A stretch of 64,000 nt of DNA from Vannielia litorea (GTDB lineage Bacteria > Pseudomonadota > Alphaproteobacteria > Rhodobacterales > Rhodobacteraceae): NCBI RefSeq assembly GCF_900142295.1, contig NZ_FSRL01000001.1, positions 186,001 through 250,000 of the forward strand, written 5' to 3'. The notes beneath the pieces were generated by a model. That model did no database searches. It was not told the origin of the DNA and saw only the letters and a program-made list of their open reading frames with translations. Below, piece by piece: positions 1-64,000 of the stretch; positions within the stretch are counted from its first letter, which is position 1; each line of letters opens with the position of its first letter. Made by a program: the position numbers and the translations under genes.

Positions 1-654
1 GGTCTCATCATGCAGTCTGTCGCGGCTGCGGGGCTGGCGGACGACACGAGGATCGTCTTCACCAGCGACCACGGCGACAACCTCGGCGCGCGGGGGCTCT
101 GGGGCAAGTCGACGATGTACGAGGAGTCCGTCGGCGTGCCGCTCATCGTCTCCGGCCCGGGCATCCCGGAGGGCGCGGTAAACGAGGGCGCTCGCTCGCT
201 GACCGACCTGTCGCGCTTCATCCTCAGTTCCACCGGATGCGACGCGGAGGGCTTTGGCGAGATCGACCTGATGAGCGCGGAGCCCGGCGCGGTAATCTCT
301 GAATATCACGCCACCGGTTCCCGCAAGGCCGCCTTCATGCTGCGCCAGGGGCCATGGAAATACGTGCATTACGAAGACTATCCGCCCCAGCTCTTCAACC
401 TCGAGGAAGACCCCGAGGAGCTGTATGATCTCGCCGGCCGACCCGATCATGCCGATGATCTCCGACGGTGCAGAACAGCCTTGCTTCTGGAGTTGGACCC
501 GTCGCGGGTCCACAACCGGGCACTGGCCGATCAGTCCGCGCTGCTCGAAAAGATGGGCGGTGTGGAGAAGGTGATCGCGCGGGGCGATTTCGGCTTCTCG
601 CCCCCGCCTGGCGTGACCGCGAGCTTTGCTGCCTCCGGCAACGCCAAGGTCTGA
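1..654 (+). CDS. Sulfatase family protein, C-terminal part (5' end outside window)
   Basis: The frame is open from base 1, so the gene starts before the window; about 217 residues remain. The fragment holds the late metal-binding motif of type I sulfatases (TSDHGDNLGARG), followed by the usual KSTMYEESVGVPL segment and a C-terminal region with FNLEEDPEELYDLA, typical of alkaline-phosphatase-superfamily sulfatases. The N-terminal half with the catalytic C/S-x-P-x-R motif is not visible, so activity and maturation type cannot be judged. No choline-sulfatase C-terminal domain is apparent, so I do not call it betC. It is followed by a strong terminator and converges with the tct operon. A second, complete sulfatase lies at 38796-40349. 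Confidence 0.85.
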   Translation, partial: GLIMQSVAAAGLADDTRIVFTSDHGDNLGARGLWGKSTMYEESVGVPLIVSGPGIPEGAVNEGARSLTDLSRFILSSTGCDAEGFGEIDLMSAEPGAVISEYHATGSRKAAFMLRQGPWKYVHYEDYPPQLFNLEEDPEELYDLAGRPDHADDLRRCRTALLLELDPSRVHNRALADQSALLEKMGGVEKVIARGDFGFSPPPGVTASFAASGNAKV

Positions 655-694
655 CGAACCTCCCGGCCGGGTGATCTCCCGCCCGGCACATCGC

Positions 695-727
695 GAACCG
701 CCGACGGCCTCCGTCGGCGGTTCTTTC
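695..727 (+). terminator. Rho-independent terminator of the sulfatase gene
   Basis: A perfect 13-bp stem (GAACCGCCGACGG at 695-707, its complement at 711-723) with a 3-base loop is followed by a short T-rich tail. It lies 40 bases after the sulfatase stop codon. Confidence 0.85.
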
Positions 728-765
728 GTCTGGGCTGCGGCCCGAAGGGTTACGCAAGACCCCGA

Positions 766-806
766 AAACGAAACACCCGCCACGAGCAAGGCCACGCAGC
801 GGGTGT
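766..806 (-). terminator. Probable terminator of the tctBAC operon
   Basis: On the minus strand an 8-bp stem (ACACCCGC/GCGGGTGT, at 799-806 and 773-780) is followed by TTCGTTTTC. It sits about 40 bases after the tctC stop. The loop is long (18 bases), so it is weaker than the opposing terminator at 695-727. Confidence 0.6.
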
Positions 807-845
807 CTGAAGTCGGGTGGCCAGTCGGGGGCCGCGACGGCAGCC

Positions 846-1820
846 CTACCGTTCGACGTACTTGCTCAGGACGGTCTTCAGATCCTCGACCTCCTGGGGC
901 AGACGCGCACAGAAGTCGGCGCCTGACATCGCGTGGGCCCCGAAGCCGAAGTTCTCGCCGAAGGCCGTGAAACTCTCGGACTTGATGGCCTGCGAAACCA
1001 GTTCGCTCATCTTGGCTTGCACGTCTTCCGGAACTCCGGCGGGCATCCAGATGCCCCGAATAAGCGCCACTTCGATATCGGCGCCCCATTCCTTGATATG
1101 CTTGGTCGCGCGGGCCGGCTCGTAGTTGATTTCCGACATGTCACCCGCAGCGGCCAGCACGTTGAGCTCGCCGGCCTGGATCTCCGGAAGAAACACCGGA
1201 GCAAGGATGACACCTGCGTCGACCTGGTTGGCCATGACCGCCTTGCGCAGCGGGCCGCCGCCGCCGAAGGGCACGACCTTGAAGTCGGCGCCCGAGGTGC
1301 CCTTGACTGTCGAGGCCACAAAATCGGTCGCACTCAGCTTGCCGGTGGTGCCGAGGATCAGCTCGCCCGGCTTTTCCTTCGCGGCCTCGAGAAAATCGCC
1401 GAGGTCTTCGTACCCGTTGTCGGCGTGGGAGACGATCCATGCCGGCGTCTTGAAGATGGCCCCGGCGCAGCTGAAGTCTGAAAGCTCGTAAGGCGGTTGA
1501 TCGCGAAAGGCGAGGGGGGCCGTCACATCCGACGAGCCATTCATCGCGATGGTATAGCCATCGGGTGCGGCATTCTTGAGTGCGAGCATCCCGTTGATCC
1601 CTTCGGAGCCTGGGATATTCTCGACCACGACCGCCTGGCCGGACACCTCCTCAAGCGCGGCACCGAAAGCGCGCGTGATCGAGTCCGAGCCGCCGCCGGG
1701 CGGGTAGGGGACGATCAGCCGTATGGTGTCGGACGGAAAGTCCTGCGCCGTTGCCGGCCCGGCGAGGGCCAGCCCGGCCATGGCCGCCGTGATGGTGGTC
1801 AGAAGGGTTCTGCGTTTCAT
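846..1820 (-). CDS. tctC: Tripartite tricarboxylate transporter substrate-binding protein (TctC/Bug family)
   Basis: 324 residues. The start at 1820 gives a typical Sec signal peptide (MKRRTLLTTITAAMAGLALAG, cleavage near ATAQ) and has GGAGGAG just upstream; the frame is open further 5' but that part has no family character. The mature N-terminus, with a SDTIRLIVPYPPGGGSDSITR-like stretch, is the hallmark of periplasmic Bug receptors, which hand carboxylates to the TctAB membrane pair. It is the last gene of the operon, 37 bases after tctA. The substrate is unknown: Bug proteins bind citrate, dicarboxylates, aromatic acids and others. Placing the receptor gene last is less common than tctCBA. 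Confidence 0.9.
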   Translation of the reverse strand: MKRRTLLTTITAAMAGLALAGPATAQDFPSDTIRLIVPYPPGGGSDSITRAFGAALEEVSGQAVVVENIPGSEGINGMLALKNAAPDGYTIAMNGSSDVTAPLAFRDQPPYELSDFSCAGAIFKTPAWIVSHADNGYEDLGDFLEAAKEKPGELILGTTGKLSATDFVASTVKGTSGADFKVVPFGGGGPLRKAVMANQVDAGVILAPVFLPEIQAGELNVLAAAGDMSEINYEPARATKHIKEWGADIEVALIRGIWMPAGVPEDVQAKMSELVSQAIKSESFTAFGENFGFGAHAMSGADFCARLPQEVEDLKTVLSKYVER

Positions 1821-1857
1821 GTGGGTCTCCTCCATTGGCAGTGATGCTCCACTCTCG

Positions 1858-3390
1858 TCACGAGGCGGATGATTCCTTTGCTGCGCCGGTGGCGGTGCGC
1901 CGGGCACTCGAATTGGATCTGAAGGCGTTCCGAAACTCCTTGAAGAGAAGGAAGGCGATGAAGGCGACGAGAGCCATGCGCGGCCAGGTCGAGACGAAGG
2001 TGCTCCACTCGCCGCCATCGAGGGCGAGCGCGAGGCGTACGTTGTACTCGATGATCGGGCCGAGGATCGCGCCAAGCACGATCGTCACCACCGGAAAGCC
2101 GCGGCTTTCGAGCAGGAAGCCCATCACCCCGAAGCCGATGGCCACGTAGACCGGGAAGGTCGAGTTACCGGCCGAGAAGGCACCGATCGTTGCCAGCACC
2201 AGGATGAACGGGAACAACACGTTGCGCTCTCGCTGGAGCACCCGCACGAAGACCCGGATCGCCCCCATCGCGATCAGGAACATGAAGATCGTCGAGATCA
2301 GCAGGGCCGCAAGGAGGCCGTAGACGATATCGGGGTCGTCGTTCATCAGGCCCACGCCGGGGGTCAGCCCGTGCATGATCATCGCGCCCAGCATGATCGC
2401 GGTGGATCCATCGCCCGGGATGCCCAGGGTCAACATCGGCACCAGCGCGCCGCCCGTGGTCGCGTTGTTCGAGGATTCCGGCGTGATGATGCCCTCCGGC
2501 ACGCCGTTGCCGAACGCCTCCGGCGGCGGGTTCTTGGAGCTGTTCTTGACCGTCGCGTAGCTCAGCCAGGTGGAGCCGTCCGCGCCCACGCCCGGGATCG
2601 CGCCGATACCGAGGCCATAGGCACTGCCGATCGACCAGGCTCGCCAGCGCGGCAGCAGGTCCTTGAGGCGCGGCACCCGGAGCGACACGTCCTTGGTGAG
2701 CAATTCGCTGCCCCGCGCGGTCATCGAGATATCCGAGAAGACAACGGCGAAGCCGAAGATTCCCACGAGTACCGCCTCGAAGGGCAAGCCACTTTCCAGG
2801 ATCGTCAGGCCGAAGGTATAGCGCATGACCGCATCCTGCTGGTCGATGCCCACCGACGAGATCATCAGCCCGATCAACACGCCCGAGAGGCCTTTCACGA
2901 TCGAACCGCGCGCAAAGGCCGCTACCATCGTGAGCCCGGCCACGCCGACCAGAGCGATATCGGCGGGCGCGGAGTGCAGGGCCACGCTGGCCAGCAGGGG
3001 AATGGCGCAGACCGCGCCGACCCAGCCCAGCACCCCCCCGATGGTCGAGGCCATCGTGGCGTAGCCAAGGGCCAGCCCGGCCTCGCCGCGCAGCGCCATG
3101 GGATAGCCATCAAGCGCCGTGCAGGCCGAGGCAGGCGTGCCCGGGGTGCGCAACAGGATCGCCGAGAAAGATCCGCCGAGCTTTGTGCCCACGTAGATGC
3201 CGATCATCAGGGCAAAGGCCGGGAGGGTCTCCATCCGGAAGGTGATTGGCAAGAGCACGATGATTGCCATGGGAGAGGACAGGCCCGGAAGTGCGCCCAC
3301 CAAGAGGCCGAGTGCGGTGCCCAGGAAGATCAGGGTCAGGTTTCCAAGGCTTCCCATTTCCAAGAAGCCCTGTAGCAGTCCGTCGAGCAT
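1858..3390 (-). CDS. tctA: Tripartite tricarboxylate transporter large membrane subunit TctA
   Basis: 510 residues, the usual length of TctA (about 500), with roughly a dozen hydrophobic segments. The family motif GALPGLSSPMAIIVLLPITF near residue 35 and the second-half repeat around GIPGDGSTAIMLGAMIMHGL are clear. It works with TctB and the periplasmic TctC to import organic acids using a cation gradient. The start lies one base after the tctB stop, so translation is probably coupled. Confidence 0.93.
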   Translation of the reverse strand: MLDGLLQGFLEMGSLGNLTLIFLGTALGLLVGALPGLSSPMAIIVLLPITFRMETLPAFALMIGIYVGTKLGGSFSAILLRTPGTPASACTALDGYPMALRGEAGLALGYATMASTIGGVLGWVGAVCAIPLLASVALHSAPADIALVGVAGLTMVAAFARGSIVKGLSGVLIGLMISSVGIDQQDAVMRYTFGLTILESGLPFEAVLVGIFGFAVVFSDISMTARGSELLTKDVSLRVPRLKDLLPRWRAWSIGSAYGLGIGAIPGVGADGSTWLSYATVKNSSKNPPPEAFGNGVPEGIITPESSNNATTGGALVPMLTLGIPGDGSTAIMLGAMIMHGLTPGVGLMNDDPDIVYGLLAALLISTIFMFLIAMGAIRVFVRVLQRERNVLFPFILVLATIGAFSAGNSTFPVYVAIGFGVMGFLLESRGFPVVTIVLGAILGPIIEYNVRLALALDGGEWSTFVSTWPRMALVAFIAFLLFKEFRNAFRSNSSARRTATGAAKESSAS

Positions 3391-3391
3391 G

Positions 3392-3964
3392 TCAGGGTAC
3401 CAGTATCTTGATGAGGCCGAGCAGGGCCGGGGTCAGCGGGTCGAAGACGTCACCCTTCAGATTCAGCTTCAGGATCGGCACGAAGAGCGTCCAGAGCGCG
3501 AGCGCGCCGCAAAGAGAGATGCCTGCATCTCCAAGGATCGGGCCGCGCTTGTAGAGACGAAAGAGCAGGAACAGGAAGGCCGGCGCCACCATGGCGAAGC
3601 CCACGACCTTGAGCAGCGACACGAAGCCGAGCAGCAGGCCGAGAGTGCCGACACGTCTGAACAGAACGATCCGCGTTTCAGAATCGACCGGAGCCACCTG
3701 CCCGGTGGCCAGGTCGCGGCGAAGCTTTGCGACCGACTGGATGACGTAGATCACCGACAGGGCGGACAGGAGAGCGGCATAGATGAAAGGCAGGGTGCGC
3801 CATGTGAGGCCACCCGCGCCGGGATAGATCGACGACCCGTTGGGATTTATGAAGACGAAGCCGCCAATGGCCGCGCAGAGCAGCGCGACAGCCGTGACCA
3901 GGTCCTTCCCGCCATCAGTTCGCCACCAGGCGGCCTGCCCGGGTGCAGGTTCGATATTCGACAT
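3392..3964 (-). CDS. tctB: Tripartite tricarboxylate transporter small membrane subunit TctB
   Basis: 190 residues with four hydrophobic segments, as expected for TctB. Sequence conservation in this subunit is low, and the call rests on length, topology and position directly before tctA. GGGAGGAG lies 6 bases before the start codon. It is the first gene of the operon; no TctDE two-component system or other regulator is adjacent. Confidence 0.85.
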   Translation of the reverse strand: MSNIEPAPGQAAWWRTDGGKDLVTAVALLCAAIGGFVFINPNGSSIYPGAGGLTWRTLPFIYAALLSALSVIYVIQSVAKLRRDLATGQVAPVDSETRIVLFRRVGTLGLLLGFVSLLKVVGFAMVAPAFLFLLFRLYKRGPILGDAGISLCGALALWTLFVPILKLNLKGDVFDPLTPALLGLIKILVP

Positions 3965-4119
3965 GTCGCACTCCTCCCTGGTGGCAGGCTATCGGACAGC
4001 AAGAAATACCACAAATATATGTTTGAAATCGTTTTATGAGTGAATCAGTATCAGTTTGCCGTCCTTTGAGATGGGATCCCGAGCACACGGTTTGACAGCT
4101 TAACCCATCTTCCGGGCTG
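3965..4119 (-). promoter_or_regulatory. Upstream region of the tctBAC operon with an AT-rich inverted repeat
   Basis: No gene is seen here. The region contains an AT-rich stretch around 4005-4040 with the interrupted palindrome CAAATATATGTTTG (4012-4025), unlike the surrounding GC-rich DNA. It lies 48-61 bases upstream of tctB and could be an operator or promoter element. Confidence 0.35.
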
Positions 4120-4470
4120 AATGAGCCGCTAGGCTCCAGACTCGTTAACTTCCAAAGCCAGAAGGTGACAATTGCGGCGAGGGTTATGGCGGGCAGAAAG
4201 ACCTTCGGGCACCTGTCATAGCGGGTCGCAACGCGTCGCCAGTCCTTGAGCTTGCCGAACATGATCTCGATACGGTTGCGCCGCTTGTAGCGGCGCTTGT
4301 CGTATCTGACGGGCCTAAATCGGGACTTCCGGCCAGGGATTCATGGCTTGATGCCCTTGTCCTGCAAGGCTTCGCGATACCAGTCGGTGTAATAGCCCCG
4401 ATCGGCCATCAGACGGCCGCCCTCTCGGGGCGAAAGCGGGTCAAAGTCATTTACATACATGCCAGGCGAG
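4120..4470 (-). pseudogene. IS5-family (IS427-like) transposase remnant
   Basis: On the minus strand, pieces of a DDE transposase are readable: LMADRGYYTDWYREALQDKG, then an in-frame stop after GIKP, then IPGRKSRFRPVRYDKRRYKR and NRIEIMFGKLKDWRRVATRY, followed by DRCPKVFLPAITLAAIVTF. The order and spacing match the C-terminal half of IS5-type transposases of the IS427 group. The N-terminal half is missing and the stop interrupts the frame, so it is dead. It separates the tct promoter region from the arsenic island. The remaining bases to 4636 contain nothing I recognise. Confidence 0.8.
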
Positions 4471-4636
4471 AAGGACAGCTTGATCCTCGAGTACGCTCGG
4501 CCGCAACTGATAGCCTCGTCGAAGCTCGGGGCAAGATTTGGGCCCGACTGTCAGAATAATAGCGTTCTGCAGTCACCTCTCTCTGTTACCCCTTTGTGCG
4601 CTCGAGGTGGCGGATGCGCCACGGACGTTGTGCAGG

Positions 4637-5167
4637 TCAACTGGGCATGGGAAGACCGGCTCGCGCCTTCGCTGAGGTTTGTCTTGCCCAGGTGCGCAGG
4701 GTGTCGAGGCTGGGGGGTAGGGAGGTCGCCATACCGTCCGAGAACTCGAGAAAATCGTCGAGGTTCATGGCGTTGACGCCCACCAACACCGGAATGTCTG
4801 CATCAAGAGCCTGCGTCATTGCGGGGCAAAGGCCGCGTCCCTGCGCCTCGAGCTTGCCGAACTTGTTGACGATCAGAAGGTCCGTTCGATCAAGGCGCGT
4901 TTCGACGTCGGAGGCGATGGCCTCGATGACCCCGCTGTCGAGCCGGCAGCCCCGAGCCCCGGGTCCCAGTGACTGGCTGATACGGTAGTCCGGCCCGTCG
5001 GGCAGGATACGCAAGTCCATGTCGCAGGGGTGGCCGGCGGGCGCGGGGGCTGCTGCGCGTACGGTGCCGCACAGGCGCAGCCCGTCCCGCATCAGGGCGT
5101 GGGCGGCCTTGGCGATGAAGGCGTCGGTCCGGCCGCGCCCTTTGAGCGTGATGTAGGCAAGCGTCAT
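4637..5167 (-). CDS. DUF2478-family putative nucleotide-binding protein
   Basis: 176 residues from the start at 5167 (MTLAYITLKGRG, with AGGGGA upstream); an in-frame ATG lies 21 codons earlier but adds atypical sequence. The pattern of an N-terminal strand-loop, a central DLLIVNKFGKLEAQGRGL segment and a following LVGVNA resembles the DUF2478 family, whose members tend to lie near molybdenum transport or molybdoenzyme genes. Here it is the last gene after aioA, 66 bases downstream. A role in supplying molybdate or molybdenum cofactor to arsenite oxidase is an inference from position. The N-terminal glycines do not form a classical Walker A GK[ST]. Confidence 0.7.
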   Translation of the reverse strand: MTLAYITLKGRGRTDAFIAKAAHALMRDGLRLCGTVRAAAPAPAGHPCDMDLRILPDGPDYRISQSLGPGARGCRLDSGVIEAIASDVETRLDRTDLLIVNKFGKLEAQGRGLCPAMTQALDADIPVLVGVNAMNLDDFLEFSDGMATSLPPSLDTLRTWARQTSAKARAGLPMPS

Positions 5168-5233
5168 GAGCCGGTCCCCTGCGCAAGACGGCCGCGGCAC
5201 CCGGAGAGCCGCGGCCGTTGGATCATGCAAGCC

Positions 5234-7696
5234 CTAAAGCTCGACTTCCCAGGACTTGAAGCTCTGCTTCTTCGTGGCCGGGGTGGCATCGGCGATCTTG
5301 CGGATGTCCGCCCATGTCTGCTTGTAGTTGGGAATGACCAGCTCGTTCACGCCGCCGTTGATCACGTTGCCCTGTGTGCCCGAGGGCGCGCCGAACAGCA
5401 TGAAGGTTTCGTTCCGGCGGGCAGTGGGCTCGAGGTAGACCATCGCCTGGGTCGCCCCTGCGGTGTTGTAGACCTCCACCAGATCCCCGTTGCCGACGCC
5501 GAGCTCGGCGGCGTCCTCGGGGTTGATCTGGATGAAGGGCACCGACCAGCGGTCCATCGCGAAGTCGTTGTCCTGATCGAGGAACCAGTTCTGCCAGTTG
5601 AGGTTGGACCGTCCGTTGTTGATGAGGAAGCGGTGGTTGGCGCGTTGCTGCGCCTTGCCGGCGGCCTGCAGGCCGCGCCATGCAGCGTGGCAGAAGAGCG
5701 CCTTGCCGTCCTCGCGGCCATGCCGGGTAAAGACGCCGTCGGTGTAGAGGCGGGGCGTGCCGATCAACTCGCCGTTCTCGTAGCCGACGACCGGCTCCTG
5801 CACGCCGTTGGTGCCGGCGGCGGAGAGGCGCTCGTAGGTCACCTCTGGATGGGCGGTGTTGTAGCCGTCCATGAAGGCGTCTTCCTCGGTCTCCCAGTCG
5901 TAGCCCTGGAACTGGGCCGCATATTCGGCGCGGCCCTCCTCGGTGAGCACGGCTTCCATCGCCTGGGCCAGCTTCGCGGCGATCAGGCAGTCCGGCAGGG
6001 CCTGGCCGGGGCCGTCCATGTACTTCTCGGTGAGGCGCAGGCGGCGCTCGCCGTTCATGGAGGTGAGGTTCATCTCGCCGGATTCGACGGCGGGCAGGAT
6101 GACGTGGGCGGCCTGACCGATCTGGGTGTGGATGATGTCCACGTTGACCGAAAACAGACCGCCCGAGCGGATCGCGCCTTCGATGGCATCCACCAGCTCC
6201 TCGCGGGTCGCGCCGATCGCATTGTCCATCGCTTCCTTCACGATATTGGTGCGGCGGTTGTACTCGCGCTTGAAGGCGGAGGCGTTGAGGGTCGTCTTGT
6301 AGTGGTCGCAGGCCCAGATGTGGTGCACCGCGCCGCCGCCGTTGATCAGCAGCTCGTCGAAGTAGGGCGCGGGGCGGCCAACGTGGCCGTCACCGGGGCG
6401 GAAGTAGCCCTCCTGGTGGCCGCCGAGCCGACACACGCCGCCGCCCTCGCGGCCGATGTTGCCGGTGGCGAGACCGAGGTTCACCAGCGCGCCGATGGTG
6501 CGGTAGTTGTCGTTGCCCCAGATGATGCCCTTCTCGTAGGCGATGACCGCCTTGCGGCGCTCGCCTTCAAGCGGCTGGGCATACCACTCGGCGGCCTTGA
6601 TGATGTCAGCCTCGGCGATGCCGGTGATCTCGGCGGCCTCGGCAGGCGAAAGGCGGATCGCCTCCAGCGCGGCCTCGAAGCTGCCGAGCGCGGCGGGGTG
6701 CGTCTCGCTCTGCGGCACCTCGGTGGCGTTCTGGATGGTGGATGCGGCGATGAAGTCGCTGTCCACCCATCCCTGGTCGGCGATGTGGGTGAGGATCGCG
6801 TTGAAGAGCGCGAGGTCGGTGCCGGAGTTTGGCTGGAGGTGCAGCACGTTTTCCGCCCCCGCTGCCTGCTCGCAGGCCCGCACGGTTACGGTGCGGCGTG
6901 GATCGACGATCACGACCTTCGCGCCGCCCTGCATCCCAGGCATCATGTGGTTGAGGAAGAGGTTGGTCTGGGTCTCGATCGGATTGGCGCCCACGATCAT
7001 GATGGTGTCGGTGAGCGTGTAGTCCTCGTAGGCATAATTCAGTTCGTCCACGCCCATGTCGCGCGAGGAATGAACCTCGGAGTTATAGGCGGGCCGGTTG
7101 TGGATGCGGCAGTTCTTCACCTTCATCGAGCCGAAGTAGAGCTTGCCGGTGCCCCATGTGTTCTCGTAGCCCCCGGCGCTGCCGCCGTGGTCGAACATCG
7201 ACACGTAGAGCTGATCTTCGTCGTCGGCCTCCACGAAGCGGGCGGTGACGCGGGCCACGAGGTCGAGCGCGTCATCCCAGGTGGTGGGCTGCCAGGTGCC
7301 GTAGCGCCAGACGAGCGGGTCGGTCAGGCGCTGCTGCTGGGTGCCGGTGACATCGGAGCGGCGGTTCTCGGCCATGCGGGCGCCGCGGATCGAGCCGAGG
7401 CCGGAGTTCACCACGCAGTTCACGTCGGGCTTGATGACGAGGTGCACGTCCGCGCCGTCCTGCTTGACGACGTTGTACATGGACGGCGCATACCAGGCCT
7501 CGGTGTCGGTGTACTGCTGCTCGCTCAGGTCGACGCCGAACTTGTTCTGCGAGGGTGCGGTGCCGCCCTGCTTGTTGAGCGGCCAGGTGTAGGCTTTGTA
7601 GCCGCAACCGACGATGCAGTAGTGGCAGGTGACGTTGTGCTCCTTGGCGTCCGCCGGGACGATGGGGAGACGGTCGGTGAATCGTTTATAAGCCAT
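5234..7696 (-). CDS. aioA: Arsenite oxidase large subunit, molybdopterin-binding
   Basis: 820 residues, the full length for AioA. Residues C24, C27 and C31 (TCHYCIVGC) are the three cysteines of the 3Fe-4S cluster, and the usual fourth Cys of related DMSO-reductase-family enzymes is absent, as in AioA. The protein binds the bis-molybdopterin guanine dinucleotide cofactor and oxidises arsenite to arsenate in the periplasm, passing electrons to the Rieske subunit AioB. It has no signal of its own; export with AioB by the Tat system is the known route. The gene follows aioB by 14 bases. Confidence 0.97.
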   Translation of the reverse strand: MAYKRFTDRLPIVPADAKEHNVTCHYCIVGCGYKAYTWPLNKQGGTAPSQNKFGVDLSEQQYTDTEAWYAPSMYNVVKQDGADVHLVIKPDVNCVVNSGLGSIRGARMAENRRSDVTGTQQQRLTDPLVWRYGTWQPTTWDDALDLVARVTARFVEADDEDQLYVSMFDHGGSAGGYENTWGTGKLYFGSMKVKNCRIHNRPAYNSEVHSSRDMGVDELNYAYEDYTLTDTIMIVGANPIETQTNLFLNHMMPGMQGGAKVVIVDPRRTVTVRACEQAAGAENVLHLQPNSGTDLALFNAILTHIADQGWVDSDFIAASTIQNATEVPQSETHPAALGSFEAALEAIRLSPAEAAEITGIAEADIIKAAEWYAQPLEGERRKAVIAYEKGIIWGNDNYRTIGALVNLGLATGNIGREGGGVCRLGGHQEGYFRPGDGHVGRPAPYFDELLINGGGAVHHIWACDHYKTTLNASAFKREYNRRTNIVKEAMDNAIGATREELVDAIEGAIRSGGLFSVNVDIIHTQIGQAAHVILPAVESGEMNLTSMNGERRLRLTEKYMDGPGQALPDCLIAAKLAQAMEAVLTEEGRAEYAAQFQGYDWETEEDAFMDGYNTAHPEVTYERLSAAGTNGVQEPVVGYENGELIGTPRLYTDGVFTRHGREDGKALFCHAAWRGLQAAGKAQQRANHRFLINNGRSNLNWQNWFLDQDNDFAMDRWSVPFIQINPEDAAELGVGNGDLVEVYNTAGATQAMVYLEPTARRNETFMLFGAPSGTQGNVINGGVNELVIPNYKQTWADIRKIADATPATKKQSFKSWEVEL

Positions 7697-7710
7697 CTTT
7701 CTCTTCTCCC

Positions 7711-8235
7711 TCAGCTTTCCAGCACGTTCGACAGGCGCCCGTAGAGCAACTCGTCGACGCCGTGGGCATGGATATCGCCCGCACTGTCCACCGAGAGCTC
7801 GAACTGCGGCAGGTTCTGGGTGGCATGGCCCCAGGTTTGCTGGCCGCCTGCCTCGCAGTCGAAGCGGGAGTAATGGCCCGGGCAGTTCAGGGTGCGGTCG
7901 CCCGCGTTGTAGCTCAGGTACCAGCCCTTGTGCGGGCAGAGGGTCGAGAAGGCGACGATGTCGCCGTCGGGGCCCACGCCGCCGGGCACCGCCGTGCCGA
8001 GCTTGAGCAGGACGCCGGGGCTTTCATCGTCGGGGTAGGTGATGTCGAGCGGCTCGTTTTCCACCAGGTCCGCGATGTTGGCCAGGCGGTTGGGCGGGTA
8101 TTCGACCCGCGCCAGGCCCTGGGCCTTGGCCTGTTGCGTTGACATGACGGTTGCGGCAGCCGCCCCCGCGGCGCCGGCCAGGCCGCCGCGCAAGAACTGA
8201 CGCCGCCCGGCATCAACCAGTCGGTTGCATTTCAT
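7711..8235 (-). CDS. aioB: Arsenite oxidase small subunit, Rieske 2Fe-2S protein
   Basis: 174 residues. A Tat signal (RRQFLRGG, residues 12-19) precedes a hydrophobic alanine-rich stretch. The Rieske ligands are in CPHKGWY and CPGHYSRFD. The positions that carry a disulfide in bc1-type Rieske proteins are W and G here, so the cluster-flanking disulfide is absent, as reported for some alphaproteobacterial AioB. It anchors or escorts AioA across the membrane and relays electrons to a periplasmic c-type cytochrome or similar acceptor; no such cytochrome gene is adjacent to aioBA. Confidence 0.95.
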   Translation of the reverse strand: MKCNRLVDAGRRQFLRGGLAGAAGAAAATVMSTQQAKAQGLARVEYPPNRLANIADLVENEPLDITYPDDESPGVLLKLGTAVPGGVGPDGDIVAFSTLCPHKGWYLSYNAGDRTLNCPGHYSRFDCEAGGQQTWGHATQNLPQFELSVDSAGDIHAHGVDELLYGRLSNVLES

Positions 8236-8263
8236 GGCTAGGTTCCTCCCTCGCTGTATCGAG

Positions 8264-8277
8264 GCAAGTCTAGGCCA
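8264..8277 (-). promoter_or_regulatory. Sigma-54-like -24/-12 element upstream of aioB, spacing one base short
   Basis: On the minus strand, TGGCCTAGACTTGC occupies 8277-8264, 29 bases before the aioB start. It matches the TGGC...TTGC halves of a sigma-54 promoter, but the GG and GC doublets are separated by 9 rather than 10 bases. I see no convincing sigma-70 promoter in the 147-base gap, so this may still be the promoter, a decayed one, or chance. Confidence 0.35.
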
Positions 8278-8354
8278 GAGCCGTCGCCTGTTCTGAACTG
8301 CCGGGGCGACTTTTCAAGGCTGCAAGGCATTGACAAGAATGAATTTTCTCGCAC

Positions 8355-8370
8355 GTTCGGAAATCCGAAC
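8355..8370. repeat. Inverted repeat between aioR and aioB
   Basis: GTTCGG-AAAT-CCGAAC is a perfect 6-bp inverted repeat with a 4-base spacer, 13 bases after the aioR stop. On the minus strand it could be a weak transcription stop for aioXSR or a protein-binding site for the aioBA promoter; there is no clean U-tract. Confidence 0.4.
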
Positions 8371-8382
8371 AGAACGGGCGCC

Positions 8383-9597
8383 TCATATTCCCAGTTTCTG
8401 CATCTTTTCCCAGAGCGTCGTGCGGGAGACCTTCAGAACCCGTGCCGCCTCGCTGACCTGCCCGCCTGTCTGGTCCAGCACCTTGATGATCTGCCGCCGT
8501 TCCGCGTTTTCCCGGGCCTGCGACAGGGTCTTAACTTCGGCGCCGTGCTCGGTCAGTTCGGGAAACACATCGGCCGGGAAGATCCAGGCGCCCTCTGCGG
8601 CCCTCAGCGCCCGCTGCATCCGCGCCCGCAGCTCACGCCCGTTCCCCGGCCAGTCGTGGTCGCGCATCGCCGAGAGGGCCAGGTCGGAGATGCCCCGCAG
8701 GGGTGTTTCGCGCCGCGCGTTCATCGTCTGGAAGAACTGCCCCGCGAGCCAGACGGTATCTTCCGGGCGCTGCGCCAGCGACGGCACGACGATCTCGTTG
8801 GCGATCAGTGCAAAATGCAGGTCGCCCCGAAAGCCGCCGGCCTCCACCTTCTCGCCGATCCGGGTGCCCGACGTGGCGATCAGCCGGAAGGGTGCACGTT
8901 CCAGCCAGTCAAGCAGCAGGTCCTGGCTCTCGGGGGCCAGCCGGCCAACCCCGCTGAGAAAGATCGTGCCCTCGCCCACGTCTGACATCGCCTTCTTCAA
9001 CGCGGCGTCAGGCGCCTCGTCGCGCAATGCGTTGACCGTGATATAGGGCGCGGCCCGCCTGTCTGAGAGGCCATGGATGCGCTCCGCGAGCAGCGCCTTG
9101 CCGAGGCCGCGTTCACCCCGGATGAGCACGGGCGCGTCGCTCGCTCCGGCCTCCGCCACCTGCCGTTCGACCTGGCGCGCCAGCGCCGAGACCCCAACCT
9201 GGGGAGGCAGGCTCTGGGGCGTGTCGGGGCGCAGGATGAGCGCCAGCCGGTCGAGGAAGGCGGCAAGTTCGAAGGGTTTGGTCATGTAGTCCGCCGCACC
9301 TGCCCGAAGCAGCCGGACGGCTTGGTCGATCTCGCCCTGACCGGTAATGAACAGAAAAGGCGGTGGCGTGATGGAGCCGGTGACGGTGTTGAAGATGTCC
9401 TCCCCCGAGCCGTCCGGCAGGCGGATGTCGCAGATCACCGCGTCGACCGGACGGCGCGGCGTGCGTACGGCCGCCACGCCCCGCGTCGCCTGCCGGACCC
9501 AGGTGACGTCTGCGCCTTCCAGCTCGAGCCGTTGAAGGAGCGAGTGGCCCATGATGGGGTCATCCTCGATGAGCACGACGTGGCGACCTGTCAGCAT
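8383..9597 (-). CDS. aioR: Response regulator of the arsenite-sensing system (NtrC-like, degenerate AAA+ domain)
   Basis: 404 residues: an N-terminal receiver with the phospho-acceptor Asp in ICDIRLPDGSG (about residue 53), a central AAA+ region, and a C-terminal Fis-type helix-turn-helix ending in AARVLKVSRTTLWEKMQKLG. The central domain is unusual: Walker A is GERGLGKA, the GAFTGA loop that contacts sigma-54 is missing altogether, and the Walker B acidic pair is SG (GTIFLSGVG). The family role is to activate aioBA when AioS phosphorylates it. Its start overlaps the aioS stop. Whether it still works through sigma-54 is doubtful on sequence. Confidence 0.88.
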   Translation of the reverse strand: MLTGRHVVLIEDDPIMGHSLLQRLELEGADVTWVRQATRGVAAVRTPRRPVDAVICDIRLPDGSGEDIFNTVTGSITPPPFLFITGQGEIDQAVRLLRAGAADYMTKPFELAAFLDRLALILRPDTPQSLPPQVGVSALARQVERQVAEAGASDAPVLIRGERGLGKALLAERIHGLSDRRAAPYITVNALRDEAPDAALKKAMSDVGEGTIFLSGVGRLAPESQDLLLDWLERAPFRLIATSGTRIGEKVEAGGFRGDLHFALIANEIVVPSLAQRPEDTVWLAGQFFQTMNARRETPLRGISDLALSAMRDHDWPGNGRELRARMQRALRAAEGAWIFPADVFPELTEHGAEVKTLSQARENAERRQIIKVLDQTGGQVSEAARVLKVSRTTLWEKMQKLGI

Positions 9598-11021
9598 GGG
9601 GTCTCTTCCATCGCAGGCAGCCGCACCGTGATTTCCGTCTGCGCGCCCACGCGGTCGCTGCTCACCTCGCCACCGAGCCCGGCCACCACATCGCGCACCA
9701 GCCGCAAACCGACACCGCCGCCGGGCTCGACCGGCGTTGCCGAGAGGAGCCGCGCCCTGGCTGCTTCCGACAGGCCCGGCCCGTCGTCGGTGACCTTCAG
9801 CACGAGGGCGCCGTTCTGCAGGCGGGCGGACAGCCCGACCGCTCCGCCCTGCGGTGCGGCCGATGAGGCGTTCAGAAGCAGGTTCAATGCGATCTGTCGC
9901 ACAGGGCCCGAGGGAAAACTGCCAAACCGGGCCGCTTCGCCGTCGATCACCCAGTCGAGCCGCTGCTGGCGGTGACTGGTTTCAGGCTCGAAAAGCAGCC
10001 GCAGGTCCTCAAAATCGGTGGGCGACAGCATGCGGCTGGACCGGTCGATACGGTTCTCTTCAAGGATCGCCCGGCTCACGTCGCGCAGATGGCGCAGGCC
10101 CCGGTCCAGCAGGTCGACCGACCGGTGCACCACCTCCGGGCGGTTGGCATAGGCGCGGATCGTGTCAGTCGCGTTCAGCAGCCCGCCAAGCGGGTTGTTG
10201 ACCTCATGAGCCAGCGAGGAGGACAGTCGGCCAAGGCTGACAAAGCGCTCGCGTTCGGCCAGTCGCCGTTCGGCCTCGGCCCGGGCGTCGATCGCTCCGG
10301 CCATGCCGTTGAAGCTGCGCAGGAGTTGTGCCAGCACCGTATCTGATCGCGGAATAGCCGCCTCCGGGATCGGCCGGGGCTGACCGCCCGCCTCGCCCAT
10401 GTGCCGCGTGAGGAGCTCGACGGGTTTCAGCATACGCGCCACAACGAACGCCCCCGCAAGCCCCAGGATCAGGGTCGCCAGCGCGTTGCCCGCCAGGAGG
10501 GCCAGGGCGGTGGCGCGCCGCTGCGCCAGGAGGTCGCTCACGTCGAGCTCGGTCACGATGCGGCCCACGTCACGGCCCTGCACCGTGAGCGGCGCACGCA
10601 CCCGCACGACCGAGCTGCCGCTGAGCGCCGTAACCTCACCCACCAGAACCGCGTCGGCTGCAAAGATGCCGATGTCGCTGTCGACCGGTGCGCGGTTCGG
10701 ATCCGTTGCGGCCAGCACACGGCCATGATCATCGGCCACGACGGTAAACAGAACCCGCCCGCCCGATGCGCTGGTTCGGGCGCGGTCAAGGGTGTCATAG
10801 ACCTCCCAGACATCGCGGTGCAGAGCGAAGGGCCCCAGCGCCACGGCAAGGCCCTCCACGTGCAGCCGTGCGAACTCCTGCAGCCGGGCGCTCTGCAGGC
10901 GCGCGAGGGTGGAGAGCACCTGCTGCGAGGCCACCAGCCCCAGCAGGACCATCAGGCAGGCCGTGGCCAGTGCGACCCGGATGGTGACGGGCCATTTTCC
11001 GGGGCGAAGCACCTTGCTCAT
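9591..11021 (-). CDS. aioS: Arsenite-responsive sensor histidine kinase
   Basis: 476 residues. One membrane segment near residues 12-32 and another near 175-197 enclose a periplasmic sensor region; HAMP-like sequence follows. The phospho-acceptor His lies in SSSLAHEVNNPLGGLLNATD, and the ATPase domain shows NLLLNASSAA, DDGPGLS and GGGVGLRLVRD. In the known aio systems the kinase responds to arsenite bound by the periplasmic AioX. The start overlaps the aioX stop by 4 bases (ATGA), and the 3' end overlaps aioR by 7 bases, so the three are co-translated. Confidence 0.93.
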   Translation of the reverse strand: MSKVLRPGKWPVTIRVALATACLMVLLGLVASQQVLSTLARLQSARLQEFARLHVEGLAVALGPFALHRDVWEVYDTLDRARTSASGGRVLFTVVADDHGRVLAATDPNRAPVDSDIGIFAADAVLVGEVTALSGSSVVRVRAPLTVQGRDVGRIVTELDVSDLLAQRRATALALLAGNALATLILGLAGAFVVARMLKPVELLTRHMGEAGGQPRPIPEAAIPRSDTVLAQLLRSFNGMAGAIDARAEAERRLAERERFVSLGRLSSSLAHEVNNPLGGLLNATDTIRAYANRPEVVHRSVDLLDRGLRHLRDVSRAILEENRIDRSSRMLSPTDFEDLRLLFEPETSHRQQRLDWVIDGEAARFGSFPSGPVRQIALNLLLNASSAAPQGGAVGLSARLQNGALVLKVTDDGPGLSEAARARLLSATPVEPGGGVGLRLVRDVVAGLGGEVSSDRVGAQTEITVRLPAMEETPC

Positions 11022-11866
11022 CGGCCCGGAACATCGGCCATGCGGGCGGCGATGCCATCGAAGAGGGCGGGGCTGCCCGCGTCGATGCGGTCGAGAAAGA
11101 GAAGCCGAAGCGCATCGCGTCCGGCCTCTGTATCACCCAGCCCGCGAAGCGCCGCGCCGAAGCGCTGAACCTGGCTGTCCTCGGCCCTGTCGGCCCGCGC
11201 GGCAAGCGGCGGAAAGCCCAGCCACTCGGATCGGGTGATGACACGCGTGCGCTCGGTCAGCGCGGGCTCGACGCTGGAGAGAACCTCCCAGACGTATCCA
11301 TCGACGCTGCCGGAGCGTGTCAGCCCGTCGGCCACCGCGCGCACCACGTTGCGGTGGCCGTAGGTGAACACGGATCGCGCGAAGAACCTTTCGGGCGTCA
11401 TGCCCATCCGGGCCAGGTCGGAGGCCGTCACGAGGTAGCCAGAGTTGCTGTCGGGGTCCGAAAACGCGTGCACATGCCCGTGCAGGTCCTCGAGCCCTTC
11501 GGCCGGGTCGTTCTGCCCGACGATGAGGTAGGACTGGTAGAGGGGCCGACCGCGCCAGACCGGCACACCGAGCAGCGAGAGGGTGTCGCGCTGCTGCAGA
11601 AAAGGGTAGCCGCATATCCAAGCCGCATCGACCGATCCGTCGAGAATGGTGGCCGTGATTTCCTGGTAGGTGCGGCGCTGGATCAGCTCCACCGGCTCTC
11701 CCATGGCAACCGATAGCGCGGTTCGGATGCGGTCGATCACGATGGCATCGTTGTCGAGAAACACCGGCGTGAGCCCCAGTCGAAAGCTCCGGGCCGCACG
11801 CAGGCAAACCGGAGCCCCAAGAACCGCCAGGCTGCTCACTCCCGCGACAAAATGCCTTCGGTCCAT
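11018..11866 (-). CDS. aioX: Periplasmic arsenite-binding sensor protein
   Basis: 282 residues from the start at 11866, chosen because GGGAGGG lies just upstream and the protein then begins with a Tat/Sec-like signal (MDRRHFVAGVSSLAVLGAP). The fold is that of PhnD-type periplasmic binding proteins. C85 in WICGYPF is the likely counterpart of the cysteine shown to be needed for As(III) sensing in Agrobacterium AioX; that match is by motif only. It is the first gene of aioXSR and presents arsenite to AioS. Confidence 0.9.
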   Translation of the reverse strand: MDRRHFVAGVSSLAVLGAPVCLRAARSFRLGLTPVFLDNDAIVIDRIRTALSVAMGEPVELIQRRTYQEITATILDGSVDAAWICGYPFLQQRDTLSLLGVPVWRGRPLYQSYLIVGQNDPAEGLEDLHGHVHAFSDPDSNSGYLVTASDLARMGMTPERFFARSVFTYGHRNVVRAVADGLTRSGSVDGYVWEVLSSVEPALTERTRVITRSEWLGFPPLAARADRAEDSQVQRFGAALRGLGDTEAGRDALRLLFLDRIDAGSPALFDGIAARMADVPGR

Positions 11867-12073
11867 GTATCTGCCCTCCCTGCGTGCGATGCGAGCCCCC
11901 GCGCGGATAACGACTGGCGTCATCCGCATCCCTCCGACCCGCAGGCACTCTCACGACGACCGAGTGTCCGACGCTGCACGCCGGATGCAAGCAAGGAATA
12001 TGCCATTTCCATATTTCATGAAATTGTTAGGTTCAGCATCTAGGCACCCGGTGTCTGAACAATGGGAGACGAC
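11867..12073. promoter_or_regulatory. Divergent intergenic region between aioX and the phnD-like gene
   Basis: No gene is seen. The right half is AT-richer and holds the perfect 12-bp palindrome ATTTCATGAAAT (12013-12024) and an inverted repeat GTTCAG...CTGAAC (12031-12036 and 12055-12060) just before the phnD-like start. Either could be an operator. No clear PhoB box (CTGTCAT repeats) is visible. Confidence 0.45.
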
Positions 12074-13024
12074 ATGACTATCCGCACCACTCTTGCTGCC
12101 GTCGCAGCACTCGCACTCGCCAGCCCCGCCGCCGCCGAATTCGCCCTCGACGAGCGTTTCACCGATGCCGATGGGGACCTGGTCGCCGACATCCCCACCG
12201 ACGAATCCCAGCTTGTCGATCCCGACACGCTGATCTTCGCCTATACCCCGGTCGAGGATCCGGCGGTCTACGCAGAGGTCTGGCAGGGCTTTCTCGACCA
12301 CATGTCCGAGGTGACCGGCACGCAGGTGCAGTTCTTCCCGGTCCAGTCCAATGCGGCCCAGATCGAGGCCATGCGGGCCGGGCGTCTGCACGTCGCGGGC
12401 TTCAACACCGGCTCCAACCCGCTCGCCGTGGCCTGCGCCGGTTTCCGCCCGTTCACGATGATGGCGGCCGAAGACGGCTCCTTCGGTTACGAGATGGAGA
12501 TCATCACCTACCCCGACTCCGGCATCGCCGAAGTGGCCGATATCGCGGGTCAGAAGATGGCCTTCACCTCCGAGACCTCCAACTCCGGGTTCAAGGCGCC
12601 CTCCGCCATTCTCGCAGCCGACTTCGGCATGAAGGCGGGTGAGGACTTCGAGCCGGTGTTCTCCGGCGCGCATGACAACTCGATCCTGGGCGTGGCCAAC
12701 AAGGACTACCCCGCCGCCGCCATCGCCAACTCGGTGAAAGGCCGCATGATCGAGCGCGAAGTGGTGACCGAGGATCAGCTGGTCACGCTCTACACCTCGC
12801 AGACCTTCCCCACCACGGGCTACGGGATCGCGCATAACCTCACCCCCGACCTGCAGCAGAAGATCCAGGACGCCTTCTTCAGCTTCGACTGGGAAGGCAG
12901 CGCGCTGGAAGAAGAATTCAGCAAGTCCGGCGAGGCCAAGTTCATCCCGATCACCTTCCAGAAGGACTGGGAAGTGATCCGCAAGATCGACGATGCCAAT
13001 GGTGTCGTCTACGACTGCAACTGA
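12074..13024 (+). CDS. phnD: PhnD/PtxB-like oxyanion ABC transporter substrate-binding protein
   Basis: 316 residues from the ATG at 12074 (GGGAG 6 bases upstream; the ATG at 12062 lies on the ribosome site). A Sec signal peptide ends near SPAAAE. The body matches phosphate/phosphite/phosphonate-binding proteins: LIFAYTPVEDPAVYAEVWQG, then a GRLHVAGFNTGSNPLAV segment, and SETSNSGFKAPSAIL, the loop that usually contacts the oxyanion. Setting between aioXSR and ars genes suggests phosphate capture in the presence of arsenate, or binding of an arsenic oxyanion. The ligand cannot be read from sequence. Confidence 0.85.
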   Translation: MTIRTTLAAVAALALASPAAAEFALDERFTDADGDLVADIPTDESQLVDPDTLIFAYTPVEDPAVYAEVWQGFLDHMSEVTGTQVQFFPVQSNAAQIEAMRAGRLHVAGFNTGSNPLAVACAGFRPFTMMAAEDGSFGYEMEIITYPDSGIAEVADIAGQKMAFTSETSNSGFKAPSAILAADFGMKAGEDFEPVFSGAHDNSILGVANKDYPAAAIANSVKGRMIEREVVTEDQLVTLYTSQTFPTTGYGIAHNLTPDLQQKIQDAFFSFDWEGSALEEEFSKSGEAKFIPITFQKDWEVIRKIDDANGVVYDCN

Positions 13025-13048
13025 GCCTACGGCACTGCCAAGAAACCC

Positions 13049-13071
13049 GCGGGCGGCCTCGCGCCGCCCGC
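13049..13071 (+). terminator. Intercistronic hairpin after the binding-protein gene
   Basis: A perfect 9-bp stem GCGGGCGGC/GCCGCCCGC with a 5-base loop is followed by AACCTCTTTT. Lying between phnD and phnC, it probably acts as a partial terminator or RNA stabiliser that keeps binding-protein mRNA in excess, a common arrangement in ABC operons. Confidence 0.6.
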
Positions 13072-13095
13072 AACCTCTTTTGAAAGACACCTGCC

Positions 13096-13917
13096 ATGCT
13101 GACCCTTTCCGCCCTGTCCAAGACCTACAAGACGGGCGATGCCGCGTTGTCCGATGTCAGCCTGACCGTGCCCGAGGGCCAGATCATGGGGCTGATCGGC
13201 CCCTCCGGTGCAGGCAAGTCCACCCTGATCCGCTGCATCAACCGGCTGGTCGAACCCACCGGTGGTGAGGTCCGGCTGGGCGATGTGAACCTTGTCGCCC
13301 TCGGCAAGAGGGAACTGCGCCGCCAGCGCCGCCGGATCGGGATGATCTTTCAGGAATACGCCCTCGTCGAGCGGCTCACGGTGATGGAGAACGTGCTGTC
13401 GGGGCGGCTGGGCTACGTGCCCTTCTGGCGCAGCTTCCTGCGCAAGTATCCCGGCGAGGATATCGCCCGCGCCTACCAGCTGCTCGACCGGGTCGGGCTC
13501 ATGGAACATGCCGACAAGCGCGCCGATGCGCTCTCGGGCGGGCAGCGCCAGCGCGTGGGCATCGCGCGGGCGCTGGCGCAGGATCCCGAGCTGCTGCTGG
13601 TGGATGAGCCCACCGCCAGCCTCGACCCCAAGACCAGTCGGCAGATCATGCGGCTGCTCACCGAGATCTGTGCCGAGCGCGGGCTGCCGGCCATCGTCAA
13701 CATCCACGACGTGCCGCTGGCCCAGCAGTTCATGCAGCGCATTGTGGGCCTGCGCGCCGGGCGCGTGGTGTTCGACGGCCCGCCCGAGGAACTGACCGAG
13801 GCCGCGCTCACCACGATCTACGGCGAGGAAGACTGGAACGCGATGCGCCGGGGCGACGAGGAACAGGCGGCGGCCGAGGCCGATGCCCGCGACCGGATGG
13901 AAGCCCTCGCCCAATGA
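13096..13917 (+). CDS. phnC: Phosphonate/oxyanion-type ABC transporter ATP-binding protein
   Basis: 273 residues, full PhnC length. Walker [10 protein letters not shown], the Q-loop [14 protein letters not shown], signature [15 protein letters not shown] and Walker [13 protein letters not shown] are intact, and the switch His is in [10 protein letters not shown]. It energises the two membrane proteins that follow. The stop overlaps the next start (ATGA). Confidence 0.93.
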
Positions 13918-14720
13918 GCGCGCCGGCCTACCCCACCACCTGGCGCCGCCCGCCCCAGATCATCAAGGACCGCCGCTGGCGTATTGCGGTGCAGGTCGGC
14001 ATTCTCGTCTACCTCGTGCTCGCGGTCGGTACCGTCGATGTGAACTGGGCCCGCGTCTACGACGGGCTGGAGCGCGGCCAGCGCTTCATCATGGGCTTTC
14101 TGCAACCCGATTTCACCAGCCGTTGGAAGGACATCAGCCAGGGCCTCGTCGAGAGCCTGACCATGACGCTCACCTCCACCGTGGTGGGGGTGGCCATCTC
14201 GGTGCCGATCGGCATCGGAGCCGCGCGCAATCTCGCGCCGCGCTGGATCTACTACATCTGCCGGGGGATCATCGCCGTCAGCCGGGCGTTGCAGGAGGTG
14301 ATCATCGCCATCTTCTTCGTGGCGATGTTCGGCTTCGGGCCCTTCGCAGGCTTCGTCACCCTCTCCTTCGCCACCATCGGCTTCATTGCCAAGCTGCTGG
14401 CCGACGACATCGAGGAGATCGACCCGACCCAGGCCGAGGCGATCCGCTCTACCGGCGCCTCATGGTTGCAACTCGTCAACTACGCCGTGCAGCCGCAGGT
14501 CATGCCCCGGCTCATCGGCCTGTCGCTCTACCGGCTCGACATCAACTTCCGCGAAAGCGCGGTGATCGGCATCGTCGGGGCGGGGGGCATCGGCGCCACG
14601 TTGAACACTGCCATCGACCGCTACGAATACGACAGCGCGGGCGCCATCCTGCTGATCGTCATCGCCATCGTCATGGTGGCCGAATACGGCTCCTCCTACC
14701 TGCGGAAGTTTCTTCAATGA
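13914..14720 (+). CDS. phnE: Phosphonate/oxyanion-type ABC transporter permease 1
   Basis: 268 residues with about six membrane segments and the PhnE-type EAA loop ([20 protein letters not shown]) that docks on PhnC. It overlaps phnC by 4 bases and the second permease by 4 bases, so all are translationally coupled. It forms a heterodimeric pore with the next product. Confidence 0.9.
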
Positions 14721-15529
14721 GCGATCTGTCACATTACAGCCAGGTCTGGACCTATCGCAGCCCGCGCGGTCGGCTGCTGCTCTGGGGTGGCTGGCTGGCG
14801 CTCGTGGCGCTCTTCGTCTTCTGCTGGCAGCTGATGACGGAAAACACGATCTGGTTCTTCGTCACCGACGCCCCCAGCCAAGCCGCCGACATCGGCAGCC
14901 GAATGTGGCCGCCGCGCTGGAGCTACTTGCCCGAGCTCTGGGGCCCGCTCTGGGACACGATCAACATCGCCACGCTGGGCACTTTGGGCGGGGTCGTCAT
15001 GGCCGTGCCGGTGGCGTTTTGTGCCGCGCGCAACACAACGCCCTCGGTGCTGGTGCTGCGGCCCGTTGCGCTCTTCATCATCGTCGCCTCCCGCTCGATC
15101 AACTCGCTGATCTGGGCGCTGCTGCTGGTGGCGATCATCGGGCCGGGGCTGCTGGCGGGCATCGTTGCCATCGCGCTGCGCTCCATCGGTTTCGTCGGCA
15201 AGCTGCTCTACGAGGCCATCGAGGAAACAGACGCCACCCAGATCGAGGCGATCGAGGCCACCGGCGCCAGTGCGGCGCAGGTGCTGAACTACGGCATCGT
15301 GCCCCAGATCATGCCCGCCTTCTGGGGGATCACCGTGTTCCGCTGGGATATCAACATCCGCGAAAGCACGATCCTCGGGCTGGTCGGGGCAGGAGGGATC
15401 GGCCTCAAGCTGCAAGCCTCGCTCAACACCCTCGCGTGGAGCCAGGTCTCGGTGATCCTGCTTCTGATCCTCGCTACAGTCGTGCTCAGCGAATGGGTCT
15501 CTGCAAAGGTCCGCCACGCGCTGATCTGA
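14717..15529 (+). CDS. phnE: Phosphonate/oxyanion-type ABC transporter permease 2
   Basis: 270 residues; the start at 14717 ([11 protein letters not shown]) overlaps the previous stop as ATGA, although the frame is open far upstream. It shows the same EAA loop pattern (EAIEATGASAAQVLNYGIVP) and the conserved WDINIRESTILGLVGAGGIG end region of PhnE proteins. Two different phnE copies in one operon is typical of phosphite and phosphonate importers. No C-P lyase or phosphite dehydrogenase gene follows. Confidence 0.9.
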   Translation: MSDLSHYSQVWTYRSPRGRLLLWGGWLALVALFVFCWQLMTENTIWFFVTDAPSQAADIGSRMWPPRWSYLPELWGPLWDTINIATLGTLGGVVMAVPVAFCAARNTTPSVLVLRPVALFIIVASRSINSLIWALLLVAIIGPGLLAGIVAIALRSIGFVGKLLYEAIEETDATQIEAIEATGASAAQVLNYGIVPQIMPAFWGITVFRWDINIRESTILGLVGAGGIGLKLQASLNTLAWSQVSVILLLILATVVLSEWVSAKVRHALI

Positions 15530-15582
15530 GCCAGGAGGCGCGCGCACAGCGCGCGGCCGGACAGTCGCTAGGTCTCGACGTG

Positions 15583-15801
15583 TCGCCCAACACCGCGCTG
15601 GCCGCAGTGACGGGTGTGATGCTCATCCCCCTTATGTCGTCCTTCGCCGATGGCGCCATGTCGGCGGTGCCCCAGTCGCTCAAGGACGGTGCCCTGGCGC
15701 TCGGTCCCACGCGCGGCGAGACGATGCTGAAGGTGGTCTTCCCCGCGGCCATTCCGGGCATCGTGGGAGGCGTGCTGATGGCTGAGAGCCGCGTGATCGG
15801 G
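15583..15801 (+). pseudogene. Fragment of a phosphate ABC transporter permease (PstC-like)
   Basis: Frame 1 reads VSPNTALAAVTGVMLIPLMS, then AVPQSLKDGALALGPTRGET followed by MLKVVFPAAIPGIVGGVLMA. This is the EAA-loop part of PstC/PstA-type permeases (VPxxLREAALALGATRWET...VVLPAAxPGIVGGVLL). About 70 residues remain; both the N-terminal membrane segments and the rest of the C-terminus are missing. It is a scar of a lost pst gene. Bases 15802-15973 contain nothing else I recognise. Confidence 0.7.
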
Positions 15802-15973
15802 GTCACTCAGCCGGTTGTCCCTTCAGGCCGAACTGGACGAGATCGGCGGCGACGACAGGGAGCAAACCGCGGTAGCGAGCCACGTTGCATCAAAGGGTTG
15901 AGGCGTCTGTTTCCCGCGCTCTGAGCGGCACGGCGGCGGCGCTCCTCGCACGGCAGGGCCTCCGCCCGGGCCG

Positions 15974-17263
15974 TCACTCGTCCCGGTGTGCCGCGGCACG
16001 CCGTTCCCGCAGGATCAGCAGAGAGAGCGCAGCCAGTGCCAGGGTCGCGAGCCCGAGCGCGACGCTCAACGCAAGGTCGTAGCCGGACATCTGCCAGAGC
16101 AGCGCGGCTGCCTGCGGGGCGACGGCCCCGGCAATCAGGAACGGCACCGCCATGAAGCCCGCGATCATGCCAAAGCCACGCCGCCCGAGGATCTCTGCCA
16201 TGACGACGGGCTTCAGGATGCTGATGACCCCGAAACTCGCCCCGAAAAGCAGGGCGAAGGCAAAACCCGCTTCCGGCATGGATGGGACCAGGAAGAAGAG
16301 CACCGCAATCGCGGCCGTCACGCCGACAAAGGACATGGCGGCAACGGTCGAGCCCGACACCCGATGCCCGGCCGCCATCATCGCCAGCCGCCCGGCCACC
16401 TGCATCGGCCCGAAGAGCGAGGCCGCCAGAACCGCCTGGCCCAGGCTCAGCCCCCGGTCGGTCAGGATCGGCATGACATGGGTGACGACCATGGCATAGG
16501 CGAGGCCGATCAGCGAGAAGGCCGCGAGGATCAGCCAGAACTCCGGCCGTGCGCGCGCGGCGACAAATGCGGCGCGGTCCCCGGCCTTTCGTTCGGGCGT
16601 CTCTTGGTCTTCGGGGCAGCACTCGAGCATGGTGGCGCCGGCGAACATCGCAGGCAGCCCGATCAGAACGGCCGCCCCGGCAAAGTACAGAACCGCGCCG
16701 CGCCAGCCCAGGGCTTCGGCCAGAAAGGCGCCCGCGGGATAGGCGAGGGTCGAGGCAAAGCCCGCCACCAGCGTGATCCGCGTGATGCCCTTGCGGGCGC
16801 GCTCATGGGTGGTGCGGGTGACGAAGGCAAAGCAGGGTTCGTAAAGGCACAGCCCCTCCGCCACACCGAGCCCCAGCCAGGCCAGGAAGAAAACCGCGTA
16901 GCTCTGCGACCCGGCCAGCACCAGCAGGGCCCCCGTGCCGATGGCCATCCCCCCGGTCAGCAGCCAGCGCCCCTTGCCCGCATCCACCATGCGGCCGGCA
17001 AAGGGCGATACCACGGCGGCCATCAGCGTGGCGCACATGAAGGCGAAGGCCAGCCAGCCCTTGCCGTAGGGCAACGCCTCTTCCCAGGCGAGCAGCAGCG
17101 CCGCGAAGATGTAGAAGAACGCGCCATACCCCACGGTCTGCGCCACGCCCAAGAGCCAGAAGGCAAGCCGCTCGGCCCGTTCGGGGTGGGCCTGCGCAAA
17201 GCGATGCGGATCGAGCCCGAGGGTCGCGAAGGCCCGGTCGATCCCGGAGGCCAGGCCAGCCAT
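15974..17263 (-). CDS. Major facilitator superfamily transporter of the ars operon
   Basis: 429 residues with about 12 membrane segments. The ATG at 17263 overlaps the arsH stop (TGATG); a GTG one codon earlier is an alternative. It is the last gene of acr3-arsC-arsH-MFS, so efflux of an arsenical is plausible. The MFS exporter ArsJ works with a GAPDH partner gene, which is absent here, and I cannot separate this protein from other drug or oxyanion exporters by eye. Substrate is unassigned. Confidence 0.8.
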   Translation of the reverse strand: MAGLASGIDRAFATLGLDPHRFAQAHPERAERLAFWLLGVAQTVGYGAFFYIFAALLLAWEEALPYGKGWLAFAFMCATLMAAVVSPFAGRMVDAGKGRWLLTGGMAIGTGALLVLAGSQSYAVFFLAWLGLGVAEGLCLYEPCFAFVTRTTHERARKGITRITLVAGFASTLAYPAGAFLAEALGWRGAVLYFAGAAVLIGLPAMFAGATMLECCPEDQETPERKAGDRAAFVAARARPEFWLILAAFSLIGLAYAMVVTHVMPILTDRGLSLGQAVLAASLFGPMQVAGRLAMMAAGHRVSGSTVAAMSFVGVTAAIAVLFFLVPSMPEAGFAFALLFGASFGVISILKPVVMAEILGRRGFGMIAGFMAVPFLIAGAVAPQAAALLWQMSGYDLALSVALGLATLALAALSLLILRERRAAAHRDE

Positions 17264-17976
17264 CACACAGCCTTGGCCTGGTTGACCCGCGCCGAGAGGG
17301 CTGCGCGGTCCTCGACCCGTTCGGAATAACGATCCACCAGGTGCTCGCGGATATCGCGGGTCAGCAGGGTGAACTTCACCAGCTCCTCCATCACGTCGAC
17401 GATGCGGTTGTAGTAGGGTGAGGGCTTCATGCGGCCCTCGTCATCGAATTCGTCCCAGGCGCGGGCGACCGAGGACTGGTTGGGAATGGTCAGCAGCCGC
17501 ATCCAGCGCCCGAGAATGCGCAGCTGGTTCACCGTATTGAAGGATTGCGACCCGCCGCAGACCTGCATCACGGCCAGGGTCTTGCCCTGCGTGGGGCGCA
17601 CGCCGCCGAGCGACAACGGGATCCAGTCGATCTGGCTCTTCATGATGCCGGTCATCGCGCCGTGCCGTTCGGGCGAGGACCAGACCATGCCTTCGCACCA
17701 GTTCACCAGGTCGCGCAACTCGGCCACCTTGGGGTGATCCACGGGGGCGCTGTCGGGAGCGGGCAGGTCGCGAGGATCGTAGATGCGCACCTCGGCCCCG
17801 AACCGGCGGAGGATGCGCCCGGCCTCCTCGGCGGCAAAGCGCGAGTAGCTGCGATCGCGGAGGGAGCCGTAGAGGATCAGGATGCGCGGGGCGTGGGTGC
17901 TGCGCGCGGTGCCGAAGAGGGCATCCGGGTCGATCGGCGCAAAGGCGGACTCGGTGATCTGCGGTGTGTCTGTCAT
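17263..17976 (-). CDS. arsH: NADPH-dependent FMN reductase ArsH (organoarsenical oxidase)
   Basis: 237 residues from the ATG at 17976, which overlaps the arsC stop (ATGA); the open frame upstream lacks family character. It has the flavodoxin-like [13 protein letters not shown] motif, the [20 protein letters not shown] segment and [20 protein letters not shown], all typical of ArsH. ArsH oxidises trivalent methylated and aromatic arsenicals to less toxic pentavalent forms in the cytoplasm. No arsM methyltransferase is in the window. Confidence 0.95.
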
Positions 17977-18389
17977 GTGCGAGCACCTGTCTCGTCGATC
18001 ACCACCTGTCCGTCCTCCTTGCAAAGCGGCCCCAGTGGCAGCGCGTCCAGCAGGTCGAACACCGTCTCGGACGGGCGGCACAGGCGAGTGCCCCTGGGGG
18101 TGCAAACGATGGGCCGGTTCACCAGGACCGGGTGCCCGATCATCGCATCGAGGATCCTTTCGTCGGAGACGTTCTCTTCCATCAGTCCCAGGTCCCGGGC
18201 CGGAGATTTCGTTTCACGCAGAGCCTCGCGCGGGCTCAGGCCGGCGGCGGCGAAGAGCCCCAGGAGCTGCGGGCGGGTCCAGCCTTCGGCGAGGTAATCG
18301 ATCACGACAGGCTCGCAGCCCGCAGTACGCAGAAACGCCAGCACATTGCGCGAAGTGCCGCACTCGGGGTTGTGGTGAATAACGATCAC
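17973..18389 (-). CDS. arsC: Arsenate reductase, glutaredoxin-dependent
   Basis: 138 residues if the GTG at 18389 is the start, the normal ArsC length; GGAG lies 9 bases upstream. A longer open frame reaches 18443 but overlaps acr3 and adds nothing conserved. The catalytic loop [11 protein letters not shown] carries the active Cys at residue 10, and the later arginines ([15 protein letters not shown]) of the glutaredoxin-coupled class are present. It reduces arsenate to arsenite for export by Acr3. Confidence 0.93.
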
Positions 18390-18393
18390 GCGT

Positions 18394-19446
18394 TCAGGCT
18401 CCGTCTTCGGCTTCGGGAAACCCTGCCCTTGTGCGGTTGGCAAAGGCCACGAGGCTCAGCATCACCGGCACCTCCACCAGCACCCCCACCACCGTGGCCA
18501 GCGCCGCGCCGGAGTTGAGGCCGAAGAGGCTGATGGCCACCGCCACGGCCAGTTCGAAGAAGTTCGACGTGCCGATCATGGCGCAGGGCGCAGCGATCCG
18601 GTGCGGCACCTTCAGCAGGTAGGCCGCGCCATAGGCCAGCGCGAAGATACCGTAGCTCTGGATCAGGATCGGCACGGCGATCAGCGCGATGACACCGGGG
18701 CGTGACAGGATGGTATCGCCTTGAAGGCCGAAGAGAATGGCCACCGTCGCGATCAGCCCCATCATCGACAACGGTTTGATCCGCGCGGTGAAGGCGGCAA
18801 TGGCCGCGTCGGACCCCAGCGCGCGGCGGGTCAGCAGCCCGGCGAACAGCGGCAGCACCACATAGAGCACTGTCGCCAGCACCAGCGTGTTCCAGGGTAC
18901 CACGATCTCCGTCACGCCCAGTAGCAGCGCCACGATGGGGGCGAAGGCCACAACCATGATCAGGTCATTCACCGAAACCTGCACCAGCGTATAGGTGGCA
19001 TCCCCCCGGGTCAGCTGGCTCCAGACAAAGACCATCGCCGTGCAGGGCGCCGCGCCAAGCAGGATCAGCCCGGCGATACATTGCGCTGCATCCTCCGGCG
19101 CGATCCAGGGGGCGAAGACATGCTCGAAGAACAGCACCGCCAGAAACGCCATGGTAAAGGGCTTGATGAGCCAGTTGACGACCAGCGTGACCAGCAGCCC
19201 CTTGGGTTGACGCGCCACCCCGGCCACCGAGCCGAAATCGACGCTGACCATCATCGGGTAGACCATCGCCCAGATCAGCACCGCCACGACAAGGTTGATC
19301 GAGGCCACCTCGGCCGCCGCCACGGCGTCAACGAGGCCTGGGGCCACGGTGCCGATGACGATGCCTGCCACCATGGCGATGGCGACCCAGAGGGTCAGCA
19401 GGCGTTCGAAGCGGCCCATGGGGGCAGGGGCGGCGGTATCGGACAT
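18394..19446 (-). CDS. acr3: Arsenite efflux permease Acr3
   Basis: 350 residues, about ten membrane segments, with the signature [13 protein letters not shown] that carries the conserved essential Cys and the second-half motif [19 protein letters not shown]. The start at 19446 has GGAG 7 bases upstream; an ATG at 19467 would add seven residues. It exports As(III) from the cytoplasm. First gene of the minus-strand operon acr3-arsC-arsH-MFS, preceded by an ArsR-type operator. Confidence 0.95.
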
Positions 19447-19476
19447 GGGGCACTCCGGGTCTGTCATGAATTCTTC

Positions 19477-19496
19477 ATTTCGCGTATTCACGAATT
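19477..19496. promoter_or_regulatory. ArsR operator copy 1, upstream of acr3
   Basis: ATTTCGCGTATTCACGAATT is an imperfect palindrome lying 30 bases upstream of the acr3 start and downstream of a plausible minus-strand promoter (TTGACA at 19532-19527, TAATCA 18 bases later). It shares 18 of 20 bases with the copy at 19541-19560. Confidence 0.8.
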
Positions 19497-19525
19497 GAAG
19501 TCTGATTAGGACCGACTCGCCTTGC

Positions 19526-19554
19526 TTGTCAACACGCCTCATTTCGCGTATTGA
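19526..19554 (+). promoter_or_regulatory. arsR promoter, apparently giving a leaderless transcript
   Basis: TTGTCA (19526-19531), a 17-base spacer and TATTGA (19549-19554) place the expected start of transcription at about 19561, which is the A of the arsR ATG. No Shine-Dalgarno sequence precedes the ATG. The -35 overlaps the -35 of the divergent acr3 promoter. Confidence 0.55.
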
Positions 19555-19560
19555 CGAAAT
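19541..19560. promoter_or_regulatory. ArsR operator copy 2, abutting the arsR start codon
   Basis: ATTTCGCGTATTGACGAAAT ends exactly one base before the arsR ATG and covers the proposed -10 box. Repressor bound here would block arsR; the partner copy at 19477-19496 would block acr3. Confidence 0.8.
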
Positions 19561-19878
19561 ATGGATCAACCCGCCGCCATCGACGCCTTCAGCGCCCTTG
19601 CGCATGACACCCGGCTGCAGATCTTCCGCCTGCTGGTGCAGCGCGGCCCGAAGGGCACGCCCGCGATGGAGATCGGCCGCCTGCTCGACATCAAGCCCTC
19701 GACCCTGTCAGGCCACCTTGCCACGTTGAAGCGCGCCGGGCTGGTCAATGCCCAGCGTCAGCACCGTGAAATCCAGTATGCACCGCGGTTCGACGCGGTG
19801 AACGGGCTGGTCCGCTTTCTTCTCGAAGATTGCTGCGGCGGCGACGAGGACGCCTGCGCGGGCGTCGGATTGCCATAG
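19561..19878 (+). CDS. arsR: Arsenic-responsive repressor ArsR (C-terminal cysteine type)
   Basis: 105 residues with a winged helix ([21 protein letters not shown] as recognition region). The CxC of the classical ELCVCDL metal site is absent; instead C91, C92 and C99 lie at the C-terminus ([11 protein letters not shown]), resembling the arrangement in Acidithiobacillus ferrooxidans ArsR. It should release its operators on binding As(III). Divergent from acr3. Confidence 0.93.
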
Positions 19879-20066
19879 TTGCCGCTGATGCTCGGGTTGC
19901 ACTTCAGCCCAGCAACGATTGGAATGAAAGCAACCTCACCCGTCGAGATTTCGTTCACCGCTCCGGAAGACCAGGGTCAGGACCCTTTGATTGGCGGCGG
20001 GTGGGGAATGCCTGAGAATACACCGCGCAGCCGTTCAAGGGGAAGTCCCTGCGCAAGTCGGCCCGG

Positions 20067-20224
20067 ATGAGCCATTCGGGCAAGGAGGGCTACACGCTGT
20101 GCAAGGGCGGATCGTTCCTTTGCCATCCCAGCTCCTGCCATCGCTACGGGATCGCCGCGCGGACCGGGACCAGCCCGGACAGTTCGACCTCTCACCGGGG
20201 TTCAGGCTGGTCTACCGGGCCTGA
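20067..20224 (+). pseudogene. C-terminal remnant of a formylglycine-generating enzyme (sulfatase-modifying factor)
   Basis: Frame 3 reads CKGGSFLCHPSSCHRYGIAA then RTGTSPDSSTSHRG, and one base short of frame the reading resumes as GFRLVYRA and a stop. This is the conserved end of formylglycine-generating enzymes, with the two active-site-region cysteines (SFLCHxSxC) and PDSS...GFR. A one-base deletion and loss of the rest make it non-functional. The bases 19879-20066 hold no recognisable gene. Confidence 0.75.
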
Positions 20225-20236
20225 ACGCGGCGCCGG

Positions 20237-21130
20237 TCACTCCCACAGGGCCGAGGCAACCATCGTGCGCCGGGCATTGCCGAGGTGGGCGCGGAACGCC
20301 TCCGAAGCCGCCTGCGTATCGCCCGCCTCCAGCGCCCGGATGATGCGCAGGTGTTCGTGGATTGCGTCGAAGTTGCGTTCCTTCTCGTCCCCCCGGTTCC
20401 AGCGGTAGTGGTAGTGAAAGACCATCGCCACGACCTCGAAGAAATCGGTCATGAAGCGGTTGTCGTAGGCCTCGACCAGCGTCCTGTGAAAGCGCTCGTC
20501 GAGGCGCGGGAAGGCGAGGTAATCGTCGTCGATCCGCTTCAGGATTGCCTCGTGCTGCGGGGCGAGGGCAATCAGTTCGGTCTGGGCCGGCGATCCCGGG
20601 CCGGCCTGAAGCGCCGCCTCGAAGGCGCGCAACTCGAACATCTCGCGCACCTCGAACAGCTCTTCGGCGAAGTCGAGCGTGAAGCCGCGCAGCACCCATG
20701 AATGGTTGCGCTCCTTGGTGATGAGGCCGAAGCGCGAGAACTTGATCAGGAACTCGCGGATCACCGAGGAACTGGTGTCGAACCGCTTCTTGAGATCGGA
20801 TTCATGCAGCGCGCTGCCCGGGGCGAGGTTGCTGTTCAGGACGTATTCCATGAACCGGGACGAGACCTTTGCCGTCGCGGAGGCGGTTTCGGCCTTGCCG
20901 AAGTAATCGGACTTCTTCGGGGTCCGCAGGACTCTCTTGCTGCGCCCCTCCCATGCGATGATCCCGGCCTCGTCCAGCCCGCCGAGGATGGCGCGCACCG
21001 TGGTGCGCGAGACCGAGAGCGACCCGGACAAGGCGCTTTCCGTAGGCAGGGCGCCGGGCACGCCGATGTCCCGCACCAGATCGAGAGCCTGGTTGTAGCT
21101 TTCCTTGAACGTGCTGCTGTCACGCGACAT
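20237..21130 (-). CDS. GntR-family regulator with two winged helices and an FCD ligand domain
   Basis: 297 residues. Residues 1-70 form one GntR-like winged helix (ALSGSLSVSRTTVRAILGGL), residues 88-150 a second (DLKKRFDTSSSVIREFLIKF), and from about 155 an all-helical FCD domain follows, with the usual metal or ligand histidines in ERFHRTL and the later EHLRII. Two DNA-binding domains in tandem are unusual for the FadR subfamily, which has one. The gene stands 66 bases after the end of the aldolase gene on the same strand, so it may be co-transcribed. It is a candidate regulator of the sugar-acid genes beside it. Confidence 0.85.
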   Translation of the reverse strand: MSRDSSTFKESYNQALDLVRDIGVPGALPTESALSGSLSVSRTTVRAILGGLDEAGIIAWEGRSKRVLRTPKKSDYFGKAETASATAKVSSRFMEYVLNSNLAPGSALHESDLKKRFDTSSSVIREFLIKFSRFGLITKERNHSWVLRGFTLDFAEELFEVREMFELRAFEAALQAGPGSPAQTELIALAPQHEAILKRIDDDYLAFPRLDERFHRTLVEAYDNRFMTDFFEVVAMVFHYHYRWNRGDEKERNFDAIHEHLRIIRALEAGDTQAASEAFRAHLGNARRTMVASALWE

Positions 21131-21196
21131 GGCCGGACCCTTCTGATCGTGGCTCGTGTTATCGCAGCCCTGCCTCTGCCAAGTCCAGTGCCGCGC

Positions 21197-21862
21197 CTAC
21201 ATCACGCCGAAGGTGGCAAAGGCCTCCTGACTGCTCATGCCGCCGCGGATTGCCTCGGCCACCCTGTTTTCCGTGGAGGCCTTTTGGAAGGCGGCGGCGA
21301 TGGCCTCGTCCTCGACCGCGCGGGGGACGATCAGCACCCCTTCGTCGTCGGCCACGATCATGTCGCCGTCGCATACCTGCACACCGCCGATCGTGATGGG
21401 GGTGCGGAAATCGAGCACCTTGCCCCTGACACCCTGATCCTGGGCATAGGCCCCGCGGGAGAACACCGGAAAACCCAGTGCGCGGATTTCGGAGGTATCG
21501 CGAACATACCCGTCGAGGATGGCCCCTGCGGCGCCGAGGTGCCGGGCCCGCGTGGACATCAGTCCGCCCCAGAGCGCGAAGTCGAGCGCGGCGCCCGAGG
21601 CGATGTAGATCTCGCCGGGCTTGAGGTCGTCCAGCGCCTGGAACATGACGCCGAAGGGCTTGTCCGCGAGCGGGCCGGGGCCGGCGCCTTCGGGGTAGGG
21701 GGCCTCGAGCACCGGCATCGCCCGCCCGACGATCCGGGTGCCGGGCTCGAGGGGCAGCAGGCCAGGCGGCAGGAACTGCCGGCGGTATCCCAGCGCGTCG
21801 AGCGCGTCGCCGATGACAGCGGTGAAGAGGTCGCGCCGGATGCACTCGAAAAGGTCTGACAT
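21197..21862 (-). CDS. RraA-family aldolase-like protein
   Basis: 221 residues of the RraA/HMG-CHA aldolase fold. GGLMSTRARHLGAAGAILDG followed by YVRDT carries the family's R and D residues that bind substrate and metal, and VCDGDMIVADDEGVLIVP is the usual late strand pair. In this setting it could split a 2-keto-3-deoxy sugar acid into pyruvate and an aldehyde; RraA proteins that regulate RNase E are smaller (about 160). Four bases separate it from the SDR gene. The reaction is inferred from neighbours only. Confidence 0.82.
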   Translation of the reverse strand: MSDLFECIRRDLFTAVIGDALDALGYRRQFLPPGLLPLEPGTRIVGRAMPVLEAPYPEGAGPGPLADKPFGVMFQALDDLKPGEIYIASGAALDFALWGGLMSTRARHLGAAGAILDGYVRDTSEIRALGFPVFSRGAYAQDQGVRGKVLDFRTPITIGGVQVCDGDMIVADDEGVLIVPRAVEDEAIAAAFQKASTENRVAEAIRGGMSSQEAFATFGVM

Positions 21863-21865
21863 GGC

Positions 21866-22642
21866 TTAAAACCCCGTTGCGCCGCCGCCATCCACGAGGA
21901 TGACCTGGCCGTTGATGTATTTCGCGGCCGGCGCGGCAAGGAAGGCGCAGGCCCAGCCGATGTCCTCGGTCGTGCCGAGGGTCTGCATCGGGATGCGGCT
22001 CATGATCTTCTGCTTGCGGGCTGGATCGCCGTCCGTCGCCCGGCGGAAGATGTCGGTGTCGATCCAGCCGGGGGCGACCCCGTTGACCCGGATGCCCCGC
22101 GCCGCGAATTCCGCCGAAAGCCCGCGAATGACCCCGTCGATCGCTGTCTTGGAGATTGTGTAGCCATGCACCAGCGGCTGGCCGATATAGGCGGTCATCG
22201 AGGAGATGAAGGTCACGGTGCCCGGCCGTTCTTCGGCCAGCAGCCGCCTGATGACCTGGCGGGTCAGTTCCAGAGCGCCGCGCACGTGCACGTCGAAGAC
22301 CTGGTCGAAATCGGCCATGTCACTGTCTTCAAAGGGCTTTTTCAGCGTGTTCCCGGCGTTGCTGACCAGCAGGTCGATGGTGCCGAAACGCTCGGCAATC
22401 GCGGCCTCGGCGGCGGGCAGGCCGGCGATGTCGGTCACGTCCAGCGGCGCGGCGGCGCAGCCGTGCCCGATCTCGGCCGCCGCGGCCTCCAGCACATCGG
22501 CGCGCCGGCCGGCGATGACGACCTTTGCACCGCTCTGGGCGAGGCAGCCCGCGATGGCCTTGCCGATCCCCGACCCGCCGCCGGTAACCAGCGCGGTCCG
22601 GCCCTCGAGTCCGTAGGTCCGCGAGAGAATGTCGTTGGTCAC
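21866..22642 (-). CDS. Short-chain dehydrogenase, candidate 2-keto-3-deoxy-L-fuconate dehydrogenase
   Basis: 258 residues from a GTG at 22642 that overlaps the preceding stop (GTGA). The NAD-binding TGGGSGIGKA, SNAGNT, catalytic Ser in FISSMTA and YTISK are intact. SDRs of this type oxidise sugar acids or lactols; one oxidises 2-keto-3-deoxy-L-fuconate in Xanthomonas. The substrate here is inferred from the fucose-like gene set. Confidence 0.88.
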   Translation of the reverse strand: MTNDILSRTYGLEGRTALVTGGGSGIGKAIAGCLAQSGAKVVIAGRRADVLEAAAAEIGHGCAAAPLDVTDIAGLPAAEAAIAERFGTIDLLVSNAGNTLKKPFEDSDMADFDQVFDVHVRGALELTRQVIRRLLAEERPGTVTFISSMTAYIGQPLVHGYTISKTAIDGVIRGLSAEFAARGIRVNGVAPGWIDTDIFRRATDGDPARKQKIMSRIPMQTLGTTEDIGWACAFLAAPAAKYINGQVILVDGGGATGF

Positions 22643-23670
22643 AGGTCGTCCTTTCCGAAGTCGATCATGATCTTGAAGGTCTCGTCCCGGTGGGCGGTCC
22701 AATGGTCGAACGCCTCGGTCGCCCGATCCCAGGGAAAGACCTTGGAGACCAGAAGGTCGGCAAGGTCCTGATGCAGTTCGAGGTAGGCGATCACCGCGTC
22801 GAAATCGGCCCGGGTGGCGTTGCGCGAGCCGCGGATGTCCAGTTCCTTGAGGTTGAAGAACTTGGTCTCGTAGGCGACTTCGGTCTTGGTGTAGCCGATG
22901 TAGACGATCCGCCCGGTGAAGGGGGCGAGGTCCACCGCCTGCCGGAAGGTCTGGGCGACGCCGGCGGCCTCGATGATCACATCGGCGCCGCGTCCCCCGG
23001 TCAGGTCGTCCAGTCTGGCGGCCAGGTCCTCCTGCATCGGGTTGATCACCGCGGCGGCGCCCAGCTGGCGCAGGACCTCGGACTTGGCTGCCGAAATCTC
23101 GCTCACGATGACCCGGGCCCCGCGGGCGAGGGCGCCCAGCACCGCGCCGACGCCGATCATGCCGCCGCCGAGGACAAGCACGGTATCCGCGGCCTCGACC
23201 TCGCCGCGGGCGACGGCGTGGAAGCCGACGGAGAGAGGTTCGACAAGGGCGAGCTGCCGCAGGCCGAGGCGATCGTTCGCGATCAGCCGGTCGGCGGGCA
23301 GGACGATCCTGTCGCAGAGCCCGCCGTCGCGCTGCACGCCGAGGGTCTGGTTGAACTGGCAGGCGTTGGGACGCCCGCGCCGGCAGGCCGGGCAAGTGCC
23401 GCAGGCGGTATAGGGCACGACGACGACATGGTCGCCGGGGCGCAGGTCGCGTTCGACGCCGGCGCCGGTCTCGAGCACCGTGCCGCCGATCTCGTGGCCC
23501 GGCACGCGGGGCAGTTCGACGAGCGGGTTGGCCCCGTTGAAGGTGCTCAGGTCGCTGCCGCAGAGCCCCACGATGCGCACGTCGACCAGCACCTCTCCGG
23601 GGCCGGGGGTCGGCGCGGGCCGTTCGAGAAAGGTGGTGTGGCCGACCGTGTCGATGGCGAGGCTTTTCAT
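22639..23670 (-). CDS. Zinc-dependent medium-chain alcohol/sugar dehydrogenase
   Basis: 343 residues. Catalytic zinc ligands are in GLCGSDLSTF and PGHEIGG, the structural zinc in CGTCPACRRGRPNAC, and the nucleotide fold in VLVLGGGMIGVGAV. It resembles sorbitol and threonine dehydrogenases. It lies between the sugar-binding protein gene and the SDR gene of one operon, pointing to oxidation of a sugar or sugar acid. Confidence 0.9.
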   Translation of the reverse strand: MKSLAIDTVGHTTFLERPAPTPGPGEVLVDVRIVGLCGSDLSTFNGANPLVELPRVPGHEIGGTVLETGAGVERDLRPGDHVVVVPYTACGTCPACRRGRPNACQFNQTLGVQRDGGLCDRIVLPADRLIANDRLGLRQLALVEPLSVGFHAVARGEVEAADTVLVLGGGMIGVGAVLGALARGARVIVSEISAAKSEVLRQLGAAAVINPMQEDLAARLDDLTGGRGADVIIEAAGVAQTFRQAVDLAPFTGRIVYIGYTKTEVAYETKFFNLKELDIRGSRNATRADFDAVIAYLELHQDLADLLVSKVFPWDRATEAFDHWTAHRDETFKIMIDFGKDDL

Positions 23671-23691
23671 GCGGTGTCCCCCGGGGTGGTT

Positions 23692-23717
23692 CGGCGGGCG
23701 CTGCGTCGCGCCCGCCG
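23692..23717 (-). terminator. Intercistronic hairpin after the sugar-binding protein gene
   Basis: A 10-bp stem CGGCGGGCGC/GCGCCCGCCG with a 6-base loop lies between the stop of the binding protein and the start of the dehydrogenase on the minus strand. No U-tract follows, so mRNA stabilisation or attenuation is likelier than full termination. Confidence 0.5.
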
Positions 23718-23725
23718 GTGTCAGG

Positions 23726-24637
23726 TCACTGGTATTCGGCGACGTTGTCGGCGGTGATCAGGATACCGTCGATCGGCACCACGGCGGGAGCCTCCTCGCC
23801 GTTGATGACGGCCAGCAGGTTGCGGACGGATTCGGTGCCCATCCGGGTATTGTCCTGCTTGATGGTGGCGGACTGTTCGCCCTCGGCGATGGCCACGAGG
23901 TTGGCCGGGTTGCCGTCGAAGCCGACGATCACGAGGTCGTCGAGCCGGCCGAGCGCCTTGGCGGCGGAGACGGCGGCAAGCGCGCCCGGATCCCATGCCG
24001 AGAAGATGGCGGTGATTTCCGGGTCCGACTGCAGGAAGTTGGTGGTGGTCTCGAAGGCGCAGGCGTCCTGCCAGTCGCAGATCTGGAAGATCACTTCGTG
24101 GCCCGCGGCTTCGGCCGCGTTCAGCACGCCGTCGCGGCGCGCGTTGCCGGTCTGGTGCCCGGCGGAGCCGCCGAGGATCAGCACCTTGCCGCCGTCGATC
24201 TGGTCCACGATGTAGTCGCCGGCGATCCCGGCGGCGGCGAGGTTGTCGGTCTGCACCAGGCTTGACACATGGGGGTGGTCGATGCCGGTATCCACGGCGA
24301 CCACCGGGATCCCCTTGGCGGCGGCGGCCTCGAGAGAGGCGTCGAAGGCCCGGTTGTCGACCGATCCGATGATGATCCCGTCGACGCCCATGTCGATGGC
24401 GCGGTCCACCGCGTCTCTCTGCGCCGCGCTGTCGGGCGACGAGGCGGTCATGTCGATGAACTCGACGTCCTGCGCCTCGGCCTCGGCGGCGGCGGCATTG
24501 GCAACGCCGATCCAGAAGGTGTTGTCGGTGGAATAGCCGGTGTAGGCGATGCGCAGGTCCTGCGCGACCACCGCCGAGCCGGAAGCCAGCGTCAAAGCGC
24601 CGGCAGCCAGCGCGGTCTTGAGTTTCGTCAGTTTCAT
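23726..24637 (-). CDS. Sugar ABC transporter substrate-binding protein (RbsB-like)
   Basis: 303 residues. A Sec signal (MKLTKLKTALAAGALTLASG, cleaved near VVAQ) precedes a type I periplasmic binding fold: RIAYTGYSTDNTFWIGVANA, GIIIGSVDNRA, the VVAVDTGID strand and a GFDGNPANLVAIAEGEQ segment. It would capture a monosaccharide in the periplasm; L-fucose or a related deoxy sugar fits the neighbours. Its gene follows the permease, unlike the usual order of binding protein first. Confidence 0.9.
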   Translation of the reverse strand: MKLTKLKTALAAGALTLASGSAVVAQDLRIAYTGYSTDNTFWIGVANAAAAEAEAQDVEFIDMTASSPDSAAQRDAVDRAIDMGVDGIIIGSVDNRAFDASLEAAAAKGIPVVAVDTGIDHPHVSSLVQTDNLAAAGIAGDYIVDQIDGGKVLILGGSAGHQTGNARRDGVLNAAEAAGHEVIFQICDWQDACAFETTTNFLQSDPEITAIFSAWDPGALAAVSAAKALGRLDDLVIVGFDGNPANLVAIAEGEQSATIKQDNTRMGTESVRNLLAVINGEEAPAVVPIDGILITADNVAEYQ

Positions 24638-24697
24638 GTCGGGTCTCCTCCCAGGGTGGTTGCGCCCCGTCTTGCGGGGGCTTTCCGTCGCGGCGGT

Positions 24698-25679
24698 CTA
24701 CCGCGTGGATCTGCGCCAGACGTCCCAGTAGACGGCAGCGATGATGATGATTCCGATGGCGATGCGCTGGTAGGACGTGCCGACGCCCATGTAGGACAGG
24801 CCCACGGTGATGGTCTGCATGATGAGCATGCCGATCAGCGTCTTGCCGACGCCGCCGCGCCCGCCGAAGAGGCTGGTGCCGCCGATGACCACCGCGGCGA
24901 TGGCGAAGAGCTCGTAGCTCTGCCCGCGCGCCGGCATGGCGAAGTTCAGCTTGGCGACCTCCATGATCGCGGCGAGGGCAGCCAGCAGCCCGCCGAGCAT
25001 GTAGTAGCAGACCCGGCTGCGCTTGACCGGCACGCCGGCCAGCCGGGCGACCTCTTCGTTGCCGCCGATGGCGAAGGCGCGGATGCCGAGCCGGGTCCGG
25101 GTCAGGAACAGGCCGGTCAGAAGGGCGGCGGCGAACATGATCCCCATCGGCACCACGTAGCCGGACCCGAGGGCCTGGAACCCGTCCGGAAAGCGGGACA
25201 GGTCGCGCCCGCTGGCGAGGATCTCGGCCACGCCCTTGTAGGCGGTCAGCCCGCCGAGGGTGACGATGAAGGCGGGTACGCCGGTGGCTACCTGCACGAT
25301 CCCGTTGAGCGCCCCCAGCGCCGCGCCGATCCCCAGCCCGCCGAGGACGGCGAGCCAGACCGGCAGTTCCATCTCGGCCAGGAGGATGCCGACGCAGACG
25401 CCGACCACGGCGAAGATCGATCCGACGGACAGGTCGAGCCCGCCCGAGATCAGCACCACCGTCGTGCCGCAGGCCAGCACCGCGAGGATCGCGGCCTGCC
25501 CGAAGATCGACAGCAGCGTGTCGAGGCTGCGGAAGGGCGGGGAGAGCAAGAAAAACACAAGATAGATCAGCGCCAGCGCCGCCAGCACCTGCCAAATCTG
25601 CATGAATTCGTGCCGCAGCCGGTCGAGGCTGCGCGAGGTGGCGCCGGGGTTGGACACGGCGGTTGAGCTGTTCCGGGTA

Positions 25680-25687
<8 letters not shown>
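24698..25687 (-). CDS. Sugar ABC transporter permease (RbsC-like)
   Basis: About 329 residues with eight to ten membrane segments and the RbsC-family stretch GGLDLSVGSIFAVVGVCVGI. The start at 25687 overlaps the ATPase stop by 8 bases; an ATG at 25696 is also possible. It forms the pore for the neighbouring ATPase and binding protein. Confidence 0.9.
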
Positions 25688-26453
<766 letters not shown>

Positions 26454-26542
26454 GCCGGTCCTCCCAACCCGCAGTGCGCCCGGCTTCCACGGGCGAAATC
26501 TGTCGTAAATCGGTAAAGAACCAATCTACGGCTTGTCAACGG

Positions 26543-26564
26543 TTTTTTATGCATTTAACACATT
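26543..26564. promoter_or_regulatory. Shared AT-rich motif, copy 1 (between the RbsABC-type operon and the UxaA operon)
   Basis: TTTTTTATGCATTTAACACATT stands out in GC-rich DNA within the 128-base divergent gap. Overlapping divergent -35 boxes (TTGTCA at 26533-26538 on plus, TTGACA on minus) lie next to it. Nearly the same sequence occurs at 38742-38763 and a related one at 40397-40418, each upstream of another unit of this island, so it is probably an operator for a common regulator. Confidence 0.65.
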
Positions 26565-26581
26565 CGGCGGGAGGACGGATC

Positions 26582-26896
26582 ATGAGCGACCAGATCGGCA
26601 TGGCGGCAGGGGGGCTGTTGCACCTGCACCCGGGCGACAACGTGGTGGTGGCGATCCGACCGATCGCCGGCGGAGAGGAGATCGAGGTCGGCGACACAAG
26701 GCTGGTGGCGCCCCGAGACCTGGGTCTTGGGCACAAGCTGGCCCTGACCGCCATCGCGGAGGGCGAGGATGTGACCAAATACGGCGCTCCCATAGGCCGC
26801 GCCTCCCGCGACATCGCCCCGGGCGAGCATGTGCACCTGCACAACCTCGCCAGCCGCTACACCGTGATCGAGGATATCGAGGGGACAAACGCATGA
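26582..26896 (+). CDS. UxaA-type dehydratase small subunit (SAF domain)
   Basis: 104 residues, starting at ATG 26582 with GGGAGGA upstream. It equals the N-terminal SAF domain of altronate dehydratase (LHLHPGDNVVVAIRPIAGGE, GLGHKLALTAIAEGEDVTKY, GAPIGRASRDIAPGEHVHLHN). In classic UxaA this is fused to the catalytic part; here the two are separate genes overlapping by ATGA, as in the Campylobacter jejuni L-fucose locus. Confidence 0.92.
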   Translation: MSDQIGMAAGGLLHLHPGDNVVVAIRPIAGGEEIEVGDTRLVAPRDLGLGHKLALTAIAEGEDVTKYGAPIGRASRDIAPGEHVHLHNLASRYTVIEDIEGTNA

Positions 26897-28092
26897 CCGC
26901 CGCCACCATGACCGGCTGGCCCCGCGCCGACGGGCGCAAGGGTATCCGCAACGTCGTTCTGGTCGCCTACCTCGTGGAATGCGCCCACCACGTCTGCACC
27001 CGGATCGCCCGGCCCTTCGACGAAAGCGACGTGCAGGTGATCGGCTTTTCCGGGTGCTTTCCGTCGGACTACGGGCAGGAGATGTTGGCGGCCCTGTGCA
27101 CCCATCCGAACGTCGGGGCGGTGCAGCTTGTCTCGCTGGGCTGCGAGAATTTCCGCAAGCTGGAGCTGGCCGAGGCGGTGCGCGCCTCGGGCCGTCCGGT
27201 GAACCTCGTCACCATCCAGTCCACTGGCGGCACCGCGGCGGCGATCGAGGCGGGCCGGACCTGGGTCGCGGAGCAGGTGGACGCCTTGCAGGAGGCGCCG
27301 CGCGTCGCGATGGACCCCTCGGAACTGGTGATCGGGACGATCTGCGGCGGCTCGGACGCGACCTCCGGCCTGACCGGCAACCCGGCGGCGGGCCGCGCCT
27401 TCGACCGCTTCGTCGCCGAGGGGGCGACCTGCATCTTCGAGGAAACCGGAGAGCTGATCGGCTGCGAGCATATCATGGCCGACCGGGTGAGCGACCCGGC
27501 CCTGCGGCCCGGCATCCTGGCCACCGTCGAGAAAGCCGCCCGCTACTACGCGCAGATGGGCTACGGGTCGTTCTCGAACGGCAATGCCCTTGGCGGGCTG
27601 TCCACCATCGAGGAAAAATCGCTGGGGGCCTATGCCAAGTCCGGTTCGAGCCCGATCTCGGGGATCATCAAACCCGCGCAGCAGGCCCCGGGCGCCGGGC
27701 TCTACCTGCTGGACGTGGTGCCCGAGGGCGCGCCGAGGTTCGGCTTTCCCAACATCAACGACACCGCCGAGATCATCGAACTGATCGCCTGCGGCGCCCA
27801 TGCGGTGATCTTCGTCACCGGGCGGGGGTCGGTCGTGGGGTCGGCCATCTCGCCGGTGCTCAAGGTCTGCGCCAACCCCGAGACCTACGACCGAATGGCC
27901 GCCGACATGGACGTGAACGCCGGGCGCATCCTGCGCGGCGAGGCGACGCTGGACGAGGTGGGCGACGAGATCCACGACAGGATCGTGGCCCTGGGGCAGG
28001 GGGGCCGGACCCGGTCCGAGATCCTTGGCCATACCGAGTTCGTCCTGACCTACAAGACAGCCCGCGGCCCCGAGCCGGGCTGCCACGTCTGA
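26893..28092 (+). CDS. UxaA-type sugar-acid dehydratase large subunit
   Basis: 399 residues from the ATG at 26893. The UxaA C-terminal family is recognised by GFSGCFPSDYGQEMLAALCT, GCENFRKLEL, ICGGSDATSGLTGNPAAGRA and ETGELIGCEHIMADR, with cysteines that bind the metal. Enzymes of this family remove water from altronate, galactarate or, in the split form, probably L-fuconate. The following aldo/keto reductase, lactonase and mutarotase favour L-fuconate as substrate; that is inference. Confidence 0.9.
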   Translation: MTAATMTGWPRADGRKGIRNVVLVAYLVECAHHVCTRIARPFDESDVQVIGFSGCFPSDYGQEMLAALCTHPNVGAVQLVSLGCENFRKLELAEAVRASGRPVNLVTIQSTGGTAAAIEAGRTWVAEQVDALQEAPRVAMDPSELVIGTICGGSDATSGLTGNPAAGRAFDRFVAEGATCIFEETGELIGCEHIMADRVSDPALRPGILATVEKAARYYAQMGYGSFSNGNALGGLSTIEEKSLGAYAKSGSSPISGIIKPAQQAPGAGLYLLDVVPEGAPRFGFPNINDTAEIIELIACGAHAVIFVTGRGSVVGSAISPVLKVCANPETYDRMAADMDVNAGRILRGEATLDEVGDEIHDRIVALGQGGRTRSEILGHTEFVLTYKTARGPEPGCHV

Positions 28093-28103
28093 GGAGATCC
28101 GCG

Positions 28104-29051
28104 ATGCTGCGAGAAGACCACCGACTGTCCTTTGGCACCGGCGGGCTGGGCGGCCTTTATCGCCCGGTCGGCGAGGCCGAGGCCGAGGCGGTGCTGGAAG
28201 CCGCATGGGAGGCCGGCATCCGCTATTTCGACACCGCGCCGCACTATGGACACGGCATGGCCGAGCATCGGCTGGGCCGGTTCCTGCGCGGGCGGGAGGG
28301 CTGGCTGCTGTCGACCAAGGCGGGCCGCATCCTGACGCCGGACCGGGACCCGCCCGCCGTGGTCAACGGATTTCACAGCGCGCTGCCGTTCCGCCAGCGC
28401 TTTGACTTTACCTACGACGGGATCATGCGGTCGGTGGAGGACAGCTACCAGCGGCTCGGTCTGAACCGGATCGACATCCTCTATGTCCACGACATCGGCG
28501 ATGCGGACGCGGGCACCGACTCGGCGGAGCACCGCGCGCAATTGCTGGACAGCGGGGTGCGGGCGCTGGAAGAACTGAAGTCCTCGGGCACCCTGGGCGC
28601 GGTCGGCCTCGGGGTGAACACGGTCGAGATCTGCGAGGAGCTGATCGGCCGCATGCCCATCGACCTGATCCTGCTGGCCGGGCGCTACACGCTGCTGGAC
28701 CGCTCCGCCACCGCGCGGCTGTTCCCGCTGGCCGAGGCGCATGGCATCCGCTTTGTCATCGGCGGGGTGTTCAATTCCGGGATCCTCGCCACCGGTCCGG
28801 TGGAGGGCGCGCATTACAACTATGCGCCCGCGCCGCAGGACATCCTCGACCACGTCGCGCGGCTGGAGGCGGTCTGCGCCGCCCACAGCGCGCCGCTGGC
28901 CAGTGCCGCGCTTCAGTTTCCTGACCGGCACCCGCTGGTGGTGTCGACCCTGATCGGCACCGGCAAGGTCAGTTCGCTGACCCGCAACGTGGCGCAGTTC
29001 GCAGCGGACCTGCCGGATGCGCTCTGGTCGGAACTGGAAGGCGCCGCGTGA
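28104..29051 (+). CDS. Aldo/keto reductase, candidate L-fucose (aldose) 1-dehydrogenase
   Basis: 315 residues from ATG 28104 (GAGGAG upstream). The TIM-barrel AKR features are clear: FGTGGLGGLY, catalytic Asp and Tyr in YFDTAPHYGHGMAEHRLG, LSTKAGR with the Lys, and ILYVHDIG with the His. The long insertions match the pyridoxal 4-dehydrogenase / D-threo-aldose dehydrogenase group, members of which oxidise L-fucose to its lactone. Its stop overlaps the lactonase start (GTGA). Confidence 0.87.
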   Translation: MLREDHRLSFGTGGLGGLYRPVGEAEAEAVLEAAWEAGIRYFDTAPHYGHGMAEHRLGRFLRGREGWLLSTKAGRILTPDRDPPAVVNGFHSALPFRQRFDFTYDGIMRSVEDSYQRLGLNRIDILYVHDIGDADAGTDSAEHRAQLLDSGVRALEELKSSGTLGAVGLGVNTVEICEELIGRMPIDLILLAGRYTLLDRSATARLFPLAEAHGIRFVIGGVFNSGILATGPVEGAHYNYAPAPQDILDHVARLEAVCAAHSAPLASAALQFPDRHPLVVSTLIGTGKVSSLTRNVAQFAADLPDALWSELEGAA

Positions 29052-29881
29052 GGATCGACGCGCATCAGCATTTCTGGACCCTGTCGCGGGGCGACTATCC
29101 GTGGCCGAACGAGAGCGTCGCCCCGATCTTCCGCGATTTCGGGCCGGACGATCTGGCGCCGCTGCTGGCGGCAGCGGGGATCGACCGGACGATCCTCGTT
29201 CAGGCGACGGATACGGTGGAGGAGACCGGCTTCCTGCTGGACCTTGCCGCAGGGGCCGATTTCGTCGCCGGGGTCGTGGGCTGGGTCGACCTGACCGCGC
29301 CGGACGCCATGGCCACGATCGATCGGCTGCGCGCCGATCCGGCGCTGAAAGGCCTGCGGCCGATGCTTCAGAACATAGGGGCGACGGACTGGATATTGCA
29401 GGACGCGGCCGCCCCCGCCCTTGCGCATATGGAGGCGACGGGCCTGCGGTTCGATGCCCTGATCCAGCCTCGGCACCTGCCGGTGATCGACACCCTCGCG
29501 GGCCGCTATCCCGGCCTGCCCATCGTGATCGACCACATCGCCAAGCCCGTGATGGGCGGCGGAGCGGCGCCGGATGCGGCGTGGCTGGAGGGGATCGGCC
29601 GGCTGGCGGCGCGGGCAAACGTCTGGTGCAAGCTGTCCGGAATGGTCACGGAGGCGGGGCCGGAGTGGACCGACGCGGACCTCGCCCCCTTTGCCGCGCA
29701 TGTACTGGACGCCTTCGGGGCGGGCCGGGTGATGTTCGGCAGCGACTGGCCGGTGCTCACCCTTGCCAGCGACTACGCGACATGGGCGCAAACGGCCGAT
29801 CGGCTGATCGCGGAGCTGCCCGCGCCCGAACAGGCCGAGGTTCGCGGCGGCACGGCCGCCCGGTTCTACGGCATCGACTGA
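29048..29881 (+). CDS. Amidohydrolase-2 family lactonase, candidate L-fucono-lactonase
   Basis: 277 residues from a GTG at 29048. Metal-site residues are in MRIDAHQHFW, IVIDHIAKP and MFGSDWPV, the pattern of COG3618 lactonases acting on fuconolactone, rhamnonolactone and galactarolactone. It would open the lactone made by the preceding enzyme to the sugar acid used by the dehydratases. Confidence 0.9.
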   Translation: MRIDAHQHFWTLSRGDYPWPNESVAPIFRDFGPDDLAPLLAAAGIDRTILVQATDTVEETGFLLDLAAGADFVAGVVGWVDLTAPDAMATIDRLRADPALKGLRPMLQNIGATDWILQDAAAPALAHMEATGLRFDALIQPRHLPVIDTLAGRYPGLPIVIDHIAKPVMGGGAAPDAAWLEGIGRLAARANVWCKLSGMVTEAGPEWTDADLAPFAAHVLDAFGAGRVMFGSDWPVLTLASDYATWAQTADRLIAELPAPEQAEVRGGTAARFYGID

Positions 29882-29898
29882 CAGGAGAAGGACCGCAC

Positions 29899-30231
29899 AT
29901 GGCACAGCGCATGGGTTTCGTCATCGGCATCAACCCCGCCGACATCCCGCGATACAAGGAACTTCACGCCGCCGTCTGGCCCGGCGTGCTGGCGCGCCTG
30001 AAGGCGTCGAACATCACCAATTACTCGATCTTCCTGCGCGAGCCCGAGAACCTGATGTTCGGCTACTGGGAATATGCCGGCGAGGATTTCGAGGCGGACA
30101 TGGCCGCCATCGCCGAGGACGAGGTCACGCAGGAATGGTGGGCGGTCTGCGGGCCGATGCAGCGCGCGCTGGAGACCCGCGCCGAAGGCGAGTGGTGGGC
30201 CGCGATGGAGCAGGTGTTCTACCTGGAGTGA
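29899..30231 (+). CDS. L-rhamnose mutarotase family protein, candidate L-fucose mutarotase
   Basis: 110 residues, full length for COG3254 mutarotases. The conserved pieces YKELHAAVWPGVLARLKASN, NYSIFLREPENLMFGYWEY and EWWAAMEQVFYLE are present. It interconverts anomers of a 6-deoxy-L-hexose before oxidation. The C. jejuni homologue acts on L-fucose. It is the last gene of the plus-strand operon and converges with the enolase-family gene. Confidence 0.9.
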   Translation: MAQRMGFVIGINPADIPRYKELHAAVWPGVLARLKASNITNYSIFLREPENLMFGYWEYAGEDFEADMAAIAEDEVTQEWWAVCGPMQRALETRAEGEWWAAMEQVFYLE

Positions 30232-30244
30232 ACGGCCCCGGCGC

Positions 30245-31405
30245 CTACCAGTTCGTCACCCCCCCGTCCGGGCGGCGCAGGCGGGGGCAGCCCACCTCGC
30301 CGACCGGGGCGGGGTCGGCCAGCCTGGTCTCGTCGACCTCGACCCCCAGCCCGGGCCCCTCCGGCACCGGGTAGCCGGCCCCGTCGAGCGCGATCTGCCG
30401 GGTGAAAACCTCGGGCACGTCGAAGCCGCAGGCCTCGACCGGGGTGTCCCGGCATTCGAGGTAGGCGAAATTGGCGATCGCCGCGCCGAAATGGACCGAG
30501 GCGGCGGTGCAGATCGGCCCCAGCGGGTTGTGGGGCATGATGTCGACGTAATGCGCCTCGCACCAGCCGGCGATCTTCATCGCCTCGGTCAGGCCGCCGA
30601 CGAGGCACAGGTCGATGCGGATGAACTGGGCAAGGTCGCGTTCGACGTAGGGCAGGGCCTGCCACTTGTTGGCGAACTCCTCGCCGATGGCGAAGTTGAC
30701 ATTGGTCTGGGCGCGCAGGGCGGCATAGGCCTCGGGCGTCTGGTTGCGGATCGGCTCTTCGAGGAAATCCAGCGTCCCCGGCGGCATCATCTGACAGAAC
30801 ATCGCCGCCTCGGCCACCGACAGCCGGTGGTGATAGTCAAGCCCGATCATCGGGCCGGGCCCCAGCGCCTCGCGGGCGCGGGTCATCCATTTCGCGGTTT
30901 CGGCGATGGAGGACCGGGCGTCGAAGATGTCCTTGGTATAATGCTGCGCGGGGGACAGGCGGAAGCAGGTCCAGCCCTTGTCCACCAGCAGCCGGGCCTC
31001 GTCGATCATCACCTCGTCCGGTTCGCGCGCGGTGGAGGCGAAGCCGGGGACGGTATGCCGCTGCCGGCCGCCCAGAAGCTCGAACACCGGCACCCCGAGG
31101 CATTTGCCCTTGATGTCGTGCAGGGCAATGTCGACGGCCGAGATCGCCGCCCCGGTGACGACGCCGCCTTCCATGTACTGGCTGCGGTAGAGTTCCTGCC
31201 AGATGCGGCCGATGAAGAACGGGTCCTTGCCGACGAGGATCGGGGCGAAGTGGTCGAGCATGCCCTTCACCGCCAGTTCGCGGCCCGTCAGCCCGCTTTC
31301 GCCCCAGCCGTAGGTGCCGTCCTCGAGCGTGATCTTGAGCAGCAACCGGTTGCGGTTGCCGATCCGGGCGTGGATCGGGCGCACCTCGGCGATGGTCCGC
31401 CTCAT
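30245..31405 (-). CDS. Enolase-superfamily sugar-acid dehydratase (galactonate dehydratase-like)
   Basis: 386 residues. Metal and catalytic positions are visible: Asp/His in GLDYHHRLSVAEA, Glu in DFLEEPI, Glu in FAIGEEF, and the DgoD-type His in MPHNPLGPICTAA. The length fits D-galactonate dehydratases (about 382) rather than L-fuconate dehydratase (about 440). L-fuconate is 6-deoxy-L-galactonate, so either substrate class is conceivable. It is the last gene of the MalEFGK-type operon, overlapping the ATPase gene by ATGA. Confidence 0.85.
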   Translation of the reverse strand: MRRTIAEVRPIHARIGNRNRLLLKITLEDGTYGWGESGLTGRELAVKGMLDHFAPILVGKDPFFIGRIWQELYRSQYMEGGVVTGAAISAVDIALHDIKGKCLGVPVFELLGGRQRHTVPGFASTAREPDEVMIDEARLLVDKGWTCFRLSPAQHYTKDIFDARSSIAETAKWMTRAREALGPGPMIGLDYHHRLSVAEAAMFCQMMPPGTLDFLEEPIRNQTPEAYAALRAQTNVNFAIGEEFANKWQALPYVERDLAQFIRIDLCLVGGLTEAMKIAGWCEAHYVDIMPHNPLGPICTAASVHFGAAIANFAYLECRDTPVEACGFDVPEVFTRQIALDGAGYPVPEGPGLGVEVDETRLADPAPVGEVGCPRLRRPDGGVTNW

Positions 31406-32496
31406 GCCGCGGCCATTGCGCCGAGGGTGCCGCGCAGGCGGGCGCCCGAGGCGTCGAAGGCCAGCAGGTGCTGCGGCGCAGCGGTCAGGGTCACGGTGCT
31501 GCCGGGCTGCGGCGGGCGGGGGTCGCGGGTTTCCGCGATGACCGGCTGGCCGTCCGTCAGGGTGCCGTAGATGTAGCGGGTGCCGCCGAGGTTTTCGACC
31601 ACGTCGACGCGCGCCGTCACCTCGATCGCGCCGCCGGTGCCGGGAGACAGGTGCTCGGGCCGGACGCCGACCTTGACCGGCGCGCCGTCGTCCCAGCCCG
31701 GGGCATCGGCGCCGAAGGACAGGTTGGCCCCGGGGTCGAGCGCGACCGCGCCGCCCGTGACCCGGCCCGGCAGGAAGTTCATCCGCGGGCTGCCGATGAA
31801 ACCGGCGACGAATTCGTTCGCCGGATCCTCGTAGAGCGTCATCGGGCTGCCCTGCTGTTCGATCCGCCCGTCCCGCAGCACGACGATCTTGTCCGCGAGG
31901 GTCAGCGCCTCGGTTTGGTCGTGGGTGACGTAGATCATCGTCGCCCCGATCTCCTGATGCAGCTTGGCCAGTTCGACCCGCATGGCCACCCGCAGTTCGG
32001 CATCGAGGTTCGACAGGGGTTCGTCGAAGAGGAAAAGCCGCGGTTCGCGCACGATGGCGCGGCCGATGGCGACGCGCTGACGCTGGCCGCCGGAAAGCTG
32101 CGCCGGTTTGCGCTCCAGCAGCGCCTCGATCTGGAGCGACCGGGCGGCCTTGAGCACCCTGTCGTCGATCTCGGCCCGCGGCACACCCAGCATCTTGAGC
32201 CCGAAGCCGATGTTCCTGCGCACCGTCATGTGCGGGTAGAGCGCGTAGTTCTGGAACACCATTGTCACCCCGCGTTCGACCGGGTTGGCCTCGTTCATGC
32301 GCTGGCCCTCGATCAACAGATCGCCGCCGGTGATCTCTTCCAGTCCCGCAATCATCCGCAGCAGGGTGGACTTGCCGCAGCCCGAGGGGCCGACGAAGAC
32401 GGTGAAGGATCCTTCCTCGATCTCCAGATCGATGCCGTGGATGACCTCGACTGCGCCGTAGTTCTTGGTGAAGCGTTGAAGTTCAACTGCCGACAT
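31402..32496 (-). CDS. Sugar ABC transporter ATP-binding protein (MalK/UgpC type)
   Basis: 364 residues with an N-terminal ATPase ([51 protein letters not shown]) and the C-terminal OB-fold regulatory domain typical of carbohydrate importers. The start at 32496 overlaps the end of the lacI-type gene by 14 bases. It serves the permeases at 35577-37333. Confidence 0.93.
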   Translation of the reverse strand: MSAVELQRFTKNYGAVEVIHGIDLEIEEGSFTVFVGPSGCGKSTLLRMIAGLEEITGGDLLIEGQRMNEANPVERGVTMVFQNYALYPHMTVRRNIGFGLKMLGVPRAEIDDRVLKAARSLQIEALLERKPAQLSGGQRQRVAIGRAIVREPRLFLFDEPLSNLDAELRVAMRVELAKLHQEIGATMIYVTHDQTEALTLADKIVVLRDGRIEQQGSPMTLYEDPANEFVAGFIGSPRMNFLPGRVTGGAVALDPGANLSFGADAPGWDDGAPVKVGVRPEHLSPGTGGAIEVTARVDVVENLGGTRYIYGTLTDGQPVIAETRDPRPPQPGSTVTLTAAPQHLLAFDASGARLRGTLGAMAAA

Positions 32497-33547
32497 CTGG
32501 CCGGACTCCTTTGGTTTGCGCCTTGGGCGGCGGGGCGACCGAGGCCCGTTCGATGAGGGTGCAGGGCAGGAACTCGTTCGGGCCGGTCCCGGTCCCGGGG
32601 GCATCCTTGCCGCAAATGTCCGCCACCCGTGCGGCCAGCGCCCGGGCCATCAGGTCGATCGGCTGGGCGACGGCGGTGATGGCGGGCGAGCCGAGGCGGA
32701 AGATCTCGGCGTCGTCGAAGCTTACCACCGAGATGTCCTGCGGCACGCGCAGCCCGCGTTCGCGCAGGACCGAAATGGCGCCGATGGTGCTGCGGTAGTT
32801 GGCGCCGAAGATGGCGGTGGGCGGGCTGCCCAGGTCCAGCAGGCGGCCGATTGCGCGGGCGCCGCCGGCCCGGGTCCAGTGCGCCTCTTCGATCAGCTCG
32901 GGCACGGGGTCCAGCCCGGCGGCCTGAAGGGCCTGCCGCCAGCCTTCCAGCCGGTCCCGGCCGGTCTGGTTGACGCTGCTGCCGGCGAGGATTCCGATGC
33001 GCCGGTGCCCCGCCTCGATCAGGTGCCGGGTCGCGGCGTGGGCGCCGGCGACGTTGTCCACCACCACGCCGTTCAGGGCGAGGCTGTGCTGGGGGTTGTC
33101 GTAGGTGATGACCGGGGTTCCACTGTCGATCAGCGCCCGGATCGCCGCCACATGGGCTTCCGCCCCGCCCATGACCAGCGTGTCGACCCGGTAGTTGCGG
33201 AAGAAATCCAGCGCGGCGGCGACGGTTTCGTCGGAGTTGTCGTGGCAATGGCTGACGCTCATCAGCCCGATCCCGCGCAGTTCGGCGGTCAGCCGGGTGA
33301 CCAGCGTGCTGTGAAATTCGTCTAGGTTGGGCACCAGCACCCCGATCAGCCCGGTGCGCGCGGCCTTCATCGCCGTGGCCAGCGCGTTGCGGCGATATCC
33401 CAGCTTGGCGATGGCCGCGGCGACCGCGGCGTGGTTGCGCGGCTTGACCGGAAGGTCGTTGAGGAATCGCGACACCGTGCCGATCGAGACGCCCGCCGCC
33501 TCGGCCACGTCCATGATCGTCACGGGGCGCTGGCGCGGGGTCTTCAT
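32483..33547 (-). CDS. LacI-family transcriptional regulator
   Basis: 354 residues from ATG 33547, which overlaps the previous stop (ATGA). The helix-turn-helix TIMDVAEAAGVSIGTVSRFL and hinge YRRNALATAMKAARTGLIGV are standard, followed by a sugar-binding type core (HSLALNGVVVDNVAGAHAAT, GHRRIGILAG). It lies inside the operon and probably controls it in response to a transported sugar. The perfect palindrome CATAACGTTATG with central CG at 38706-38717 upstream of the first gene is its best candidate operator. Confidence 0.92.
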   Translation of the reverse strand: MKTPRQRPVTIMDVAEAAGVSIGTVSRFLNDLPVKPRNHAAVAAAIAKLGYRRNALATAMKAARTGLIGVLVPNLDEFHSTLVTRLTAELRGIGLMSVSHCHDNSDETVAAALDFFRNYRVDTLVMGGAEAHVAAIRALIDSGTPVITYDNPQHSLALNGVVVDNVAGAHAATRHLIEAGHRRIGILAGSSVNQTGRDRLEGWRQALQAAGLDPVPELIEEAHWTRAGGARAIGRLLDLGSPPTAIFGANYRSTIGAISVLRERGLRVPQDISVVSFDDAEIFRLGSPAITAVAQPIDLMARALAARVADICGKDAPGTGTGPNEFLPCTLIERASVAPPPKAQTKGVRPDVGS

Positions 33548-35580
33548 GTGGCCTCGAACGCGATGGCGCGGTGGATGTGCAGACCGTCCAGTCGAACCGT
33601 CGCGCGGCCGTCCTCCCATGTCCAGTCCAGCGGCGTGCCCTCGGGCACGCTGACCGCGCGGGCCGGCCTGTCCTCGAGAGCGACCGAGGCGGTGAGGGGC
33701 CCGAGGCGGGGGATGTCCTCGATCATCTCGATGTGGCGCAGACCGTGCTGCAGGTCGTCCACCGCCACGCCGCGCACCTGCGGGCCGCCGTAGAGCAGGT
33801 GCAGGACGGTCCGCCCCTCTTGCCGGGTGACGCTGGCGCGGCCGCCGGAGGGCAGGTCCGTCACCAGCCGGCGGCGCGGCAGCAGCCGGTCGATCAGGGC
33901 GAGGACGGCGTATTTGTAGATCGGCTGACCGATCCGCTTGTAGGCGTCGAAGATCGGCCAGGCGATGTATCCGGTCCGGTCGGTCGCCACGATGCCGGGG
34001 CCGAGCGCCGGGGCGGCGGGATCGTTGGGAAAATGCTGGTGCGAGCAGAAGGCGCGCCAGCTGCGGTTGGCGTAGGGCGCCGCGACCTCGCCCAGCACGG
34101 TGCCGCCCTCGGCTGTGACCACGCGGGCGGGCGCATAGACCACCACCGCGCTGCCGGGGATCCGCGGGTCGAGGCCGGGGGCCGACAGATAGGTCGGGTT
34201 CAGCGCGGTCTCTTCGCCGCCGTCGGCGATGCCGAGGTGCAGGGCGACCCCGCCGTCCGGCGACAGGCCGGAGCGGTGCGAGGCGATGAGCTTGCCGCCG
34301 CCGTCGAGATAGGCCCCCAGCCGCGTGGCGAGGGCGGCATCGACCGGGATGTCGTCGGGAAGGATCAGAAGCGGGTAGGCCGAGAAGTCGGCATGGCTGT
34401 CGAGGATGTCGAAGGGAATCTGCGCCTCGAGCATCATCTGCGCCGCGCCGTCGTCGGCGTGGTTGTTGCGGCCCATCCCGTGGCTGCCGAAATGCTCGAC
34501 CGACAGGATGCCCACGTCCGACAATTGTCGCGCGCCCCTCAGCCAGGGCTCCATCGCCTTGATCCGGGCATAGGCCGGGGTCAGCCGGGCGTAGGTGTCG
34601 GCGTTGATCGCGCCGCTGGGGTGGAGCTGGTCGCCGATCAGGCACTTGGTGCCGAGCGCGGCCATCTGGGCGCACTCGTAGTCCAGCGACTGTTCGGACT
34701 TGAAGCCGCCGAATTCGCCCCAAAGCGTGTGGAACTTGCCCGTCTGCCCCAGCGTGTCGAACCCCTTGGGCACCGCGTAGCGCGCGTTGGAGGGGAAATG
34801 ATCCCAGCCCCAGCCGCCGGTGGGCAGGCTTTCGATCTCGAGGTGCGAATAGGTGTCGTAGCGACCGGGGTCGCGTTTGTGGATGTGCCCGGCGTTGTAG
34901 AAGATGCGCAGCTCCGGGAACTCGGCCCAGAGCGCCTCGGACACCTCGCTGCGGAAGCTGTCCAGCGTGCGTTTGTCGTTCTCGGCCCGGTCGGCGGGGT
35001 TCTCGGGGTCGAGGCCGGCGCCCTGCATGGACCGGACGCAGGCCGGACAGACGCAGTCGAAGGTGCTGACGATGTCGAAGAACAGCCCCGGCGGCGCGTA
35101 TCTGCGCGCCACCTCCTGCCCCGTTGCGAGCACGTAGTCGCGGAACCCCCGATGCGACAGGCAGACGGTATGCCATGTCGCGGTCAGCTGGCGCGAGGCG
35201 GAGGCGTCGTCGCTGGGATGCTTGGATGCGTTGCTCGCGCTCATCACCCGCCATTCGGGGTGTTCGCGCGCGATGTGTTCGTCCCACTGCACGGTGATGT
35301 AGATCGGCGTTTCGATGTCGCGGGCGCGGCAGGCCTGCACCATTTCGCCCAGCAGGTCGGGACGGGCCAGCCCGGGATGCGCCGGGCCGACCTCGCTGGG
35401 GTAATAGCTCCAGCCGTGGTGGCAGCGGGCGAAGACGGTGATGCTGTCGACGTTGGCCGCAACGAGGGTATCGGCAAAGACCTCGGCGTCGAAATCCGCA
35501 CCGACGCTGTCGATCGCCTCGGAGGTGTGAAAGTCGAGGTGGATCTGGCGATAGCGCAGGGGGGGAAAGGTGCGGCTCAT
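33544..35580 (-). CDS. Intracellular TIM-barrel glycoside hydrolase, candidate alpha-L-fucosidase
   Basis: 678 residues, no signal peptide. The N-terminal HLDFHTSEAI, VDSITVFARCHHGWSYYPSE and LLGEMVQACRARDIETPIYI stretch matches the hypothetical glycosyl hydrolase GHL6 pattern, and a beta-galactosidase-trimerisation-like region follows (ILSVEHFGSHG, YPLLILPDD). From memory, CAZy GH151 alpha-L-fucosidases belong to this group. Acid residues that could be catalytic cannot be chosen with certainty. It sits between transporter permeases and lacI, all overlapping by ATGA, so it should act on an imported oligosaccharide. Confidence 0.7.
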   Translation of the reverse strand: MSRTFPPLRYRQIHLDFHTSEAIDSVGADFDAEVFADTLVAANVDSITVFARCHHGWSYYPSEVGPAHPGLARPDLLGEMVQACRARDIETPIYITVQWDEHIAREHPEWRVMSASNASKHPSDDASASRQLTATWHTVCLSHRGFRDYVLATGQEVARRYAPPGLFFDIVSTFDCVCPACVRSMQGAGLDPENPADRAENDKRTLDSFRSEVSEALWAEFPELRIFYNAGHIHKRDPGRYDTYSHLEIESLPTGGWGWDHFPSNARYAVPKGFDTLGQTGKFHTLWGEFGGFKSEQSLDYECAQMAALGTKCLIGDQLHPSGAINADTYARLTPAYARIKAMEPWLRGARQLSDVGILSVEHFGSHGMGRNNHADDGAAQMMLEAQIPFDILDSHADFSAYPLLILPDDIPVDAALATRLGAYLDGGGKLIASHRSGLSPDGGVALHLGIADGGEETALNPTYLSAPGLDPRIPGSAVVVYAPARVVTAEGGTVLGEVAAPYANRSWRAFCSHQHFPNDPAAPALGPGIVATDRTGYIAWPIFDAYKRIGQPIYKYAVLALIDRLLPRRRLVTDLPSGGRASVTRQEGRTVLHLLYGGPQVRGVAVDDLQHGLRHIEMIEDIPRLGPLTASVALEDRPARAVSVPEGTPLDWTWEDGRATVRLDGLHIHRAIAFEAT

Positions 35581-36398
35581 TCCTTGCTTCCGGTCTTGGT
35601 CTGCGCCCCGGCGGTGAAGTAGCGCTGGAACACCACGAAGATGGCCAGGGGCACGATTGTGGTGATGATCGCCGCGACGGCGACCTGATCGAAGTTGTTG
35701 TCGTAGACCCCCTGCACCCGGGCCAGCAGGGCGGGCAGGGGCAGTTCCTCGCGCAGGAAGACGACCGGTAGCAGCAGGCCGTTCCATGTCCACATGAACT
35801 GAAGGATCGCCACCGCCGCGATGGGCGTGAGCATGTTCGGCAGGACGATGTGGAAGAACCGGGCGACCGGGCCGCAGGCGTCGATCTGGGCGGCTTCGAT
35901 CAGGTCCTTGGGAAAGTCCTCGAGGTAGTTCTTCACCAGGAAGACGGACCACGCAAAGCTCAGGCCGGCGAAGGGGATGATGACCGACCACATGTTGTCG
36001 ATCATGCCGAGGTCGCGCCAGAGCAGGAACAGCGGGATCACCACCACCTGATTGGGCAGGACGAAGGCATTGACGATGATCAGCAGCAGCACGCGCCGCA
36101 TCGGAAAGCTGAGGTAGTGGAAGGCATAGGCCGCCGCCGGGGCCATGATCATCGGGATCAGGGTCGAGATCACCGCGATCTTGGTCGACACCCAGGCCGC
36201 GTAGGCAAGGGGGAACCGGTCCCAGACGTTGCGCCATGCATCGAGTGTGAAGCTGATCTCGCCCACCGACCACCAGCCGAGGGTGGTTTCGGACAGGGGC
36301 CGGATCGAGATCGCCACGAGGCCGACCAGCGGCACGATCCAGATCAGCGCGACCAGCGCGACGACGGGGAGGACCCAGGCGGGTGTCTTGCCGATCAT
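35577..36398 (-). CDS. Sugar ABC transporter permease (MalG type)
   Basis: 273 residues with six membrane segments and the EAA loop DLIEAAQIDACGPVARFFHI. It pairs with the next upstream permease. Starts and stops overlap both neighbours by 4 bases. Confidence 0.92.
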   Translation of the reverse strand: MIGKTPAWVLPVVALVALIWIVPLVGLVAISIRPLSETTLGWWSVGEISFTLDAWRNVWDRFPLAYAAWVSTKIAVISTLIPMIMAPAAAYAFHYLSFPMRRVLLLIIVNAFVLPNQVVVIPLFLLWRDLGMIDNMWSVIIPFAGLSFAWSVFLVKNYLEDFPKDLIEAAQIDACGPVARFFHIVLPNMLTPIAAVAILQFMWTWNGLLLPVVFLREELPLPALLARVQGVYDNNFDQVAVAAIITTIVPLAIFVVFQRYFTAGAQTKTGSKE

Positions 36399-37333
36399 CG
36401 TGCCGCCCTCGTGCGCTGAGCGATCAGCGGGGTGGAGACGATGAGCACCGCCAGCAGCAGCACCACCGTGCTCGCCGCCCCGTAGCCGAGTTTGAAGTTG
36501 AGCATGGATTCGCGGAACATGAAGAAACCCACCGTCTCGGTCGTGCGGACGGGGCCGCCTCCGGTCAGCATGTAGATCAGGTCGAAGGCCTTGAGGCTTT
36601 GCAGCAGGTTGATGAAGATCGCGACCCGCACGCCCGGAAGGGACAGGGGCATCACGATGTGCCGCATCATCGACATCGGCTTGGCCCCGTCGATGTAGGC
36701 GGCCTCGAAGTAGCTGCGCGGGATCGACTGGATCGAGGCGAAGCAGGTCATCAGCGGCAGCCCCACCTGTGTCCAGACGTAGGCGACGATCACCGCCGTG
36801 AGCGCGGTGTCGGGGTTGCCCAGCCAGGCCTGTTGCAGGTGTTCCAGCCCCAGCCCGCCGAGGATGCCGTTCAGCAGGCCGTAGTCCGGCCGATAGATGC
36901 CCAGCCAGATGAAGCCGACCACTGCCTCGCTCACCCCGTAGGCGGCGAAGATCAGCACCCGGAAGATCATCGTCTCGCGCGGCTTGAGCGCGCAGGCCAT
37001 GGCGAGCGCCCAGCCGATTGAGACGGAAAAGAAGGTTGCGCAGAAGGACCAGTAGAAGGTCACGCGGAGGGCGCGCAGGAAATTCTCGTCGCCGAGCAGC
37101 TTGACGTAGTTGTCGAAGCCGACGGCCTTGGGCGGCGCGAGGCCCTTGATCTCGAAGAAGCTCAACCGGATCGTTTCGAACACCGGGTAGAGGACCGAGA
37201 CGCCGAAGAAGATCATCAGCGGCCCGAGCAGGATCAGGGCGGCGGCGCCCTGGCTGAACTGGCGCGGCGCGCGCAGGGCGCCGTTGGGCAGGCCTTTCGG
37301 CCCGCCCAGGGTATTTGCGGTCGCGTCGGCCAT
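36395..37333 (-). CDS. Sugar ABC transporter permease (MalF type)
   Basis: 312 residues from ATG 37333, one base after the binding-protein stop. Six membrane segments and the EAA loop YFEAAYIDGAKPMSMMRHIV are clear. The open frame extends further upstream but overlaps the binding protein and is not conserved. Confidence 0.92.
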   Translation of the reverse strand: MADATANTLGGPKGLPNGALRAPRQFSQGAAALILLGPLMIFFGVSVLYPVFETIRLSFFEIKGLAPPKAVGFDNYVKLLGDENFLRALRVTFYWSFCATFFSVSIGWALAMACALKPRETMIFRVLIFAAYGVSEAVVGFIWLGIYRPDYGLLNGILGGLGLEHLQQAWLGNPDTALTAVIVAYVWTQVGLPLMTCFASIQSIPRSYFEAAYIDGAKPMSMMRHIVMPLSLPGVRVAIFINLLQSLKAFDLIYMLTGGGPVRTTETVGFFMFRESMLNFKLGYGAASTVVLLLAVLIVSTPLIAQRTRAAR

Positions 37334-37334
37334 C

Positions 37335-38636
37335 TCAGTAAGAGGCGTTGGCGACGTCTTCGATCTTCTGGACCGCGGCGGCGATGGTCTCGTCCGAGGG
37401 ATCCTGAAGGAACTTCTGGATCTGGATGCGGTACTCGTGCACCAGATCGCCCGGCAGCAGGTCGCCGAGCACGAACTGCACCTTGCTGGCCTGCGTGACT
37501 TCGCTGACCGCGCGCTGGACCACAGGGTCATAGATCGACGGGTCGACCGCGCTGGAGGGCGAGGCAAGGCCGTAGTCCGCCATGATCTGCGCCGCGTCCG
37601 CCGTCAGCATGTAACCCATGAAGGCATTGGCCGCCTCGGGGTTCTGCACGGTGGCGAGGACGTTGAACTCCTTGGCGTCGACCATGGACTGGTCGTCGTG
37701 GCCCAAGCCGAAGGCCGGGAACTGGACGATATCGAAGTCGGTGCCGGGCTCGAGCCCGTATTCCGCCTTGGCGCGGGTGTTCAGCCACATGCCGATCAGC
37801 ATGTAACCGCTTTCCCCGGTCTTGAGCGTGGTGTCGGCCGAATCCGTCCAGACCGAGGCCAGCATGGTGTTGGCATCCGTGCAGCAATCGGCGTTCAGCA
37901 TCTCGGCCATCTTCTCGAAGGCGGTGACCACCTCGGGGCTGGTCCAGGGCACCTCGTGTTTGGCGAGCTGGGTCATGAAGTCGGCCCCCGCGACGCGCAG
38001 CAGGGTGGATTCAAACCATTCTGCATGGGCCCAGATCTTGGCGGGGACCGAAATCGGGGTGATGCCCGCCGCGTTCAGGTCGTCGAATCCGGCGATGAAG
38101 TCTTCCCATGTCTCGGGCGGGGTGATGCCGGCCTTTTCGAGCGTGCCGGTGTTGTACCAGATCGCCGAGCGGTCGCCGAAGGTGTAGGTGACGCCGTAGT
38201 TGACGCCGTCGATGCTCGACAGCTCCTTCCAGCTGTCGGCCAGCAGGTCGGACCAGTTGTTCTCTTCCCAGGCCTCATCCACGGGAAGGATCATCCCGGC
38301 TTCGAGAAGCTCCTGCCGGAACGCCGGCCAGGTGTTGATCAGAAGGTCGGCCTGCTCCCCGCCCAGAAGGACGGTCCGGATGCCGCCGCGTGTATCGCCC
38401 GAGCTGGTGGGAACGATGTTGCGAAAGGTGACCTCGGGGTTCTTTTCGATGAAGTCGGCCTGAAGGGCCTCCATCATCTCGGCCTGGGAACCGGCCAGCC
38501 AGTTGATCATCACCAGCTCGCCCGAGACATCCTGCGCCTGCGCCGCGGTGAAGCCGAGGGGGCTGAGAATCGTGCCGGCGGCCAGCGCGCCGAGAATCGA
38601 GCGCCGTCCGACGCGTGAAGTCAGTTTGGGTGTCAT
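37335..38636 (-). CDS. Sugar ABC transporter substrate-binding protein (MalE type)
   Basis: 433 residues from ATG 38636 (GGAGGAG upstream). The N-terminus is a Tat-like signal (RRSILGALAAG), cleaved near AAQAQ. The family 1 solute-binding fold is seen in ELVMINWLAGSQAEMMEALQ, the VWTDSADTTLKTGESGYMLI segment and PFDI-like late helices. Likely ligand is an oligosaccharide, perhaps sulfated, given the hydrolase and sulfatase nearby. First gene of a seven-gene operon to 30245. Confidence 0.92.
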   Translation of the reverse strand: MTPKLTSRVGRRSILGALAAGTILSPLGFTAAQAQDVSGELVMINWLAGSQAEMMEALQADFIEKNPEVTFRNIVPTSSGDTRGGIRTVLLGGEQADLLINTWPAFRQELLEAGMILPVDEAWEENNWSDLLADSWKELSSIDGVNYGVTYTFGDRSAIWYNTGTLEKAGITPPETWEDFIAGFDDLNAAGITPISVPAKIWAHAEWFESTLLRVAGADFMTQLAKHEVPWTSPEVVTAFEKMAEMLNADCCTDANTMLASVWTDSADTTLKTGESGYMLIGMWLNTRAKAEYGLEPGTDFDIVQFPAFGLGHDDQSMVDAKEFNVLATVQNPEAANAFMGYMLTADAAQIMADYGLASPSSAVDPSIYDPVVQRAVSEVTQASKVQFVLGDLLPGDLVHEYRIQIQKFLQDPSDETIAAAVQKIEDVANASY

Positions 38637-38705
38637 TTTCTCTCCTCCGAGACGGCGAAACTCCGGCGCTGCGTCCTGCCGCCGCGTCCTTCTTCCTGCC
38701 GTCGG

Positions 38706-38717
38706 CATAACGTTATG
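38706..38717. promoter_or_regulatory. Candidate LacI-type operator upstream of the MalEFGK-type operon
   Basis: CATAACGTTATG is a perfect 12-bp palindrome with the central CG usual for LacI-family sites, 70 bases before the binding-protein start. A plausible promoter (TTTACG, 16-17 bases, CATAAC) overlaps it, so binding would repress. Confidence 0.6.
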
Positions 38718-38741
38718 ACCAGAGGCCAAGGTCGTAAACTG

Positions 38742-38763
38742 TTTTTTATAGGTTTAAGACATT
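38742..38763. promoter_or_regulatory. Shared AT-rich motif, copy 2 (upstream of the MalEFGK-type operon)
   Basis: TTTTTTATAGGTTTAAGACATT matches copy 1 (26543-26564) at 18 of 22 positions, and the match continues loosely beyond. It lies between the sulfatase stop and the binding-protein start, 106 bases from the latter. Confidence 0.65.
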
Positions 38764-38795
38764 TCGCATGGAGAAAGTTCGAAAATCAAATATTT

Positions 38796-40349
38796 TCAGA
38801 GTTTTGCGGAGAGGGTTCGGTGCTCCGGGATGTCTCCGATCTCGAGCATCCGAGCCTCGAGCGCGGATTGCATCCGCTTGCGCAGGTCGGACTGCGCCGG
38901 GTCGTCCCAGAGGTTGTTCAACTCGAAGGGATCCGATTCGAGATCGAAGAGCTCCCACTCGGGCGGATCGCTCTTCAGCCCGGCCCCGGTGTGGCCGAGC
39001 CCGTCGTTGTACCAGTGGATGATCTTGTAGCGGTGATCGCGCAGCCCGTAATGCGCGAAGGCCTGATGGCTGTTGTCCCGGTGCATCCAGTAGCGGTGGT
39101 AGACGGACCGGGGCCAGTCCTCGGGCGCGGCGCCTTCGAGACAGGAACGGAAACTGCGGCCCTGCATGTAGCTGGGCACCGGCGCGCCGGCGTAGTCCAG
39201 CAGGGTGGGGGCGAAATCGACGTTGCAGACCATGTCGCGGCACACCCCGGGGGCAAGGGCCCGGGGATAGCGGATCAGGAAGGGCATGCGCAGCGATTCC
39301 TCGTACATGAACCGCTTGTCGAACCAGCCGTGCTCGCCGAGGAAGAAGCCTTGATCGGAGGTGTAGATGACGATGGTGTTGTCGGCCTGTCCCGTCGCCT
39401 CGAGATGATCGAGCAGACGCCCGACGCCCTCGTCCACCGAGGCGACGCATTGCAGGTAACGCTGAATGTAGCGCCGGTACTTGAACAGGGCGAGGTCCTG
39501 CTGCGTCTGAAAGGTGAAGACTTCGCCGGTGTTCACGTCGAAGAGGCGCAGGTCGCGGGGATCCTCGGGGTGGGGGACCTTGCGGCCCGGGCGGCCTTCG
39601 AAGTGGATCGCGCCCACCTCGGCGCCCCCCTCGGGCTGGGCAAGGCCCAGATCCTCGTATTCGAAATCGTCGCGCACCCGCATTCGGGCCTCGTGCGCGG
39701 CGCGGGACCGGGTGGCGTAGTCGTCGTCGAAGGTCTGCGGCACAGGGATGTCCACGTCGGCGTAGAGGTCGCGGAACTTGGGGTGCGGGGCGAAATTGCG
39801 GTGTGGCGCCTTGTGGTGGCACATCAGGAAGAAGGGGCGGTCGTCGTCCTGCCCCATCCAGTCCAGACACTTCTCGGTAATCAGGTCGGTGACGTAGCCG
39901 GGTTGGCGCGCACGGCCTTCAGGGCCGATGAACTCGGGGTCGAAGTAATCGCCCTGTCCGGGCAGCACGGACCAGTGGTCGAAGCCGGTCGGCTGATGAT
40001 CGGGTCCTTCGCCCAGATGCCACTTGCCGATCATCGCGGTGCGATAGCCGGCCTGCTGCAGATGCTTGGCCAGGTGCGGGCGGCGGGAATCGAAGGGCGT
40101 GTTCAGCGTGGTGACACCGTTCACGTGGTTGTACTGGCCGGTCAGGATCGCCGCCCGGCTGGGCGTGCAGATCGAATTGGTGACAAAACAGTTGTCCAGC
40201 CGGATCCCGCCTTCCGCGATGCGGTCGATGTTGGGCGTGCGGTTGAGCACCGACCCGTAGGCCCCGATCGCCTGCGCGGCGTGGTCGTCGCACATGATGA
40301 AGAGAATGTTCGGGGCGCGGCGGCTGGTGGCGGGCATGTCGGGGTCCAT
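38796..40349 (-). CDS. Type I sulfatase, cytoplasmic, cysteine type
   Basis: 517 residues (an ATG four codons in is an alternative start). The catalytic motif is CTPSR at C61, which must be converted to formylglycine; metal residues D21 and D22 lie in IMCDDH and the late pair in TSDQGFFLGEHG, where the usual SDHG is SDQG. No signal peptide is visible, so it probably acts inside the cell on an imported sulfated sugar. The C-terminal FDLESDPFELNNLWDDP is typical of the superfamily. It is transcribed alone behind motif copy 3. Specific sulfate-ester linkage cannot be read from sequence. Confidence 0.92.
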   Translation of the reverse strand: MDPDMPATSRRAPNILFIMCDDHAAQAIGAYGSVLNRTPNIDRIAEGGIRLDNCFVTNSICTPSRAAILTGQYNHVNGVTTLNTPFDSRRPHLAKHLQQAGYRTAMIGKWHLGEGPDHQPTGFDHWSVLPGQGDYFDPEFIGPEGRARQPGYVTDLITEKCLDWMGQDDDRPFFLMCHHKAPHRNFAPHPKFRDLYADVDIPVPQTFDDDYATRSRAAHEARMRVRDDFEYEDLGLAQPEGGAEVGAIHFEGRPGRKVPHPEDPRDLRLFDVNTGEVFTFQTQQDLALFKYRRYIQRYLQCVASVDEGVGRLLDHLEATGQADNTIVIYTSDQGFFLGEHGWFDKRFMYEESLRMPFLIRYPRALAPGVCRDMVCNVDFAPTLLDYAGAPVPSYMQGRSFRSCLEGAAPEDWPRSVYHRYWMHRDNSHQAFAHYGLRDHRYKIIHWYNDGLGHTGAGLKSDPPEWELFDLESDPFELNNLWDDPAQSDLRKRMQSALEARMLEIGDIPEHRTLSAKL

Positions 40350-40396
40350 CTGGCAGGGTGTCGGTCGGCGGGACGGGCCCGCCGCGACGACATTAG

Positions 40397-40418
40397 CTTT
40401 TTATGCATTAAATGCAAT
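40397..40418. promoter_or_regulatory. Shared AT-rich motif, copy 3 (upstream of the sulfatase)
   Basis: CTTTTTATGCATTAAATGCAAT keeps the CTTTTTATGCATT half of copy 1 and forms its own inverted repeat TGCAT-TAA-ATGCA. On the minus strand TTGCAT, 16 bases, TAATGT could be the sulfatase promoter, with the motif between the boxes; it ends 48 bases before the gene. Confidence 0.55.
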
Positions 40419-40539
40419 TACTGCGTCGCCGCGCCCTGCGAGGGGACGGTCAGGACAGAACGGCATGGTGGCAGGCCACGCCGCGCCTGTCCTCCAACCG
40501 GCGCAGCGGCGGGCTCTCGGCGTATTGCACAGATCGGGG

Positions 40540-40785
40540 CGTGATCGCAGTTCCCCTTTCCCCGGACGGATCTGTTTTGCGGGCACGGTGACAGGCATGC
40601 CGAGGGCAGTGTAGCCGTTGAGCGACCTGGCGCGCGAAGTCTCGAGCCATCAATGACTGACCAGGCAGTTTGACGCAGTTCATCTTGGCCTCGACCCGGC
40701 TTCGGCGGTGATATCCACTCCACCGACGCCAGAGAGCGCGTCCCAGGTACTTCGAAGCGCGCAGGGCTTCGTTGCGCGCCACGTC
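40540..40785 (-). pseudogene. IS5-family (IS903-like) transposase remnant
   Basis: The minus strand encodes ARNEALRASKYLGRALWRRW, then SGYHRRSRVEAKMNCVKL and MARDFARQVAQRL, the conserved C-terminal end of IS903/IS5-type transposases; a frame change is needed to reach GMPVTVPAKQIRPGKG, which resembles the usual tail. The N-terminal catalytic part is gone. It marks the right border of the sugar island. Bases 40786-41078 contain GC-rich repeats but no gene I can support. Confidence 0.75.
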
Positions 40786-41078
40786 TCTGGCGCTCGGCCT
40801 CCCGTCACGGAAGCTGCAGGATAAGTCTGTCCGGGGAACGGGGAACCCCGGCCATCAGCTCTTTTGGGCAGCATAGTCGGCCTCTGCCATGTGCAGGGTC
40901 CCGAGCGGCGGCTTTCGCCGGAGATGCATCGGGCGCGGGCGCAGCGAGACTGCGATCATGTGTGGGCAGAGCGTTGGGCGCGTGCCTAGGAGAGGCGGTT
41001 GCCTGGCGCGGCCCGCCGGGTAGGGGGCGGCGGGCGCGATGGTGGCGGGCCCCCGGCGGGCGGTGCAAGGCGGTTGGG

Positions 41079-42131
41079 TCAGCTTCTGGAGCGTTCGAGC
41101 ATTCCGAACAGGTCGCGCGGGTCGTCGGGGTCGGCCAGCATGTCGAGGCGCTGCGCGTAGTCGGTGCCCTGCACCTTGGCGTGGACGAAGCGGAGCGCCG
41201 AGAAATCCTCGATCGCGAAGCCGACGCTGTCGAAAAGGGTGATCTGCTTGTCGTCGCGGCGCCCGGCGGCCTCTCCGCGCATCACCTGCCACAGCTCGGT
41301 TACCGGGTGATCCGGGGCGAGCTGCTGGATCTCGCCTTCGATGCGGGTCTGCTCGGGGTATTCGACAAAGATGTCGGACCGCAGGAGGATATCGCGGTGC
41401 AGCTCGGTCTTGCCCGGGCAGTCGCCGCCGATGGCGTTGATGTGCTGCCCGGCTCCAACCATGTTGTCGGTCAGGATGGTGGCAAACTGCTTGTCGGCGG
41501 TGCAGGTGGTGATGATCTGGGCGCCCTCCACGGCCTCCTCGCCGGAGCGGCAGGAGACAACCTCGAAGCCCTGCGCCGTGAGGTTGCGCCGGGCCTTGCG
41601 CGTGGCCTCCGGGTCGATGTCGTAGAGCCGGAGCCTGTTGACGCCGAGGAGCGCGCGAAAGGCGAGCGCCTGGAACTCGCATTGCGCACCATTGCCGATC
41701 ATCGCCATGACCTCGCTGTTCTGCGGGGCGAGGTAGCGGGCGACCAGCGCCGAGGTCGCGGCGGTGCGGAGGGCGGTCAGCACGGTCATCTCGGTGAGCA
41801 GCAGCGGGTAGCCGTTGGCGACCGACGAGAGGACCCCGAAGGCGGTGACGGTCTGGTAGCCCTCGCGCATGTTTCCGGGGTGGCCGTTCACGTATTTGAA
41901 GCCGTAGTTCTCGGCGTCGGCGGTGGGCATCAGTTCGATCACCCCTTCCGCCGAGTGGCTGGCCACGCGGGGGGTCTTGTCGAACTCCGGCCAGCGCTTG
42001 AAGTCCTCTTCGATGAAGCCCGCCAGCTCGGCGATGAAGGGCTCGACCCCGATGGCGTTGACGAGGCGCATCATGTTTTCGACCGAGACGAAGGGCACGT
42101 AGGCCAGGGGAGAGGGGGCGGGGCTTGTCAT
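41079..42131 (-). CDS. ocd: Ornithine cyclodeaminase
   Basis: 350 residues of the ornithine cyclodeaminase/mu-crystallin family. MPTADAENYGFKYVNGHPGN holds substrate-binding residues, and the NAD fold includes VMAMIGNGAQCEFQALAFRA and LRLYDIDPEATRK. It converts L-ornithine to L-proline and ammonia. It follows the arginase gene by 28 bases, so arginine to ornithine to proline is a complete two-step route. Confidence 0.95.
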   Translation of the reverse strand: MTSPAPSPLAYVPFVSVENMMRLVNAIGVEPFIAELAGFIEEDFKRWPEFDKTPRVASHSAEGVIELMPTADAENYGFKYVNGHPGNMREGYQTVTAFGVLSSVANGYPLLLTEMTVLTALRTAATSALVARYLAPQNSEVMAMIGNGAQCEFQALAFRALLGVNRLRLYDIDPEATRKARRNLTAQGFEVVSCRSGEEAVEGAQIITTCTADKQFATILTDNMVGAGQHINAIGGDCPGKTELHRDILLRSDIFVEYPEQTRIEGEIQQLAPDHPVTELWQVMRGEAAGRRDDKQITLFDSVGFAIEDFSALRFVHAKVQGTDYAQRLDMLADPDDPRDLFGMLERSRS

Positions 42132-42159
42132 GCAGGTGGTCCTGTTTCGGAGGGGGGCG

Positions 42160-43089
42160 TCAGCCGTAGCTGCGGGTCAGGCGGTCGAGCACGCGCCGCC
42201 CCATGAGCGAGCCGGTCAGGTCGCAGAGCAGCTGGGCGGTGCGGCCGCGTTCGTCGAGGAAGGGGTTGAGCTCGACCAGCTCGAAAGAGGTGACGAGGCC
42301 GCTGTCGCAGAGGGTTTCCATGATCAGATGCGCCTCGCGGAAGGTCGCGCCGCCGGGGACGGTGGTGCCGACGGCGGGCGCGATCGAGGGATCAAGGAAG
42401 TCGACGTCGAAGCTGAGGTGGAGCAGGCCGTCGGCGGCGCGCACCCGGTCGAGAAACGCCCTGAGCGGCACCAGCACCCCGGTCTCGTCGATGGCGCGCA
42501 TGTCGTGCACGTCGATCCCCAGCTCCGCGATCAGCCGGTGTTCGGCGGGATCGACCGAGCGGATGCCCATCATGCAGATGTTGGCCGGATCGACGGCGGC
42601 CTGCAGGGGCGGGTATCCCTCGAAGGGGCCCTGGCCGGTATAATAGGCCACCGGCGTGCCGTGCAGGTTGCCGCTCAGGGTGGTTTCGGTGGTGTGCAGG
42701 TCGGGGTGAGCATCGAGCCAGAGCACGAAGAGCGGGCGGCCCAGGGTTGCGGCATGGCGCGCGAAGCCGGGCACGGTGCCGGCGGCCATGGAGTGATCGC
42801 CGCCCATGAAGATGGGCAGGTCATAGGCCTGGGCAGCATCAAAGGCGCGGGCCTCCAGCGTCTCGATCCAGGCGCGGGTTTCGGGCAGGTGGTGGATGGC
42901 GGGATTGGCATGGGCCGACGGGTCTTGCGGAGCGATCCGGCAATCGCCGAGGTCGGTGACCTGCCAGCCCAGCTCCTCGATGGCGGCGGCGATCCCCGCC
43001 GTCCTGAGGCTGGCGGGCCCCATGAGGCATCCGGCCTGCGATGCGCCGGTTTCGACAGGGGCGCCGATCAGCGCGGCTGTGCGAGTCAT
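42160..43089 (-). CDS. rocF: Arginase
   Basis: 309 residues from ATG 43089 (the frame is open to 43182 but upstream sequence is not conserved). Manganese ligands are in GGDHSMAAG, LWLDAHPDLHTTE and LSFDVDFLDPS. It hydrolyses arginine to ornithine and urea. First gene of the operon with ocd, divergent from an Lrp-type regulator. Confidence 0.95.
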   Translation of the reverse strand: MTRTAALIGAPVETGASQAGCLMGPASLRTAGIAAAIEELGWQVTDLGDCRIAPQDPSAHANPAIHHLPETRAWIETLEARAFDAAQAYDLPIFMGGDHSMAAGTVPGFARHAATLGRPLFVLWLDAHPDLHTTETTLSGNLHGTPVAYYTGQGPFEGYPPLQAAVDPANICMMGIRSVDPAEHRLIAELGIDVHDMRAIDETGVLVPLRAFLDRVRAADGLLHLSFDVDFLDPSIAPAVGTTVPGGATFREAHLIMETLCDSGLVTSFELVELNPFLDERGRTAQLLCDLTGSLMGRRVLDRLTRSYG

Positions 43090-43165
43090 GGCTGTATCCT
43101 TTTGCGTTTGCGCGGAGGATGCAGGAACGAGATGCGCGCCATAAGCAGCGATATTGACAGTTGGG

Positions 43166-43182
43166 ATGGAAAAATCTTCCAT
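43166..43182. promoter_or_regulatory. Candidate Lrp/AsnC operator between rocF and the regulator
   Basis: ATGGAA-AAATC-TTCCAT is a perfect 6-bp inverted repeat with an AT spacer, typical of Lrp-family boxes. It follows a TTGACA at 43154-43159 and lies 37 bases before the regulator start, so it could serve both directions. Confidence 0.6.
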
Positions 43183-43218
43183 AGTGACACATTGAATGAA
43201 CAGTTTGGAAAGAACCTC

Positions 43219-43638
43219 GTGTCAGCCACCGACCGCACCCTGATCGCCGCCCTGCGCGCCGATGCCCGCCTTTCGATCACCGAACTGGCCGAACGTGCCG
43301 GGGTGTCCCGCGCGACGGCCAGGGCACGGCTGGATGCGCTGATGGCCGAGGGTCGCATCCGGCGTTTCACCATAGAGACGGATACCGACCTTGACGGGGC
43401 GGTTCGTGCGATCACGCTGATCGAGCTTCAGGGCAGCATGTCGCGAAAGGTCATCCGGGCGCTGTCGAACATCGCCGAAGTCTGGCGGATCCACAGCACC
43501 AACGGGGCCTGGGACCTGGTCGTGGAAGTAAGGACCGAAACGCTCCCGGACTTCGACCGGGTGCTGCGCGAGATCCGCGAGGTGCCCGGTGTTCTCAACA
43601 GCCAGAGCTCGATCCTGCTGTCACGGGTCAGCGGCTAG
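43219..43638 (+). CDS. Lrp/AsnC-family transcriptional regulator of arginine catabolism
   Basis: 139 residues from the GTG at 43219 (GGAAAG 6 bases upstream); the frame is open further upstream but the helix-turn-helix begins soon after (LIAALRADARLSITELAERA, GVSRATARARLDALMAEGRI). The RAM ligand domain follows. Divergent placement next to arginase suggests an arginine- or ornithine-responsive activator. Confidence 0.9.
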   Translation: MSATDRTLIAALRADARLSITELAERAGVSRATARARLDALMAEGRIRRFTIETDTDLDGAVRAITLIELQGSMSRKVIRALSNIAEVWRIHSTNGAWDLVVEVRTETLPDFDRVLREIREVPGVLNSQSSILLSRVSG

Positions 43639-43673
43639 CAGGTGCGCGGGCCTGCGGGGGCAGGCGGCGCGGT

Positions 43674-44834
43674 TCAGGGGGTTCGGCGCGCGAGCCAGTC
43701 GAGGGTGGCCGAGAGCGCCGGCGGGCCCAGCACCTCGAACACCACGGTGGCGGCGATGGTCACGGTGAGCACGGGGCCGGCGAACTCCGGCAGGGTTTCG
43801 GCCGCCACCAGCGCCATGCCCACCGCCACCCCGGCTTGCGGCATCAGTGACGGCCCGTAGGCGTGGCGCTCGGGCGCGGGCACCCCGGAGAGCGCGGCGC
43901 CGAGTTCGCCCGCGAGGATCCGGGCGAGCACACGCAGGCCGAGATAGCCGAGGCCGACCCAGCCCAGAGTGACCAGAACGCCGAGGTCGAAGGAGGCCCC
44001 GGCCAGCAGGAAGAACAGCAGCATGAAGGGCCATTCGATGTGTTCGATCTCGTGGAAGGCGCGGTCGTGGTGGCGGGCGACATTGGCGATGATCGCCCCG
44101 GCGGTCATTCCGGCGACGAGGTAGGAGACCTCGAGCCAGAGCGCGACTCCGGCGGTGAGCATTACGATGCCGAGCGCCTCGGCCTGAAGCGGCTCGCCCG
44201 GCTTGAGGCGCCCGGTCAGCAGCGCGGCGGGCAGGCCCACGGCAAGGCCGAGCAGCACCGCTCCACCGATCTCGACCCCTGCCGCCGCCAGCGCGCTGAC
44301 AGAGCCGCCGTCATGGCCCACCAGCGCGAGGCAGGCGCTGAACACCATGATGCCCCAGACATCGTCGATGGCGACGATGCCGCTGATGGTTTCGGTGAAG
44401 CCGGTCTTCACGCCCTTCTCCCGGAACACCTCGGCAATCGCCGCCGGGTCGGTTGCGGTGGCGATGGCGCCGAGCAGCAGGGCGAGGCGCGGGTCTACCC
44501 CGAGCGCGGTGAGGCCGGCCCAGGTGACGATCACGGTGAGGAGGGTGACGGTGAGCGAGATCACCAGGATCGGCCTGCCGTGGCGCCGCAGGTTCTCGCC
44601 GGTCAGCTCGCCGCCCAGAAGGAAGGCCACCATGGTGAGCGCCACCACCGAGACCAGCTCGAACCAGCCCGCCGCCTCCGCAGGCAGCAGCCGCAGGCCC
44701 GACTGGCCCACGGCGATGCCTAGCAGCAGGAGCATGGTCACGCGCGGCAGGCGGGTGAAGCGCCCGAGCGTATCGGCCAGCAGCCCGGCGAGAAAGAGCA
44801 CGCCGAGCGTGATGAGAAAGCTTTCGTGTTCCAC
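43674..44834 (-). CDS. Cation/proton antiporter (CPA family)
   Basis: 386 residues from a GTG at 44834, with about twelve membrane segments. TATDPAAIAEVFREKGVKTG and IVAIDDVWGIMVF are the conserved transport-site segments of Na+/H+ and K+/H+ antiporters, including acidic residues in membrane helices. It lies 18 bases after the pentaheme cytochrome gene on the same strand. Next to a sodium-pumping NQR, a role in sodium cycling is attractive but inferred. Confidence 0.88.
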   Translation of the reverse strand: MEHESFLITLGVLFLAGLLADTLGRFTRLPRVTMLLLLGIAVGQSGLRLLPAEAAGWFELVSVVALTMVAFLLGGELTGENLRRHGRPILVISLTVTLLTVIVTWAGLTALGVDPRLALLLGAIATATDPAAIAEVFREKGVKTGFTETISGIVAIDDVWGIMVFSACLALVGHDGGSVSALAAAGVEIGGAVLLGLAVGLPAALLTGRLKPGEPLQAEALGIVMLTAGVALWLEVSYLVAGMTAGAIIANVARHHDRAFHEIEHIEWPFMLLFFLLAGASFDLGVLVTLGWVGLGYLGLRVLARILAGELGAALSGVPAPERHAYGPSLMPQAGVAVGMALVAAETLPEFAGPVLTVTIAATVVFEVLGPPALSATLDWLARRTP

Positions 44835-44852
44835 GCCCGCGGCGTCTCCCGG

Positions 44853-46025
44853 TCAGCGCAGAAGGCCGAGCTCGTCCATGTCCACCCCCAGCGGGCCGGA
44901 GAGCGCCTCGATCGAATCGTGCAGCAGCTCCAGCGCGTAGGCCGGGTTGTGGGCAAAGTTGCCGGGATCGGAGGTGACCAGCTTCCAGTTGTAGGCGGCC
45001 TTCAGCATTCGCGGCGACCAGGCGTTGTAGGCGATGGCCTTGCCTTCGGCCTCGTCGATCGCCCCGTCGCCATTGGCGTCGGCGAAGAAGTAGGGGTAGC
45101 GGTGGCCCTCGTAGAGGATCGGCACGCCGATCACCGTGGCGGCGTAGTCGCGGACCATGTCGAGCAGAAGCGCGGCGTTGGCGTCGATATCGGCCTTGAT
45201 GCCCTTGGAGGTGTCGCCGCTGCCGTCATAGCTTTGCCGCGAGATCCGGATCGCCTCGGGCGCATCGCCCTGGTGGCAGGTCAGGCAGGGCTCGAAGGCC
45301 ACCTCCAGCGTGTGCGGCTCGTGGCAGGAGTTGCAGGTCGAGACCGGGCGGGCGTGGAAGAACCGGCCGGAGTAGGCCTTGCCTTCGAAGTGAAAGCCCG
45401 CGCCGCCATAGCCGCCCAGCCAAGTGGCCCCGGCGGTGGCGTAATGCGGGTTGATGAAGGAAAGGTCCGGGTTGGGGGCATCCTCTTCGAGCCCGGTCAC
45501 CTTGGCGGCCACGGTGCTGCCCGCGGTGCGGCCCTGGTGGCAGGTCAGGCAGGCCGCCTCAACGCCCTGCACCGGGTGCATCAGCCCGGAGGGAAAGGCC
45601 ACCGCCTCGATCTCCGCAAGCCCGGCGTTGTGGCAGGTGCCGCAATCGACCACGCCGCCGGTGGGCACCGGCGTGGCGGGCAGCCCCGGCGCGCTGCCGT
45701 CGAGCCCGTGGAAGGCCCGAAAGCCCTCGCCCGCGTGGCAGACGGCGCAGACCGGCGCGATCTCCTCCTCCTCGTCCCAATGCCGGAACGCTTCTGCCGC
45801 CTGGTCGGCATGGGCCGAGCGATACCAGTTTGCGATCGCCTCGTTGTTGGCGATGTTGATCTGTTCGGGGTGGAACGGCCCCGACTTCGGCAGGACGTAG
45901 GGCACCTCTGCCTCCTCGGCGGGCTCGGTGCCGCTCTGGGTCGCGCCGGGCGCGACGGCAAGCGTGACGAAGCCGGCGACCATGAAGGAAAGAAGGACAA
46001 GGTAGGAAATGACGTTGCTGCGCAT
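44853..46025 (-). CDS. Periplasmic pentaheme c-type cytochrome with EF-hand-like loop
   Basis: 390 residues: an N-terminal signal or anchor (residues 7-26), then five CxxCH motifs at residues 93-97, 128-132, 159-163, 231-235 and 247-251, and an EF-hand-like DANGDGAIDEAE loop near 316. The C-terminal third has no heme motif. It must act outside the inner membrane. I do not recognise a named family. Its place, divergent from nqrA with a shared 111-base gap, suggests electron transfer linked to the NQR complex. Confidence 0.88.
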   Translation of the reverse strand: MRSNVISYLVLLSFMVAGFVTLAVAPGATQSGTEPAEEAEVPYVLPKSGPFHPEQINIANNEAIANWYRSAHADQAAEAFRHWDEEEEIAPVCAVCHAGEGFRAFHGLDGSAPGLPATPVPTGGVVDCGTCHNAGLAEIEAVAFPSGLMHPVQGVEAACLTCHQGRTAGSTVAAKVTGLEEDAPNPDLSFINPHYATAGATWLGGYGGAGFHFEGKAYSGRFFHARPVSTCNSCHEPHTLEVAFEPCLTCHQGDAPEAIRISRQSYDGSGDTSKGIKADIDANAALLLDMVRDYAATVIGVPILYEGHRYPYFFADANGDGAIDEAEGKAIAYNAWSPRMLKAAYNWKLVTSDPGNFAHNPAYALELLHDSIEALSGPLGVDMDELGLLR

Positions 46026-46136
46026 GGCTGCGTGGCTCCTTGCTTTGCGCGCGTCGTTTCCCTGAGAAAAACCATAGACACCCGGAGCGAATTGCGAAAG
46101 GTTCGTTTGCGCGCGACATGTGAAACTGGATGATCC
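46026..46136. promoter_or_regulatory. Divergent region between the pentaheme cytochrome and nqrA, with a direct repeat
   Basis: TTTGCGCGCG occurs twice (46044-46053 and 46106-46115), one copy near each gene start. It could be a binding site controlling both units; no FNR box is evident. Confidence 0.4.
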
Positions 46137-47402
46137 ATGCCCAACCTTGCGTCCTCCGCAGGGCTTATGCCGCGCTTTTCATCACCTCCCCGCTCCGGGT
46201 CCGAGGTGCCGGAGGAGATCACCGAAGAGGCCGGCGTGACCGGGCCGGAGGGGCCGGCGCTGCGAATCGTGCCGCTGGTCGAGGAGGGCGCGGTGGTGGC
46301 CCAGGGCGCGCCGCTTGCGCATCTGCGCGACCAGGAGGGCCTCTGCCTTGTCGCGCCGATGGCCGGGCGGGTGGCGCGGCTGCGGCTGCTGCCCGGGCGG
46401 CGGCTTTCGGAGATCGTGCTCTTCCGCGAGCCGGGGGGCGACCGGCACCGGCATGAGGCCAAGGGTGCCGAGGCCGACCCGCGCGGGCTGATGCAGCACG
46501 CCGGTCTCTGGCCGCTGCTGCGCCGCCGGCCCTTCGGGGGCATGCCCCCGCCCGGCGAGCGCCCCGCCGCGATCGTGGTGATGGCGGCCGACAGCCGGCC
46601 GCTCGCGCCCGATCCGCGGAGTGCGCTGGAGGGGCGCGAAGAGGCCTTCGGGCGCGGTCTGGCAGCACTCGCCGGTCTGACCGACGGGCCGGTGCATGTG
46701 GTGGCTGGCGCGGGGCCTGCGCTCCTCGAGCCCGGCCTTGCCGGCGGGCGGGTGCAGGCGGCACGCTGCGGTACGCGCCATCCGCAGGGGCTGGCCGGCT
46801 GGCAGGTGCATGGCCTTGCCCCGGCCCGTATCGAGGCCCCGGTCTGGGACATTCATGCCGAGGACGTGGCGACGCTGGGCGCCCTGCTGGAGACGGGGCT
46901 GGTGCCCGAAACCCGGCTCGTGCATGTCGCCGGGCCGGAGTTGCGCGAGAGCCGCCTGCTTTACACCCAGCCGGGGGCCGACCTGCGCGGCCTGACCCAC
47001 CGCATCGCCCTGCCGGGCGGCCATGCGCTGCTTTCGGGCTCGCCGCTCTGCGGGCGTCCGGCGCATTGGCTCGGCGCGCGCGACCGGCAGGTGAGCGTGA
47101 TGCCGCGCGAGGCCGGGCCCGCGCCTGTCCACTGGCTTCGCGCGGCGCTGACCCGCTCGGCCACGCCGCCGCCGGTGATCCCGACCGCCGCGCTCGACCA
47201 GGCCTTCGCCGGGGCTCTGCCGGCGGCTGCCCTGATCCGCGCCCTGACGGCGGGCGACGAGGACACCGCGATCGGGCTTGGCCTGCTCTCGCTGCTGGAG
47301 GAAGACCTTGCCCTGGCCGACTACATTCTCGGCGGCACCGCCCGGCTGCGCGCACTGCTGCGCGCCATGCTCGACCGGATCGAGACGGAGCGCGCCGCAT
47401 GA
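46137..47402 (+). CDS. nqrA: Na+-translocating NADH:quinone oxidoreductase subunit A, divergent
   Basis: 421 residues; NqrA is normally about 446. Identity is by operon position and by the barrel-sandwich start (LAHLRDQEGLCLVAPMAGRV) and VHVAGPELRESRLLYTQPGA segments of NqrA. It is a soluble cytoplasmic subunit at the quinone site. The first 35 residues are poorly conserved, and an ATG ten codons in is an alternative start. There are no ferredoxin-type CxxC clusters, which excludes RnfC. Stop overlaps nqrB by ATGA. Confidence 0.85.
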   Translation: MPNLASSAGLMPRFSSPPRSGSEVPEEITEEAGVTGPEGPALRIVPLVEEGAVVAQGAPLAHLRDQEGLCLVAPMAGRVARLRLLPGRRLSEIVLFREPGGDRHRHEAKGAEADPRGLMQHAGLWPLLRRRPFGGMPPPGERPAAIVVMAADSRPLAPDPRSALEGREEAFGRGLAALAGLTDGPVHVVAGAGPALLEPGLAGGRVQAARCGTRHPQGLAGWQVHGLAPARIEAPVWDIHAEDVATLGALLETGLVPETRLVHVAGPELRESRLLYTQPGADLRGLTHRIALPGGHALLSGSPLCGRPAHWLGARDRQVSVMPREAGPAPVHWLRAALTRSATPPPVIPTAALDQAFAGALPAAALIRALTAGDEDTAIGLGLLSLLEEDLALADYILGGTARLRALLRAMLDRIETERAA

Positions 47403-48181
47403 GCCGGGGGCTGTGGGACAGGGAGACGGTTGCCCTGCTGCTGATCGCGGCCTGCCTGCCGCTGGCGGTGATCTGGCTTGGCTACGGCGGCACCGGGGCG
47501 GCGCTGCGGCTGGTTTCGGTGGGTCTGGTGCTCGCGGGCTGGCAGCTGGTGTTCCTCCTGGCCCGCGCCCAGCCGCCCTCGCTGGCCGCCGCCGTCACCG
47601 CTCTGGCCATCGCCATGCTGGCGCCCGAGGAGCTGGGCCCCCTCCGCATGGTGCTGGGCGTCAGCTTCGGCGTGGTGATGGGAGAGCTGGTGTTCGGTGG
47701 CTGGGGGCGCAACGTGGTGCATCCGGCGACGGTGGCGCTGGCCTTCCTGGGCTTCGGCTTTCCCGGCGTGGGCTGGCCCGAGATCCTGCTGCCGGTGGCC
47801 TGGGCCGCGATTCCGGCGGCCGCCCTCGGCATCGCGCTGGGCGTGATGCACTGGCCCGTCATCGCCGGTGCCGTACTGACCGGCGCCGTCACCACCCAGC
47901 TCGGCCACGTCCCCGCCGCGACACTTCCGGCGGCTGCGGTGGCGCTGGTGCTGCTCGTGGCCGACCCGGTGACCAGCGCCACCACGCCGCTCGGGCGCTG
48001 GCTCAACGGCGGGCTCTACGCGCTGATGCTCACCCTCTTCGCCAGCCATTGGGCGGGGGCGGCGCCGGTGCAGATCGCGGTGTCGGCGGCGCTCTTCGCG
48101 GCGCTCGCCGCCCCCTTGCTCGACGAAGCCGCCATCGCGCTCTGGCGCGCAAGGAGAAGGAGACGGCATGGCCAGCCCTGA
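47399..48181 (+). CDS. nqrB: NQR subunit B, short form lacking the FMN-attachment segment
   Basis: 260 residues against about 410 for typical NqrB. GVSFGVVMGELVFGGWGRN (87-105) and HPATVALAFLGFGFP align with the conserved core, and ADPVTSATTPLGRWLNGGLY with the last third. The N-terminal extension and the stretch with the [ST]GAT flavinylation motif, which should come soon after FGFP, are missing. The protein therefore cannot carry the usual covalent FMN at that site. The membrane core is intact with no frameshift. It overlaps nqrC by 14 bases. Confidence 0.88.
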   Translation: MSRGLWDRETVALLLIAACLPLAVIWLGYGGTGAALRLVSVGLVLAGWQLVFLLARAQPPSLAAAVTALAIAMLAPEELGPLRMVLGVSFGVVMGELVFGGWGRNVVHPATVALAFLGFGFPGVGWPEILLPVAWAAIPAAALGIALGVMHWPVIAGAVLTGAVTTQLGHVPAATLPAAAVALVLLVADPVTSATTPLGRWLNGGLYALMLTLFASHWAGAAPVQIAVSAALFAALAAPLLDEAAIALWRARRRRRHGQP

Positions 48182-48962
48182 CCGAAACCCCTGGCGGCGC
48201 TTTCTGGCCCTGCCCAACACCAGCCGCACCAAGACGCTGGTGGTGGCCTTCCTGGTCTCGGCGATCTGCGCTGTCCTAGTGAGCGGGGCGACCGTGCTGC
48301 TGCGCCCGATCAAGGCGGCCAACCGCGCCGCCGAGGAGCAGGCCCGCATCGCCGCGCTGGTGCGGGGCGTGCCGGGCATGGCGGAGCTGCTGGAGCGCGC
48401 GGGCGGCACCCTGTCGACCGTGGTGATCGACCTCGACACCGGCCGCGCCGCCACCGGGGTCACCCCCGACACGCTGGAGGCCACCCTGGCCGATGCCGCC
48501 AACTGGACGGCGCTGGAGACGGGCGAGGACGTGGCCGGCATCGGCCACCGCCCGGATTTTGCGCAGATCTACCTGCTGCGCGAGGGCGAGACCGTCTCGC
48601 TGGTGCTGCTGCCGGTGGCCGGGCAGGGGTACAACGGGCAGATCGAGGCGATCCTTGCGCTGCGGGGCGACATGAACACCATCGCCGGGATCGCGGTGAC
48701 CGGCCACGCCGAGACTCCCGGCCTCGGTGCGCGGATCGAGGAACCGGCCTGGCAGGCGGGCTGGCCCGGCAAGCTCTTGCGCGACGAGGCCGGCACGCTG
48801 CGCTTTGCCGTGGCGCGCGGTTCGGCCACCAGCATCCACGAGGTCGACGGCATCACCGGCGCGACCCGCACCAGCACCGCGATGACCCGGATGGTGCGCT
48901 TCTGGCTCGGGCCCAGGGGCTACGGCCCGCTGGTCGAGGCGATCCGGCGCGGGGAGTTCTGA
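48168..48962 (+). CDS. nqrC: NQR subunit C, FMN-binding
   Basis: 264 residues: one N-terminal membrane helix (about 23-45) and a periplasmic FMN-binding domain. The flavinylation motif DGITGATRTS is intact, with T233 the expected FMN-bearing threonine. The flavin transferase ApbE needed for this is not in the window. Confidence 0.92.
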   Translation: MASPDRNPWRRFLALPNTSRTKTLVVAFLVSAICAVLVSGATVLLRPIKAANRAAEEQARIAALVRGVPGMAELLERAGGTLSTVVIDLDTGRAATGVTPDTLEATLADAANWTALETGEDVAGIGHRPDFAQIYLLREGETVSLVLLPVAGQGYNGQIEAILALRGDMNTIAGIAVTGHAETPGLGARIEEPAWQAGWPGKLLRDEAGTLRFAVARGSATSIHEVDGITGATRTSTAMTRMVRFWLGPRGYGPLVEAIRRGEF

Positions 48963-48965
48963 GCC

Positions 48966-49631
48966 ATGGCCGCCCGGTTCGACATCTGGTCCACCCTGAC
49001 CGCGCCGCTGGTGCAGCAGAACCCGGTGACCCTGCAGATCCTCGGGATCTGCTCGGCCCTGGCCGTCACCACCTCGCTCGCCACGGCGCTCACCATGGCC
49101 GCCTCGCTGACCGTGGTGCTGACCCTCTCGGCGGGGATCATCAGCGGGATCCGGCGGCACATCCCCGACACGATCCGGCTGATCGTGCAGATCATCATCA
49201 TCGCCTCGCTGGTCATCGTGATCGACCAGGTGCTGCAGGCCTGGTTCGCCGAGATCAGCCGGGCGCTCTCGGTCTTCGTGGGGCTCATCACCACCAACTG
49301 CCTCGTGCTGGGCCGGACCGAGGCCTTTGCCCGCCACAACCCGCCCCTTCCGGCGATGGTGGATGCCTTCGGAAACGGGCTGGGATACTCGCTGGTGCTT
49401 CTCGTCATCGGCGCGGCGCGCGAACTCTTCGGCAAGGGCGAGCTGATGGGGTGGCAGGTCTTTGCGCTGGCCGAGAACGGCGGCTGGTTCACCCCGCTCA
49501 GCCTGATGCTGCTGCCGCCTGCCGCCTTCTTCCTGCTCGGGCTGCTGGTCTGGGCGATCCGCACGGTGCAGCCCGAACAGGCGGAGGCGCCCGACCATGT
49601 CGCGCCGCTCGCGGGAGAGCCTGCGGAATGA
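48966..49631 (+). CDS. nqrD: NQR subunit D
   Basis: 221 residues, six membrane helices. QNPVTLQILGICSALAVTTS near the start and GLITTNCLVLGRTEAFA, with the Cys that helps hold the membrane iron centre, are conserved. Its stop overlaps nqrE by ATGA. Confidence 0.93.
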   Translation: MAARFDIWSTLTAPLVQQNPVTLQILGICSALAVTTSLATALTMAASLTVVLTLSAGIISGIRRHIPDTIRLIVQIIIIASLVIVIDQVLQAWFAEISRALSVFVGLITTNCLVLGRTEAFARHNPPLPAMVDAFGNGLGYSLVLLVIGAARELFGKGELMGWQVFALAENGGWFTPLSLMLLPPAAFFLLGLLVWAIRTVQPEQAEAPDHVAPLAGEPAE

Positions 49632-50242
49632 GCGAGCTGTGGTCTCTCTTTCTCTCCGCGGCCTTCGTCGACAACATGCCGCTCGCGCTCTTTCTCGGGC
49701 TCTGCACCTTTCTCGCCCTGTCGAAACGGCCCGAAAGCGCCATCGGCCTCGGCGTGGCGATCACCGGGGTGATGGGGGTGACGGTGCCGCTGAACCAGCT
49801 CATCTACAGCCTGCTGCTGGCCCCCGGGGCCTGGGCCTGGGCCGGGCTGCCGGAGCTCGATCCCTCCTACCTCGCGCTCATCGCCTTCATCGGGGTCATC
49901 GCGGCCACGGTGCAGTTTCTCGAGATGCTGCTCGACCGGTTCTTTCCGGCGATCCACGCGGCCTTTGGCGTCTTCCTGCCGCTGCTGACGGTGCAATGTG
50001 CGATCCTTGCGGGCAGCCTCTTCATGGTGGAGCGCAGCTTCACCCTGCCCGAGGCGGCGTTCTTCGGGCTGGGCAGCGGCGCGGGCTTTGCGGTGGCGGT
50101 GGTGATGCTCAGCGCGGTACGGGCGCGGCTTGCCTATGCCGACCTGCCCGCCGGGTTGCGGGGCTTGGGCATCACCTTCGTGCTGGCCGGGCTGATGTCG
50201 CTCGGCTTTGCCGCCTTCGCGCAGATGGTGGCCGCGCAATGA
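49628..50242 (+). CDS. nqrE: NQR subunit E
   Basis: 204 residues, six membrane helices; paralogue of NqrD in inverted topology. FVDNMPLALFLGLCTFLALS and LPLLTVQCAILAGSLFM carry the two iron-ligand-region cysteines. Overlaps nqrD and nqrF by 4 bases each. Confidence 0.93.
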   Translation: MSELWSLFLSAAFVDNMPLALFLGLCTFLALSKRPESAIGLGVAITGVMGVTVPLNQLIYSLLLAPGAWAWAGLPELDPSYLALIAFIGVIAATVQFLEMLLDRFFPAIHAAFGVFLPLLTVQCAILAGSLFMVERSFTLPEAAFFGLGSGAGFAVAVVMLSAVRARLAYADLPAGLRGLGITFVLAGLMSLGFAAFAQMVAAQ

Positions 50243-51462
50243 CCGAGATCGCGCTGGCCAGCCTGACCATCGTGCTGCTCGTCACAGGGCTGGCCCTCGG
50301 TCTGCTGGCGGCGCGGCGGCGGCTGATCCCGGAGGGCGGGGTGGAGGTGGTGGTGAACGGCGCCACCCGCCTGCACGCGGCGCGGGGCGCCCGGCTGCTG
50401 GCCGTGCTGCATGACGGGGGCATCCGTATTCCGGCGGCCTGCGGCGGCTCGGGCACCTGCGGGCTCTGCCGGGTGAAGGTGGAGGGCGCGGGCGCGGGCG
50501 AGGCGCAGGCCACCGAGCGCGGGGTGCTCTCGCCCCGCGAGCGGCGCAACCACCTGCGGCTGGCCTGCCAATGCAGCCTGCGCGGCGACTGCACCGTGGA
50601 GGTGCCCGACGACATCCTCTCCGCCGGCGGCGGGTTTACCTGCCGCGTCGCCTCCACCACCATGCTCGCCCCGCTCATCCGCGAGATCGCGCTGGAGCTG
50701 CCCGAGGGGCATGACACCGGCTTTCGCGCGGGCGACTTCATGCAGCTGACCGCGCCGCCCTACAGGATCGACTTCACCGACCTGGAGCTGCCCGAGCCGT
50801 TTCGCCCGGCCTGGGAGAGCGCCGGGTGGCGGCAGCTGGAGGCGCGCTCCGATGCGCCGGTCACCCGCGCCTACTCGCTCGCAACCCGGCCCGAGGATCG
50901 GGGCAAGGCGGTGTTCGACATCCGCCTTGCCGTGCCCCCGGCAGGCCGCGAGGGCGAGGTGCCCCCCGGTCGGGTCTCCTCCTGGCTCTTTTCGTTACAG
51001 CCCGGCGACGAGGTGCAGGCCTCCGGCCCCTTCGGCGACTTCCACGTCCAGCCCGGCGGGCGCGACATGGTCTTTGTCGGCGGTGGGGTGGGCATGGCGC
51101 CGCTGCGCGCGATGATCCACCAGCAGCTCGGGCAGGGCACCACGCGGCGGATGTTCTACTTCTACGGCGCCCGCAGCGCCGCCGACCTGTTCTACAGCGC
51201 GGAGTTCGACGCGCTGGACGCGGCGCATGACAATTTCAGCTGGACGCCCGCGCTGTCGGACCCGGCGCCGGGCGACCGATGGACCGGGGCCACCGGCTTC
51301 ATCCACAATACCCTCTGGGACGCGATGCGCCGCCACCCGGCGCCGGAGGAGTGCGAATTCTACCTCTGCGGCCCGCCGGTGATGATCTCGGCGGTGCTGG
51401 CCACGCTGGAGCGGCTGGGCGTGGAGCCCGGCGCGATCTACCACGATGACTTCGGAGTCTGA
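50239..51462 (+). CDS. nqrF: NQR subunit F, NADH-oxidising flavoprotein
   Basis: 407 residues, full length. An N-terminal helix is followed by a 2Fe-2S domain with C68, C74, C77 and C110 (AACGGSGTCGLC ... RLACQC), the FAD motif RAYSLATRPED, the NADH motif VGGGVGMAPLRAM and CGPPVMIS. It passes electrons from NADH through FAD and 2Fe-2S into the membrane subunits. Confidence 0.95.
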   Translation: MTEIALASLTIVLLVTGLALGLLAARRRLIPEGGVEVVVNGATRLHAARGARLLAVLHDGGIRIPAACGGSGTCGLCRVKVEGAGAGEAQATERGVLSPRERRNHLRLACQCSLRGDCTVEVPDDILSAGGGFTCRVASTTMLAPLIREIALELPEGHDTGFRAGDFMQLTAPPYRIDFTDLELPEPFRPAWESAGWRQLEARSDAPVTRAYSLATRPEDRGKAVFDIRLAVPPAGREGEVPPGRVSSWLFSLQPGDEVQASGPFGDFHVQPGGRDMVFVGGGVGMAPLRAMIHQQLGQGTTRRMFYFYGARSAADLFYSAEFDALDAAHDNFSWTPALSDPAPGDRWTGATGFIHNTLWDAMRRHPAPEECEFYLCGPPVMISAVLATLERLGVEPGAIYHDDFGV

Positions 51463-51512
51463 GCGATGCGACATGGAGTGACACGACTGGACCTCGGAAA
51501 AGCGGGGCGGCC

Positions 51513-51680
51513 ATGACCGAGGTGCTCCTTGCCATCGTCATCACGACCCTCGCCGCGGCGGGCATGGCGCTTGGGCTGATGCTGGGGCGCGGCCCGGCCA
51601 GGACGAGTTGCGGCGCCAGCGAATGTCTGCCCCGGGGCCGCTGCGACGAGTGCCCGATGCGCCGGCGGGAGGCAGGCTGA
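51513..51680 (+). CDS. nqrM: NQR maturation protein NqrM
   Basis: 55 residues: one membrane helix (TEVLLAIVITTLAAAGMALG) and then a cysteine-rich tail, TSCGASECLPRGRCDECPMR. This fits NqrM (DUF539), which helps insert the iron of NqrD/NqrE. It follows nqrF by 50 bases, and its stop overlaps the next start (TGATG). Its presence argues that the iron centre between NqrD and NqrE is still made. Confidence 0.88.
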   Translation: MTEVLLAIVITTLAAAGMALGLMLGRGPARTSCGASECLPRGRCDECPMRRREAG

Positions 51681-52072
51681 TGGCGCAGTTTCCCGTGGCC
51701 TCGATCCTGCGCGCCGATGGCCCGACGCTCACGGCACCCATGCCGATCCGGCAGGCGGTGGCGCTGCTGGTGGAGGCCCGCGCCGCTGCCGCGCCGGTGC
51801 TGCGCGACGACGGCAAGCTGGCCGGCATCCTGAGCCAGAAGGACTGCTTCGGCCCCGCGCTCCACGCCAGCTACCACCAGGAGTGGGCGGGCCGGGTGGC
51901 CGACTACATGTCGGAGCGCGTGGTCACCCTCGATGCGGGGGATGACGTGGTGCGGGCCGCCGAGATGTTTCTGGCGCATCCGCATCGGGTGTTTCCGGTG
52001 CTGGAGGAGGGGCGGCTTGCGGGCATGCTCTACCGCTCCGACGTGCTGGCGCTGCTGGCGCGGATCGGATGA
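51680..52072 (+). CDS. CBS-domain pair protein
   Basis: 130 residues from ATG 51680 made of two CBS repeats (GKLAGILSQKDCF and GRLAGMLYRSDVL are the paired signatures). Such proteins bind adenosine nucleotides and sense energy state. Coupled by overlap to nqrM, it may modulate the complex; the function is not known. Confidence 0.85.
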   Translation: MAQFPVASILRADGPTLTAPMPIRQAVALLVEARAAAAPVLRDDGKLAGILSQKDCFGPALHASYHQEWAGRVADYMSERVVTLDAGDDVVRAAEMFLAHPHRVFPVLEEGRLAGMLYRSDVLALLARIG

Positions 52073-52170
52073 GCGGCCCGCCCGTTGCTGATGCAATCGT
52101 GAAGCCACGCAGGCCGGCCCTGCGCTAGGATCGGGGCGGAAGCGCGCATCAACCCGATGAAGGTGGGAAG

Positions 52171-52995
52171 ATGCCGATAAAGTCGATCCTGATTGCCTCC
52201 GATCTCTCGGAGCGTTCCGACCGTGCGATCAAGCGCGGCCTGATGCTGGCCCGGAGCCTCGGCGCCGAGGCGACGCTGGGCTGCATCGTGGATGACGACA
52301 TGCCCGAGGACATGGTGTCCGAGCGGGTGGAGCGCAGCGAGGCTCACCTCGAGGCGTCGATGAAGGAGCTTGGCGGGGGCCTGAGCTGCCAGGTGGCCGT
52401 GAGGGTCGGCGAGCCGGTGTCGCGGCTGGTCTCCCTGGTCAACGGAAAGCACCACGACCTCGTGGTGGTCGGCCGGCACCGCACGCGCGAGATGTTCGAC
52501 GGCCTGCGGCGCACCACGGTCGAGAGCGTGGTCTCCCAGTCGTTGAAGCCGGTGTTGCTGGTTGCCGGGCCGGTGCACGGTCCTTACGAGCGGGTGCTGG
52601 CGCCGGTGGCCTTTTCGATGGCTTGCCGGAGCGCCGTTGCCCTGGCGCGGGAGGTCGCGCCGGGGGCCGGGGAGCGTGTGTTTCATGCCTGGATGGCACC
52701 CTTCGAGGGCCTGTCGCGGGGCGGAGACGACGGGCTGAAGAAGGCGGTGGAGCGGGAGATCCGGGAGCAGGCGCGCACCTGGGCCGCGGGCCTCGATCCG
52801 GCGCCGGAGGTAAAGCTGCGCCACGGCGGTGTGACGCCCCGGCTGGAGGCGGAGCTGCGGGCCTTCGTACCCGACCTGCTGGCGGTGGGGGCGAACACGC
52901 GGGCGCTGTCCTTCACCGGGGTCGGGGCCTTTACCTCGGAGCTGATCCGCCACCCGCCGACCGACCTGCTGATCAGCCGCGCGACCACGCCCTGA
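52171..52995 (+). CDS. Universal stress protein, tandem UspA domains
   Basis: 274 residues with two UspA folds. The first (residues 1-142) has SILIASDLSERSDRAIKRGL and DLVVVGRHRTREMFDGLRRT; the second (about 149-270) is more divergent with VLAPVAFSMACRSAVALARE and DLLAVGANTRALSFTGVGAF. It lies 98 bases after the CBS gene and probably ends the nqr unit. Confidence 0.9.
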   Translation: MPIKSILIASDLSERSDRAIKRGLMLARSLGAEATLGCIVDDDMPEDMVSERVERSEAHLEASMKELGGGLSCQVAVRVGEPVSRLVSLVNGKHHDLVVVGRHRTREMFDGLRRTTVESVVSQSLKPVLLVAGPVHGPYERVLAPVAFSMACRSAVALAREVAPGAGERVFHAWMAPFEGLSRGGDDGLKKAVEREIREQARTWAAGLDPAPEVKLRHGGVTPRLEAELRAFVPDLLAVGANTRALSFTGVGAFTSELIRHPPTDLLISRATTP

Positions 52996-52997
52996 GC

Positions 52998-53012
52998 GCC
53001 CGGCATCCGGGC
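52998..53012. terminator. Short hairpin between convergent genes
   Basis: GCCCGG-CAT-CCGGGC lies 3 bases after the universal-stress stop and 14 bases before the end of the opposing dehydrogenase gene. Without a T-tract it may act as a weak two-way transcription stop. Confidence 0.4.
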
Positions 53013-53026
53013 GGCCGGGAAACGCC

Positions 53027-54073
53027 TCAGGCGTCCGCGAAGGAGAGCTGCACCTTCACCGCGCCCGAGCGGTCGCCGGCCTGGGTGAAGGCCTCCACCG
53101 CGCGCTCCAGCGGGAAGCTGCCGGTGATGATCGGCGAAACGTCGATCCGCCCGGCCCCGATCAGCGCCACCGCCTCGGAGAACTCGCCGGCAAAGCGCTG
53201 GGTGCCGTGATAGGCGATTTCCTTGCCGACCAGCATGTTGAGCGGGATCGGCACGTCGCCCGACACGCCCACCTGAACCAGCCGCCCGCGCGGGCGCAGG
53301 CAGGTGATGGCGGTCTTGATCGCGGGGGCGGCGGCAGAACATTCGAAGGCCACGTCGAACTGGCCCTTGTTCTCGGCGTAGGGCTCCAGCGCGGCGGCGT
53401 CGGTGGCCACGTTGACGGTGCGGGTCGCGCCCATCCTGGCGGCCACGCCGAGGGTGAAATCCTGCAGATCGGTCACCACCACCTCCGCCGCGCCGGCCTC
53501 TGCGGCGGCAGCGGCGCAGAGCGCGCCGATGGGGCCCGCGCCGGTGACCAGCACCCGCTTGCCGGCGAGCTCGCCGGCCTGGTTGCGGGCGTGCAGGCAC
53601 ACCGCCAGCGGCTCGGCACAGGCGGCCTGCGCGAGGCTCACGCCGTCGCCCACCGGCACGCATTGCGCGGCGCTCACCACCATCCGGTCGCGGAACAGGC
53701 CCTGCTCGTGCGGCATCCGCATGGCCGAGCCGCTGAAGCGCATGGAGAGGCAATGGATCGGCAGGTCCTGCTGGCAGAAGCTGCAGCTGCCGCAGGGGCG
53801 GCTGGGGTTGATCGCCACCCGGTCGCCCTCGGCGAGGCCGCGCACGCCCGGACCCAGGGCCAGCACCGTGCCCGAGGCCTCATGGCCAAGGATGATCGGC
53901 TCGCGCACCCGGATCGGGCCGAAGCCGCCGTCCTGGTAGTAATGCAGGTCCGAGCCGCAGATGCCGCCCGCGGCCAGCGCCAGCAGCACCTCGCCGGGGC
54001 CGGGCGCGGCGAGGGGGGCGGTTTCGATCCGGATGTCGTTCTGGCCGTAGAGGCGGCAGACGCGGGTTTCCAT
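53027..54073 (-). CDS. Zinc-dependent sugar-acid dehydrogenase (L-idonate/L-gulonate 5-dehydrogenase type)
   Basis: 348 residues. Catalytic zinc ligands lie in GICGSDLHYYQDGGFG and ILGHEASG, structural zinc in CGSCSFCQQDLPIHC, and the NAD fold in VLVTGAGPIGALCA. It resembles L-idonate 5-dehydrogenase (IdnD). Being co-transcribed with a TRAP importer and divergent from uxuA-uxuB, it may instead oxidise L-gulonate to D-fructuronate, the UxuB substrate. Last gene of the gntR-dctPQM operon. Confidence 0.87.
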   Translation of the reverse strand: METRVCRLYGQNDIRIETAPLAAPGPGEVLLALAAGGICGSDLHYYQDGGFGPIRVREPIILGHEASGTVLALGPGVRGLAEGDRVAINPSRPCGSCSFCQQDLPIHCLSMRFSGSAMRMPHEQGLFRDRMVVSAAQCVPVGDGVSLAQAACAEPLAVCLHARNQAGELAGKRVLVTGAGPIGALCAAAAAEAGAAEVVVTDLQDFTLGVAARMGATRTVNVATDAAALEPYAENKGQFDVAFECSAAAPAIKTAITCLRPRGRLVQVGVSGDVPIPLNMLVGKEIAYHGTQRFAGEFSEAVALIGAGRIDVSPIITGSFPLERAVEAFTQAGDRSGAVKVQLSFADA

Positions 54074-54082
54074 GGGCGGCTC

Positions 54083-55360
54083 CTAGGGGATGAGGACCGA
54101 GGGCAGCCAGGTGGCGAGCGGCGGGATGTAGGTGACCGCCAGCAGCACGAGGATGTTGGTCAGCAGGAAGGGGAGGATTGCCACCACCACCGGCGCGAGC
54201 GGCAGCCGGGCGATGTTGGCACAGACGAAGAGGCACACGCCCACGGGCGGCGTGGTGAGGCCGATCATCAGGTTCAGAACCGCCACTGTGGCAAAGTGGA
54301 TCGGGTCGATCCCCACCGCGTTGGAGAGCGCCAGCAGCGGCACGAAGAGGATGATCAGCGCGGCGATGGTCTCGAGGAACATGCCGACGAACAGCAGCAG
54401 CAGGTTGATCAGCAGCAGCACGAGGAACTTGTTGTCGGTGATCGAGAGCACGGCGTCGGCAATGGCCTGGGGGATCCGCTCGGAGACGAGGATCCAGCCG
54501 AAGACATTGGCGAAGCCCACCAGCGCAAGGATACCTGCGGCGGCCACGGCGCTGTCGACCACGATGCCGGGGACGATGCGCAGCGGCAGCTCGCGGTAGA
54601 TGAAGGCCCCAACGAGGAAGGCATAGACCGAGGCCACAACGGCGGTTTCTGTCGGTGTTGCGAGGCCGGAGAGCAGGCCGTAGATGATGAGGAAGGTCAT
54701 CGCCAGCGCCCAGATCGCCCCGCCGAAGCTGCGGGCGACCTCGCCGAAGCCCTGCCACGGCTGGTGCGGAAAGTTCTTGCGGCGGGAGATGATGTAGCAT
54801 GTCACCATCATGGCGAGGCCCATCAGGATGCCGGGGATCGCGCCCGCCAGAAACATCTTGCCCACCGAGATGCCCGAGAGCGCGCCGACGATGATCATCG
54901 GCACCGAGGGCGGGATGATCGGGCCGACGGTGGAGGAGGCGGCGGTGACGGCGGCCGAAAAGTCGGCCGGGTAGCCCGCCTTCTTCATGCCGGGGATCAT
55001 GACGCCCCCGATCGAGGCCGCATCGGCCACGGCGGTGCCGGTGATGCCGCCGAAGAGCATGGAGGCGGCGATGTTGGTCAGGCCCAGCCCGCCCCTGATC
55101 CAGCCCACCAGCGCATTGGCGAAGCGGATGATCCGCTCGGTGATGCCGCCGCGGTTCATCAGGTTGCCCGCAAGGATGAAGCCGGGGATCGAGAGCAGCA
55201 CGAAGACATCCATGCCGGCATACATCTTCTGCGGCATGACCACGGGCGGGATGCCGGCGTACGCGAGGTAGGCCAGCGACGACAGGCCCAGGGTGATGGC
55301 CACGGGCACGCCCAGGGCGAGGCCGAGCACGAAAACGGTGAGGAGAATGGTCACGTCCAT
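54083..55360 (-). CDS. dctM: TRAP transporter large permease DctM
   Basis: 425 residues with about twelve membrane helices and typical DctM stretches: IPGFILAGNLMNRGGITERI, FGGITGTAVADAASIGGVMI and GLTTPPVGVCLFVCANIA. It imports an organic or sugar acid with sodium symport together with DctQ and DctP. Confidence 0.95.
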   Translation of the reverse strand: MDVTILLTVFVLGLALGVPVAITLGLSSLAYLAYAGIPPVVMPQKMYAGMDVFVLLSIPGFILAGNLMNRGGITERIIRFANALVGWIRGGLGLTNIAASMLFGGITGTAVADAASIGGVMIPGMKKAGYPADFSAAVTAASSTVGPIIPPSVPMIIVGALSGISVGKMFLAGAIPGILMGLAMMVTCYIISRRKNFPHQPWQGFGEVARSFGGAIWALAMTFLIIYGLLSGLATPTETAVVASVYAFLVGAFIYRELPLRIVPGIVVDSAVAAAGILALVGFANVFGWILVSERIPQAIADAVLSITDNKFLVLLLINLLLLFVGMFLETIAALIILFVPLLALSNAVGIDPIHFATVAVLNLMIGLTTPPVGVCLFVCANIARLPLAPVVVAILPFLLTNILVLLAVTYIPPLATWLPSVLIP

Positions 55361-55364
55361 GAGG

Positions 55365-55871
55365 TCACTCCTCCTCGGCGGGTTTCACGGGGGTGCCGTC
55401 CTCGGCACCCGAGAGCATGGCGACGCAGCGCAGCAGCCCGAAGAGGGCGAGGCCGGCGAGCAGGATGAAGACGGTGAGATGCGCCCAGGTCATGCGGATG
55501 CCGAGGGCAGGGGCGGTCTGCATCTGGCCGATGGTCACGTATTTCCAGGCGTGGGGCAGCAGGTAGAGGGCGAGCGCGGCGGTGGCGGCGGCGGCGACAA
55601 GGCGCAGGATCCACGGCAACTTGCCGGGCAGCGACTCGCTGATGACATCCACGTTCACGAGGTCGCCGGTGCGCAGGCTGAGGCCCGCGCCGAAGGCCAC
55701 GAGGTAGAGCAGGGCGAAGCGCGTCAGCTCTTCGGTCCAGACCGGCGACTGCCCGGTGCTGCGGCCCACGACCTGCACCAGCACGGTGACGATCAGCACC
55801 GCAAAGGCCAGCCCCGCGCCGAGGCGGGCGATCAGGGTGAGGAGGCGAACAAGGGTTTCGGCAAGGCGCAT
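55365..55871 (-). CDS. dctQ: TRAP transporter small permease DctQ
   Basis: 168 residues with four membrane helices and the DctQ motif VWTEELTRFALLYLVAFGAG. Four bases separate it from dctM. Confidence 0.93.
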   Translation of the reverse strand: MRLAETLVRLLTLIARLGAGLAFAVLIVTVLVQVVGRSTGQSPVWTEELTRFALLYLVAFGAGLSLRTGDLVNVDVISESLPGKLPWILRLVAAAATAALALYLLPHAWKYVTIGQMQTAPALGIRMTWAHLTVFILLAGLALFGLLRCVAMLSGAEDGTPVKPAEEE

Positions 55872-55946
55872 GGCGGAGGTCTCCGGACGGATGAAAGGTG
55901 GCCGGCGCGGGGGAGAACCACGCCGGCCCTGTGCCCGAGGGCGAGG

Positions 55947-56918
55947 TTACTCTGCGAAGAGCCCCTCGACGATCGGGCGGATCTCGTCGCTGACGTTCGA
56001 CAGCACGGCATCCTTGGCCTTGGCGGCAAAGGCGGCGCCGTCGACCTCGACGAAGGTCATGCCGTTGGCCTCGAGCCAGGCGCGGTCATCGGCCACGCTC
56101 TGCTCGAACAGGCCACGCTCGTACTCCTGCGCCACGGCGGCGGCGGCCAGCACGGCCTCTTGGTCGGCTTCGGAGAGCTTGGCCCAGGTGCCTTCGGCGA
56201 TGGTCAGGTAGATCCACGAGCGAACGTGCTCGGTGAGGTTCACGTGGCTCTGCACCTCGTTGAAGCTCGCCGAACGGATCAGCGCGAGCGGGTTCTCCTG
56301 CGCCTCGATGGTGCCGTTCTGGAGCGAGGTGAAGACTTCGGAGAAGGCCATCGGGCCGGGGGCGGCGCCGAGGGCGGACCACACGTCGATGAAGAGCGGC
56401 ACGTTCGGCACGCGCATCTTCAGGCCGGCGAGATCGTCGGGCGTGGTGATCGGGCGGTTCGAGGTGAGGTTGCGCGGGCCGCGGGCAAAGTAGGCGATCG
56501 GGCGGATCTGCGCGGTGGCGATGATCTGGGCCTCGATCTGGTTGCCGATGTCACCGGAGGCGACCTCGTCCATGTGCTCGATCGACTTGTAGGCGTAGGG
56601 CACGGCCAGCAGGGCGGCCATCGGCGCCCAGTTCTGAAGGCTCTCGCCGGTGATCGTCATGTCGACGGTGCCGAGCTGCATGCCGTTGATCAGGTCGATC
56701 TCCTTGCCGAGGCTCTCGTTGGGGAAGACCTCGACCACGATGCGCCCGTCAGTGCGCGCGGCCAGCTCCTCGGCGAATTTCACCGAGGCGAGGTGCCAGG
56801 GGTTTTCCTCGTTGGCGAGGTGGCCGAGCTTCAGGGTCATCTCCTGAGCAAAGGCGGGCACGGCGGTCAGCGCGGCCATGGCCACGGCGAGAACCGGCTT
56901 TTTCCAGTTGAAAGTCAT
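55947..56918 (-). CDS. dctP: TRAP transporter substrate-binding protein DctP
   Basis: 323 residues from ATG 56918 (AAGGAGG upstream). A Sec signal ends near PAFAQ. LKLGHLANEENPWHLASVKF and KMRVPNVPLFIDVWSALGA with the ligand-pairing Arg are conserved. Its start overlaps the gntR stop by ATGA. A hexonate or uronate ligand is suggested by neighbours. Confidence 0.94.
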   Translation of the reverse strand: MTFNWKKPVLAVAMAALTAVPAFAQEMTLKLGHLANEENPWHLASVKFAEELAARTDGRIVVEVFPNESLGKEIDLINGMQLGTVDMTITGESLQNWAPMAALLAVPYAYKSIEHMDEVASGDIGNQIEAQIIATAQIRPIAYFARGPRNLTSNRPITTPDDLAGLKMRVPNVPLFIDVWSALGAAPGPMAFSEVFTSLQNGTIEAQENPLALIRSASFNEVQSHVNLTEHVRSWIYLTIAEGTWAKLSEADQEAVLAAAAVAQEYERGLFEQSVADDRAWLEANGMTFVEVDGAAFAAKAKDAVLSNVSDEIRPIVEGLFAE

Positions 56919-57661
56919 GCGTCTTTTCCTCCTTGCATGGGTGCATTGACCGGCTCGGGAATTTCCCCGTCCGGCACGTCGAAAAACTCTGGCCGCGCCG
57001 CCTGGATCTGCGGCAGGTCGATGAGGACCTCGCGCAGATGGGTGCGGACGGCGGCATTGGCGGCGCTCATGTCGCCCTGCTCGATGGCATCGACGATGGC
57101 GCGGTGCTGGCTCACCAGCTTGACCACCGGAAAATGGCCGAGCGACAGGAAGCGCACCCGGTCCATCTGCGATTTCAGCCCCTCGATCAGCCGCCACGCG
57201 CCGCGCTTTCCGGCGGCATCGGCGAGGGTGCGGTGGAACTGCTCGTCGAGCCCGATGAAATCCTGCGGGCTGCTGGAGGCCACCGCCTCCTGCGCCTCGA
57301 GCTGGGCGCGCAGCTCGGCGATCAGGGCCGGGTCGGGGCGCTGGGCGAGGATCCTGGCGATGTCGGCCTCGATGGCCTCGCGCAGGAAGCGCGCGTTCAG
57401 CACGTCGGAATAGCTGATCCGGGTCACGATGGTGCCGCGCTGGGGCAGCACGGCCAGAAGGCCCTCGCCGGCGAGCCGGATGAAGGCCTCGCGCACCGGC
57501 TGGCGGCTGACGCTCCAGCTTCGGGCGATCTCGGTCTCGGAGATGCGGTCGCCGGGGGAGAGGCGGTTGCGGATGATGGCGTCACGCAGATGCGCATAGA
57601 TCTGCGGCGTGATCGGCGATGCCGGATCCAGCGCGGCGGATGTGATGCGGTTGTCCGTCAT
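56915..57661 (-). CDS. GntR-family (FadR/FCD) regulator of hexuronate or hexonate genes
   Basis: 248 residues: winged helix at the start (DRISETEIARSWSVSRQPVR) and a C-terminal FCD domain with DEQFHRTLAD and QHRAIVDAIEQGD. First gene of its operon and divergent from uxuA. The three 8-base direct repeats at 57691-57714 lie 30 bases upstream and may be its target. Confidence 0.92.
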   Translation of the reverse strand: MTDNRITSAALDPASPITPQIYAHLRDAIIRNRLSPGDRISETEIARSWSVSRQPVREAFIRLAGEGLLAVLPQRGTIVTRISYSDVLNARFLREAIEADIARILAQRPDPALIAELRAQLEAQEAVASSSPQDFIGLDEQFHRTLADAAGKRGAWRLIEGLKSQMDRVRFLSLGHFPVVKLVSQHRAIVDAIEQGDMSAANAAVRTHLREVLIDLPQIQAARPEFFDVPDGEIPEPVNAPMQGGKDA

Positions 57662-57690
57662 GATTCGGCCTCCTCCCGGCGCTTACCTAC

Positions 57691-57714
57691 CATACTTCCA
57701 TACTTCCATACTAG
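57691..57714. repeat. Three tandem 8-bp repeats in the gntR-uxuA promoter region
   Basis: CATACTTC, CATACTTC, CATACTAG stand head to tail in the 111-base divergent gap, an AT-rich island in GC-rich DNA. The 8-bp period (not 10-11) puts the units on different faces of the helix. Likely operator of the neighbouring GntR protein. Confidence 0.65.
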
Positions 57715-57772
57715 TCAGGATCGCACGGGTCTGATAGCTTGCCCCCGACAGACGACTCGGGAGGCTCCTTTC

Positions 57773-58981
57773 ATGAAACAGACCTGGCGGTGGTTCGGCC
57801 CCCGTGACCTGGTATCCATCGACGACACGCTGCAGGCGGGGGTGCAGGGCATTGTCTCGGCGCTGCACCATTTGCCAACCGGCGCCGTCTGGACGCCCGA
57901 GGAAATCGCACAGCGGCAGCGCGAGATCGGCACCATGGCGGATGGCGCGCCCTCCGGCCTCGGCTGGGACGTGGTCGAGAGCCTGCCGGTCTCGGAAGAC
58001 ATCAAGAAACAGCAGGGCGACTGGCGCTCGCACATCGCCAACTACCGCACCAGCCTCGAGCACCTCGCGGAGGCGGGCATCGAGGTGATCTGCTACAACT
58101 TTATGCCGGTGCTGGACTGGACCCGCACCGACCTTGCCTGGCGGCTGCCCAACGGCGCCACCTGCATGCGCTTCGACCTCACCGACTTTGCCGCCTTCGA
58201 CCTGCACATTCTCGCCCGCCTCGGCGCGGCGGAGGATTACGACGAGGCCCTGCGCAGCGCCGCCTCCAGGCGGTTTGCCGAGATGTCCGACGCCCGCAAG
58301 CAGCAACTCGCCAAGAACGTCGTCTTCGGCCTGCCCGGTGCGGCAGAGAACTTCTCGCTCGACGACGTGCGCGCGCATCTGGCCGAATACGCCGCGATGA
58401 GCGAAGAGACCCTGCGCAGGCATCTGCTCGACTTCCTTGCAGAGGTCGTGCCCACCGCCGAGCGCCTTGGCCTGCGGATGTGCTGCCACCCCGACGATCC
58501 GCCGGTGCCGCTGCTCGGCCTGCCGCGCATCATGTCGACCGAGGCGCATTACCGCGCGCTGGTGGAGGGCGTCGACAGCCCCGCCAACGGCATCACCCTG
58601 TGCTCCGGCTCGCTCGGCGCACGGCCCGACAACGACCTGCCGGGCATGATGGAGCGGCTGGGCGACCGGGTGCACTTTCTGCACCTGCGCAACGTGAAGC
58701 GCGAGACCGGAGAGATCCGCGGCGACTTCCACGAGGCTGAGCACCTGGGCGGCGACACCGACATGGTGGCGCTGGTCGAGGCCGCGCTGAAGGAAGAGGC
58801 CAAGCGAAAGGCCGCCGGTCGCGCCGACTGGAGCATTCCCTTCCGGCCTGATCACGGGCAGGACATTCTCGACGACCTTAAGCGCACCGCGCAGCCCGGC
58901 TACCCGGCGATCGGACGGCTCAAGGGGCTGGCCGAGCTGCGCGGCATCATCGCCGCGCTCGAACCCCGGATCAGCGCATGA
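57773..58981 (+). CDS. uxuA: D-mannonate dehydratase
   Basis: 402 residues from ATG 57773 (GGGAGG upstream), full UxuA length. WRWFGPRDLVSIDDTLQAGV, YNFMPVLDWTRTDL, MCCHPDDPP with metal ligands, and FLHLRNVKRE are conserved. It dehydrates D-mannonate to 2-keto-3-deoxy-D-gluconate. Overlaps uxuB by ATGA. Confidence 0.97.
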   Translation: MKQTWRWFGPRDLVSIDDTLQAGVQGIVSALHHLPTGAVWTPEEIAQRQREIGTMADGAPSGLGWDVVESLPVSEDIKKQQGDWRSHIANYRTSLEHLAEAGIEVICYNFMPVLDWTRTDLAWRLPNGATCMRFDLTDFAAFDLHILARLGAAEDYDEALRSAASRRFAEMSDARKQQLAKNVVFGLPGAAENFSLDDVRAHLAEYAAMSEETLRRHLLDFLAEVVPTAERLGLRMCCHPDDPPVPLLGLPRIMSTEAHYRALVEGVDSPANGITLCSGSLGARPDNDLPGMMERLGDRVHFLHLRNVKRETGEIRGDFHEAEHLGGDTDMVALVEAALKEEAKRKAAGRADWSIPFRPDHGQDILDDLKRTAQPGYPAIGRLKGLAELRGIIAALEPRISA

Positions 58982-60444
58982 GGCTCGCGGGCCCGGACGG
59001 CCTGCCGGATACAGTCGCGGGGCCCGGCTACACGCCCGCCGACCATGGCACCGGCATCGTCCACCTCGGTCTCGGGGCCTTTCACAAGGCGCACCAGGCC
59101 GCCGCGACCGATACGGCGCTGGCGGCGGGTGGTGACTGGCGCATCTGCGGCGTCAGCCTGCGCAGCCCCGAGCCCGCTGCGCAGCTTGGCCCGCAGAACG
59201 GGTTCTTCACCCTGATCGAACGCAGCGCCGAGGGCAGCCGCGCGCGGGTGATCGGCGCCATCGGGCAGGCGCTCTGCCTCGGGCCGGACCGGGCCGGGGT
59301 GCTGGCCGCGCTCACCGCACCCGCCACCCGCATCGTCAGCCTCACCGTCACCGAGAAGGGCTATGGCATCAGCCGCGCCACCGGCGGGGTGGACGAGGGC
59401 CACCCTGCCATCGCCCACGACCTCGCCACGCCCGAGGCCCCCATCGGCGTGGCCGGCCTGCTCGTCTGGGCGCTGAAGGCCCGCCGTGCGGCCGGTGTGT
59501 CGCCCTTCACCGTGCTGTGCTGCGACAACCTTCCCGAGAACGGCCGGCTCCTGCGCGGCCTGCTGGTGGATTTCGCCCGCCGGACTGCGCCCGAGATGGC
59601 CGGGTTCATCGCCGGGGAGGTCGCCTTTCCCTCCACCATGGTCGACCGCATCACGCCGGCCGCCACGCCCGAAACGCTGGCCGCCGCCGAGGAGATGACA
59701 GGCTTCCGCGACGAGGCGGCGGTGGAGACCGAGGCGTTCTCGCAATGGGTGATCGAGGATCGCTTTCCCACCGGGCGCCCGGCCTGGGAGGCGGCGGGCG
59801 CGATGTTCGTGGCCGACGTGAAGCCCTATGAGGAGATGAAGCTGCGCATGCTGAACGGCGCACATTCAATGCTGGCCTACGCGGGCTTTCTCGCCGGGCA
59901 TCGCCATGTCTCGGACGTGATGCAGGATGCCCCGCTGGCCGCGCTGGTGCGCCGCCACCTGGCCGCCGCCGCCGCCACCCTGCCGCCGCTGGAGGGCGTG
60001 GACCTTGCGGCCTATGCCGAGGCGCTGGCCGCCCGCTTTGCCAACCCGCACCTGAAGCACGCCACCTACCAGATCGCGATGGACGGGACCGAGAAGCTGC
60101 CGCAGCGCCTTCTCGCGCCTGCGGCGGACGCATTGGCGGCGGGCCAGCCGCTTGGCCCCTACGCCTTCGCGCTGGCGGCCTGGATGCGCTATGCCATGGG
60201 CACCACGGAGGCGGGCGAGGCCTATGCCCTGCGCGATCCGCGGGAGGCCGAGGTGCAGGCCCGCGCCACCGGTGCGAGCGACACCGCGGAGATCGTCGAA
60301 CGCCTGATGGCTCTCCCCGGCCTCATGCCGCCGGTGTTGCGCAACAACGCTGGGCTGCGCCGCGAGATCACCGCGCGGCTCGCCGCCATGCGCGACGGTG
60401 GCATGGCCGCCGCGATCCGGGCCGAGGCCGCCGGGCTGGCCTAA
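58978..60444 (+). CDS. uxuB: D-fructuronate reductase (mannitol dehydrogenase family)
   Basis: 488 residues. IVHLGLGAFHKAHQA is the nucleotide-binding start; the catalytic Lys lies in VADVKPYEEMKLRMLNGAHS. It reduces D-fructuronate to D-mannonate for UxuA. The uronate isomerase gene uxaC is not present nearby. Its stop codon abuts the stop of the opposing ABC gene without a spacer. Confidence 0.95.
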   Translation: MRLAGPDGLPDTVAGPGYTPADHGTGIVHLGLGAFHKAHQAAATDTALAAGGDWRICGVSLRSPEPAAQLGPQNGFFTLIERSAEGSRARVIGAIGQALCLGPDRAGVLAALTAPATRIVSLTVTEKGYGISRATGGVDEGHPAIAHDLATPEAPIGVAGLLVWALKARRAAGVSPFTVLCCDNLPENGRLLRGLLVDFARRTAPEMAGFIAGEVAFPSTMVDRITPAATPETLAAAEEMTGFRDEAAVETEAFSQWVIEDRFPTGRPAWEAAGAMFVADVKPYEEMKLRMLNGAHSMLAYAGFLAGHRHVSDVMQDAPLAALVRRHLAAAAATLPPLEGVDLAAYAEALAARFANPHLKHATYQIAMDGTEKLPQRLLAPAADALAAGQPLGPYAFALAAWMRYAMGTTEAGEAYALRDPREAEVQARATGASDTAEIVERLMALPGLMPPVLRNNAGLRREITARLAAMRDGGMAAAIRAEAAGLA

Positions 60445-61467
60445 TCAGGCCGCCGGCCGCTCCAGCACATGGGCCAGGGCCGGGTCGATCCCGATGGAGA
60501 GCTGCGCGCCGGGTTCGGGCGTGTCGGCCCCGGGATGCACCAGCAGAAGCACATCGCCGCCGGGCAGCTCGACATGGAGCAGGCTGTCGGCGCCGGTGTA
60601 TTCCGAAGTGAGAAGCTGGCCGCTGAGGATCGCCTGATCTGGCGCGACGATCTGCAGGTGCTCGGGCCGCAGCCCGATCAGCGCACCCTCGGGCACCGGG
60701 CGCCCCAGCGCCGCCATCCGGTCGGCCACGGCCTCGGCCGCCACCAGGTTCATCTTGGGGCTGCCGATGAACTGCGCCACGAAGGCGTTGGCGGGCCGTT
60801 CGTAGAGCTCGCGCGGCGTGCCGACCTGCTCGATCCGCCCGTCGCGCAGCACCACGATCCGGTCGGCCAGCGTCATCGCCTCGATCTGGTCGTGGGTGAC
60901 GTAGACCATCGTGTTGCCCAGCCGCCGGTGCAGTGCCGCGATCTCGGCCCGCATGTGCACGCGCAACTCGGCATCGAGGTTCGAGAGCGGCTCGTCGAAC
61001 AGAAAGACCTGCGGCGAGGCCACGATGGCCCGGCCGATGGCGACCCGCTGGCGCTGCCCGCCCGAAAGCTCGCGGGGGTAGCGGTCGAGCAGGGCGCCGA
61101 GCTTGAGCACATCGGCGGCCTCGCCGACCTGCCGGGCGATATCGGCTGCAGGCACCTTCCGCACCTTCAGGCCGAAGCCCATGTTCTGCCGCACCGTGAG
61201 GTGGGGGTAGAGCGCGTAGGACTGGAACACCATCGCCACGCCGCGCCTTGCGGCCTGCACGTCGTTCATCCGCTGTCCGCCGATCATCAGGTCGCCGCCC
61301 GACACATCCTCGAGCCCCGCGATCATCCGCAGCAGGGTGGACTTGCCGCAGCCCGACGGGCCGACGAAGACGACGAATTCGCCCTCCTCCACGTCGAGGC
61401 TGACACCGCGGATCACGTCGGTCTTGCCGAAGGACTTGGTGAGGTTTCTGAGAGTGAGGCTGCTCAT
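60445..61467 (-). CDS. Sugar ABC transporter ATP-binding protein (UgpC/MalK type)
   Basis: 340 residues with [35 protein letters not shown] and LFDEPLSNLDAELR, plus a short OB-fold C-terminal domain. Last gene of the minus-strand importer operon running in from the right edge. Confidence 0.93.
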   Translation of the reverse strand: MSSLTLRNLTKSFGKTDVIRGVSLDVEEGEFVVFVGPSGCGKSTLLRMIAGLEDVSGGDLMIGGQRMNDVQAARRGVAMVFQSYALYPHLTVRQNMGFGLKVRKVPAADIARQVGEAADVLKLGALLDRYPRELSGGQRQRVAIGRAIVASPQVFLFDEPLSNLDAELRVHMRAEIAALHRRLGNTMVYVTHDQIEAMTLADRIVVLRDGRIEQVGTPRELYERPANAFVAQFIGSPKMNLVAAEAVADRMAALGRPVPEGALIGLRPEHLQIVAPDQAILSGQLLTSEYTGADSLLHVELPGGDVLLLVHPGADTPEPGAQLSIGIDPALAHVLERPAA

Positions 61468-61496
61468 GGTTCAGGCCTTTCGGGTGGCGGTGGGCA

Positions 61497-62345
61497 TCAG
61501 CCCTTCACGCCGGACATTGCGAAGCTTTCGATGATCTGCCGCTGGGCGATCAGGTAGACGATCAGGATCGGCACCACCGCCAGCGAGGTCGCTGCGAGTT
61601 GCAGGTGCCAGAGCGGTGCGCCGTAGGGATCGGTGAAGTTCGACAGCGCCAGCGGCAGGGTGAAGTTGGAGAGGCTGGAGACAAAGACCAGCGGCTCGAG
61701 AAAGAGGTTCCACGAGAAGAGGAAGGTGATGATCGCGACGGCGGCGAGGGCAGGGCGCGACATCGGCAGGGCGATCTTCCACCAGATGCCCAGGCGCGAG
61801 AGCCCGTCCATCTTGCCCGCCTCCTCCAGCTCCTTGGGCAGCGAGACAAAGTATTGCCGCATCAGGAAGGTTGCCATCACCCCGTGCGGGCCGAAGACCG
61901 GCAGCAGGATGAGGGGCACGTGGGTGTCCATCACGCCGAGCCACTTCATCAGGAAGAAGTTGGGCAGGATCGTCACCTCCTCGGGCACCATCAGCGCCGA
62001 GACCAGAAAGAGCATCAGCAGCCCGGCCCCGGCAAAGCGCATCCGTGCCAGCGCGTAGCCGGCGAGCGACGACAGCACGAGGGTGATGACCGTGACCGTG
62101 CAGGCGATGTAGATCGAGTTGAAATACTGCCGCGCGAAGGGCTGGTAGGTGAAGACCTCGAGGTAGTTGCCCCAGCGCCAGGTGTCGGGGATCAGGCTGA
62201 GCTGGCCGAAGATCTCGGTGGCCGACTTGAAGCCCGAGGAGATCATCCACAGGAACGGAAAGACGAAGGGCACCGCCACCACGCCGAGCGAGAGCGCCCA
62301 GCAGATCCGGGTGACGGTGCGGCTCTGGCTGCGGGTGAGGGCCAT
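61497..62345 (-). CDS. Sugar ABC transporter permease (MalG type)
   Basis: 282 residues from ATG 62345, overlapping the preceding stop by one base (TGATG). Six membrane helices and EAA loop ELEEAGKMDGLSRLGIWWKI are clear. Confidence 0.92.
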   Translation of the reverse strand: MALTRSQSRTVTRICWALSLGVVAVPFVFPFLWMISSGFKSATEIFGQLSLIPDTWRWGNYLEVFTYQPFARQYFNSIYIACTVTVITLVLSSLAGYALARMRFAGAGLLMLFLVSALMVPEEVTILPNFFLMKWLGVMDTHVPLILLPVFGPHGVMATFLMRQYFVSLPKELEEAGKMDGLSRLGIWWKIALPMSRPALAAVAIITFLFSWNLFLEPLVFVSSLSNFTLPLALSNFTDPYGAPLWHLQLAATSLAVVPILIVYLIAQRQIIESFAMSGVKG

Positions 62346-63274
62346 CAGGAGGAGCCTTTCTGCCGCAGCAGCAGCTGCACGATGGTGAGCGCCAGCACGA
62401 TGACGAACATGATGATCGCCAGCGCCGCGGCATAGCCGATGTTGAAGAACTCGAAGGCCTGTTCGTAGATGTAATAGGCCAGCACCAGCGTGCCGTTCTC
62501 GGGGCCGCCGCCTGTCATCAGGTAGATGTGGTCGAAGACCTTGAAGGAGCCGATGGTGGTGATGACCATGATGATGAGCGTGGTCGGCGCCAGCAGCGGC
62601 CAGGTGACCATGCGGAAGATCTGCCAGCCGTTCGCGCCCTCGAGGCGGGCGGCCTCCTCGTAGTCGCGCGGCACGGCCTGCAGGGCGGCGATGTAGAGGA
62701 TCATGTTGAGCCCGACCATCTTGATGACGCGGGTGACGATCACGGCAAACATCGCCCAGTTGGGCTCGCGCAGCCAGTTGGGGCCGTCGATGCCGATGGT
62801 GGCGAGCATCTGGTTGACCGCGCCGGCCTCGCCCTGCAGCAGGAACTTCCAGACGATGGCCCAGGCCACGGCGGAGGTGATGACGGGGGCAAAGAAGACG
62901 GTGCGAAAGAACACCACGCCCCGGCCCGGCCGGCAGAGCGCCATGGCCAGCGCGAGGGCCAGGGCCATGTTCAGCGGCACGAGCCCTGCGGCGAAGATCA
63001 CCGAGTTGCGGATGACATGCCAGAAATCGGGGTTGTCGCGCAGGGCGTTGGTGTAATTGGCCAGCCCGACATAGGTGCTCTTCTGGCTCAGCAGGTTCCA
63101 CTCGGTGAGCGAGTAGAAGACGACGGCAATGAGCGGGCCGAGAAAGAAGATCAGAAAGCCGATGAGGGTGGGGCTGACGAAGAGCCAGCCCTCGATCGCC
63201 TCGCGCCGGCGGAGGGTGAGCCACGGCGCGCGGGGTTTGCGCGCCGTGGTCTCGGAGGTTTGGGTCACGGCCAT
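62345..63274 (-). CDS. Sugar ABC transporter permease (MalF type)
   Basis: 309 residues, six membrane helices, EAA loop DYEEAARLEGANGWQIFRMV. It follows the binding-protein gene by 11 bases. Confidence 0.92.
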   Translation of the reverse strand: MAVTQTSETTARKPRAPWLTLRRREAIEGWLFVSPTLIGFLIFFLGPLIAVVFYSLTEWNLLSQKSTYVGLANYTNALRDNPDFWHVIRNSVIFAAGLVPLNMALALALAMALCRPGRGVVFFRTVFFAPVITSAVAWAIVWKFLLQGEAGAVNQMLATIGIDGPNWLREPNWAMFAVIVTRVIKMVGLNMILYIAALQAVPRDYEEAARLEGANGWQIFRMVTWPLLAPTTLIIMVITTIGSFKVFDHIYLMTGGGPENGTLVLAYYIYEQAFEFFNIGYAAALAIIMFVIVLALTIVQLLLRQKGSS

Positions 63275-63285
63275 CTAGCGGGCGC

Positions 63286-64000
63286 TCACAGGTTGCCCTG
63301 GATCGCGTCGCAGACGGCGTCGAGCGAGGCCTGCACGTCGGCATCGGCACGCCAGAGCGCATCGAACCTGGGCTTCAGCGCCGCGCCGATCTGCGGGCTG
63401 TTCTGGTGGCTCGGCAGCACGTTGCCCTCCTCGATGGCGGCAGAGACATTGGCCATCTGCTCGGCGGGGATGAGCTTGTTGGCCTCGGTGAAGGCGGCGC
63501 TCCCCAGCACCGACTTGCGCGCCGGCGGGAAGAACTGCGCCATGACCGCCACGTTCTCGGCATTGGTCATATGGGCAATGAACGCCTTGGCCAGCTCCGG
63601 CTGGTCGCTCTCGGAGAACACCACGAGCCCGGCCTGCCCGATGATCGGCGAGGCGCCGGCGGGGCCGGTGGGCAGCGGCGCGATGCCCCAGTTGAAGCCC
63701 GCCTCCGCCATCCGCGAGGCGCGGCTGATCTGGTTGATCGTCATCGCCGCGCCGCCCGAGAAGTAATCGCCCTGCTCGCCCGGCGGCACGATCGAGCCAT
63801 CCTCGAAGACCATCTCGTGGAGCTGGGTGATCGCGGCCACGGCCTCGGGCTTGTTGAAGCCGCATTCGCCGTCCTTCCAGGCGTAGCCGCCATAGGCGCG
63901 GATCGGCGGCATGATCGCATGCATGATCCGCGTGTCGTAGCCCTGGCCGTCCTTGAACTCGAAGCCGTAGGGCGCGCCCGAGTCCTTCAGCGCCTTCGCC
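63286..64000 (-). CDS. Sugar ABC transporter substrate-binding protein, C-terminal part (5' end outside window)
   Basis: The frame stays open to the right edge; about 238 residues are visible and the signal peptide is missing. GGAAMTINQISRASRMAEAG, then PTGPAGASPIIGQAGLVVFS and MTNAENVAVMAQFFPPARKS, are typical of the second lobe of family 1 solute-binding proteins. First gene of the importer operon. Ligand unknown; nearness to uxuAB hints at a uronate-containing sugar. Confidence 0.9.
   Translation of the reverse strand, partial: AKALKDSGAPYGFEFKDGQGYDTRIMHAIMPPIRAYGGYAWKDGECGFNKPEAVAAITQLHEMVFEDGSIVPPGEQGDYFSGGAAMTINQISRASRMAEAGFNWGIAPLPTGPAGASPIIGQAGLVVFSESDQPELAKAFIAHMTNAENVAVMAQFFPPARKSVLGSAAFTEANKLIPAEQMANVSAAIEEGNVLPSHQNSPQIGAALKPRFDALWRADADVQASLDAVCDAIQGNL

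Follow-up and report, generated by a model that had tools for sequence, protein, structure and literature searches.

A divergent NQR with a shortened NqrB and a linked pentaheme cytochrome in Vannielia litorea: a probable periplasmic exit for electrons

The DNA analysed here (the window, 64,000 nucleotides) comprises positions 186001-250000 of contig 1 in the 4.1-Mb genome of Vannielia litorea. It contains nqrA to nqrF as a single six-gene operon (46137-51462) and, on the opposite strand, genes for a pentaheme c-type cytochrome and a cation/proton antiporter (Table 1), which confirms the divergent arrangement that an earlier, sequence-only reading had described at 43674-48181. The closest named relatives of the locus are Rhodobacterales. 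No FNR, CRP or NNR consensus was found in the divergent region of the window, and the presence of such sites was rejected (the patterns matched in 0, 0 or 1 of 64 cases). The genome also carries an ordinary NQR and NuoA of complex I.

Table 1. Features of the V. litorea locus, in coordinates of the window
Feature	Position	Strand	Remarks
CPA-type Na+/H+ (cation/proton) antiporter	43674..44834	-	Na_H_Exchanger, Pfam E 4.8e-40
Pentaheme c-type cytochrome, 390 aa, predicted periplasmic	44853..46025	-	Five CXXCH
Cytochrome-nqrA divergent intergenic region, 111 bp	46026..46136		
nqrA, divergent	46137..47402	+	TIGR01936, 194.8 bits vs cut-off 321
Short nqrB, 260 aa	47399..48181	+	NqrB fold; only PF03116 found
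nqrC, periplasmic FMN subunit	48168..48962	+	TGAT flavinylation motif
nqrD	48966..49631	+	Two conserved Cys of membrane 2Fe-2S cluster
nqrE	49628..50242	+	Two conserved Cys of membrane 2Fe-2S cluster
nqrF, NADH/FAD/2Fe-2S subunit	50239..51462	+	Above NCBIfam cut-off
nqrM-like small protein, 55 aa	51513..51680	+	Hydrophobic N-terminus, Cys cluster
Two-CBS-domain protein, conserved 3' end of cassette	51680..52072	+	
Universal stress protein	52171..52995	+	Behind CBS gene

NqrD, NqrE and NqrF score above their NCBIfam cut-offs, NqrF by 400 bits; NqrC falls just below (136.9 vs 144) and NqrA and NqrB far below, with an NQRA_2nd domain recognised in NqrA. The 2Fe-2S cysteines of NqrF, C29 and C112 of NqrD, and C26 and C124 of NqrE are each present in all 72 rows compared (the window and 71 further loci). 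The flavinylation motif of NqrC, [ST]GA[ST], occurs in 71 of 72 sequences of at least 200 residues (two of 74 were shorter), and the remaining one has AGAT, as do many canonical NqrC proteins. The small gene behind nqrF is called nqrM-like because of its position and its similarity to a small gene of locus L033; its product has no Pfam or NCBIfam match, and the match of the L177 product to Pfam NqrM (E 0.0065) stays under the cut-off. A gene for the flavin transferase ApbE lies between nqrF and the CBS gene in 62 of the 72 relatives that reach nqrF. No apbE match was found at this place in the window (51462-51513) or in the other ten relatives, and flavinylation of the window NqrC must therefore rely on an ApbE encoded elsewhere; one query of the V. 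litorea genome returned a single ApbE gene, beside the canonical NQR. The annotation of the Nitratireductor plasmid pOM-1 splits the cassette's apbE into two neighbouring pieces (L228:3549-4525).

The short NqrB keeps the NqrB fold and lacks both the N-terminal stretch of the quinone site and the SGAT flavinylation loop. Our model of it begins at Vibrio cholerae residue 48, the quinone/inhibitor site comprising approximately residues 1-54; excerpts of PMC10643135 and PMC9325719 place this site at the NqrB N-terminus. The block containing Thr236, the covalent FMN attachment site, is absent from 65 of 65 short NqrB sequences and present in 21 of 21 canonical ones. The riboflavin-site residues of V. 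cholerae fare better: T162 is found in 50, N200 in 56, N203 in 43 and D346 in 63 of the 65 short sequences. Position 346 is Glu in all 21 canonical relatives, and the window protein has His at the N203 position. As most short NqrB proteins keep part of this site, they may still carry a flavin, and the membrane core is possibly retained as an ion path or scaffold. These counts leave out ten of 75 short NqrB sequences with lengths outside 220-330 residues (contig-cut or over-extended). The input to the NqrB model was the window plus 31 of the 51 loci listed, from which L080 (internal stop codon) and L084 were then removed; rows of 273-275 residues like L080 may remain in the alignment with tails running past the stop, and all counted sites precede that point.

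The cytochrome begins with a helix resembling a signal peptide; its Pfam matches, to class III/c7 cytochromes, are weak. An alignment of 49 sequences, chosen from the many homologues found, contains five CXXCH motifs and exactly five further invariant His residues, and these five spare residues suggest that all five hemes are six-coordinate. The nearest predicted fold is that of the pentaheme nitrite reductase NrfA, with which the protein shares five c hemes and collinear motifs; a plain Foldseek search gave no match at E <= 0.001, and a sequence search of solved structures returned a single match, to a polyphenol oxidase at E 0.48. The differences from NrfA lie in the residues that we take to be catalytic, namely the lysine of CXXCK, Y216 and H264 (H264 and Q263 are named in titles of NrfA structure entries). 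The CXXCK motif is replaced by CXXCH, an invariant Arg stands in place of Y216, and the column aligned with H264 is variable, His or Gln; the cytochrome also has the extra invariant His. With the catalytic residues absent, membership of the NrfA nitrite reductases was rejected.

Two further groups of homologues were observed. Proteins from Chloroflexi, Anaerolineae, Trueperaceae and Phycisphaerae (L095-L097, L099-L110) consist of two cytochrome halves in one chain, with 10 CXXCH motifs at 14 of the 15 loci and nine at L105, which sits at the edge of a contig; L096 also carries b561 and NapC/NirT-like genes, and L108 one that is NapC/NirT-like. At 12 of 16 loci lacking NQR (L098, L185, L187, L188, L190, L212, L213, L215, L217-L220), a pentaheme protein of 38-45% identity is encoded divergently to an MsrQ-like NAD(P)H flavocytochrome b, which is a second conserved pairing of this cytochrome family.

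We examined linkage in 295 genomes of the family, one per genus, of which 46 have the cytochrome, 77 NqrE-like genes and 75 NqrB-like genes. The NqrB-like proteins fall into two classes, a short one giving full-length matches (36 loci) and a canonical one of ~400 residues giving split weak matches (42 loci). The cytochrome gene is adjacent (same contig, within 10 kb) at 31 of the 36 short-NqrB loci, one of them decayed, and at none of the 42 canonical loci, contigs having been assigned by hand and the canonical class defined by the split weak matches, with 21 of the 42 checked by alignment. Taking loci as independent, Fisher's test gives p = 7e-17. In the stretches around 21 canonical loci no open reading frame of at least 80 residues with two or more CXXCH motifs was found (0 of 21). 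The sequence-only reading had staked its proposal on a conserved linkage of these genes in other genomes, and the linkage is indeed strongly conserved; co-divergence of the cytochrome and the NQR was also observed. Counted by genome, the cytochrome is present in 32 of the 36 with short NqrB; 14 of the 46 that have the cytochrome lack short NqrB, so cytochromes of this family are not confined to NQR. Both NQR types occur together in only three of the 36 short-NqrB genomes. Matches to short NqrB in a class sample (2 of 385, E 1e-15) and a phylum sample (4 of 398, E 1e-13) all lie within the same family, in genomes already in the family sample. Outside the family, short NqrB occurs at three loci titled as Rhizobiales (L068, L069, L073), on plasmids, and at a locus titled as Granulosicoccus from a metagenome assembly (L061).

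Four of the 36 short-NqrB genomes have no match to the pentaheme cytochrome; at a fifth locus (G159) the genes fall on different contigs, nqrA lying next to the cytochrome gene. In L181 (G012) the place divergent from nqrA is taken by a tetraheme cytochrome c3 and in L183 (G108) by an EB_dh heme protein; L182 (G036) has no heme gene adjoining nqrA, and the sequence of L184 (G245) stops at nqrB, with no cytochrome match elsewhere in the genome. In L181 (143-1510) the tetraheme gene lies beside broken FAD_binding_2 (fumarate-reductase-like) pieces, divergent from a basal short-NqrB operon. A midpoint-rooted FastTree phylogeny of NqrD, NqrE and NqrF (91 rows) unites the short type in one clade with a support of 0.82, near the base of which these four loci branch. 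Truncation of NqrB therefore probably preceded acquisition of the pentaheme cytochrome, and its role may also be taken by different heme proteins of the periplasm. The NQR type that goes with the cytochrome shares the short NqrB as a derived trait, which bears out the previously proposed association of this NQR with the cytochrome.

The extent of the cassette was assessed in 78 loci, 64 from genome contigs chosen by their cytochrome (L031-L094) and 14 from the family sample (L172-L180 having both genes, L181-L184 without the cytochrome, and the broken L189), a set that informs on the rest of the cassette and not on the cytochrome linkage. Both the cytochrome gene and nqrA were found in 73 of the 78, and they are divergent in 72; the exception is the decayed L189, with breaks in each of the cytochrome gene, nqrA, nqrC and nqrF, and with the cytochrome gene oriented like nqrA. 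The CBS gene occurs at 72 of 78 loci, namely every one that reaches nqrF (72 of 72); 39 of the 78 have an nqrM-like gene, 28 have the antiporter and two have the universal stress gene. Among the parts of the module proposed by the sequence-only reading, the CBS gene thus proved conserved and the universal stress gene did not; of the suggested co-occurrence of short nqrB, cytochrome and antiporter, the cytochrome part holds and the antiporter part is not supported. We rejected the antiporter and the universal stress protein as obligatory components, and the antiporter looks like an optional neighbour of the cassette.

Four of five plasmid records with a cytochrome match were opened, the fifth being H5 (47% identity). 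These plasmids, from Pseudooceanicola, Nitratireductor, Paracoccus and Shinella (three families), carry the order cytochrome-nqrABCDEF-apbE-CBS, with a small gene annotated between apbE and the CBS gene in three of the four. Neither the antiporter nor the universal stress gene has a match in the four plasmid loci. The cassette flanks share no DNA among the four, and one of them weakly matches the window flank, TRAP transporter genes being present in both. Two genomes of the same genus gave no match to short NqrB. Plasmid carriage, unrelated flanks and this absence make the cassette look mobile and self-contained.

We propose, with a probability of about 0.6, that the locus encodes a divergent NQR whose electrons exit at the periplasmic face. 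NqrF (FAD, 2Fe-2S) would oxidise NADH, and electrons would pass from its 2Fe-2S cluster to that of NqrD/E, to the covalent FMN of NqrC at the periplasmic side, and on to the soluble periplasmic pentaheme cytochrome, with no return via NqrB to quinone. The path up to NqrC follows from established NQR biochemistry and the retained residues. The analysis establishes gene content, linkage, the pattern of residue losses and retentions, co-divergence and the occurrence of the cassette on plasmids; the step to the cytochrome, the outward direction and ion pumping are what we infer. NqrC, as the subunit with a periplasmic flavin, is the natural electron partner, in support of the sequence-only reading, which had named its FMN. 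The preference for outward flow is by analogy: NAD(P)H flavocytochromes of the MsrQ-like kind are another partner of the cytochrome family, and the tetraheme protein of L181 adjoins fumarate-reductase-like pieces. Against the proposal stand the riboflavin residues kept in most short NqrB, the four short-NqrB genomes without a match to this cytochrome, the 14 genomes with the cytochrome that lack short NqrB, and the missing apbE in the window cassette. A more specific version of this proposal would describe the complex as an NADH:cytochrome c oxidoreductase of six subunits, coupled to sodium, whose electrons skip both quinone and complex III. On this view evolution has removed the returning half of the NQR electron route, so that the NqrC flavin delivers to a dedicated pentaheme protein within a transferable cassette; we give this version slightly less than an even chance.

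The best-surviving alternative, which we nevertheless consider unlikely, is a flow in the opposite direction: a periplasmic donor would reduce the pentaheme cytochrome and then NqrC, and the sodium gradient, kept by the antiporter where present, would drive electrons uphill to NAD+ in the service of lithotrophic or mixotrophic growth. The related RNF is described as running backwards at the expense of the gradient (excerpt of PMC12174285), and soxA is somewhat more frequent where the module is present (29 of 36 vs 154 of 259, p = 0.017, uncorrected, for one gene read by hand). However, soxA is common throughout the family (183 of 295), and we set this signal aside as too weak. The other partner of the cytochrome family also argues against uphill flow, as MsrQ-like flavocytochromes of this kind have been proposed to use NAD(P)H as the cytosolic donor (excerpt of PMC8238504), and the FAD-binding pieces beside the L181 tetraheme point to reductases.

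It is less probable still that the short NQR remains an NADH:quinone reductase, using the riboflavin or another site, and that the cytochrome is independent and has only the promoter in common with it. The partly conserved riboflavin residues would fit, as would L181, L182 and L183, where the sequence extends beyond nqrA and no pentaheme protein is encoded. Yet two of these three exceptions (L181 and L183) carry another heme protein at the divergent place, NqrB has lost its quinone-binding N-terminus and FMN loop, and the cytochrome and the NQR are linked, co-diverge and travel jointly on plasmids of three bacterial families. A further NADH:quinone reductase would also be redundant in V. litorea, given its canonical NQR and NuoA; this redundancy is an argument for few genomes, as only three of 36 hold both NQR types. 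Very improbable is a terminal periplasmic reductase (NrfA- or OcwA-like) acting on a metal, oxyanion or peroxide and fed by the NQR, against which stand the replaced NrfA residues, the suggested six-coordination of all hemes and the lack of a Foldseek match.

If electrons do leave through NqrC, those of NADH enter the periplasm without passing through the quinone pool, in a system carried by 36 of the 295 genera sampled. A published model couples sodium release by NQR to the reduced FMN of NqrB (excerpt of PMC10643135). A natural NQR that lacks the NqrB FMN site and keeps the rest provides a direct test of this model: if the short NQR still pumps, the NqrB FMN is not needed for pumping.

In the open-licence PMC literature we found no prior description of an NQR that combines all six subunits, a truncated NqrB and a periplasmic cytochrome of its own. 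The Na+-NQR of the V. cholerae type (NqrABCDEF with ApbE and NqrM) has the same six subunits in identical order; the cofactor residues of NqrC, NqrD, NqrE and NqrF and the NqrB fold are retained in the variant, and apbE and nqrM-like genes accompany many of its loci (62 of 72 and 39 of 78, as above). In contrast to this type, the variant has an NqrB without the threonine loop for covalent FMN and without the N-terminus of the quinone site, and a divergent periplasmic cytochrome and a CBS gene are added. The closest precedents are the MmcA-RNF system of methanogens and the two-subunit Nqr/Rnf-like complexes. In the parts of PMC11024163 and PMC12174285 bearing on MmcA, this heptaheme cytochrome of Methanosarcina acetivorans is related to octaheme tetrathionate reductases, is encoded by the first gene of the archaeal, ferredoxin-dependent rnf operon, and moves RNF electrons outward (PMC11024163). 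By analogy, both systems combine an ion-pump core with a multiheme c-type cytochrome on the outer side; the variant, however, is an NADH-dependent NQR of Alphaproteobacteria, with a pentaheme protein nearest to NrfA and with NqrF and NqrA instead of RnfB and RnfC. For the two-subunit complexes, excerpts of PMC8238504 and PMC11334425 propose that electrons run one way, from NAD(P)H to acceptors outside the cytosol, and describe an NqrB/RnfD-like protein that also lacks the flavinylation Thr. There, the NqrB-like protein is fused to an NAD-binding domain in clusters of two subunits only, whereas the variant keeps all six NQR subunits, has only PF03116 in its NqrB, and has a cytochrome as its linked partner.
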